Translations under genes and position numbers: made by a program
Notes under the pieces: model-generated
The model's database searches: none
Told to the model about the DNA's origin: nothing
Seen by the model: only the letters and a program-made list of their open reading frames with translations
Assembly (NCBI GenBank): GCA_028066245.1
Contig: JALCBR010000046.1
Location: 1 to 37,387, forward strand
DNA length: 37,387 nucleotides
Direction of reading: 5' to 3'
DNA from: Pirellulales bacterium
GTDB lineage: Bacteria; Planctomycetota; Planctomycetia; Pirellulales; S012-138
In this document: positions 1-37,387 of the stretch, in pieces
How positions within the stretch are numbered: the first letter of the stretch is position 1
How the letters are laid out: each line of letters starts with the position of its first letter

Positions 1-1
1 T

Positions 2-181
2 AAGAAGACCGATCCGTATGAGCTGACCGTCTGTCCCTGGGACGCCATCGAGATGGTTCCTACGGAGTTGGTCGCCCAGACAGTTGCCCAGATTGGCGGA
101 CCGCCGGAGTACATCTACGAGAACTGGGATGAGATGGTCGGCACAGCTCAGCATCTGGCCGAACTCAAAGGCGCCAACTGA
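2..181 (+). CDS. C-terminal fragment of an unidentified protein
   Basis: An open frame enters from the left edge and ends at TGA 179-181, giving about 59 residues. The visible tail contains CPWDAIEMVPTELV and ends AELKGAN. It is mostly acidic and polar, with no transmembrane segment or cysteine cluster. I do not recognise the family. Its last 17 bases overlap the 3' end of the convergent DUF2752 gene, a compact tail-to-tail arrangement. The start lies outside the window. Confidence 0.6.
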   Translation, partial: KKTDPYELTVCPWDAIEMVPTELVAQTVAQIGGPPEYIYENWDEMVGTAQHLAELKGAN

Positions 182-701
182 GCCGCACAATCCACTGCAC
201 CAAGAGCGCCACGCCCAAGATGATCATGACAACGACCGTCTGTCGTTGGCTTGTTGATTTCTTTGCTAAGTGGCTTTCATCTTGTGTTGCGGGTTGACTC
301 TTCCGATCTCTCTGCGATGCGTAGTACCGCACCAGCCGATAAGCTCTCCAAGGAATCTGCGCCGCAACAACGGGAAACCACAGTAACACCGCTGGGTTGA
401 GTTTCCAGGCGATCGTAAAATGGCCATGCGCGATTGCGACAAACCCACGGCTCATCCCGCAACCAGGGCAATCATATCCCGTTAGGTTGCGAAACCAACA
501 GACGCCTGGCATCGTCTTGCCAGCGGCGGTCAACGCTGAGCTATTGTCTAACTCAAAGCTGAATGCCAGGACAACAATTACCAGGCAACTCAATCCCAAG
601 CCCCATTCCCACTTGAGGTCAATCGCTTGTGCGCAAGAGTTGCCGTTGGGCTTGGGAGAAAGCTGCTCGTGGTTTTTCGCCGTGGCTTGAGCAGAGTTCA
701 C
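165..701 (-). CDS. DUF2752 family membrane protein
   Basis: A 178-residue protein with the DUF2752 signature CPGCGMSRGF at about residues 77-86, followed by a short His/Gly stretch and a second hydrophobic segment. Hydrophobic helices are visible at about residues 34-50, 103-115 and 155-170, so it is probably an inner-membrane protein. The CxxC pair is characteristic of the family, whose biochemical role is not established. The start is GTG at 701-699, overlapping the TGA of the upstream HEAT/TPR gene in a GTGA arrangement, so the two are probably translationally coupled. The 3' end overlaps the convergent gene at the window edge by 17 bases. Confidence 0.85.
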   Translation of the reverse strand: MNSAQATAKNHEQLSPKPNGNSCAQAIDLKWEWGLGLSCLVIVVLAFSFELDNSSALTAAGKTMPGVCWFRNLTGYDCPGCGMSRGFVAIAHGHFTIAWKLNPAVLLWFPVVAAQIPWRAYRLVRYYASQRDRKSQPATQDESHLAKKSTSQRQTVVVMIILGVALLVQWIVRLSWRL

Positions 702-2710
702 CGTTGGGTATCTCCGCTGGATTTATCGGTCAGCTGCGTCCCTGTATCTCGTTCGTGAGCCTTCAACTGCCGGCGGTACTTCGCAAGACGGTGGCGGTAC
801 TTGTGCGAGAACGGATCCGCGTTGACTGCCCAGGTCTGACAGCGGACCGCATTGACAAAGTCTCGTTTAGCCGCGAAACAAGTCGCCATCGTGTCGTAGT
901 AAGCAGTTGAGCCCGGATTGAGTCGAAGCGACTCCATCGAGTGAGCGAGCGCCTGATCCGGATCACCAAAGGTCTTGGCCGCCAACCAAGCCCAAAGGTT
1001 GTACGCGTCGTCGTTTGTTGGATCTTCGACGAACCGCTGCTGTTGTACGGACAACGCATTCAAGATCATTTGCCGGAGCGCGGCGAGTTGCTGGCTCGTG
1101 TTTCCCTGATGGCCAAAGAGCTCAATCAAGCCATCCGGGTTGGACGCATCCACGTTGATTGAAGCTCTCAGCAGGGCAACATATTTTTCATTGTCCGTGT
1201 GCCGGCACTCAAGTGCGGCAAAGAACTTGGCTCGAGACTCGACTTCTGCGGGGTCTGGCCCGGCGGTTCCCCAACCTTGGCGTCCGCGCCTTTCATTATC
1301 CCACATGGCGTCGGCCGCTTGCTCCATGAAAGCTGCTGCTTCGCCATATCGTGATTGGTTAGCGAGAGATTCTGCCAGCAACATTCGAGCTTGCAACGCC
1401 TCAAGCATCCCTGCGGATTGCTCACGTATGACTTGATGGTATTCGCGTTGGGCGAATTCAGTTCCGCCTTCTTTCTCCAGCCGATATGCGAGGTAAATCG
1501 GGGGGAGATCTGCTTCCAGCGGAAAGTAACCCAATTCGGCAGGAGTGAATTGTCGAACTTCGGTTGCTTTTTCCCAGGCGGCCTCGGCTGCTTCCACGCC
1601 GAGCAGTGACTCGGTTCGCAGAGCGTAGACGCTGACCAACAACGGGTGACTCTCCAGCGGTTCTCGAAAACGCTCGTGCAAAATGGCAAGTGACTCAGGC
1701 AAACGCTTGATCTGAATCCACCGCATGACCCTCATTAGCGAAGGCACGGAGTCATCGCACGCGGCAATCATCTCTTGCGTCAGTTCCTCCAACTGTCGCC
1801 GAAATTCGCAAGAACCTTTGGCGGTGACCGTGAGTTGCTCGCCTGCGTGCTCGTACAGCTCCAACCCAATCGCAGAACTTGTCAGGCCTGAAATGTACGT
1901 CCCTGGTCCGTCATGGACGGCACCCACTTCGCGGCGGGCAAAACTCCGCCACGTCTCCATGGACTTCAACCGCTGAGCCTCGCCATCCCCAAAAGGATCA
2001 TCGGTCAGGTGCTTGCGCAACCAACGGACGGGCGTTCGCTCGCTGTCCGCCAACTCAGCTTCAATCATTTCACGTTGTTCGTACCAATCGGCGGAATTGA
2101 CTCTTACCGCTCGAATAAGGCGTAACGCCGCCAGTCGAGCTAATCGAGAAGAACTCTCGAAACGTGCGAGCCGTGCCAGTCCTCCAACCCCCAGATTCTG
2201 GGGCAGCTCCGCCAACCGTGTGATATCGCTCTCGCGTTGCCGCTCGGGTTGTGCCGCAAAACGTTTAAGGATAGACCGCACAGCCGAAGTATCGGTGGGC
2301 CGCAGTAAATCGACAGACAGTCTCCGCAGAAGAACACGAGCGCGTGCGGCCACTTCAAGGTCTGCATGCTCCTCCGCCACCGCAAGCGCATCAAATGCCC
2401 TCACCCCGAATCGTTCGATTTGTTGTGTTGCTCGTTCTCGGATGTAGAAATTGGGAGATCCCAGTGCCGCGATCAAGTTTTTCAAGCCCCTGTTGTCGGG
2501 CGCCACGGAATCATTTGTCCGCAGCGTCAAACGCAGCGGGGATTTATCGACCGACAAAAAGCTTTTCTTTGCTTGCGCAAGCGCTTCGCCTGATGAAAAA
2601 ACCAGGCTCATCAGCAGCGCAAACACCACCATGCCACACTGGCGCATACAACACCTGCGCACGCAATGGAACGGGTACTTCATCGCAGGTTTCACGCCAA
2701 GGCGGACCAT
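698..2710 (-). CDS. Secreted HEAT-repeat/TPR protein
   Basis: A protein of up to 670 residues. A signal peptide is visible (core VVFALLMSLVFSS, cleavage probably after EALA near residue 45). The N-terminal third holds HEAT/PBS-lyase-like helical repeats (about residues 75-135). The C-terminal part holds TPR-like repeats, clearest at about residues 590-645 with the pattern ALAHSMESLRLNPGS and AVRCQTWAVNADP. It is probably a periplasmic or surface scaffold; no catalytic motif is seen. The start is uncertain: ATG 2710 is the most upstream, but the internal ATG at 2647 (MRQCGMVVF) gives a normal signal peptide and has a plausible AGGTG ribosome-binding site. It is followed by the DUF2752 gene with a 4-base overlap. 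Its upstream region is filled by the dispersed repeat. Confidence 0.8.
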   Translation of the reverse strand: MVRLGVKPAMKYPFHCVRRCCMRQCGMVVFALLMSLVFSSGEALAQAKKSFLSVDKSPLRLTLRTNDSVAPDNRGLKNLIAALGSPNFYIRERATQQIERFGVRAFDALAVAEEHADLEVAARARVLLRRLSVDLLRPTDTSAVRSILKRFAAQPERQRESDITRLAELPQNLGVGGLARLARFESSSRLARLAALRLIRAVRVNSADWYEQREMIEAELADSERTPVRWLRKHLTDDPFGDGEAQRLKSMETWRSFARREVGAVHDGPGTYISGLTSSAIGLELYEHAGEQLTVTAKGSCEFRRQLEELTQEMIAACDDSVPSLMRVMRWIQIKRLPESLAILHERFREPLESHPLLVSVYALRTESLLGVEAAEAAWEKATEVRQFTPAELGYFPLEADLPPIYLAYRLEKEGGTEFAQREYHQVIREQSAGMLEALQARMLLAESLANQSRYGEAAAFMEQAADAMWDNERRGRQGWGTAGPDPAEVESRAKFFAALECRHTDNEKYVALLRASINVDASNPDGLIELFGHQGNTSQQLAALRQMILNALSVQQQRFVEDPTNDDAYNLWAWLAAKTFGDPDQALAHSMESLRLNPGSTAYYDTMATCFAAKRDFVNAVRCQTWAVNADPFSHKYRHRLAKYRRQLKAHERDTGTQLTDKSSGDTQR

Positions 2711-2825
2711 CGCATCAAGAATACCTGACGTTCCTCCCGAGCGACAAGAGAATCTGGAATCCCGTCACGGCTTTGATGACACGAGACAAATCCGCAGAAA
2801 GAACACAAATTGGAAATCGCGGAAC

Positions 2826-2878
2826 GACTAGACAGCGTCCACCTGGCTAGCGGAATGGCACTCGAATTAGCGCTCTAG
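2826..2878 (-). repeat. Degenerate terminal fragment of the dispersed repeat
   Basis: This 53-bp stretch resembles the outer end of repeat copy A at 3269-3322. Both contain GACAGCGTCC, then AGCGGAAT, and end in GCTCTA. It lies directly beside the far end of copy A in the same orientation, so it looks like the end of a second, truncated element placed head-to-tail. Identity is roughly 70 percent by eye. Confidence 0.55.
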
Positions 2879-2997
2879 GTCGCTTTTCATTTTGATGTTC
2901 CACCGCCCGATTAACAAAATTGATCGGTCGTCTGTTCGGCGGCAGTTTCCATCGCTTGGCAGGTGCGTGATTGAATTGCCACGACGTTCCCCGCGCG

Positions 2998-3037
2998 CCC
3001 TGCTCTCAGGCGTACGGGCGAAATTGACATTGGTCAA
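2998..3037 (+). repeat. Inner inverted repeat, left arm, copy A
   Basis: A 40-bp arm beginning CCCTGCTCTCAGGCGTACGG and ending in TTGGTCAA. It is the reverse complement of 3207-3246 with one mismatch, so the single strand could form a long hairpin with a 169-nt loop. Confidence 0.85.
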
Positions 3038-3206
3038 GTTTTTCTCGCTTCCAGGGAGTGGCGCAAATGCTTCATGCCCAGCAATTAACCAGCAACGGGA
3101 CCGCCAACATCACCGACAATCCTGACGTTACGTTCAGTAGCATGGCTACCGTCAACCTCCTATGGCGCTCAGCAGCGCGCGTGGACGCCCGAAACACCCT
3201 CCACAT

Positions 3207-3246
3207 TTGACCAATGTCAATTTCGCCCGTACGCGTGAGAGCAGGG
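3207..3246 (+). repeat. Inner inverted repeat, right arm, copy A
   Basis: A 40-bp arm beginning TTGACCAATGTCAATTTCGC and ending GAGAGCAGGG, the partner of 2998-3037. The same arm recurs at 26707-26746 in copy B with one difference. Confidence 0.85.
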
Positions 3247-3318
3247 CATGTGGCCTCCATCGTGGGATGATTTGACAGCGTCCGTCCGGTCGAGCGGAAT
3301 ACCAATCGGACAGGTGCT

Positions 3319-4275
3319 CTAACGTGCTGAGCGAGTGCCCCCGGCGACATATCCGACGCGGCCGCCTTCAAAAACACTGAACTCGGCCCAAACGGGAAGG
3401 CGGTCGCCCAGTTGAAGTGCTTCTTCTCGCTCTATCTGGAACTGCGCCTCAAGATCGAGAACGCCACCACGCCCGGTGAACTCGCGGGTCGCGGCTGAAT
3501 GGAAGAGGATGTTCTCGAGCTCAGCGTCCTGGGCGACCGTGGTCGGCGCACCGGACGTGACCCAATTGAGTTGAGGGATTTCTGCGAGAGAGCCAAAGTT
3601 CGCCGGAGGCGTGTTGAAGCTCCCCAGCATGATCACATCGTCTTCGCCAATGTCCGAACTTCGCACGGCGCGAAAGACATCAGCCAAGGCAGCTTGCTCC
3701 GTCCCAACGGCTGCCGGGTGCGTGTCTGCGTTCACGAGCATGAAGGTAAAGGCTTCGCGCTCGGCTGGCCCCCGCACGCGGAACAACGCGGTCAACGGTT
3801 CACGATGAAGTCGATTCCCTGGATCGGCCACGGTAAACACCCGTGCGCGATCGACTTCAATGCGGGCCGTGTTGTAGACGAAAGCGAATTGTTCCTGGTC
3901 GCCCTGAGTGCCGACTCGCGGACCGATCACAAAGTCGTACTTCGCTCCAGTTGCGTTAACCGCCGCAACAAGCCGTGGCATGGCATCTTGCTGAGCTGAC
4001 CTAATTCCTTGCAAGGCGATCACGTCGAATTGGCGGATCGTCTCGGCCAAACGCGAGACAACGGTCTGCGCTGACAACTTCTCTGGTCCCAGTGGGCGCA
4101 AATTCCAGCTGGCGACCTTGATGGCGTCATCCCGAGAAACGGACTCACCAGCCCTTTGTTTCACAAACTGAGTGATCCACTGAGACCATTCCTGTGGGCC
4201 CAGATACTCCCTTGCAATCCACCCCCCTGCACCTCCAACCGCAAGAATCACAACAAGTTTGATCAGGCGAAACAT
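3319..4275 (-). CDS. EEP (DNase I-like) fold protein with degraded active site
   Basis: 318 residues from ATG 4275, chosen because the protein then begins with a membrane anchor (MFRLIKLVVILAVGGAGGW); a frame to 4365 exists but lacks support. After the anchor comes an endonuclease/exonuclease/phosphatase fold: ASWNLRPLG (55-63), FDVIALQGIR (83-92), a central strand with QEQFAFVYN (128-135), VIMLGSFN (214-221) and LGDRLPVW (289-296). Active members carry Glu in LQE, Asp in GDFN and His in SDH; here these are Gly90, Ser219 and Arg292, while Asn58 and Asn221 remain. Catalysis by the normal mechanism is therefore unlikely. It may be a membrane-anchored binding protein. The TAG stop lies in the terminus of repeat copy A, so the last residues may have been changed by the insertion. 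Confidence 0.8.
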   Translation of the reverse strand: MFRLIKLVVILAVGGAGGWIAREYLGPQEWSQWITQFVKQRAGESVSRDDAIKVASWNLRPLGPEKLSAQTVVSRLAETIRQFDVIALQGIRSAQQDAMPRLVAAVNATGAKYDFVIGPRVGTQGDQEQFAFVYNTARIEVDRARVFTVADPGNRLHREPLTALFRVRGPAEREAFTFMLVNADTHPAAVGTEQAALADVFRAVRSSDIGEDDVIMLGSFNTPPANFGSLAEIPQLNWVTSGAPTTVAQDAELENILFHSAATREFTGRGGVLDLEAQFQIEREEALQLGDRLPVWAEFSVFEGGRVGYVAGGTRSAR

Positions 4276-4694
4276 CAGTATCCTCGCGAGCGGAGGTTCG
4301 TAGCTGATTTGGCGACATCTTCGCGGCTTGACACAGAAGAGTGTGTTATCGCGAAATGCCATCATCAGGATCGGCTGAAAACGAGAGCGGACTCAATGCT
4401 TCTGGCCGCTGGCCATGCGAATTGGCCTGGCGTACGATTCGGCAAACTTAACCCACACCGAATTCTCGCCCGATAATCTACCGCCATGGAAACCGATCCG
4501 GATCTGAAAAACTGATTCACGGGCTATGCTTAGCCCTGGCGAGCAACAACTCACCGACAATTGAATTCCTTGTGAGCAGGCTGGTGGTGGCCTAAACTGC
4601 AAACCTAACCTTGTGGGCTGGAGCAACCGTAGCGCGGGCATACGGCACGTCGTCCTGCCGATGAAACCATCTTTCCCGCGTTCCGGGCTAAAGG
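4276..4694. other. Divergent intergenic region
   Basis: About 420 bp between the divergently transcribed EEP-like gene and STAS gene. It must hold both promoters, but I see no convincing promoter pair, RNA gene or hairpin. The short open frames here lack coding character. Confidence 0.5.
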
Positions 4695-5054
4695 ATGATT
4701 GAAGTTACGCTGCAAGATCCCGTCACAGTTTGCGTGCTGGATCGGACGTATGAGTCGCTGGACACGGCCCAGGTTGACGAATTCAATGCCTGCTTGTGCA
4801 ATGCCGTTGATCAGGCAGAGCACCCGCTGTTCGTGATCGACCTATCACAAACAAACTTCATCGGGTCATCATTCCTGGAAGTGCTGTTTCGCGTTTGGAA
4901 GCGGCTTCAAGACCGCAGTGGTCGCATGGCGCTTTGCGGCCTGTCCGAGTTTTGCCAGGAAGTCCTGCACAGTACCAGACTGGATACGCTTTGGCCTTCC
5001 TTTTCAACGCGGCAGGCGGCCATCCAGGCCATGTCCGCGATGCCGGGATCATAA
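4695..5054 (+). CDS. STAS-domain protein (anti-sigma factor antagonist-like)
   Basis: A 119-residue single-domain protein with the STAS pattern: an early beta hairpin, then FVIDLSQTNFIGSSFLEVLF (46-65), then a helix with VWKRLQDRSG. The segment FIGSS corresponds to the DSS loop of SpoIIAA that carries the phosphorylated serine, so Ser58 or Ser59 could be a kinase target; the preceding Asp is Gly. Such proteins bind anti-sigma kinases or act in partner-switching modules. No cognate kinase, phosphatase or sigma factor lies nearby. An AAAGG directly abuts the ATG, so the ribosome-binding site is poorly spaced. The oxidoreductase gene starts 76 bases downstream on the same strand. Confidence 0.8.
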   Translation: MIEVTLQDPVTVCVLDRTYESLDTAQVDEFNACLCNAVDQAEHPLFVIDLSQTNFIGSSFLEVLFRVWKRLQDRSGRMALCGLSEFCQEVLHSTRLDTLWPSFSTRQAAIQAMSAMPGS

Positions 5055-5130
5055 TGTCCATGCGTTGAGCTGTGCAGTCCTCGCAGTGTGCCACAGCGCG
5101 GGTTTGCCTGAACACAACGAAAGTCTGTTC

Positions 5131-6237
5131 ATGATTAACGTCGGCCTGTCTGGCATTGGATTTATGGGGCTGATCCACTTTCACGCTTACCGTCGCGTGG
5201 ACGGAGTTCGCGTGGCAGCGCTCTCGTCACAAAGCGAACAGAAGCGAAGCGGAGATTGGCGTGGAGTGCAGGGCAATTTTGGACCTGCTGGCGAGCAGAT
5301 GGATATCAGCGGAATTGCGACCTATCCATCTTTGGAGGCGATGCTGACGGATGACTCACTGAATGTTGTGGACGTGTGTTTGCCGGCGGCGTTCCATGCC
5401 GAAGCAAGCATTGCCGCGCTGAAGGCCGGCAAACACGTCTTCTGTGAGAAGCCAATCAGTGTCTCACTTTTTGATGCGCGGCGAATGATGGAAGCCGCCG
5501 AAGAATGCGGCAAGCAGCTGGCGATTGGACATGTGCTGCCATTCTTTGCTGAGTTTGGTTATGTGCTGGAGTCCGCTCGTAACGGTCGCTACGGAAAGCC
5601 GCTGGGTGGACACTTTAAGCGTATCATCTCGGATCCAACCTGGCTGCCGGACTTTTATGATCCGGTCAAGACTGGCGGCCCGTTGCTTGATCTACACATT
5701 CATGATGCGCATTTCATCCGTCTGCTCTTTGGCCAGCCCAGCGGGGTTTTCAGCACAGGGCGACTGCACCAAGGTCGCTCCGGAGGCCAACCTCCGGTCT
5801 CGGATGAGCCGGTTGTGGAGTTCGCCACCACGCAATTTTTGTTTGATGGGGAGTCATCCGTCACCGCCACCAGCGGAGTCATTACTCAGCAAGGACGATC
5901 TTTCACCCATGCGTTTGAAGTTCACTTCGAGCAAGCAACGCTCCTGTTCGATTTCGCCGTCATTGACGGTGAAGCTCAAGCCCTGATGCCATTGACAGTG
6001 CTCCACGCCGATGGGCGCGTGGAACGGCCCGCCTTGGGCGCAAAAGGGGGGCAGTCTACTGACGAAGTCTCACCGTTTGCGGCCGAGATTGATGAATTTG
6101 CGCAGGCGATTGAGACCGGCGTTCCCTCGCCCATACTTGACGGACAGTTCGCGCTGGACGCCTTGATCCTTTGTCATGCCCAGACAAAGTCCATCGTGAC
6201 AGGCGATCGCGTCACGATGGACCAAATGGCTTCTTGA
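5131..6237 (+). CDS. Gfo/Idh/MocA family oxidoreductase
   Basis: 368 residues from ATG 5131 (MINVGLSGIGFMG). This start gives a canonical N-terminal Rossmann strand with GxGxMG, whereas upstream in-frame sequence overlaps the STAS gene and looks non-coding. The NAD(P)-binding domain includes VDVCLPAAFHAE and the family signature CEKPIS at about residue 111. The C-terminal GFO/IDH/MocA substrate domain carries GGPLLDLHIHDAHFIRLLFG, with the conserved His-Asp pair. The family oxidises or reduces sugars, inositols and related compounds; the substrate cannot be told from sequence. It may be co-transcribed with the STAS gene. Confidence 0.88.
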   Translation: MINVGLSGIGFMGLIHFHAYRRVDGVRVAALSSQSEQKRSGDWRGVQGNFGPAGEQMDISGIATYPSLEAMLTDDSLNVVDVCLPAAFHAEASIAALKAGKHVFCEKPISVSLFDARRMMEAAEECGKQLAIGHVLPFFAEFGYVLESARNGRYGKPLGGHFKRIISDPTWLPDFYDPVKTGGPLLDLHIHDAHFIRLLFGQPSGVFSTGRLHQGRSGGQPPVSDEPVVEFATTQFLFDGESSVTATSGVITQQGRSFTHAFEVHFEQATLLFDFAVIDGEAQALMPLTVLHADGRVERPALGAKGGQSTDEVSPFAAEIDEFAQAIETGVPSPILDGQFALDALILCHAQTKSIVTGDRVTMDQMAS

Positions 6238-6291
6238 AACGCCGCGAAAAATCACCGGACAGCGGCACTCATTCCTATGCCGACACAAGAA

Positions 6292-8857
<2,566 letters not shown>

Positions 8858-8921
8858 TTATGTCGCGAACAGACCTAAATGACGAGGGGGCAGGCGGGAC
8901 CATGAAGGCAACGGTGGTCTC

Positions 8922-9737
8922 TCATGATTTGAGCTTTCGAGCCCTCGTTGCGATGAAGGAATCGATGAACTCGGAAATAGGGTCTTCCTTTGTGGAGGCA
9001 TAGCTGTCCTCGAAGAAACCATCGATTAGAAATCCTGCGGCGATTTGCCCTCCAATTTGGTCCGCCAATGTATGGCTGTATTCCAGCGGCTCGTCACGAT
9101 CAGTGAACCTGCGAACCTCATCTGCGGACAGGTCACGGATATCCGCATAGGGAATCTTGTGGCGGACGTTGAGATCTCCTTGTTCTATTGCTTGCTCATC
9201 AAAGACGTAGCGAAAGGGATTGGAAAACCCGGCGAGCAGAACTCCCCCGGCACGTAGTACGCGAAAGGCTTCTCTCCAAACCGGCAGAATCTCGGGGCAA
9301 AACCCATTCGAGCATGGATGGAAAATCATGTCGAACGAAGCGTTTCTCAACTCGGACAGGTCGCGCATATCGGTCTGAACGGTGCGAACCGAAAGCCCTT
9401 CCCGCTCTGCGACCATACGGTCCTGGGCAAGTTGTTGCTTGGAACGATCGACAACCGTCACATTGGCACCGGCAGCAGCCAGAATGGGCGCCTGCTGACC
9501 TCCGCCGGAGGCCAGGCAGAGTACATCGATTCCCGGCAATTCTGGAAACCATTCACGTGGAACCGGTTTGGTTGGCGTGAGAACGATACTGAATTCGCCA
9601 TGCCGTGCCGCTGAGATGGTTTTCTCGTCCACGGGCAACGTCCACTTATTGCCGCGCGCCACCTGGGCATCCCAAGCTCGGGCGTTGTAGTCCACAATGT
9701 CACGTTCGGCAGGTGGTTCCATGGCTGGGACGGGCAA
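8922..9737 (-). CDS. Class I SAM-dependent methyltransferase
   Basis: A protein of 271 residues (266 if it starts at the second ATG, 9722). Motif I is VLCLASGGGQQAPILAAAG at about residues 72-90, followed by NVTVVDRS (the acidic residue for the ribose hydroxyls), a TDMRDLSEL segment and FDMIFHPCSNGFCPEI, where motif IV sits. GGVLLAGFSNP matches the post-motif-III strand. The substrate is unknown; this subgroup is usually annotated as a small-molecule methyltransferase. It is divergent from the asparaginase-like gene, with about 100 bases between their starts, and lies upstream of guaB without an obvious terminator. Confidence 0.85.
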   Translation of the reverse strand: MPVPAMEPPAERDIVDYNARAWDAQVARGNKWTLPVDEKTISAARHGEFSIVLTPTKPVPREWFPELPGIDVLCLASGGGQQAPILAAAGANVTVVDRSKQQLAQDRMVAEREGLSVRTVQTDMRDLSELRNASFDMIFHPCSNGFCPEILPVWREAFRVLRAGGVLLAGFSNPFRYVFDEQAIEQGDLNVRHKIPYADIRDLSADEVRRFTDRDEPLEYSHTLADQIGGQIAAGFLIDGFFEDSYASTKEDPISEFIDSFIATRARKLKS

Positions 9738-9837
9738 GGAGGATCAATCCGTTCGATGTACAGCAGGACATGGAAAGTCGTTCGCCGTTCGCGTATTCTG
9801 CCTGCAATTCAATCGAAGAGTTGAGAGAGTCACATCC

Positions 9838-10329
9838 ATGAAACTCAAAATCTTGACAACAGGCGGAACCATCGACAAGCAGTACTTTGACGCCACGTCA
9901 GAGTTTCAGGTTGGCGATGCGCAGATCGGCGAGTTCCTACGAGAAGCGAGTGTAACCTTTGACTACGAAGTCGAGTCGATCTGCCGCAAAGACAGCCTGG
10001 AGTTGACTGACGAGGATCGGGCTCGCGTGCGTGCAGCTATTGAGGATGATGCTCAGCATCAGCGGTTTTTGATCACCCATGGCACGGACACCATGGTTCA
10101 AACTGCGAAGCGGCTGTTGGATATTCCCGATAAGACCATCGTGCTGACAGGTTCCATGAATCCAGCCCGGTTGCGTGTGAGTGATGCTGGATTCAATATC
10201 GGGTTTGCCGTGGCCGCGTGTGAAACGTTGCCGCCTGGAGTCTACATCACGATGAACGGTCGGATCTTTGATCCTCACAACGTGCGCAAGAATCACCAGC
10301 AACATTGTTTTGAGACGATCAGCGGATAG
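9838..10329 (+). CDS. Half-length asparaginase-domain protein
   Basis: 163 residues from ATG 9838. An in-frame extension to 9697 runs antisense across the methyltransferase start and is not believable. The protein matches only the N-terminal domain of type I/II L-asparaginases: LTTGGTID at residues 7-14 holds the first catalytic Thr, and THGTDTM near residue 80 holds the second Thr-Asp pair. It continues through VLTGSM and stops at the end of that domain, whereas full enzymes have about 330 residues and a second domain that completes the substrate pocket in the tetramer. Short stand-alone versions exist in bacteria; whether this one hydrolyses asparagine is unknown. A weak GAGAG lies about ten bases upstream of the ATG. 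Confidence 0.82.
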   Translation: MKLKILTTGGTIDKQYFDATSEFQVGDAQIGEFLREASVTFDYEVESICRKDSLELTDEDRARVRAAIEDDAQHQRFLITHGTDTMVQTAKRLLDIPDKTIVLTGSMNPARLRVSDAGFNIGFAVAACETLPPGVYITMNGRIFDPHNVRKNHQQHCFETISG

Positions 10330-10436
10330 TGCATCACTCATCTATCTTTGGATGCAGCCGATGCTTGTTGTCAACAGGTCCGCATCAGGCATCCATCCTT
10401 CAGCTGCTGTCCAGACCTTTCGTCACCGCACAGGGC

Positions 10437-10464
10437 TTTGCATTGACGGCTTTCCCAGTAAAAT
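10437..10464 (+). promoter_or_regulatory. Possible promoter of tRNA-Lys
   Basis: TTTGCA at 10437-10442 and TAAAAT at 10459-10464 are separated by 16 bases, placing initiation about 15-20 bases before the tRNA. The -10 hexamer is good and the -35 is weak. Confidence 0.35.
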
Positions 10465-10488
10465 TGCGCCAGGTGCAGAAAAACGGAC

Positions 10489-10561
10489 GCCCCCTTAGCT
10501 CAATTGGCAGAGCATCTGACTCTTAATCAGAGGGTTCATGGTTCGAGTCCATGAGGGGGCA
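10489..10561 (+). tRNA. tRNA-Lys (anticodon CTT)
   Basis: A 73-base cloverleaf. The acceptor stem GCCCCCT pairs with AGGGGGC (10554-10560), with discriminator A at 10561. The D arm contains AGCTCAATTGGCAGAGC. The anticodon loop CTCTTAA presents CTT, and the T arm is GGTTCGAGTCC. The 3' CCA is not encoded. A strong terminator hairpin follows. Confidence 0.97.
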
Positions 10562-10567
10562 CTTGAT

Positions 10568-10610
10568 AAGCCCTGCTGTAACAACGAGTTACGGCAGGGC
10601 TTCAGCTTTT
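10568..10610 (+). terminator. Rho-independent terminator after tRNA-Lys
   Basis: AAGCCCTGC and GTTAC halves pair with GTTACGGCAGGGCTT around the loop AACGA, giving a stem of about 14 bp with one mismatch, followed by CAG and a short T run at 10607-10611. Confidence 0.8.
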
Positions 10611-10611
10611 T

Positions 10612-10845
10612 GATGAGTTTGCCCATCTTTCCCAATATGACATGAAACGGCGAGAACGGGCCGCAAAGGAACACCTACTTCATTACCCGAGTTTCGTAAT
10701 TGCCTGAACAGGGTGCCGCCCATTAAAGCCCGGCTGGTGTAGGCGCGCCGTAACGAATATGGCGTCAATGACACGCGAACAGTTCGCTCGCAAGATGGTG
10801 GCAACACCCAGGGCTTACTTTTGCGCAGTTTCAGTCAGTCATTTC
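10612..10845. other. Intergenic stretch before the ilv promoter
   Basis: Roughly 230 bases with no gene I can support. A minus-strand frame contains SLTPYSLRRAYTSRAL, loosely like a tyrosine-recombinase box, but the frame runs into the tRNA terminator and is too short to call. Confidence 0.4.
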
Positions 10846-10874
10846 TTGACTGCGCAGATTTCTTGAGGTATGCT
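10846..10874 (+). promoter_or_regulatory. Sigma70-type promoter of the ilv leader and operon
   Basis: TTGACT (10846-10851) and TATGCT (10869-10874) are separated by exactly 17 bases, each one or two bases from consensus. Initiation would fall near 10881, only about five bases before the leader-peptide ATG at 10886, so the leader would be translated from an almost leaderless transcript. Confidence 0.75.
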
Positions 10875-10885
10875 CTCTCATTCAT

Positions 10886-11035
10886 ATGAACTCGATGTCG
10901 CACAACTTGGGCTTCGCTCCGCCGCACGGTGTGTTATCAACCGTCAGCGCTGCTGCGCTTGCTCCAATTCAGTCTCTTCTCGCCCTGATTATTATTCTAA
11001 TCGTCGCTCTTATTCCAGGAGCGTGCGGGAGCTGA
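10886..11035 (+). CDS. ilvL: ilv operon leader peptide
   Basis: A 49-codon open frame beginning MNSMSHNLGF and ending PGACGS, followed by TGA at 11033-11035. Codons 31-43 read LLALIIILIVALI: 11 of 13 are Leu, Ile or Val, the end products of the operon that follows. This is the expected composition of an attenuator control peptide, although 49 residues is longer than the 32 of enterobacterial IlvL. No good Shine-Dalgarno is present because the predicted transcript starts about five bases upstream; ATG 10895 (M4) is an alternative start in the same frame. The stop codon lies inside the antiterminator 5' arm (11023-11034), so a ribosome that finishes the peptide would mask that arm. The symbol is by analogy of position and logic, not homology. 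Confidence 0.8.
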   Translation: MNSMSHNLGFAPPHGVLSTVSAAALAPIQSLLALIIILIVALIPGACGS

Positions 11036-11073
11036 GCGTCACTCGAAACAACGAAACTGACAGCGGCCCGCAC
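11023..11073 (+). promoter_or_regulatory. Antiterminator hairpin of the ilv attenuator
   Basis: GTGCGGG (11023-11029) pairs with CCCGCAC (11067-11073), and GCTG (11031-11034) pairs with CAGC (11061-11064), leaving a one-by-two internal loop. The 3' arm is the 5' arm of the terminator at 11062-11091, so the two structures exclude each other. A ribosome stalled at the Ile/Leu run, starting near 10988, leaves the 5' arm free; one at the stop codon covers it. Confidence 0.72.
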
Positions 11074-11098
11074 ACTCAAGTGCGGGCCGCTTTTTTTT
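11062..11098 (+). terminator. Attenuator terminator before ilvD
   Basis: AGCGGCCCGCAC (11062-11073) and GTGCGGGCCGCT (11080-11091) form a perfect 12-bp GC-rich stem with a six-base loop (ACTCAA), followed by eight T residues at 11091-11098. It ends about 20 bases before the ilvD start, between promoter and first structural gene, the position expected of an attenuator. Confidence 0.92.
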
Positions 11099-11117
11099 GG
11101 CTAGGGAAATGAATTCC

Positions 11118-12770
11118 ATGCAATCAGATGCGATCAAGCTCGGCCCTCAGCGTGCTCCGGCGCGGGCGATGCTGCGCGCGACGGGGCTGACCGATGACGA
11201 CTTCCAGAAGCCGTTTGTTGCGGTGGCTAATACATGGACGGAAGTCACGCCCTGCAACATGCACCTCCGCGAACTGGCCGAACATGTCAAACGCGGCATC
11301 CGCGCTGCCGGCGGTGTCCCGATCGAGTTTAACACAATCGTCGTCACCGATGGCATTGCCATGGGGACTGATGGGATGCGTTGCTCGCTTGTCAGTCGCG
11401 AAACGATCGCTGACTCCATCGAACTGGCCGTTCGTGGACACAGCTTTGACGCCGTCGTGGCTATCTCCGGATGTGACAAGACTGTTGCCGGCACGGTTCA
11501 AGCTCTGGCACGGCTCGATTTACCCTCGCTGATGATCTACGGCGGTTCAATCGAGCCTGGCCGTTTCGACGGCCGCGACGTGACGATTCAAGATGTGTTT
11601 GAAGCCGTCGGTGGCCACGCGCGAGGCAACATCAATGATGAAGAACTGCGGGGCATCGAATGCGCCGCCTGTCCGACCGCTGGGGCATGTGGTGGTCAGT
11701 TCACGGCCAACACCATGTCAACGGCCACAGCAGCGCTGGGAATTTCTCCGATGTCCAACGCCCTGCCGGCCACAAGCGACGAGCGGAACGAAGCAGCTTA
11801 TGATGCCGGGCAAATGGTAATGAAGCTTGTCGCTGACAACGTCACGGCGCGAAGAATCATCACTCGTCCTGCCTTGGAGAATGCGTTCGCCTCGGTGATT
11901 CTCACCGGAGGTTCAACCAATGCCGTACTGCACTTGATGGCCATCGCACGCGAAGCCGGCGCAGATTTCAGTTTGGACGACATGGAATCCATCAGCCGGC
12001 GCTGTCCTGTTCTAGCAGACCTCAAGCCAACGGGTCGATACACGGCTGTTGACGTACATCGCGCTGGCGGAATCCGCCTGATTCTCCGGCGTTTGCATGA
12101 GTTAGGCCAACTGAATGATGAGCTCACCGTCAGTGGAGAGACAATCATCGCAGAAGCCTTGGCTGAGGAAGAAACGCCCGGCCAAGACGTCGTTCGCAAC
12201 GTTGAAAATCCCATCAAGCCGACTGGGCATCTGGCCGTCATGCACGGTTCAGTTTCTCCCGAAGGCGCAATCATGAAGCTGCCCGGCGATCACGTGACCA
12301 GCTTTGAAGGTCCGGCGCGTGTGTTTGATTGCGAAGAGGACTGCTTCCAAGCCGTACAGAAACAGCAGATTGAGCCGGGCGACGTCGTCGTTATTCGTTA
12401 TGAAGGTCCGCGGGGAGGGCCAGGCATGCGGGAAATGCTGGCCGTTACAGCGGCCATTGTTGGCGCCGGCTTGGGAGATTCCGTCGCCTTGATTACAGAT
12501 GGCCGCTTCAGCGGAGCGACGCACGGCCTGGTCATTGGACATGTCACCCCCGAGGCCGCGGTCGGCGGACCGATCGCGCTCATCGCTGACGGCGACATCA
12601 TTCGCATTGATGTGGCCAAACGCACGATCGACGTGGATGTCGATCTGGAAGCACGTCGCGATGTTTGGCAGCCGCCAGCACAGCAACACGTTACAGGCGT
12701 GCTGGCCCGCTACGCAGCGACTGTAACGTCGGCTTCCACCGGTGCCACAACCTGTCCTGTTCCGGAATGA
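11118..12770 (+). CDS. ilvD: Dihydroxy-acid dehydratase
   Basis: Converts 2,3-dihydroxy-isovalerate and 2,3-dihydroxy-3-methylvalerate to the 2-keto acids of the valine/leucine and isoleucine branches; an iron-sulfur enzyme of the cytoplasm. About 550 residues from ATG 11118, chosen because AGGGA lies ten bases upstream; ATG 11109 is too close to that site, though in frame. The three cluster cysteines are in [18 protein letters not shown] and [16 protein letters not shown], and the C-terminal [16 protein letters not shown] motif is intact. It is the first structural gene after the attenuator; ilvC follows after 84 bases with no terminator between. Confidence 0.97.
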
Positions 12771-12854
12771 ACATACACCAGTTGTTCACAGGACTTTTCT
12801 AAAGTTCCACCACTCAGATTCGCAAAAGTACTTCACTACTAGCAGGAACGCACG

Positions 12855-13865
12855 ATGGATAAATTTTTCACGGAAACTGACGCCAACAAAGAAGCCCTGC
12901 GGGATCGCCGCGTGGTTGTGCTTGGCTATGGGAGCCAAGGCCGAGGCCAGGCTCTCAACCTTCGCGATAGCGGCGTTGACGTCGCGGTCGGGCTTCGCTC
13001 TGGTGGAACAACCTGGGCTCAAGCCGAAGGCGAAGGCTGGGAACCAGTTCCGGTCGAGACGGCAGTCGAAGGCGCTGATGTGGTGTGCCTGCTTGTGCCA
13101 GATATGGACCAGCCGGAACTTTACCAACAGCACGTTGCGCCGCACTTGAAACCGGGCGCGGCGGTCGTTTTTGCTCACGGCTTTAACATCCACTACGACG
13201 CGATCGCGCCTGCGGACAATGTCGACGTGATCATGGTTGCTCCCAAGGGGCCCGGCGCCTTGGTTCGTGAGCAGTTTGAGCAAGGCCGCGGCGTTCCTTG
13301 TCTGTTCGCTGTCCATCAAGACGCGACAGGCTCCGCAGCAGAACTCGCGCTTGCCTACGCGGATGCGATCGGCGGAACCAGAGCCGGCGTCATGCAAACC
13401 ACGTTTCGCGAAGAGACAGAGACCGATTTGTTTGGCGAGCAGGCGGTCCTTTGCGGCGGCGCCACAGAACTAGTCTGTGCCGGTTGGGAGACGCTGGTGG
13501 AGGCCGGCTATGATCCGCAACTGGCCTACTTTGAGTGTCTGCACGAACTCAAGTTGATTGTTGATTTGCTGTATGAAGGCGGACTCGCCCGAATGCATAA
13601 GTTTGTTAGTGACACTGCCAAATATGGCGATCTTTCTCGTGGCAAGCGAGTCATTGATGAGCAAACACGCCAGCGGATGAAAGAAATTCTAGCGGAGATT
13701 CAGGACGGTCGTTTTGCCAAAGAGTGGCGTGAAGAACACGCCACAGGGTCAAAGAATTACCACGCCATGCTGCAGGCTGATTTAGATCACCCCATTGAAC
13801 AAGTCGGGCAGCAATTGCGATCCCGCTTTGCCTGGATCAGGCAAGAGGAAGGGGCAACGGCATGA
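12855..13865 (+). CDS. ilvC: Ketol-acid reductoisomerase
   Basis: Rearranges and reduces 2-acetolactate or 2-aceto-2-hydroxybutyrate to the dihydroxy acids, using NAD(P)H and Mg. At 336 residues it is a short class I enzyme. The Rossmann motif [16 protein letters not shown] is at about residues 20-35, followed by the cofactor loop [22 protein letters not shown] carries the conserved His. [10 protein letters not shown] supplies the metal-binding Asp and Glu, and [18 protein letters not shown] supplies the other two acidic ligands. AGGAAC lies upstream of the ATG. The stop overlaps the ATG of ilvB by four bases (ATGA, 13862-13865), indicating translational coupling. Confidence 0.97.
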
Positions 13866-15529
13866 ATGGCGCTCAACTCCTGGTGAGCTGTCTGGAACGT
13901 GAGGGCGTGGAAGAAGTCTGGGGATATCCCGGCGGTGCGATCATGCCTGTCTATGACGCACTGCTGGGCTCTGGCATCAAGCATTATCTCACGCGGCACG
14001 AACAAGGTGCGGCCTTTGCTGCGCAGGGCTTTGCGCGTTCCACGGGGCGCGTGGGCGTATGCATGGCAACTTCCGGCCCTGGTGCAACAAATCTCGTCAC
14101 CGGCATCGCAGATGCGCACTTGGATTCGATTCCTCTGGTGGCGATCACTGGACAAGTTCCCCGGCCTTTGATGGGAACTGACGCTTTCCAGGAAGTGGAT
14201 ATCTTTGGGATTTCGCTCCCCATTGTGAAACACAGTTACCTGGTGGAAGACGTTGACGATATTCCCGCCATCGTCCACGAAGCGTTTGAACTTGCTCAGC
14301 AAGGGCGCCCTGGGCCGGTGCTTATTGATTTCCCCAAGGATGTCTCTCTGGCAAAAGCCCAAGCTCGCCCGCTGGCAAAGTCAGTTGAACAAAGCCGCCC
14401 GTCGACGCCGGAGGCCGTTTCGCTTGCTCGAGCGCGGGAGTTGCTCCGTGAAGCTAAGCAGCCGATCGTGTATGCCGGCGGTGGCGTTCCCAAGGCCGGT
14501 GCCGTGGAAGCGCTGCGGGATTTTGTCCACGTGACCAAAATCCCGGTTGTTCACACGCTGCAAGGGCTGGGTTCCATCCCAGGTGATCATGAGTTGTTCC
14601 TGGGCATGTTGGGAATGCACGGAACCAAAGCTGCTAACCGCGCCGTGCAAGAGTGCGACCTGTTAGTTGCCGTCGGGGTTCGGTTTGATGATCGGGCCAC
14701 TGGTAAACTGGCAGAGTTCGCTCCCAACGCGTCCGTGATTCACATGGACATTGATCCCGCCGAGCTGAGCAAATTGCGGGAAGCCAATGTTGCTCTCCGC
14801 GGTGACATCGTCAATGCACTTGGCGCGCTGACCGTTCCGCTTGAGATCGATCCCTGGCGCAACTGCTGCTTGGAGTACAAACGCGATGGAGTGTTCAACT
14901 ATGACGCGCCATTCGAAGTGATCTACGCTCCGAAATTGCTCCATGACCTGGCCCAGGCAGCCTCTGAAGACACCTATATCTGCTGCGATGTGGGTCAGCA
15001 CCAGATGTGGGTTGCGCAGCATTATTCGTTCTCACACCCGTCGCGGCATCTCACCAGCGGTGGTCTGGGAACAATGGGATTCGGGCTTCCGGCCGCGATT
15101 GGCGTGCAATGCGCGCATCCAGATGCGACTGTGATCAACGTTTCTGGCGATGGCTCGATCATGATGAATATTCAGGAGTTGGCCACAATTCGCCGGTACA
15201 ACCTGCCTGTTAAAGTGCTGCTGTTTGACAATTCGGCCTTGGGAATGGTTCGCCAATGGCAAGAGCTGTTCTTTCACAACCGTGAGAGCGAAGTCGATCT
15301 GAGTGACAACCCGGATTTCCGCACGGTTGCTGAAGCGTTTGGAATACCGGCTCGGCATGTTTCCCGCGCAGATGAAACCGAAGAGGCGATTCACATGTTG
15401 TGTCATGAGCCAGGACCGTTATTCATCCATGCGCACATTGATCGCCGAGCTAACGTCTGGCCGCTTGTTCCACCCAATGCGAACAACGGACAGATGATGC
15501 ATGAGCCAGCGCCGGCACAAGCCAAATGA
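13862..15529 (+). CDS. ilvB: Acetolactate synthase, large catalytic subunit
   Basis: A thiamine-diphosphate enzyme that condenses two pyruvates, or pyruvate and 2-ketobutyrate, the first common step of Val/Leu/Ile synthesis. It has 555 residues in three domains: the N-terminal pyrimidine-binding domain with [14 protein letters not shown] and the catalytic Glu in [15 protein letters not shown]; the central domain with FDDRATGK; and the C-terminal domain with the ThDP motif [21 protein letters not shown] and [16 protein letters not shown]. Length and partner resemble the IlvG/IlvM pair as much as IlvB/IlvN, so ilvG would be an equally fair name. It overlaps ilvC by four bases and is followed after 69 bases by the ACT subunit. 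Confidence 0.95.
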
Positions 15530-15598
15530 AGGGCTTACTCAGTGCAATTAACCTCAGCGCAGACAACTTCTTCACCAATTGAAAAACGGACACCGAGA

Positions 15599-15850
15599 AT
15601 GAGCAGTGAATTTGATGTGGAGCTTTCTCCCGTTCCCGGCGCTCTACAGCGTTTGCTGGGCGTTGTACGGCGTCGGGGTTTTACAATCCTTTCGCTCTCC
15701 GCGGTTCGTGACGATACAGGGGATGGGTACCGGGTGGCCATTACTGTGTCCGGTGCGCGTCGTGCTTTGACACTTCGCAACCATCTGGCCAATCTGGTCG
15801 ATGTTCGTTCCGTCAACCTTCTGTCGTGCACTCAAGCTTCCTGTGCCTGA
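15599..15850 (+). CDS. ilvM: ACT-domain small subunit of acetolactate synthase (IlvM-like)
   Basis: 83 residues from ATG 15599, comprising one ACT domain: FDVELSPVPGALQRLLGVVRR (with the PGAL ligand-turn), a second strand FTILSLSAVRD, and a C-terminal strand ending VNLLSCTQ. At 83 residues it is the size of enterobacterial IlvM (87) and about half of IlvH/IlvN-type subunits of other phyla, lacking their second domain. In AHAS II the IlvM subunit activates the large subunit without valine inhibition; that this holds here is inference. The gene sits directly between ilvB and ilvA. A GTG in the ilvA frame at 15843 would overlap its stop by eight bases. Confidence 0.83.
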   Translation: MSSEFDVELSPVPGALQRLLGVVRRRGFTILSLSAVRDDTGDGYRVAITVSGARRALTLRNHLANLVDVRSVNLLSCTQASCA

Positions 15851-15893
15851 GTCGCTGGAATCCACCCAAGAGGAAACTCGCACCCAATTGAAA

Positions 15894-17453
15894 ATGTCAA
15901 CTGCGAGCCAATGTGACAGCCGGAGCCAAATTCATGCGGCGATGGACGCCGCGCGGCTTGTGCTGCGCGACGTGGACACCTTGGCTCCGCTCCAGCTTTT
16001 GAATTTTCGATGCGGACCGGTTTGGGTGAAGCGAGAAGATCTCTCGCAAATCCGATCATTCAAATGGCGAGGGGCGTATTTTCGCATGCACGGATTGTGG
16101 CGTGATGGCGTCCGTCGTGTCGTGGCGGCCTCGGCCGGAAATCACGCGCAAGGAGTTGCGCGGGCCGCGCGAAAATTGAACATGAACGCAACAGTGTTCA
16201 TGCCGCAATCCACGCCAGCGATCAAGCAGGCCCAGGTTCGACAACTGGGGGGAGACCATGTCGACGTTGTCTTATCGGGTGACTCATTTGCCACCACAGC
16301 GCGTGCAGCAGCGAGTGACGCCGCCAAGCGGGATCTGCACGTGGTAGATCCGTTTGACCACTCCGACATTATCGCCGGACAGGCAACCATCGGCTTTGAG
16401 ATGCTGGAACAATCCAGCGAGTTCGACGCCCTCTATCTACCAATTGGCGGCGGAGGGCTAGCGGCTGGCGTCGCCTGCGCCATTAAGCGTGCTGCGCCGC
16501 GGATTCGAGTGATCGGAGTTGAAGTTGTCGATCAAGATTCGATGTCGAGGTCAATCCGCGCGGGAAAGCTTGTGACGCTGCCGGAGGTGAGCCGGTTTTG
16601 TGATGGAACGGCCGTCAGCCAGCCAGGCAAACTGACGTTTGAGCTGTGCCGAGATCTGCTCGATCAAACAATCATCGTTACAGAGGATGAGGTCTGTGCC
16701 GCCATCCAAACTTTGTGGGAGGCGGATCGGATTATCCCTGAGCCATCTGGCGCGGTCGGGTTGGCGGGAGTTTTACAGGCCGCGCACAATGGTTCTCCAG
16801 GACGCCCGGCCACCATCATTACCGGCGCCAACATGGATTTCACAACGCTCGAACGCATCGCGCAGCGGGCAGGAATTGGGCGAAGAACTCGCAAGTACTA
16901 CCGGTTCCGGATTGAGGAGCGCGCGGGAGCATTGCTGTCCGTGCTCGACGGCTTGAAAGATCGGGCGAATATCGTGGAGTTTCAATATGGCAAAGTGGAT
17001 CAGCACAGAGCATGTCCGGTGATTGGGTTTGAGTGTCTGGGTACTGATGAGTGCAGTGACCTGCACGACGCCGTCTCACAGCTCCCGGTTTCCGCTGATG
17101 ATATCACCGGCACGGAGATGGTTGATTTCCGCATGATTCCATTCGAACGCCGGCTTTGCCATGATCCACTCTTCGCGCGGATCGATTTTGCGGACCGGCC
17201 CGGCGCGCTGCATTCGTTGTTACGAGAAATCGGCTCCACCGCCAACATCTGCTACTTCAACTATCATTCCAGCGGTGAACTTTCCGGTCGCGCGTTGATG
17301 GCCTTTGAGTCGACCGTTAACCGATGGCAGGAAAAGTTAGCCGAACGCGTCGGGCGGCTTGAGTTCACAATGTCCATCGTCCCCGAGGCCGGCGAATGGA
17401 CGAGCCTCGTCACTTCTTCGACGGAACTCGGCGCCGAGAATATCAGCACCTAA
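15894..17453 (+). CDS. ilvA: Threonine ammonia-lyase, biosynthetic
   Basis: A PLP enzyme deaminating threonine to 2-ketobutyrate, the entry to isoleucine. It has 519 residues from ATG 15894; GTG 15843 would add 17 residues and overlap ilvM. The PLP lysine is in RSFKWRGAYF, SAGNHAQGVA and the phosphate loop GGGGLAAGVA follow, and EPSGAVGLAG ends the catalytic domain (about residues 1-330). Two ACT-like regulatory segments follow (EERAGALLSVLDGLKDR and FADRPGALHSLLREIG), so allosteric control by isoleucine and valine is likely. It is the last gene of the operon; the next gene is convergent, 81 bases away, and I see no strong terminator between them. Confidence 0.95.
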   Translation: MSTASQCDSRSQIHAAMDAARLVLRDVDTLAPLQLLNFRCGPVWVKREDLSQIRSFKWRGAYFRMHGLWRDGVRRVVAASAGNHAQGVARAARKLNMNATVFMPQSTPAIKQAQVRQLGGDHVDVVLSGDSFATTARAAASDAAKRDLHVVDPFDHSDIIAGQATIGFEMLEQSSEFDALYLPIGGGGLAAGVACAIKRAAPRIRVIGVEVVDQDSMSRSIRAGKLVTLPEVSRFCDGTAVSQPGKLTFELCRDLLDQTIIVTEDEVCAAIQTLWEADRIIPEPSGAVGLAGVLQAAHNGSPGRPATIITGANMDFTTLERIAQRAGIGRRTRKYYRFRIEERAGALLSVLDGLKDRANIVEFQYGKVDQHRACPVIGFECLGTDECSDLHDAVSQLPVSADDITGTEMVDFRMIPFERRLCHDPLFARIDFADRPGALHSLLREIGSTANICYFNYHSSGELSGRALMAFESTVNRWQEKLAERVGRLEFTMSIVPEAGEWTSLVTSSTELGAENIST

Positions 17454-17534
17454 CCGAGTGTTGAAGGCGCTGCGAGAGAGATCTTGTGGCGTTTCAGCTC
17501 AAGCCTAACGCAAGACGATGGGCCGTGACTCGTT

Positions 17535-18335
17535 TCACTCTGCGATCAATTGGCGAAGATACATCGCCCCCCGCTCAATCTCGAAGGCAGGATCATTGGA
17601 GAATCCCCGCTCCAACGTCAAATAGCCCTGGTATCCAACCTCTTCCAGCGCCGCAAGTAAGACCGGGAAATCGACTTCCCCGCGCCCGAGCGTAGTCTCA
17701 ACTCCGCGCAAGCTGCGCGCGTCTCGCGTGGCATCCCGTGCATGAACATGCGCGATCTGATTGCCAAATCGGCCGATGTAGTCCAGTGGCGGATGCCCGT
17801 TCATGACCGCCAGCGCCGGATCAAGGTCGATCAGAAGACTTCCCTCTGGCAATGCTTGCCACAGCCGCGAGAAGTCATCGGGCGGGCAGGATGCTGCGTT
17901 CGCCGTCAACCAGGCACCCGCGCGCTGTGCATAGATGCCCAAATCCGAAAGAACTTCCACCAATGTCGACCATTCCGTGGACTCTTCAGAGCTTGGAATC
18001 TGGCCGATGTGATTGAGCACTAACGGCGTTCGCATGGCGAAAGCGAAATCCATGACCTGCCTGGTCGCATCAACTCGGGGCTCAAGGTTATCCAAATCCG
18101 CATAACCCCGCCTGGTGTTAAATTCCACCGCAACGACTTTCAGTCGCAGATCCTCAAGCAGCTTCCTCAGGGAGCGGATGCCTGTCTGAGAAAGTGAGCC
18201 GGGCCTCAAATCTCCCTGAGCAGCCAGCACAACTCCGCGAGCTCCCGCCTTTGCCGCGAAAGTCAACGCTCGGCGCAAGGATTGCCCAAGGCTTGGAAGG
18301 TGAATTCCGATCTTCAATTGAAGAGGCATATTCAA
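17535..18335 (-). CDS. Sugar phosphate isomerase/epimerase family (TIM barrel, AP-endonuclease 2-like)
   Basis: 266 residues with the xylose-isomerase-like TIM-barrel pattern: LKIGIHLPSLGQSLRRAL at the start, VVAVEFNTRRGY, the strand LVLNHIGQ, GSLLIDLDPALAVM (metal-ligand region), IAHVHARDAT and the terminal YLTLERGF with its conserved Glu. The family includes sugar isomerases, hydroxypyruvate isomerase and endonuclease IV relatives; the substrate is not predictable. ATG 18335 is used; the third codon (ATG 18329) is equally possible. It starts head to head with the large secreted protein, with only ten bases between start codons, so their promoters must lie inside each other's genes. Confidence 0.8.
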   Translation of the reverse strand: MNMPLQLKIGIHLPSLGQSLRRALTFAAKAGARGVVLAAQGDLRPGSLSQTGIRSLRKLLEDLRLKVVAVEFNTRRGYADLDNLEPRVDATRQVMDFAFAMRTPLVLNHIGQIPSSEESTEWSTLVEVLSDLGIYAQRAGAWLTANAASCPPDDFSRLWQALPEGSLLIDLDPALAVMNGHPPLDYIGRFGNQIAHVHARDATRDARSLRGVETTLGRGEVDFPVLLAALEEVGYQGYLTLERGFSNDPAFEIERGAMYLRQLIAE

Positions 18336-18345
18336 TCAGAAGGAA

Positions 18346-21141
18346 GTGAAGGTGCTCGCGAATCGTTCAAACTGGCGTCTCCTAGCCACGGCTGGACTCA
18401 TCGTCCTGGCGATGACGGTTGGGCAACCATTGACGCCTGCGAGCTCTGCCACCCAGGAAGCGGACAACCAGAATAACAGCCCGGCTTCAGGAACGACAGA
18501 TTCCGCTCCCCAAGGCACAACGGCAACAGGTCTCACAGCGGCTGCTGACGCCACTACCGCTGGCTCCAGTTCATTGCTCTTTTTTGCTGACTTTGGCCAA
18601 GACGCAGACGTCAACTACGATCGCTGGCCTGACAATTGGTCACGCAGGAAAGGTTCCGGCTATCCTCACTTTGTTGATGCGGAACTAACACCAAACCCTG
18701 AAGGTGATGTGGCACTTTGTGTGAGTTTGGATGGGGGGCGATTCGCGGCCATTGGTCCAGAGATCGCGATTAATCCACGATTCAGTTACCACTTCTCCAC
18801 GCGAGTCCTGAACCAAGCCCACGCGGATGCCGCGTTCCTTGCCGTCACGTGGTTGGATGCACAGCACCAACCATTGGGAGAAGTCCGATCCGAATCAGCT
18901 TTGCCAGGAAACTCCGAGCAATTGCTGACGGTTTCTCCAGAAGTCATTCCGATGGAGACGCGTTACGCGCAGCCGGTCCTGGAGACCGTGCCCGGGCGTC
19001 TCCCCGATCTGGATGGCAAAATTTGGTTTGATGATGTGCAAGTGAGCAGCGCTCCGCGAATCACTCTTTCCCTGAGCAACATCGGGAACCGCGCTCACTT
19101 CTTCCACGCCAATGAAGCAGCTCGGGTGCAGATTGTCGTCAATGGGCGCTTTGCTGAAGCAGACGACGTCACGGTTCAAGTTACGCTCACTGATGAGGTT
19201 GGAGACTTGGTCATTCCGCTGAAGACCTTTCCCGTGGCACCAAATCAAAGCGCTGGCGCGCAGCCTTCGAACAGGGCGAATACCAGCGCAGGTGGCCAGG
19301 ATGAGTTCGAGACGGAAGTCGATCTGCCACCCCTTGGCGTTGGCTACTATCGGCTCACGGCTTCACTGCTGGAACGCGGAACCAAGATCACCTCTCGGCG
19401 GGTTGCTTGGGTTGTCGTTAGCGATGAAGATCATCGGATGAAGTTGGATTTCGCTTGGTCAGCGGAGAATGGAGCGGCACCGTTGACGGAATCTCAACTC
19501 GTCGAAACGGCGACTGCTTCTGGGATTGGTTGGCTGAAGTATCCCGTGTGGATGGATCCCCAGGACGAGTCGGGTATCGCGCGGATGGCACATTTTGCGG
19601 ACGAATTGTGGTCTCATGACATTCGTTTGGTTGGACTTTTGAACCATCCGCCAAACGTTGTCTTGGAGCAGATGCCGGAAGACGCTCCGCGCAACGCCGC
19701 CGGAATCTTCTCGCTTCCCGTCGATGTCTGGTATCCACATTTCCTGCCAACGCAAAGGCGAATCGCGATGTCCGTTCGCCGCTGGCAGTTGAGCACCGAT
19801 GACGATATGAGTTTCGTCGGGTATCGCAATCTTCCACAACGAATGACCGAGGTGAAGGCCGCACTGGACCGTCTAGGGCATGATGTGGAAATGGGGATCG
19901 CTTGGAACTGGCTGTATCCGTTCCCAAAAACTGAGGACACGGCACCATATCCGACCGAGCCGCCCTGGTCAGAGCTTTCGCTTTCCACATCGCCACCTCT
20001 TTCGCCAGCCGAACTCTCGCGATACCTGGCCGCAGGCAGCTCAAGCGAGCCCCGCAAAAATCAGATCAAACGATGGGTTAACGTCTTGGCATTGCCTCCC
20101 AAAGCAGCCGAAGTCGATGTTCGTGCCACTCATCTGGCCAAGCAAATCGTGGCCGCAAAGGCCTTCGGTGCCAGTGGAGTAAATCTGCCCCGCGCGCTCA
20201 GCCCCAAGCAAGGCATGATTCACGAAGATGGATCGCCCGCAGAGCTGTTTCTGGTTTGGCGAACCTTAGCCAGTCAGCTTTCCGGAGCTGAATTCCTCGG
20301 CAGTTTGCGATTGCCTGGTGGCAGTCAAAACTTGGTCTTTACGCGTGCTGGCCAAGCCTTGATGGTTGTGTGGAATGATCGCTCAACGAGCGAAACCATT
20401 TATCTCGGCAGCTCTCCCAGGCAGATCGACCTGTGGGGCAGAGAAAACGCTATTGATACGGTGGGTGATCAACAGTCGTTTCAGGTTGGGCAGACGCCGA
20501 CAATCATCACTGACCTCAGTGAGTTGATTGCCCGCTTTCGCATCGAAGTCAAACTCGAGCGAGAAATTGTGCCGGCGGTGTTTGGGCGAACGTTCTCCAA
20601 CAGCATTGCCTGGTCTAATCCGTTCCCCTATCCCATCGGTGGTCGTGTCACGTTTCCGACACCGCCGGGCTGGGAGGTCTCCAGCGGAACGGGCGAATTC
20701 CATTTGCCGGAAGGGCAAAGCACATCCGAAGCGTTCTACGCGAGCTTTCCCCACACCGCCGAGACAGGAAAGCAACTGTTGAAGTTGGACTTCCGTGTTG
20801 TCGCAGATCGCGATTATCGATTCAGTGTTTATCGGGACATTGAAGTTGGTATGGCCGAAATTGAGTGGGATGTCACCACGCGTATCGATCCTGGTGGCGT
20901 ATTGCACATCGAGCACCGTCTGCGAAACCTGAGTGATCGTCCATACCGTGTGCGCGCCGTGTTGCATTCACCCAATCGCCAGCGAAGAGCAACTCCGCTG
21001 CTGACGGTTGAGCCGGGCATCAACTATCACGAGGTGCGAATCTTTGACGCTCACGATCTCCGCGGACAAACCGTGCGAATTCTGCTCGAAGAGCCTGGTA
21101 CAAACCGCTTCCTCAACAAGCGAATCAAACTGCACGACTGA
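18346..21141 (+). CDS. Large secreted protein with a glycosidase-like TIM-barrel region
   Basis: 931 residues from GTG 18346, closely preceded by AGAAGGAA. The signal peptide (LLATAGLIVLAMTVGQ, residues 12-27) is followed by a Ser/Thr/Ala-rich linker, a jelly-roll or carbohydrate-binding-like module (about 75-240, with FADFGQDADVNYDRWPDNW) and an Ig-like segment (about 240-360). The central region (about 365-640, GIGWLKYPVWMDPQDES, LWSHDIRLVGLLNHPP, EMGIAWNWLYPF) reads like the barrel of GH39/GH42-type glycosidases. C-terminal beta domains follow (RIDPGGVLHIEHRLRNLSDRP). I cannot assign the acid/base pair, so activity is unproven. It probably acts on or outside the cell envelope. Confidence 0.75.
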   Translation: MKVLANRSNWRLLATAGLIVLAMTVGQPLTPASSATQEADNQNNSPASGTTDSAPQGTTATGLTAAADATTAGSSSLLFFADFGQDADVNYDRWPDNWSRRKGSGYPHFVDAELTPNPEGDVALCVSLDGGRFAAIGPEIAINPRFSYHFSTRVLNQAHADAAFLAVTWLDAQHQPLGEVRSESALPGNSEQLLTVSPEVIPMETRYAQPVLETVPGRLPDLDGKIWFDDVQVSSAPRITLSLSNIGNRAHFFHANEAARVQIVVNGRFAEADDVTVQVTLTDEVGDLVIPLKTFPVAPNQSAGAQPSNRANTSAGGQDEFETEVDLPPLGVGYYRLTASLLERGTKITSRRVAWVVVSDEDHRMKLDFAWSAENGAAPLTESQLVETATASGIGWLKYPVWMDPQDESGIARMAHFADELWSHDIRLVGLLNHPPNVVLEQMPEDAPRNAAGIFSLPVDVWYPHFLPTQRRIAMSVRRWQLSTDDDMSFVGYRNLPQRMTEVKAALDRLGHDVEMGIAWNWLYPFPKTEDTAPYPTEPPWSELSLSTSPPLSPAELSRYLAAGSSSEPRKNQIKRWVNVLALPPKAAEVDVRATHLAKQIVAAKAFGASGVNLPRALSPKQGMIHEDGSPAELFLVWRTLASQLSGAEFLGSLRLPGGSQNLVFTRAGQALMVVWNDRSTSETIYLGSSPRQIDLWGRENAIDTVGDQQSFQVGQTPTIITDLSELIARFRIEVKLEREIVPAVFGRTFSNSIAWSNPFPYPIGGRVTFPTPPGWEVSSGTGEFHLPEGQSTSEAFYASFPHTAETGKQLLKLDFRVVADRDYRFSVYRDIEVGMAEIEWDVTTRIDPGGVLHIEHRLRNLSDRPYRVRAVLHSPNRQRRATPLLTVEPGINYHEVRIFDAHDLRGQTVRILLEEPGTNRFLNKRIKLHD

Positions 21142-21197
21142 GTTGATGAAGCGGCCCAGCCGGTTGGACACAAGATTTCACGGCAGCAGTCTCGCGA

Positions 21198-22091
21198 TCA
21201 AACGTTCAATCCTTGTGCCACCAACTCCCGCCCCACGGCGAGAATCTGTTCGGCATCCAAAAGAAGATCGTTTCGCTCAAAGAGCCTCTTCAAACAGGCT
21301 TTGTGGATCTTCATCTTGACTCCACCAATGCCTAACGCGCCGTAGCAGGTCATTCCGTTGCGATCTTGCGCTTTGTCTTGGGGATCGATCCCTTCCAGAC
21401 CGCCAGGCGCAGCGGCGTTGAGATCGATGGCCAACTGGATCCCCGCAGCTTGTGACCAAGTTGCTTGGTTGGCTAACTGCGCGCCGATCGCTCCAGCCGA
21501 AACCAACACGCTGGCGCCCTCCAGTGTTTGCGAGATTTCCTGTTCGTTTCCTGCCTGCACGGCCTCTAAATTGGCATCCCTCAAGCGCTGGCGAATTCGT
21601 GCGGCGGCTTCACTTGCACGATCGAGCTTTCGTGATGCCATGCACACTCGATATCCCAACCCGGCCAACAACAGCGCGACACGTGACCCCACAGGCCCCG
21701 TCGCGCCAAGGACGGTGACAGTGATTTCGTCATGACCGTCAATGGGAACATGTTTGAGCACGGCCAAAACGGCCGCCGCTGCCGTGGTGTTGGCTCCGTT
21801 ACTATCGAGCATTGCCGAAACCCGTAGCGGACCAAAGAACGTTTTGCCCACATTCTCAAAGATGCGTTCGCCGGCAGAAACATCACTGCCGCCGACGAAG
21901 ATGGCGGTGTTCTTGAGATCATCCGGGCTACGCGTAAACATCGCTCCGTAGACGAGATCGCGCACGTCCTCCAAGCTGACGTTGCCGTGGCGCAACTGCA
22001 CATCCACCCCGGCATCCACGGCCACTATCGCGTCAAAACTGCTGGGCTGCTGGTCCGTATCAAGCTGAATCAGGACGGAGCGTTTGGTCAT
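21198..22091 (-). CDS. mtdB: Methylene-tetrahydromethanopterin dehydrogenase (MtdB/MtdC type)
   Basis: Oxidises methylene-H4MPT to methenyl-H4MPT with NAD(P), a step in cytoplasmic formaldehyde oxidation. It has 297 residues. The N-terminal domain carries KNTAIFVGGSDVSAGERIFENV, matching the pterin-binding part of the family. The Rossmann domain has ITVTVLGATGPVGSRVALLL at about residues 123-142, then MASRKLDRA, a basic turn that suggests NADP. The C-terminal LGIGGVKMKIHKACLKRLFE is a family hallmark. Planctomycete versions have been separated as MtdC, so the symbol is provisional. It is the last gene of a minus-strand cluster with fae, 92 bases after the membrane-protein gene. Confidence 0.88.
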   Translation of the reverse strand: MTKRSVLIQLDTDQQPSSFDAIVAVDAGVDVQLRHGNVSLEDVRDLVYGAMFTRSPDDLKNTAIFVGGSDVSAGERIFENVGKTFFGPLRVSAMLDSNGANTTAAAAVLAVLKHVPIDGHDEITVTVLGATGPVGSRVALLLAGLGYRVCMASRKLDRASEAAARIRQRLRDANLEAVQAGNEQEISQTLEGASVLVSAGAIGAQLANQATWSQAAGIQLAIDLNAAAPGGLEGIDPQDKAQDRNGMTCYGALGIGGVKMKIHKACLKRLFERNDLLLDAEQILAVGRELVAQGLNV

Positions 22092-22183
22092 GGGACGAAA
22101 CGTTTGAACTGCCGAAGGCGGAGGGGATTTGGCGCCGCTACGATCAACATTTTACGAGTCACCCTCGCGACACACGGTTCCGG

Positions 22184-22963
22184 CTACAGTTCGGATCCTG
22201 GTTGTCCATCGATCATCGAAACGACGTCTGCCGAATGAGGGTTCTTAAGCCGAAAAACCAACCAGGTTGCAGCCAGAGCAACACAGCAGACGGTCAAAGC
22301 GATCGTCCCACCCAAACCAAGAAAAGCCAGAGCTTTCTCGATCAAATTCTTGAGTCCGCCGTGTCGCCCAACATTCTGTGGATTGGCATTGGCATATGGC
22401 GCCCACACAATGAAGAGTGCACCCGCCAGGACACTGAAGGTCAAAGCAATAGCCGGTGCCCCGATCGAATTGCCGAGGCCAAGTTTTCCGACAACATAAT
22501 CTGTGCTTGGAGCGATCCTTTGGCGGATCGCGACATAAATGTCGCGGAAGACTGGGTCTTTGCCAGTCTTTATGGTCGTTGGTTTGCGCTGGCCGTGGTG
22601 AATTTCCAGAATTGTTGCAATTTGTCCGCAGCGCAATTCCGTGATCGAGTCGAGTGGGATCACATCGCTCTTCTTAGGAAAAACTTCCTCAGGCGGAGAC
22701 CCTGCATATAAATCTTCAACAACCTTCTCAAAGGACTTCTTTCGCCCCAAACGTTGACGAACGAAGAGGGTTGAATCTGTCAAGCACGCGAGATTGTAGT
22801 TTACCAAATCCCCGGCGGTTGTCTGCCACACCCAAACCAATGGCAAGTTGCTCTCGTCAGTTTGCGCCGACGAAGAACGTTCACCAAAAAGGCCATCCGA
22901 CGACTGCGTCACTAGACTGGTCCCTTTGTATGCTCTGTGTATGACAATCGCTTCGCAGCTCAT
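22184..22963 (-). CDS. Uncharacterised membrane protein between fae and mtd
   Basis: 259 residues. The soluble N-terminal part (about 1-165) is beta-rich (LPLVWVWQTT, YNLACLTDSTLFVRQRLG, VIPLDSITELRC) and resembles a PH-like or bacterial membrane-protein cytosolic domain only loosely. Two hydrophobic helices follow, PAIALTFSVLAGALFIVWAPY and a later segment with ALAFLGLGGTIALTVCCVALAATWLVF, and then a short charged tail. There is no catalytic motif or signal peptide. It lies 44 bases downstream of fae and 92 upstream of mtd on the same strand, so it is probably co-transcribed with the C1 genes, though no functional link is shown. Confidence 0.7.
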   Translation of the reverse strand: MSCEAIVIHRAYKGTSLVTQSSDGLFGERSSSAQTDESNLPLVWVWQTTAGDLVNYNLACLTDSTLFVRQRLGRKKSFEKVVEDLYAGSPPEEVFPKKSDVIPLDSITELRCGQIATILEIHHGQRKPTTIKTGKDPVFRDIYVAIRQRIAPSTDYVVGKLGLGNSIGAPAIALTFSVLAGALFIVWAPYANANPQNVGRHGGLKNLIEKALAFLGLGGTIALTVCCVALAATWLVFRLKNPHSADVVSMIDGQPGSEL

Positions 22964-23007
22964 GATCGTCCGTGACTTTGTCGCTCAAGAATACTCGCGA
23001 TCCTCGG

Positions 23008-23505
23008 TCAGAACCCACGGAACGGGTGCGCCGCGGCTTCGCGCTTCTCCACCATTTCGGACGCGGTGGGGCTGCCGTTCATTGCGTTGGCGATTGCCAT
23101 CTTGGTTGACTCATAGTTGAAGTCGTAGATTTTGCGGTCATCATCCGCTTCCGGATGGATGAACACGCCACAGACGATGACATAATCTTCACACTTGTCC
23201 TGAGGGATCACGCCATCGGCAACGCTATCAGCCACGGCTTTGGCAACGGCCGCTTGAGCCGGACCAAACATCTGGACAGCCTGCTTCATGCCCTTGATGG
23301 TGACTTTTGTGACCATCACCGTGGCCGGCTTCACGGCTAAGTTTGGCTCAAGCACGGCCAACAGATTCGTGTGACCTTCACTCTGGGTGGAGAGTGCGTT
23401 GGCGAAAGCCGTTCCGACCGGCCCACTCTTTTCGCCAATCAAGAGGTCGATATGAGCGATCTCATTGCCTTCGCCATGCAGGGCTTCGCCGACAAAAAAC
23501 GTCAT
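23008..23505 (-). CDS. fae: Formaldehyde-activating enzyme
   Basis: Catalyses condensation of formaldehyde with tetrahydromethanopterin to methylene-H4MPT in the cytoplasm. It has 165 residues, the full family length. The N-terminal GEALHGEGNEIAHIDLLIG includes the His (about 18) aligned with the proposed catalytic base. It is followed by GPVGTAFANALS, KVTIKGMKQAVQMFGPAQAA, VIVCGVFIHPEADDD and the C-terminal NYESTKMAIANAMNGSPTAS, all typical. ATG 23505 has an AAGGAGAG ribosome-binding site. It heads a minus-strand cluster with an unknown membrane protein and the methylene-H4MPT dehydrogenase, and a promoter-like sequence lies about 75 bases upstream. Confidence 0.96.
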   Translation of the reverse strand: MTFFVGEALHGEGNEIAHIDLLIGEKSGPVGTAFANALSTQSEGHTNLLAVLEPNLAVKPATVMVTKVTIKGMKQAVQMFGPAQAAVAKAVADSVADGVIPQDKCEDYVIVCGVFIHPEADDDRKIYDFNYESTKMAIANAMNGSPTASEMVEKREAAAHPFRGF

Positions 23506-23585
23506 CTCATCTCTCCTTGGGAAAATGGTCTTTCGCGCGGCGGTCCTTCAGGCAACCCACTGACTTCTGGCGCGGCGACGACAAA

Positions 23586-23613
23586 ATTTTATTTGGATGC
23601 CGAACGATATCAA
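23586..23613 (-). promoter_or_regulatory. Probable promoter of the fae cluster
   Basis: On the minus strand, TTGATA (23613-23608) and TAAAAT (23591-23586) are separated by 16 bases. Initiation would be near 23579, giving a 5' untranslated region of about 75 bases before fae. Confidence 0.5.
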
Positions 23614-23843
23614 ACCGGTCGCCAAATGCAAGTTGCGCTAGATGATTGGCGGAATTCGGATCTCAGCCCGAAGGGACCACATGCTGTGCGTGATTGTCAC
23701 ACCCACGATGTACTTCCCGACTGCGATCTTCCGTTGGCGAAGTCCATCGCGCAGCCTATCTTAATACTAGAGCCGGAGCAGTTTCTCACCGTCTCCTTGT
23801 CCGGAGCTGCCCAACCTCATCCCGGTAGAAACGTCATCTCTTC
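23614..23843. other. Remainder of the fae / secreted-protein intergenic region
   Basis: The divergent gap runs from 23506 to 23843 (338 bases). Apart from the fae promoter-like pair, I see no RNA gene, repeat or convincing promoter for the gene at 23844. The plus-strand frame crossing it is antisense to fae and not credible. Confidence 0.45.
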
Positions 23844-26054
23844 ATGACACGCAACCGAAACTCGTACGCACTTTGTGCCTTGCTGGCTGGTCTGCTGACA
23901 AGTCCTTGCTTCGCGCAAACCGACCCAAGGTTGCAGTCCGTAGAGCCTCGCGGTCTCGAGATTGGAGCCACCACGACGTTCACGGTTCGTGGAAGCGGCA
24001 TCGACGAGAGAAGTGCGCTGTTATTGCCGTTTGAAGCAAGCATGCGAAAGGTTTCAGGTGACAATTCTGGTGAATTGGCTCGCTTTGAGGTCAACGTGCC
24101 GAAAGAGACGTTGCCCGGCTATTACCCGATTCGCGTTGTGAATGGAGACGGCGTTTCGTCTCCGCAATTTGTCTGCGTTGATGGTCTGCAAAACTTACTC
24201 GCTGGCCGAGAGGATGCGCTGCAACTACCGTTTGCGGTCACAGGCAGGATTGCTGGCGATGCCATTGCGGAGACTCAGTTCGCTGGCGAGGCCAACAACC
24301 GGATCACTGTCGAAGTTGAAGCTCGACGGCTGGGCAGCGCGTTGCGGCCCGTCATTGAGTTGCTGCGGCCGGACGGTAATGTGCTTGCGATTGCGCATGG
24401 CCTCCCAAGCTGGGCAGGCGATTGCCGGCTACGAGTAGAGCTGCCAGAGGACGGAACATACACCATTCGCGTACATGATGTGTTGTACCGCGCTGAGCAG
24501 CCAGGATTCTATCGCTTGAAGGTCGGCGAATTCGCCTATGCGGACGCTGTGATCCCGTTCGCTTTCTCAGCATCCACAGCGGTCACCAGACGACAAAGCC
24601 GGTTGAAACTCGCGGCAGGCAATTCAACCGAGCAATCATTTCCCTTTCCCGCTGTGAGTGATATCCCTGGTGCTCATCCCCTACTGGCCAACTTGGGCAC
24701 GAAGTTTTCTGGGCGGCGACCGCAATTGCTGGTCCGAGAGGAACCGATCATCGATGAGCAAGAGTTGGCGAAACGGAAAACACTTCTTGCTGTTCCGTAC
24801 GGAGTCAACGGCATCCTCAGCCACCCAGGTGAAAGTGACATGTCTCGCTTTGCGGTCCAACCCGGGGAAAAGCTGCGCGTGGAGGTCATCGCGGAGAGAG
24901 CAGGCCTACCGCTAGATTCCGTGCTCAAGGTTAGCGCATCCGATGGCCGCGCATTGGCAAACGCGGATGACTTTGCCCAAACGCGCGACTCGCAACTGGA
25001 CTTTGCCGTACCGTCAGGCGTGTCAGAAATCCACGTTTCGGTCACGGACCGAATGCGGCGTGGCGGGAGTGACTTCGCCTACTATGTTTTTGTAGAACGA
25101 GTGGAAGAACCGGATTTCTCGCTGGAGTGCGAGATTGCGGAATTGAACGTCCCGCGGGAAGGTCATAATGTGTTTCTGGTCCGTGCCCTACGCAACGGCT
25201 ACAGAGGGCCAATTTCGCTTGCGTTCTCGCCACCACTGCCGTCAGGCTACCGTGTGACAGGCGACGTGATTCCAGCAGGAATGGACCAAGCACTGGTGAC
25301 TGTCACAAAAGACAAGGCCAACTCGAAGAGTCATTTCACCGAGTTGGTGGGACAAGCCACTCTCGGCGACCGCAACGTCAGGCGGTATGCAACGCGGAAG
25401 CGAGATCAAGTCAGTGCATACACGCCGTGGCTGGCACGACGCCTGGTCGTTTCGTCCGCTGCTCCCCGTTCCCTCAACATCTCCTGGGAATTTGCATCCT
25501 CCTCAGAGCCAATGCCAGGCGAAAACGTTTCGGCGATGGTTAAGGTGTCACGCGCCGCCGATACCACTGGTGCCGTCCGTCTTCAGCTAGTGACCAACCA
25601 GTCAACTCCGTTGTTCGAGAGTGGCCCCAATAAGAACAAGCCGCAGCCGGAACGGGCCATCCGATTGTCCGAAGCCGTGACTCTTGCAGCGGAAGCCACA
25701 GAGACTGTCGTCTCGATCACGTTTCCGAGAGATTTGCCCTCTGGTAAATACGACATCGCTTTGGTCGCCGAATTGCTTTCCGATGATGGCAACCGTGTGC
25801 TGGAACAGGTTGTGACGGCTGCTAGACGGATCAAGGTCGTTGCTCCGTCTTTTGACGCTGGATATCCACTCTGGCGTCGCGCCAGAGTTGTTTCCCTTGT
25901 TCGAGGACGAGCGCAGTTTCGTGGCGAGATTGAACGAAGGGAGTGGGCAGATTTCACTGGATGCGTCAAATCCGTACAACGGATCACATGCTGTGCGCGT
26001 CACTCCAGACCAGCGCTTTCGCACGCAGCTCCCTGGGCTGAGGGTGCGAATTAA
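23844..26054 (+). CDS. Secreted TIG/pre-peptidase-like protein, main frame (frameshifted near its 3' end)
   Basis: Signal peptide (SYALCALLAGLLTSPCFAQ, residues 7-25), then a TIG/IPT-like domain (LQSVEPRGLEIGATTTFTVR), then at least two pre-peptidase C-terminal-like beta domains (ITVEVEARRLGSALRPVIEL with EDGTYTIRVHDV; LRVEVIAERAGLPLDSVLKV with DFAYYVFVERVE), and further beta domains. Planctomycetes carry many such envelope proteins, often beside DUF1549/DUF1553 genes; none is seen here. In this frame, residues after about 670 (after VVAPSFD, nucleotide ~25855) are unrelated junk, while the natural continuation (FPLFEDERSF and onward) lies in the +1 frame at 25840-26424. Removing one T from the TTTT at 25850-25853 would restore a single protein of about 859 residues. 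Confidence 0.8.
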   Translation: MTRNRNSYALCALLAGLLTSPCFAQTDPRLQSVEPRGLEIGATTTFTVRGSGIDERSALLLPFEASMRKVSGDNSGELARFEVNVPKETLPGYYPIRVVNGDGVSSPQFVCVDGLQNLLAGREDALQLPFAVTGRIAGDAIAETQFAGEANNRITVEVEARRLGSALRPVIELLRPDGNVLAIAHGLPSWAGDCRLRVELPEDGTYTIRVHDVLYRAEQPGFYRLKVGEFAYADAVIPFAFSASTAVTRRQSRLKLAAGNSTEQSFPFPAVSDIPGAHPLLANLGTKFSGRRPQLLVREEPIIDEQELAKRKTLLAVPYGVNGILSHPGESDMSRFAVQPGEKLRVEVIAERAGLPLDSVLKVSASDGRALANADDFAQTRDSQLDFAVPSGVSEIHVSVTDRMRRGGSDFAYYVFVERVEEPDFSLECEIAELNVPREGHNVFLVRALRNGYRGPISLAFSPPLPSGYRVTGDVIPAGMDQALVTVTKDKANSKSHFTELVGQATLGDRNVRRYATRKRDQVSAYTPWLARRLVVSSAAPRSLNISWEFASSSEPMPGENVSAMVKVSRAADTTGAVRLQLVTNQSTPLFESGPNKNKPQPERAIRLSEAVTLAAEATETVVSITFPRDLPSGKYDIALVAELLSDDGNRVLEQVVTAARRIKVVAPSFDAGYPLWRRARVVSLVRGRAQFRGEIERREWADFTGCVKSVQRITCCARHSRPALSHAAPWAEGAN

Positions 26055-26424
26055 AGAACGGCCAGGACCGGGCGAGTACCGCTACCTGCGCTTTGCTTGG
26101 AAGAAGTCCGGCGGCAGCAACGTGATGCTGCAACTTCACGCCAACGGAAACTGGGGACCGCTGCTGGGCGCGGAGGGGCCGTCCTATCGATACTTGGCGG
26201 GGCAGCCGCGAACCGATGTCAAGGCAGTGCAAATCAGTGAGGACTTGCCTTCGGAATGGGTGGTTGTCACGCGAGATCTCTTCGCGGACTTCGGCGAATT
26301 TGAACTGGATGGAATCGCTTTGACGCCGGGAGATGGCGAAGCTGCGTGGTTTGATCACATCTACCTAGCGCGGGAAAAGTCTGATCTTGATCACCTCCCC
26401 GCCACGACTTCCGTCAACGACTAG
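25840..26424 (+). CDS. C-terminal continuation of the frameshifted secreted protein
   Basis: This frame carries the C-terminal domain of the preceding gene: APELFPLFEDERSFVARLN, then VRVTPDQRFRTQLPG, GPGEYRYLRFAWKKSGG, a beta-sandwich-like stretch and WFDHIYLAR near the end. It has no ribosome-binding site of its own; the TTG at 25840 is only where the frame opens. Coding is therefore believed to enter from the upstream frame at about 25850. The stop TAG (26422-26424) is the first triplet of the TAGAGCAC terminus of repeat copy B. The break may be a homopolymer sequencing error or a recent mutation; a stem-loop (25869-25887) lies just after it. Confidence 0.75.
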   Translation: MLRLLTLDIHSGVAPELFPLFEDERSFVARLNEGSGQISLDASNPYNGSHAVRVTPDQRFRTQLPGLRVRIKERPGPGEYRYLRFAWKKSGGSNVMLQLHANGNWGPLLGAEGPSYRYLAGQPRTDVKAVQISEDLPSEWVVVTRDLFADFGEFELDGIALTPGDGEAAWFDHIYLAREKSDLDHLPATTSVND

Positions 26425-26496
26425 AGCACTTGTCTGATTGCTGCTCCGCTCGACCGGACGGACGCTGTCAAATCATCCCACGATGGAAGCCACATG

Positions 26497-26536
26497 CCCT
26501 GCTCTCACGCGTACGGGCGAAACTGACATTGGTCAA
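26497..26536 (+). repeat. Inner inverted repeat, left arm, copy B
   Basis: A 40-bp arm starting CCCTGCTCTCACGCGTACGG and ending TTGGTCAA. It pairs with 26707-26746 at 38 of 40 positions. Confidence 0.85.
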
Positions 26537-26706
26537 ATGTGGGGGGTGTTTCGGGCGTCCACGCGCGCTGCCGAGCGCCATAAGGGGTTGATGGTTAACA
26601 TGCTACTGACCTTAACGTCGGGATTGCCGGTGATGTTTGCGGTGCCGTTGCTGGTTAATTGCTGGGCATGAAGCGTTTGCGCCCACCCCCTGAATGCGAG
26701 AAAAAC

Positions 26707-26746
26707 TTGACCGATGTCAATTTCGCCCGTACGCGTGAGAGCAGGG
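26707..26746 (+). repeat. Inner inverted repeat, right arm, copy B
   Basis: A 40-bp arm starting TTGACCGATGTCAATTTCGC and ending GAGAGCAGGG, the reverse complement of 26497-26536 with two mismatches and near-identical to 3207-3246 in copy A. Confidence 0.85.
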
Positions 26747-26844
26747 GCGCGCGGACACCGCGGTAATTCAATCACGCCTCCGCGAAGCGATGAAAATGCC
26801 GACATTTGTTGGCGACGGAACGTCAACAAGAAAGCGCTCTAACG

Positions 26845-27996
26845 CTAAGCCGCACGGCGTTGCTGACCGCGTTCTTCGTAGACGGCCTCCATTTCGCCAA
26901 CGTTCCTTTCGAGCGTATGCTCAAGCGCGAGCGCACGCGCTAACTTGCTCATTTGGTCCCGGCGTTCTACGTCGTTCATATCGAGAACATGCCTGACGAT
27001 GGTCTCAACATCATTGGGGTGTTGCAGCACAAACCCTTCTTGCCCTGGGCAGATCAATTCCCCTGCGCCATTGTACCTGGTGGTGATTACCGGCAATCCA
27101 CATGCGAGAGCTTCCAGCACGACCAGGCTACATGGGTCGTACCAGGTTGGGTGAAGATAGATGTCGGCCGCGCCGTAGTAGGGTAGTGAATCTCTTACCG
27201 CACCAACGAACGTGACAGCGCCTTCCGCGCCTGCTGACGCGGCTAACTTCTGGTATCGGGCAGGCGTTTTCTTTCCTCCCACGATAACCAACTGGGCCGG
27301 CAAGCCCAGCTTTCGCAAACGACCGGTTGCGCGAATGGCAGCGGGTACGCCCTTGAGTTCGAAATTGTGCGCTACCAAGAGCAAGACCAACTTGTCATGC
27401 GCGGTAAGTCTGGCACGGATCTCATCTCGCTGCTGCACCGCCTGGTGTGGAGAAAATCGCTCGACGTCTACGCCGTTGTAGACCAAGCGAATGTCCGCGT
27501 GAGAAACTTCGTGTAGCCGTTGGAAGTCCTCTGCCACCATCTGAGAAAGCGCAATCCACACGCGGCCATCTCGGGCGTATTGCTGGCGATCCAACCGCTT
27601 GAATTCCCGGTGTCGGGGCGAGATGGCATCAAACACTTGCTTCCAGCCTGCCCGCCACGCAGGCAGCTTCAGTAGGTTCTGGCGTGTCGCGGCCGCCCGC
27701 GAACCGCCGTGTGGCTGGAAGACATCGCAATGGCAACCAACGCCCATATCGTGGATGACATCCAAGTGGAATGAAGCGAGGATGTCGTCAAAAGTTTTCG
27801 CCAGGGCGAGGCGTGAACGCGCCGCCGGCACGGCGTGCACAGTCACTCGCGAGCGGGCCGCGCGGTTGTCAAACTTTGCCGCCAGCACATGGACCTCGTG
27901 TCCGCGACGCGCCAGGTTCTCAGCGTATTGAGACGTCCAGGCTTCTGCACCGCCGCGGTGAGGATCGAACTCTGCGATGGTCAGTCCGATTCTCAT
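26845..27996 (-). CDS. Glycosyltransferase family 4 (WaaG-like)
   Basis: 383 residues with a GT-B fold. The N-terminal domain begins MRIGLTIAEFDPHRGGAEAW, with the acceptor-side GGAE loop, and contains DVIHDMGVGCHCDVFQPHGG. The C-terminal domain has the donor-site pattern KLVLLLVAHNFELKGV, VTFVGAVRD, the strand DIYLHPTWYDPCSLVVLEAL with the EX7E-type glutamates, and GLPVITTRYNGAGEL. It most resembles LPS-core glucosyltransferase I (WaaG/RfaG). It is the last gene of a three-gene operon with a heptosyltransferase and an LPS-kinase-like protein, and its ATG overlaps the previous stop by four bases. Its TAG stop lies directly beside the right terminus of repeat copy B. Confidence 0.9.
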   Translation of the reverse strand: MRIGLTIAEFDPHRGGAEAWTSQYAENLARRGHEVHVLAAKFDNRAARSRVTVHAVPAARSRLALAKTFDDILASFHLDVIHDMGVGCHCDVFQPHGGSRAAATRQNLLKLPAWRAGWKQVFDAISPRHREFKRLDRQQYARDGRVWIALSQMVAEDFQRLHEVSHADIRLVYNGVDVERFSPHQAVQQRDEIRARLTAHDKLVLLLVAHNFELKGVPAAIRATGRLRKLGLPAQLVIVGGKKTPARYQKLAASAGAEGAVTFVGAVRDSLPYYGAADIYLHPTWYDPCSLVVLEALACGLPVITTRYNGAGELICPGQEGFVLQHPNDVETIVRHVLDMNDVERRDQMSKLARALALEHTLERNVGEMEAVYEERGQQRRAA

Positions 27997-29777
27997 GCGG
28001 GAACTCCCAAGCTACGTTCCATCATTCGCTTCTTGGCCAGGACAAGCCGTATGAAACGCTTGTCACTTGGGCCGAGTTTCTTGACGCCAAGGTACCGCTT
28101 GATGAAGGCCATCTTTCGTCCACACGAGATGCGATCACGCGGCGCGGAGTAGGCAAGCTGCGCCAGGTCTTTGACCAACCAGCGAAGGCGAAAGTGGCGG
28201 CGATGCTCAACGCGTTGCAGGTCAATCAAGTTGACTTTGTAGCGGCCTTCCGAGACTTCGCGAATGAAGAAATGGCAACAATAGAGGTCGCGATGGTTGT
28301 ACCCAAGCCGGTGAAATTTGGCTGCCACGTCCGCCACTTCGCGGAGCAGGCTATCGAGCTTTGGGCTTCGCGCTGAGATGCTGTGTGGATTATGAGGCGG
28401 AAACTGTTCCTTCAAGAAATGATCGAGCTGCGTGAAGTTCTTGAGCTCCTCCGTTAGGACAAAGGACTCCAAGCGTCCGTCTCCGTGGAGCCGTTCACCG
28501 TAGGCAATCAATCGCATAGCTGCGATTCCACTGCGCAGCAGACGAGCTACATTCTGAGCTTCCACTCTCCCGGCGGTATCTCCAGGCCCGGCTCCAACTT
28601 TTGCACGCAACCAGGTGCGCATCGTCTTGATGTGGTGCTTTTTGAGATAGGCACCGCGAGGTTGGCTGTGCGCGCCGTGTAACTCCAACCGCCAGTTCTC
28701 GCGATCAGGAAGTGCCCGCAGCATTCTGCCCTGTGTCGTGGCCATCATCTTGTTGAAGCGGTCCAAGCCTTGCAGCTCCAAACGCTGGCGATAGTGTTTA
28801 TCGATCCACATCGCGCCCGTTTCAACAGATTCCAATGGCCGCACGGCCTGATGTTCAACCGTGTCACTTTCACGGATTTCCCAAACCTTGCGATAAGTCA
28901 ACAGCCGGTCTTCATGGCGTGCCACAGCGGCCAGTAGCTGCATGCCGTGATGCTCTAAACCCGCAGCTTCCAGATAGGTATCAAACAGCGCTTCGCGATC
29001 CCTTCGCGAAACCAACCGCCGCGACATGGTGGCCAACAACGCCGCCATGTCCATGGCACGTTTTTCAAGCGTCAAAACCTCTGAAAGCAAACTGCGTCGG
29101 AAACCCAGGAACGCGATCTGCCGACCGTCGCGTGCCGTGTTGTCACCGCCTAAGATGATCTCTCCCTCCAACGCCGACTCATCGGGCTCGTTGTGCTCAT
29201 CCGAATCTTTGTCCAGCACGAAGACATGACTGGCGAAGAGATGAGGCTGGTGGACGTCGCAGGCATGGACCCGGGCGAACTCCTGCCCCAGCCGCGAAAA
29301 AAAAGCACTCCGTACTGCAGAGTCTTCATCGCGCAGCTCGCCCGCTAAATAACTGCACAGCGGCTGTGAAGCCGGCAATGGCTCCAGCATCAAACATCCG
29401 CGTGGCACCGTCCCCAAATGTTGCAGGCACACCACTGGCTTGGGGCACCGCACTCCGCCGGCTGCGAGGCGACAGAGAACTTCAAACTCAACACGGGGAG
29501 GGGTCGAGAGCCCTCGGCCGCGCACGGCGTTGCGAAAGACGTGTTTCCACTGCACACGCCGTTCTCGCTTGATGTAGAAGTGATGACTTGCCTCGCCATC
29601 AGCAACTTCAATCCGGATCGTGTCACGTTTGCGGTGTCCGGGCCGCATCGCACCGTCATCTGTCCGGGCGAGCACAATCGAGAGATCGTCCAGCCGCTGA
29701 GCTGTGACCAGCGTGTGATAGTCAGGATGAACCCAGCGGTAGTCGAACATGATTCCGATGTCGTAGCTGTATTTCAA
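27993..29777 (-). CDS. Two-domain lipopolysaccharide kinase (WaaP/Kdo-kinase-like) with N-terminal pseudokinase
   Basis: 594 residues, about twice the length of single-domain WaaP or KdkA kinases. The C-terminal half (about 350-594) is a typical Kdo/WaaP kinase: GAYLKKHH supplies the ATP-site Lys, FHRLGYNHRDLYCCHFF carries the catalytic HRD at 495-497, and VNLIDLQRVEHRR carries the metal-binding Asp near 519. The N-terminal half repeats the fold (FYIKRERRVQWK with Lys70, EFEVLCRLAAGGVRCPKPV, LMLEPLP), but the catalytic loop is VHQPHLFASHVF (175-186) and the metal site is IAFLGFRRS (221-229); both Asp residues are gone. It probably phosphorylates LPS-core sugar at the inner membrane. It is flanked by four-base overlaps on both sides. 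Confidence 0.85.
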   Translation of the reverse strand: MKYSYDIGIMFDYRWVHPDYHTLVTAQRLDDLSIVLARTDDGAMRPGHRKRDTIRIEVADGEASHHFYIKRERRVQWKHVFRNAVRGRGLSTPPRVEFEVLCRLAAGGVRCPKPVVCLQHLGTVPRGCLMLEPLPASQPLCSYLAGELRDEDSAVRSAFFSRLGQEFARVHACDVHQPHLFASHVFVLDKDSDEHNEPDESALEGEIILGGDNTARDGRQIAFLGFRRSLLSEVLTLEKRAMDMAALLATMSRRLVSRRDREALFDTYLEAAGLEHHGMQLLAAVARHEDRLLTYRKVWEIRESDTVEHQAVRPLESVETGAMWIDKHYRQRLELQGLDRFNKMMATTQGRMLRALPDRENWRLELHGAHSQPRGAYLKKHHIKTMRTWLRAKVGAGPGDTAGRVEAQNVARLLRSGIAAMRLIAYGERLHGDGRLESFVLTEELKNFTQLDHFLKEQFPPHNPHSISARSPKLDSLLREVADVAAKFHRLGYNHRDLYCCHFFIREVSEGRYKVNLIDLQRVEHRRHFRLRWLVKDLAQLAYSAPRDRISCGRKMAFIKRYLGVKKLGPSDKRFIRLVLAKKRMMERSLGVPA

Positions 29778-30841
29778 GCAGCCTGCGGGTTGGGACGATC
29801 AGATGAACCTGCTTGTTGCATTGCAGTCGCGACCGCATGAAACACGGATTCGGGTCGCAAATCGACCATACAACGATGGTGCCCCAACGGACACATACGT
29901 TCGTGGCAGCCAAGGCAATCTAAGTCATCAAGCATGAGCTGTGTTTCAAGGACTGTCGGGTTGTCACCCCAAACAGGCGGCGTTGGGCCAAACAAAGAAA
30001 CAAGTGGCACACCAAACGCAGCCGCAAAATGGCGGGGACCGCTGTCAGTGGTCACCATTAGCCGTGCCCGACGGACGCATTCTTTAGAGAGTCCCAGCGA
30101 GAGCTGCTCATCGGCAAGGCTGACAACGCGAGGGTGTTGAGCCGTGGCGACAATTTCGCGCGCTGCATCCCGTTCGCTGGGACCGCAAATCGCCAACACG
30201 TCATGATCCAACGTCGCCGCGATCATGCGAGCCAGGACGCCAAAAGACTTAGGAGGCCACAACTTCGCGCCGCCAAATGCGCCACTTGAATTCACAACCA
30301 CAACGCGGCTCGTGAGGCCGAGTGATTTCCAAACAACGTCCGCATGCTGGCGATCTGCTTCCGTGGTGTGCAACTCCAGTTGTGGTGATTCCGGCGGACA
30401 TCCGGCCACTGTCGCCAGTCGCAAATAGGAGTCGACCATCGGCGTGCGAGCCAGTTTGCCGTTGGGATCGCGGGGAGGTTTGATCTTGTCCGTCAGCAAG
30501 AATCCACGACCGTAGCGCACGTAACCAATGCGCCGTTTAGCGCCGGAAAGACGGGCGAGCAGCCCGCTGCGAAAGGAATTCGGCAACAAGACAGCCGTAT
30601 CAGGCTTTTCCTTGCGGAGGTGCCGCAACATCGCGCGACTGCGCAGTGCCGGATCGTCTGATTTCGGATGGTAGAAGAGTTGTTCATCAAACCAATTGCT
30701 ACCAGCCAGGACATCAGCCACGTAGGGGCGCATGACGCCGATGATGCGAGCGTTCGCGAAATGACTGCGCAACGCCCTGAGAACAGGCGTGGTCATGACC
30801 ACGTCGCCAATCCAATTCGGCAGAAAGACGGCCAGATTCAT
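29774..30841 (-). CDS. waaF: ADP-heptose:LPS heptosyltransferase II-like (GT9)
   Basis: Transfers heptose to the inner core of lipopolysaccharide on the cytoplasmic face of the inner membrane. It has 355 residues from ATG 30841 (MNLAVFLPNWIGDVVMTTP), which matches family starts; the ATG at 30868 adds nine unlikely residues. The motifs LPNWIGDVVMTTPVLRAL, DTAVLLPNSFRSGLLARLSG, VVVNSSGAFGGAKLWPP (nucleotide-sugar loop with Lys) and LMVTTDSGPRHFAAAFGVPLVSLFGPT are all GT9/WaaF hallmarks. DCLGCHERMCPLGHHRCM near the end is the Cys-rich tail seen in WaaF proteins. It is the first gene of the LPS operon and its stop overlaps the ATG of the kinase by four bases. No clear promoter is seen in the 182 bases upstream. 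Confidence 0.9.
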   Translation of the reverse strand: MNLAVFLPNWIGDVVMTTPVLRALRSHFANARIIGVMRPYVADVLAGSNWFDEQLFYHPKSDDPALRSRAMLRHLRKEKPDTAVLLPNSFRSGLLARLSGAKRRIGYVRYGRGFLLTDKIKPPRDPNGKLARTPMVDSYLRLATVAGCPPESPQLELHTTEADRQHADVVWKSLGLTSRVVVVNSSGAFGGAKLWPPKSFGVLARMIAATLDHDVLAICGPSERDAAREIVATAQHPRVVSLADEQLSLGLSKECVRRARLMVTTDSGPRHFAAAFGVPLVSLFGPTPPVWGDNPTVLETQLMLDDLDCLGCHERMCPLGHHRCMVDLRPESVFHAVATAMQQAGSSDRPNPQAA

Positions 30842-31023
30842 CGCATCCGTGCGGCAATCTTGGGGCAAAGTTACGTCGCCCGAATATACGCCGGATAGGA
30901 TCGCAAATGAACGGCAGTTGGCGACGGGAGAGTAGCAAATCTACCGGCGAGGCCTCCCAACTCTGGTGAGGCGATCAAGAGTTACCAACGACTGCAATGA
31001 CAGCGTTGGTGGCAGTCTGTGGT

Positions 31024-32109
31024 TCAATGCGAAGCCTGACCAAACTCCGGATGGCGACGAACAGTCTCATAGATATGCCAGAGTGCCTGTAGGTTGGCTA
31101 CGGCTGCCATGTTGGGCTTGTGCGAAGTACTAGCGCACTGGCGGGTAAAGTCGGCCAGAAGTTGTGGTAGTGGGTCTGCTAAAGGAGTTGCCGACTGAGA
31201 AAAACTCGCTGTCGTCTGGTTGCGCTTGCCAGCGTCCGCGTTGAGGCTCCATGGCTCAAGAGACATGCGGTAGCCAGGCTCCCGGATGACACGTTCAACG
31301 CCAAACCCATCGATGGCGTACCGGGCAGGCCGCGGAGGAGCGGCCATGAAACGCAATTCCACGCTAACGTTCGTTACGCATGGTTGGGAATTCTCGGCTT
31401 TGTCACCGCAATAAACAAATGAGACTGTTGCCGCGTCCACATCACCGCGTGAATCTCGTCCTTTGGAGCTGACTTCGATATCACGAACATGAACCGAGCT
31501 GGGATCTGCATCACCATGAAGAGCACCAAGCATGCTTAGCACGTGTGGCATGGAGTTGGGGATCATGTCCGCACCCGTGGCTCCTGGACAGAGAAGCATG
31601 CGGAATTCTTGGGGCGGAACGCCCGCTTGATGTACGTTAGGATGAACCAGATCGAATGCTGGCAGCGTGTAAGGCCATTGCTCGTTGACGACCAGTGCAA
31701 GACCTTTGTCAGCAAATGCTTCCACAAGCGGTCGGACTGTGTCTGCAGGATTTGTTCGACCGTCGAAGACAAGCGGCTTTTCGCAAAGCACATGCACGCC
31801 CGCCTCAAGAGCCAGTTGGAGCTGCTCCAAGTGGACGGTGTCTGGCGAACAGATCGCGACGGCATCCAAAGCTTCCTCGGCAAACATTTCCTCCACGCTC
31901 GTGTAGCCTTGTGGAGCAATGCCGGCCATCTGGTGAAGGTTTTCTTGAGCGGCGGCAACAGAGGAATGGCTCGTCCCAGCGACTGCCGCCACATGTGCGC
32001 CCAGTTTACTGAGGTGAGCCGCGACAAATGGGCCAATGCCATGCCGGACGCGCCGAGCGCCAATCACGCCAACGGAAAGTTCGCCGCAGATTGCGTTATC
32101 AATTTCCAT
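31024..32109 (-). CDS. Gfo/Idh/MocA family oxidoreductase with unusual nucleotide loop
   Basis: 361 residues. The N-terminal Rossmann strand is LSVGVIGARRVRHGIGPFV; the usual GxGxxG is replaced by GARRVRHGIG, as in some planctomycete members with an Arg-rich loop. The next strand (HVAAVAGTS), AVAICSPDTVHLEQL and the signature VHVLCEKPLVF follow. The C-terminal domain lacks the common HxxD helix motif and instead shows PNSMPHVLSMLGALHG. The substrate is unknown. It is transcribed toward the LPS genes but separated from them by 182 bases, and is divergent from aspS. Confidence 0.82.
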   Translation of the reverse strand: MEIDNAICGELSVGVIGARRVRHGIGPFVAAHLSKLGAHVAAVAGTSHSSVAAAQENLHQMAGIAPQGYTSVEEMFAEEALDAVAICSPDTVHLEQLQLALEAGVHVLCEKPLVFDGRTNPADTVRPLVEAFADKGLALVVNEQWPYTLPAFDLVHPNVHQAGVPPQEFRMLLCPGATGADMIPNSMPHVLSMLGALHGDADPSSVHVRDIEVSSKGRDSRGDVDAATVSFVYCGDKAENSQPCVTNVSVELRFMAAPPRPARYAIDGFGVERVIREPGYRMSLEPWSLNADAGKRNQTTASFSQSATPLADPLPQLLADFTRQCASTSHKPNMAAVANLQALWHIYETVRRHPEFGQASH

Positions 32110-32421
32110 ATGGCCGATGAATGATCGAGGAAAGTTTCGCGGCCAGATTGGCGATGACGGTCAGGCTGGCACATGACATGCTTGCGGTCAAGCTGAGTTA
32201 ATAGCATCCGTAGGCGCCACGCCAAGCTGCGATCCGGGCTTAATCTCCTGGTAAAATCTGTGTTGTTCGCGAACCTATCCGTTCTGGCGACAACACTTTA
32301 GAATGTCGCCGCAACAAACGTGGTTCGTTGAGTCCGCTCAGTGGCTATCAGCCCGAAGGTCTTCGAAGAGCGATCGGCGAACCCGCGCAAACTGGCTTTT
32401 CAGACGAGAAGGAATAGACCG

Positions 32422-34200
32422 TTGTTACGGACTCACACCTGCGGCGAACTCCGCAAGGAACAACTCGGCCAGACGGTAACGCTCTCCGGGTGGGTGCATA
32501 CGCATCGCGATCAAGGGGGCTTAATCTTTTTCAATCTCCGCGACCGATATGGGATGACCCAGGTCGCGATTGGGCCGGAGCAAGGGGAAACGGTCGCGGA
32601 AGTGGCCCGTGACCTCCACCAGGAATATGTCGTTTCCGTGACGGGCGAGGTCGCGCCACGGCCTGAAGCGATGGTCAATCGCAAGATGGATACCGGTGAG
32701 ATCGAGTTGCGGCCAACGTCGATAACTCTATTAAACAAGAGTTTGCCGCCGCCGGTCATTCCCGCCGCCGTGGAACTCCCCAGTGAGGAAACGCGGCTCA
32801 AGTACCGGTACCTGGATTTGCGGCGTCCCGAAATGAAGGACACGTTGCTACGTCGCCACCGGATGGTCAAGGGAATGCGAGACTACTTTGACGAGCAAGA
32901 GTTTGTCGAAGTGGAAACTCCCATCCTTGGCCGCAGCACACCGGAGGGAGCACGAGACTATCTCGTGCCTAGTCGAATTGCGAACGGGTCTTTCTACGCG
33001 CTGCCGCAGTCACCACAAATCTACAAGCAGATTTTGATGATCGCCGGCTACGATCGGTACATCCAAGTCGCGCGGTGCTTTCGTGATGAGGATTTGCGCG
33101 CGGATCGGCAGCCTGAGTTCACTCAATTGGACATGGAAATGTCGTTTGTGGAAATGGACGACATTCTCGGTGTGGTGGATGGGCTGGTGGCACACATCGC
33201 TGGTTTGTTGCTGAACCTGGAGGTGCAACTCCCGTTACCACGAATGACCTATGACGAAGCCATGGAGCGGTTTGGCCATGATGCTCCCGACTTGCGGTAT
33301 GGTATGGAATTGGTTGACGTGACAGACCTGGCCGGCGAAAGCGGATTTCGCGTATTTGAGAACGCTGCCGGATCCGGGGGTCGCGTGCGTGGAATCAACG
33401 CCCCCGGCGCAGCGAAAGGCTACTCGCGAAAGCGCATTGACGAACTCACCGAATTTGTGCAAGGGAACTCCCCGGCCAAAGGTGTTGTTTGGTTCAAGGT
33501 CGAAGAAGGTGGGAAGTTGGCTTCCCCGACCGCAAAGAACTTTTCCGACCAAATTCTGGAACAGATCGGCCAGCGCCTCGATGCCAAGCCGGGAGACCTG
33601 CTGCTGTTCATTGCTGACGACTTTGATGTCACTTGCAAGGCGCTGCATCTGTTGAGAAAACGCTTCGGTGAAGAACTCAAGCTCTATGATCCTCAAACAA
33701 TGCATTTCTCGTGGGTTGTTGAGTTCCCGATGTTTGAATGGGATGCAGAAGAAGATCGTTGGGCGGCCAAGCACCACCCTTTCACTGCTCCGCGGCCTGA
33801 AGACATCGAAAAACTGGAATCTGACCCGGGGGCTTGCCGCGCCATCGCCTATGACCTGGTCATCAATGGCTCTGAAGCCGCAGGCGGAACGATCCGAATT
33901 CACGATGCCGGCGTGCAGCAACAGGTGTTCAAGTTACTGGGCATTCAGCCGGATCAAGCCCAAGAGCGTTTTGGGTTTCTGCTGGATGCGCTGAGCTATG
34001 GAGCCCCGCCGCACGGCGGAATCGCCCTCGGGATCGATCGGTGGGTCATGACCTTCGCAGGTCGTGACAGCATTCGTGACTGCATCGCATTCCCCAAGAC
34101 CCAAAAGGCGACAGACCTGATGACCGGGGCGCCGGGCGAAGTCGATGATCGGCAGTTAAGTGAACTCGGGATTGAACTCCACAAACGACCAGATGAATGA
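32422..34200 (+). CDS. aspS: Aspartyl-tRNA synthetase
   Basis: A class II synthetase charging tRNA-Asp. From TTG 32422 (LLRTHTCGEL) it is 592 residues, matching bacterial AspRS; AAGGAA sits eight bases upstream. A GTG at 32341 would add 27 residues unlike the family. The OB-fold anticodon domain includes VTLSGWVHTHRDQGGLIFFNLRDR. The catalytic core has PQSPQIYKQILMIAG, motif 2 FRDEDLRADRQPEFTQLD, the GAD insertion (about 285-395) and motif 3 GIALGIDRWVM, followed by IRDCIAFPKTQKATDLMTGAP. The insertion places it in the bacterial type. The divergent gene upstream is the Gfo/Idh protein; 199 bases separate it from the basic peptide. Confidence 0.96.
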   Translation: MLRTHTCGELRKEQLGQTVTLSGWVHTHRDQGGLIFFNLRDRYGMTQVAIGPEQGETVAEVARDLHQEYVVSVTGEVAPRPEAMVNRKMDTGEIELRPTSITLLNKSLPPPVIPAAVELPSEETRLKYRYLDLRRPEMKDTLLRRHRMVKGMRDYFDEQEFVEVETPILGRSTPEGARDYLVPSRIANGSFYALPQSPQIYKQILMIAGYDRYIQVARCFRDEDLRADRQPEFTQLDMEMSFVEMDDILGVVDGLVAHIAGLLLNLEVQLPLPRMTYDEAMERFGHDAPDLRYGMELVDVTDLAGESGFRVFENAAGSGGRVRGINAPGAAKGYSRKRIDELTEFVQGNSPAKGVVWFKVEEGGKLASPTAKNFSDQILEQIGQRLDAKPGDLLLFIADDFDVTCKALHLLRKRFGEELKLYDPQTMHFSWVVEFPMFEWDAEEDRWAAKHHPFTAPRPEDIEKLESDPGACRAIAYDLVINGSEAAGGTIRIHDAGVQQQVFKLLGIQPDQAQERFGFLLDALSYGAPPHGGIALGIDRWVMTFAGRDSIRDCIAFPKTQKATDLMTGAPGEVDDRQLSELGIELHKRPDE

Positions 34201-34399
34201 GCAATTTGGCTGGTAAAATCGCCCGAATTACGAGGGGAAGCGTGTCTCGTTGCAATGACAAACGCTGGAGTCCGGGTTTCCCAACTTGCGTCCAACGCGT
34301 AGAATACCAGTCCACCGAAGACTTTCGGCTGGCCAACAATCACACTCTCTCATAGCAACGCCAATCTTGATGCGTTGACGAGAAAAGGAAGCATCGCTG

Positions 34400-34498
34400 A
34401 TGTCCAAGCCTGGCCACAAAGTGAAGAAAGCCAATCACGGCAAACGTCCCGCCTCAAGCAAGGCCCGTAAGGAGAAGCGTCAACGGACCAAAACTTGA
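34400..34498 (+). CDS. 32-residue highly basic peptide
   Basis: ATG 34400 to TGA 34498 encodes 32 residues, starting MSKPGHKVKKANHGKRP and ending KRQRTKT, with 14 Lys or Arg, two His and one acidic residue. A strong AAAAGGAAG ribosome-binding site lies about nine bases upstream. Composition resembles a ribosome-associated or nucleic-acid-binding tail, and I recall short basic peptides of similar pattern in planctomycete proteomes, but no function is known. It sits between aspS and the FabZ-like gene on the same strand. It is below normal gene-finder cut-offs; the combination of ribosome-binding site, composition and spacing is the support. Confidence 0.68.
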   Translation: MSKPGHKVKKANHGKRPASSKARKEKRQRTKT

Positions 34499-34584
34499 TG
34501 TGAGCTCTGAATTGATGGTTCCTTCAAGTTTGGGTGTTAGTTGCCGCGCAAGTGATTTCGAGCGAGTCCAAGGAAGGCTGATCT

Positions 34585-35163
34585 ATGTCGACTTCGACTG
34601 AGAGCTCACCCGCTCAAACTCCATCGCGACGTGCGGGAAGACAGAACGTGGCTGGCAAGGATCTGATTTTCGACATCGCGAATATGACGCTGGATACGGT
34701 GATCGCCGGCCCAGACGAGATCCGTCGCTACAACCCTCAGCGCGACCAATTTGAGTACCTTTCCGGGATTCTCCACGAAGATACTGAGAAACATGCGTGC
34801 ATCGGTTTTCACGATGTCACGGAAAATGAATCCTGGGTCTCCGGGCACATGCCTGGAAAACCGATCATGCCTGGCGTTCTGATCTGCGAGGCCGCAGCGC
34901 AGCTCTCCAGCTATTTCTCGCAGAAGTTCAACCTGCTCGACTGCAAGATGGTTGGACTGGGCGGTATGACGGATGTCCATTTCCGAGGGCTTGTGCGACC
35001 GGGCGATCGCCTTGTCGTGGCCGTGCAGCGAATCAAGTGCAGCCCTCGGCGGATGATTGTCTGCCGTTGGCAAGCGTTTGTTCGAAACGAAATGGTAGCC
35101 AACGGAATCATCAAGGGCGTGCCGCTGCCTGAAGACATCCCGGCGCTCAAAGCCAAAGATTGA
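34585..35163 (+). CDS. FabZ-like 3-hydroxyacyl-ACP dehydratase (hot-dog fold)
   Basis: 192 residues. The hot-dog core shows SWVSGHMPGKPIMPGVLICE (residues 83-102): His88 and Glu102 align with the catalytic His/Glu pair of FabZ, and the GxPIMPGVL segment is diagnostic. The following helix AAAQLSSYFSQKF and VHFRGLVRPGDRLVVAVQ complete the fold. An N-terminal extension of about 45 residues is unusual compared with FabZ (about 150 residues). It probably dehydrates 3-hydroxyacyl-ACP in fatty-acid or lipid-A-type precursor synthesis, but a polyketide- or ladder-type role cannot be excluded. An AAGGAAGG-like site (AAGGAAGGCTG) precedes ATG 34585. It is 86 bases after the basic peptide. Confidence 0.86.
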   Translation: MSTSTESSPAQTPSRRAGRQNVAGKDLIFDIANMTLDTVIAGPDEIRRYNPQRDQFEYLSGILHEDTEKHACIGFHDVTENESWVSGHMPGKPIMPGVLICEAAAQLSSYFSQKFNLLDCKMVGLGGMTDVHFRGLVRPGDRLVVAVQRIKCSPRRMIVCRWQAFVRNEMVANGIIKGVPLPEDIPALKAKD

Positions 35164-35417
35164 GTCTACGAATTGCCGCAACACGAATTGCGGTGGCGCA
35201 GCGAAGTGGGTTGCTCAACTCCAATCAGGACCGCTGTTTTCAAGCTGTTGTTTGAGCACCACCGACAGTCTGGAACGGTCGGGCAATCGCGCAGCTGAAC
35301 TTGCCGAACTCGCCCACGTGGCTATGATGACGGTCACGTTTGATACCGTTGCACGGCTCAATCATCTGAGATCACCGGCGTTTGTTCGGATTCGTTTATT
35401 GTGTCGGAGCGATTCCC

Positions 35418-35500
35418 GGAGGGTATGCGAATTGGCTAGCGGCCTGACTCGAAATCAGGTGCCGGGTAACCGGTTGGGGGTTCGAGTCCCCTGCCCTCCG
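35418..35500 (+). tRNA. tRNA-Ser (anticodon CGA)
   Basis: Class II tRNA of 83 bases with a long variable arm. The acceptor GGAGGGT pairs with GCCCTCC (35493-35499), including one T-G wobble, and the discriminator G at 35500 is typical of serine tRNAs. The anticodon stem-loop CTGACTCGAAATCAG presents CGA, the variable arm is TGCCGGGTAACCGG, and the T arm is GGGGGTTCGAGTCCCC. CCA is not encoded. Confidence 0.95.
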
Positions 35501-35511
35501 CTTGATGAGAC

Positions 35512-35545
35512 GCCGCCGTCATAACTGACTGGCGGCTTTGTTTTT
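35512..35545 (+). terminator. Rho-independent terminator after tRNA-Ser
   Basis: GCCGCCGTCA (35512-35521) pairs with TGACTGGCGGC (35526-35536) with one bulged T and a four-base loop, followed by TTTGTTTTT. Confidence 0.82.
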
Positions 35546-35680
35546 GCGCGGGTGAATTTTTGACAACTCCACGTCAGATACTCGCCGCATCAGTTTCTCG
35601 CAATGGGTTGTCGAGCTGTTGACTGGTGTTCACGATCGATTCCAGGAATCCGCTCATGGGACACTATCGGAGCAGTTGAC

Positions 35681-37387
35681 GTGTTCAGCAGTCCTCTCCA
35701 ACGAGCGATCAAACGCGGAATGCGTCCAGGCGCTAATTTGGTGGATGAACTGCGAGATCTCAGCGATTATGCGATTCGCTCGAAGAGCGATGCCAGGGCG
35801 ATTTGCGACGCGCTTCGCACAGAACGGAGCGAACAGTCGCGGAGTCCGGAGCATTACCCTTCACGGCTCCATGCACTCATATCGCTGTTCCAAAATGTTG
35901 CAAGCCGCGCCGTCCCTGCGTTTGACGTGCTCTCTGCGGAAGGTTTGCCCCAACTCTTCCTGATCTTCGACTCCAAATTGCAAAGCCAGGACCCGGAAGA
36001 TGTTAGCGACCTGCTTTTTGTGCTGAAAATCTTGGCGATGTATGGAACGCGTAGCGGGGCGGAAAGAATTGTGCAAGCTGCGAAGTTTCCCTTAGACCTC
36101 GGTGCATCGATGTGGCATGCGGTCCTCGCAGCTTTTTCAAGAGATCATCCACATCGCGACTACGTGTATCGCGCATTGAGCGATCCACTTCCGCGTGGCT
36201 TCCTCGCTGTCGCGTTGCTTGACAGCGCGAACGATGCCGCAATTCACGGCGCATTGCAGCGACACCCATATGATTCGCAGGCCGGTTGGCGACAGCTACA
36301 GGAGTGGCTTGAAGTCACACGACCGGACCATGAGAGCTACGCGCTCAGCGCGGCAGCGGCCTTGCCGTTCATCAACCAGCCGGCAAGAGACCAGCTCCTG
36401 GCGCTCGCATTGGAGCATGTTGACAGACGTGTGCAATTGGAGGCTGCATGGGTTGCCAGCAAACTGGGACGTGACAGTGGCTTGAAAAGCCTTGTGACGT
36501 TCTGCTTGGACGTTAACTATTCGTGCACCGCACAGCGGTACCTTGATGAACTCGATCGGGCAGATCTCATTCCGTCTGAAGTACGAGAGGCTTCGTTCCA
36601 AGCCAGGGCGAAGTTCGCCGAGTGGTTGGCCCATCCGAATGAGCTTGGACGACCACCTGACGAATTGGAGATCGTGGATCACCGACAACTTGCTTGGCCG
36701 CCAGAATCACATTTGCGGCCGTTTTGGTTGATGCGGTATCGGCTAAATGACAGGACCGGTCTGGATGATGATGATGTTGGGTGTGGTGTGGTTGGCAGCA
36801 CAACTTGGTGCTTTTACTCATACGAAATGCAACAACGCCCCCTGGAAGATGTCTACGCGTTTCATGCTTGTTGGGAGATGGAGTGCGCCAACCTGATCCA
36901 TGAAAACGAGGTATTGGATAGTGCAGAATACGCGCCGCTCCTTCGGCAATGGAGTGGTCCAGCCCCCGATGCCGCCACAATCGCCCGCATCGCGGAGATT
37001 TCTCCGAAATTACAGACCTCGGCAAGAATTGTTGCCGTAGCCATCGCGACTCTGGAGCGTCAAGATGGATGGCTTGTGCTCGACGGGCCGCGCACTGAGT
37101 GGTATCCGAAGTCTGAGCAACCAGACGGGACAGATGAAAAAGTCGTCTTGAAGATACATGTCGGCAGACAATTGCTTGGCTTTAAGGGCCAATCCAAACG
37201 AAATGACTATCTCGTACCCTCTACCCCGCGCCGTTCACCACAGCAGTTTGTTGCCACATACGAACGGCTGCTGCGCGAGGTTTCGGAGGCTGCCCCCAGC
37301 CGGCAGGTTGAATTAGTGGGTAACTATGGCCTATTGGCACTCGACTTTGAAAAATACATCAATGCGCTCGTTGAATCCGGAAGCAAC
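35681..37387 (+). CDS. Large HEAT-like helical protein, N-terminal part (runs off the window)
   Basis: A single frame stays open for 569 codons from GTG 35681 to the window end, far beyond chance. GTG 35681 is preferred because GGAG lies eight bases upstream; ATG 35603 is in frame but lacks a ribosome-binding site. The first 300 residues are alpha-helical and repeat-like (PSRLHALISLFQNVASRAV, LLFVLKILAMYGT, LALALEHVDRRVQLEAAWVA), consistent with HEAT or Armadillo-type repeats. A more globular section follows with a poly-Asp turn, TGLDDDDVGCGVVGST, then WCFYSYEM. There is no signal peptide, so it is probably cytoplasmic. I do not recognise the family. It lies after tRNA-Ser and its terminator. 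Confidence 0.78.
   Translation, partial: MFSSPLQRAIKRGMRPGANLVDELRDLSDYAIRSKSDARAICDALRTERSEQSRSPEHYPSRLHALISLFQNVASRAVPAFDVLSAEGLPQLFLIFDSKLQSQDPEDVSDLLFVLKILAMYGTRSGAERIVQAAKFPLDLGASMWHAVLAAFSRDHPHRDYVYRALSDPLPRGFLAVALLDSANDAAIHGALQRHPYDSQAGWRQLQEWLEVTRPDHESYALSAAAALPFINQPARDQLLALALEHVDRRVQLEAAWVASKLGRDSGLKSLVTFCLDVNYSCTAQRYLDELDRADLIPSEVREASFQARAKFAEWLAHPNELGRPPDELEIVDHRQLAWPPESHLRPFWLMRYRLNDRTGLDDDDVGCGVVGSTTWCFYSYEMQQRPLEDVYAFHACWEMECANLIHENEVLDSAEYAPLLRQWSGPAPDAATIARIAEISPKLQTSARIVAVAIATLERQDGWLVLDGPRTEWYPKSEQPDGTDEKVVLKIHVGRQLLGFKGQSKRNDYLVPSTPRRSPQQFVATYERLLREVSEAAPSRQVELVGNYGLLALDFEKYINALVESGSN

Follow-up and report, generated by a model that had tools for sequence, protein, structure and literature searches.

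In the group of AHAS-II operons, which carry ilvG and ilvM, transcription attenuators are the norm. The ilvGMEDA operon of E. coli and other enterobacteria is preceded by a leader (IlvL) rich in Leu, Ile and Val (ILV) codons, with an antiterminator arm just past the control codons and a GC-rich terminator before the first gene. The ilvBNC operon of Corynebacterium glutamicum has a 15-aa leader peptide of branched-chain amino acids (BCAA), translated without a ribosome binding site, as well as competing terminator and antiterminator structures (PMC11857589, PMC10272879); its transcription start site (TSS) lies one nucleotide from the leader start codon (PMC11857589). In ilvB1NC of Mycobacterium tuberculosis, the antiterminator is masked once the ribosome has reached the stop codon, and a stall at BCAA codons permits read-through (PMC13236596). 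The initial annotation of the locus described below regarded this kind of control as best known from Proteobacteria and Actinobacteria, which is incomplete: leader-peptide attenuators have been reported in Firmicutes too (PMC2965389, PMC5794164), and BCAA-rich upstream ORFs stand 5' of the AHAS gene in ilvB-OMG RNA motifs from "various bacterial phyla" (PMC10272879).

The initial annotation knew of no such attenuator in Planctomycetes, and no earlier report was found in the open-access literature searched here, the coverage of which is incomplete. The window, i.e. the whole stretch of DNA analysed, comprises 37,387 nucleotides of a Pirellulales bacterium (assembly GCA_028066245.1, contig JALCBR010000046.1). 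Sequence and folding computations indicate that a classical ribosome-mediated transcription attenuator very probably controls a horizontally acquired ilvD-ilvC-ilvG-ilvM-ilvA operon in it. The features involved are the following:

10846..10874, plus strand: sigma-70-like promoter, TTGACT-17-TATGCT, with the top promoter score of the 80 nt upstream
10886..11035, plus strand: leader peptide ORF (ATG 10886, TGA 11035), 49 codons plus TGA
10976..11014, plus strand: control codons 31-43, CTT CTC GCC CTG ATT ATT ATT CTA ATC GTC GCT CTT ATT
11023..11034, plus strand: antiterminator 5' arm (GTGCGGGAGCTG); overlaps the last codons of the leader ORF
11061..11073, plus strand: antiterminator 3' arm CAGCGGCCCGCAC, mostly the same as the terminator 5' arm
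11062..11091, plus strand: intrinsic terminator, a hairpin of 12 perfect bp with a 6-nt loop (-26.9 kcal/mol)
11091..11098, plus strand: T8 tract of the terminator, read directly from the sequence
11118..12770, plus strand: ilvD, dihydroxy-acid dehydratase (NF002068 and TIGR00110 above cut-off)
12855..13865, plus strand: ilvC, class I ketol-acid reductoisomerase
13862..15529, plus strand: ilvG, large subunit of an acetolactate synthase of AHAS-II type (NF006524: 882.7 bits, cut-off 738)
15542..15850, plus strand: ilvM-like AHAS small subunit (ACT_5 domain; start uncertain, perhaps the ATG near 15599)
15801..17453, plus strand: ilvA, threonine ammonia-lyase carrying an ACT region at its C-terminus (precise start uncertain)

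Assignment to the AHAS-II (IlvGM) type is based on the NF006524 match above cut-off, the ACT_5 ORF behind ilvG and tree placement. The most likely start of ilvD is the ATG at 11118, preferred with AGGGA at 11103-11107, the alternative being the ATG at 11109; it lies 82 nt from the leader stop and 19 nt from the end of the U tract. At the thresholds used, this operon holds the sole ilvD and ilvG matches of a 97.5%-complete genome. The description of the operon as planctomycete-type, given in the initial annotation, has to be dropped: the gene order is ilvD-C-G-M-A with an AHAS-II-type IlvG, and the operon's closest grouping is with Pseudomonadota, together with a small number of scattered lineages of planctomycetes.

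The promoter, the 49-codon leader with its 11 ILV codons in 13, the antiterminator and the 12-bp terminator with eight T had all been described in the initial annotation, and each was found again in the sequence at the same position. The promoter matches at 9/12, where shuffles of the 700-bp region are expected to give 0.5 such sites. The TSS would lie near 10881, some 5 nt 5' of the leader ATG, so that the leader ORF is probably carried on a (nearly) leaderless mRNA. The leader, which we take to be translated, encodes MNSMSHNLGFAPPHGVLSTVSAAALAPIQSLLALIIILIVALIPGACGS. Its codons 31-43 read L L A L I I I L I V A L I (LLALIIILIVALI); given the local ILV frequency of 0.21, a single fixed stretch of 13 codons would hold 11 ILV codons with a binomial probability of ~2e-6, and the run includes the Leu codon CTA, which makes up 4% of local Leu codons.

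Further upstream, a 15-bp hairpin resembling an intrinsic terminator (10568-10602) stands directly 3' of tRNA-Lys (10489-10562), between the tRNA transcript and the ilv promoter, and keeps the two apart. The ORF at 9697-10341 (210 aa) matches the N-terminal half of L-asparaginase only, with 60 bits against a cut-off of 314, and is perhaps truncated or decayed.

At the RNA level two exclusive pairings can be drawn. The terminator is AGCGGCCCGCAC-ACTCAA-GTGCGGGCCGCT, 12 perfect bp followed by eight T; the start of its 3' arm recurs in the leader as the arm GTGCGGG. The antiterminator is GTGCGGG(A)GCTG x CAGC(GG)CCCGCAC, with 11 bp and -21.7 kcal/mol when computed as a duplex. The antiterminator arm performed better than shuffled arms (p = 0.013). 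When the ribosome was set at each codon in turn, with RNA made up to 11080, the probability of the antiterminator was 0.99 with the A-site codon at 41 or earlier, 0.81 at 42, 0.17 at 43 and 0 from 44 onwards. The switch point thus falls at codons 42-43, and the control-codon run thus matches the region where a stall of the ribosome would keep the arm unpaired and available. With the ribosome left out, the 5' leader base-pairs with the antiterminator arm and the probability was accordingly 0.15. For the full-length RNA at equilibrium the terminator always wins; the choice between the two structures therefore has to be a kinetic one, which is also the case for classical attenuators. Three features of a classical attenuator, an ILV-rich leader ORF, a terminator before the first gene and an exclusive antiterminator that in folding depends on ribosome position, are present in the window. 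The antiterminator 5' arm ends within the leader stop codon (11033-11035), and the codon-resolved folding supports the earlier proposal of switching between stall and completion.

The proposed sequence of events is as follows. Transcription would begin a few nt 5' of the leader ATG, the leader being translated as RNA polymerase advances. Scarcity of charged Leu, Ile or Val tRNA would stall the ribosome within codons 31-43, so that the arm 11023-11034 stays free and pairs with 11061-11073 ahead of the synthesis of the terminator 3' arm, allowing read-through into ilvD. With plentiful charged tRNAs, the ribosome would reach the stop codon and cover the arm, and the 12-bp hairpin with its U8 would terminate transcription. 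If no ribosome is present, the upstream leader would fold onto the arm, giving termination by default. Of the three amino acids, Ile and Leu would matter most and Val least.

Among the closest known systems are those of Pseudomonadota. E. coli ilvGMEDA shows equal computed switch behaviour, and enterobacterial IlvG is 57-60% identical to that of the window; the window differs in having ilvD first, ilvC included and no ilvE, in a leader that cannot be aligned with the enterobacterial one, in the near absence of the 5' untranslated region present in the E. coli leader mRNA, and in an ilvD that belongs to a different branch of the IlvD tree. Pseudomonadota with ilvC-G-M(-A) operons (G485, G232, G291, G295, G503, G594 and Oceanicaulis G197) share the order ilvC-ilvG-ilvM, a leader and terminator upstream, and IlvG 58-62% identical to the window's, although their leader precedes ilvC and ilvD is located elsewhere. 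In the pseudomonad-phylum genome G355, where ilvD does stand before ilvC-G-M, no leader was found ahead of ilvD. The actinobacterial-type system of C. glutamicum differs from the window in its shorter leader, its ilvB-N-C operon of AHAS-III/actinobacterial type and its distinct structure, and that of M. tuberculosis is unrelated in operon type and sequence. The ilvB-OMG motif precedes ilvB, not ilvD, and gave no Rfam match in the window at E <= 10.

The search for further copies was carried out with IlvG in 392 genomes of the phylum, a class-level search adding one genome. Six other genomes encode an IlvG 58-64% identical to that of the window, plus one at 53%, and the loci fetched from all these planctomycetes have the gene order ilvD-ilvC-ilvG-ilvM. 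At two loci (L199, L200) the sequence ends at or just upstream of the ilvD start, and these were left out of the leader count; in L200 (f97), whose sequence ends 55 nt before ilvD, a hairpin without U tract is found there. All the others (L198, L201, L202, L203, L204, L235) possess a hairpin ahead of ilvD and an ILV-rich leader ORF whose end adjoins a GC-rich arm, so that leader and hairpin occur in 7/7 planctomycete ilvDCGM operons with intact upstream DNA, window included. The leader peptides are very different in sequence (MSPNLTSLALVLGLTLSLLVIITGRCGPP, MNFAVLLVNVLVLIAWPSCQGSGPLT and one ending in GLDISLVLIISSPEGMR, each followed by the stop), with ILV bias and geometry kept. The conservation check proposed in the initial annotation was passed, with distant planctomycetes that have the operon in place of close relatives, which lack it. 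A DNA search with the leader in the 40 nearest relatives gave no match beyond the window itself, no comparable leader and terminator was present at the IlvD and IlvB loci searched in the order and family, and an IlvD scan across genome contigs, returning mainly Alphaproteobacteria and Acidobacteria, revealed no comparable leader before ilvD.

The antiterminator arms vary between copies (GTGCGGG, GAGGTGCGGG, GGGATGCGG, AGCGGGC) along with the matching terminator. In five of the first six copies the arm was better than shuffles (p 0.005-0.016), the L204 arm, as cut, not beating shuffled arms. Support for covariation proper is weak: in an arm-swap permutation among species, 78/720 arrangements were as good (not significant), all arms being GC-rich. 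Folding of L201, L203, L204 and L235 showed that the antiterminator is lost where the ILV run ends or close to that point, and the same was seen in Pseudomonadota leaders, one of them identical to E. coli IlvL. The antiterminator computed for L198 and L202, the f29 pair, is weak, with P not above ~0.6, and the U tract of L204 is poor (CGCGCTTT); attenuator function is less sure in these three. In L198 and L202 the antiterminator arm is enclosed by a strong hairpin that the leader end makes on its own (GTCAGGGG...CCCCTGAC), and GGCCGTCG/CGACGGCC form another complementary pair; the f29 version may use different alternative hairpins.

The hairpin at 11062-11091 might be simply a constitutive terminator or insulator that stops upstream or leaky transcription, the ILV-rich ORF being coincidental or coding for a membrane peptide. 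Short hydrophobic ORFs are indeed not rare: in all fetched sequence (2.28 Mb, both strands), a scan for a short ORF with at least eight ILV in 12 codons near its end, a terminator at most 75 nt away and an antiterminator duplex of -12 kcal/mol or below yielded 102 ILV-rich short ORFs, of which 35 had the terminator and 15 all three elements. However, the full signature was seen solely before ilv operons (15/15); since the sequences were collected in a way that favours ilv neighbourhoods, the count speaks to the false-positive rate and not to genome-wide frequency. Furthermore, the promoter lies within the region, 5' of the leader, which places the terminator inside the operon's own transcript, and leader and hairpin are conserved despite such different peptides, making a mere insulator very unlikely. 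A structured riboswitch or T-box type sensor in place of a translated leader would suit the long GC-rich leader, whose 223-nt RNA folds with z = -3.9. Within the window, though, no Rfam leader or riboswitch family matched at the gathering threshold, and at E <= 10 there were weak sub-threshold matches only, of which the best one on the leader, by Thr_leader, fell on the terminator and reached 23.8 of 55 bits; what is conserved between copies is the ILV codons and the stop-codon geometry, not the upstream sequence. This is the least probable of the readings considered.

The leader could also act on translation, by occlusion of the ilvD start site or reinitiation, as proposed for leader genes near structural genes (PMC4833913). 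The same work reports Planctomycetes leader genes, with a spacing peak of 10-11 bp, and the distances given above from the leader stop and the U tract to ilvD count in its favour; the leader-to-ilvD spacing nevertheless exceeds the reinitiation range as defined there, and the U8 is perfect in the window, with U-rich tails in most copies, so that an effect on translation instead of transcription termination appears highly improbable. Ribosome-mediated Leu/Ile/Val attenuation, the reading advanced in the initial annotation, is well supported by what computation establishes: the sequence parts and their exclusive pairings, the codon-resolved switch point, the recurrence of the architecture in seven planctomycete copies, and Pseudomonadota operons with the same device. 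Termination would, on this attenuation model, take place at the hairpin.

With regard to the start of the leader mRNAs, in 6/7 planctomycete leaders the highest-scoring promoter among the 80 nt 5' of the leader ATG has a -10 box that stops 8-11 nt short of this codon, L201 being the exception (Fisher p ~5e-10, with start codons partly chosen by eye and copies partly related, amounting to about three independent lineages). This spacing puts the transcript start 0-5 nt before the ATG and hence points to leaderless leader mRNAs. In Pseudomonadota ilvCGM operons the -10 box ends 7-9 nt before the leader ATG in four of the leaders tested, enterobacterial ones being mostly otherwise. Leaderless leaders as a planctomycete speciality are ruled out by several of these Pseudomonadota leaders and by the published Corynebacterium case.

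As regards the origin of the operon, IlvG and IlvD of the window fall in the trees outside the clades (support 100) of the order relatives, within which those of a native operon would cluster. In the IlvG tree the window belongs to a clade (support 99) of Pseudomonadota IlvG and ilvDCGM planctomycetes, as sister to the f29 pair (support 98), and the native IlvB of its order forms a separate clade (support 100). The IlvD tree groups the sequences in the same way, again with f29 (support 100), Oceanicaulis and G355 falling inside; the Pseudomonadota grouped with the window in these trees carry such leaders. The family and order relatives searched have ordinary IlvD and IlvB, with 45-50% and 44-53% identity to the window, and ilvD-C-G-M-A with AHAS-II-type IlvG is missing from nearly all sampled members of the family, order and phylum. 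The tree groupings argue that the operon moved horizontally, within and across phyla, and that of the window is best read as acquired by transfer across classes or phyla. The operon, its flank and further contigs from this genome have tetranucleotide profiles that correlate at 0.91-0.92, other genomes reaching at most 0.81; the transfer is therefore old and the contig no contaminant, an explanation also ruled out by the sole ilvD and ilvG matches. Besides, DUF1559 (SBP_bac_10) gave 26 matches in the genome and 0 in 14 control genomes, supporting the planctomycete phylum.

Other ilv loci of the phylum deserve mention. Three order members (L084, L085, L086; G013, G115, G024) carry an IlvD of 53-55% identity that stands apart from the order's native IlvD and branches near Alphaproteobacteria or Chloroflexi/Actinobacteria; in these genomes, too, ilvD has been replaced or added. 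In front of a native-type ilvB there is a second attenuator-like leader, independent of the first, in L181 (G973:C23, ~3486-3260, minus strand), with promoter TTGACA-17-TACATT, leader MSRNLLLALAPITAAVTPVTVGLVLVRAAGGG and its stop, a strong terminator, a 12-bp antiterminator match (CCGGTGGCGGGT x ACCCGTCGCCGG) and a codon-resolved switch that works in folding; as a class-wide conserved feature it was rejected, being absent from the 29 other loci examined in the class, including a 78%-identical relative. In L187 and L193 (f67), GC-rich terminator-like hairpins lie ~64-73 nt before ilvB (e.g. CCCGGCCGCTTTCGGCCGGG + TTGTTTTT); a convincing ILV leader is absent upstream, and another regulatory element is possibly present.

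An attenuator contains its own sensor, formed by codons and RNA pairing, and needs just a coupled ribosome and polymerase; therefore it can travel with its operon without any regulator protein. We lean, by a small measure, towards the view that attenuation functions and is conserved in Planctomycetota, having passed from phylum to phylum as a self-contained unit of promoter, attenuator and operon that is run by leaderless leader peptides. The mechanism itself is known: what is new is the phylum, the linkage to a transferred operon and the implication for planctomycete transcription-translation coupling, classical attenuation being extended to a phylum for which no description was found. Since an attenuator responds only if transcription and translation are coupled, its function bears directly on this last point. 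Physical separation of the two processes was claimed for Gemmata obscuriglobus (2014) and has been contested (PMC6554331); attenuator function, if true, would demonstrate coupling of the two in the planctomycetes concerned, contrary to that claim.
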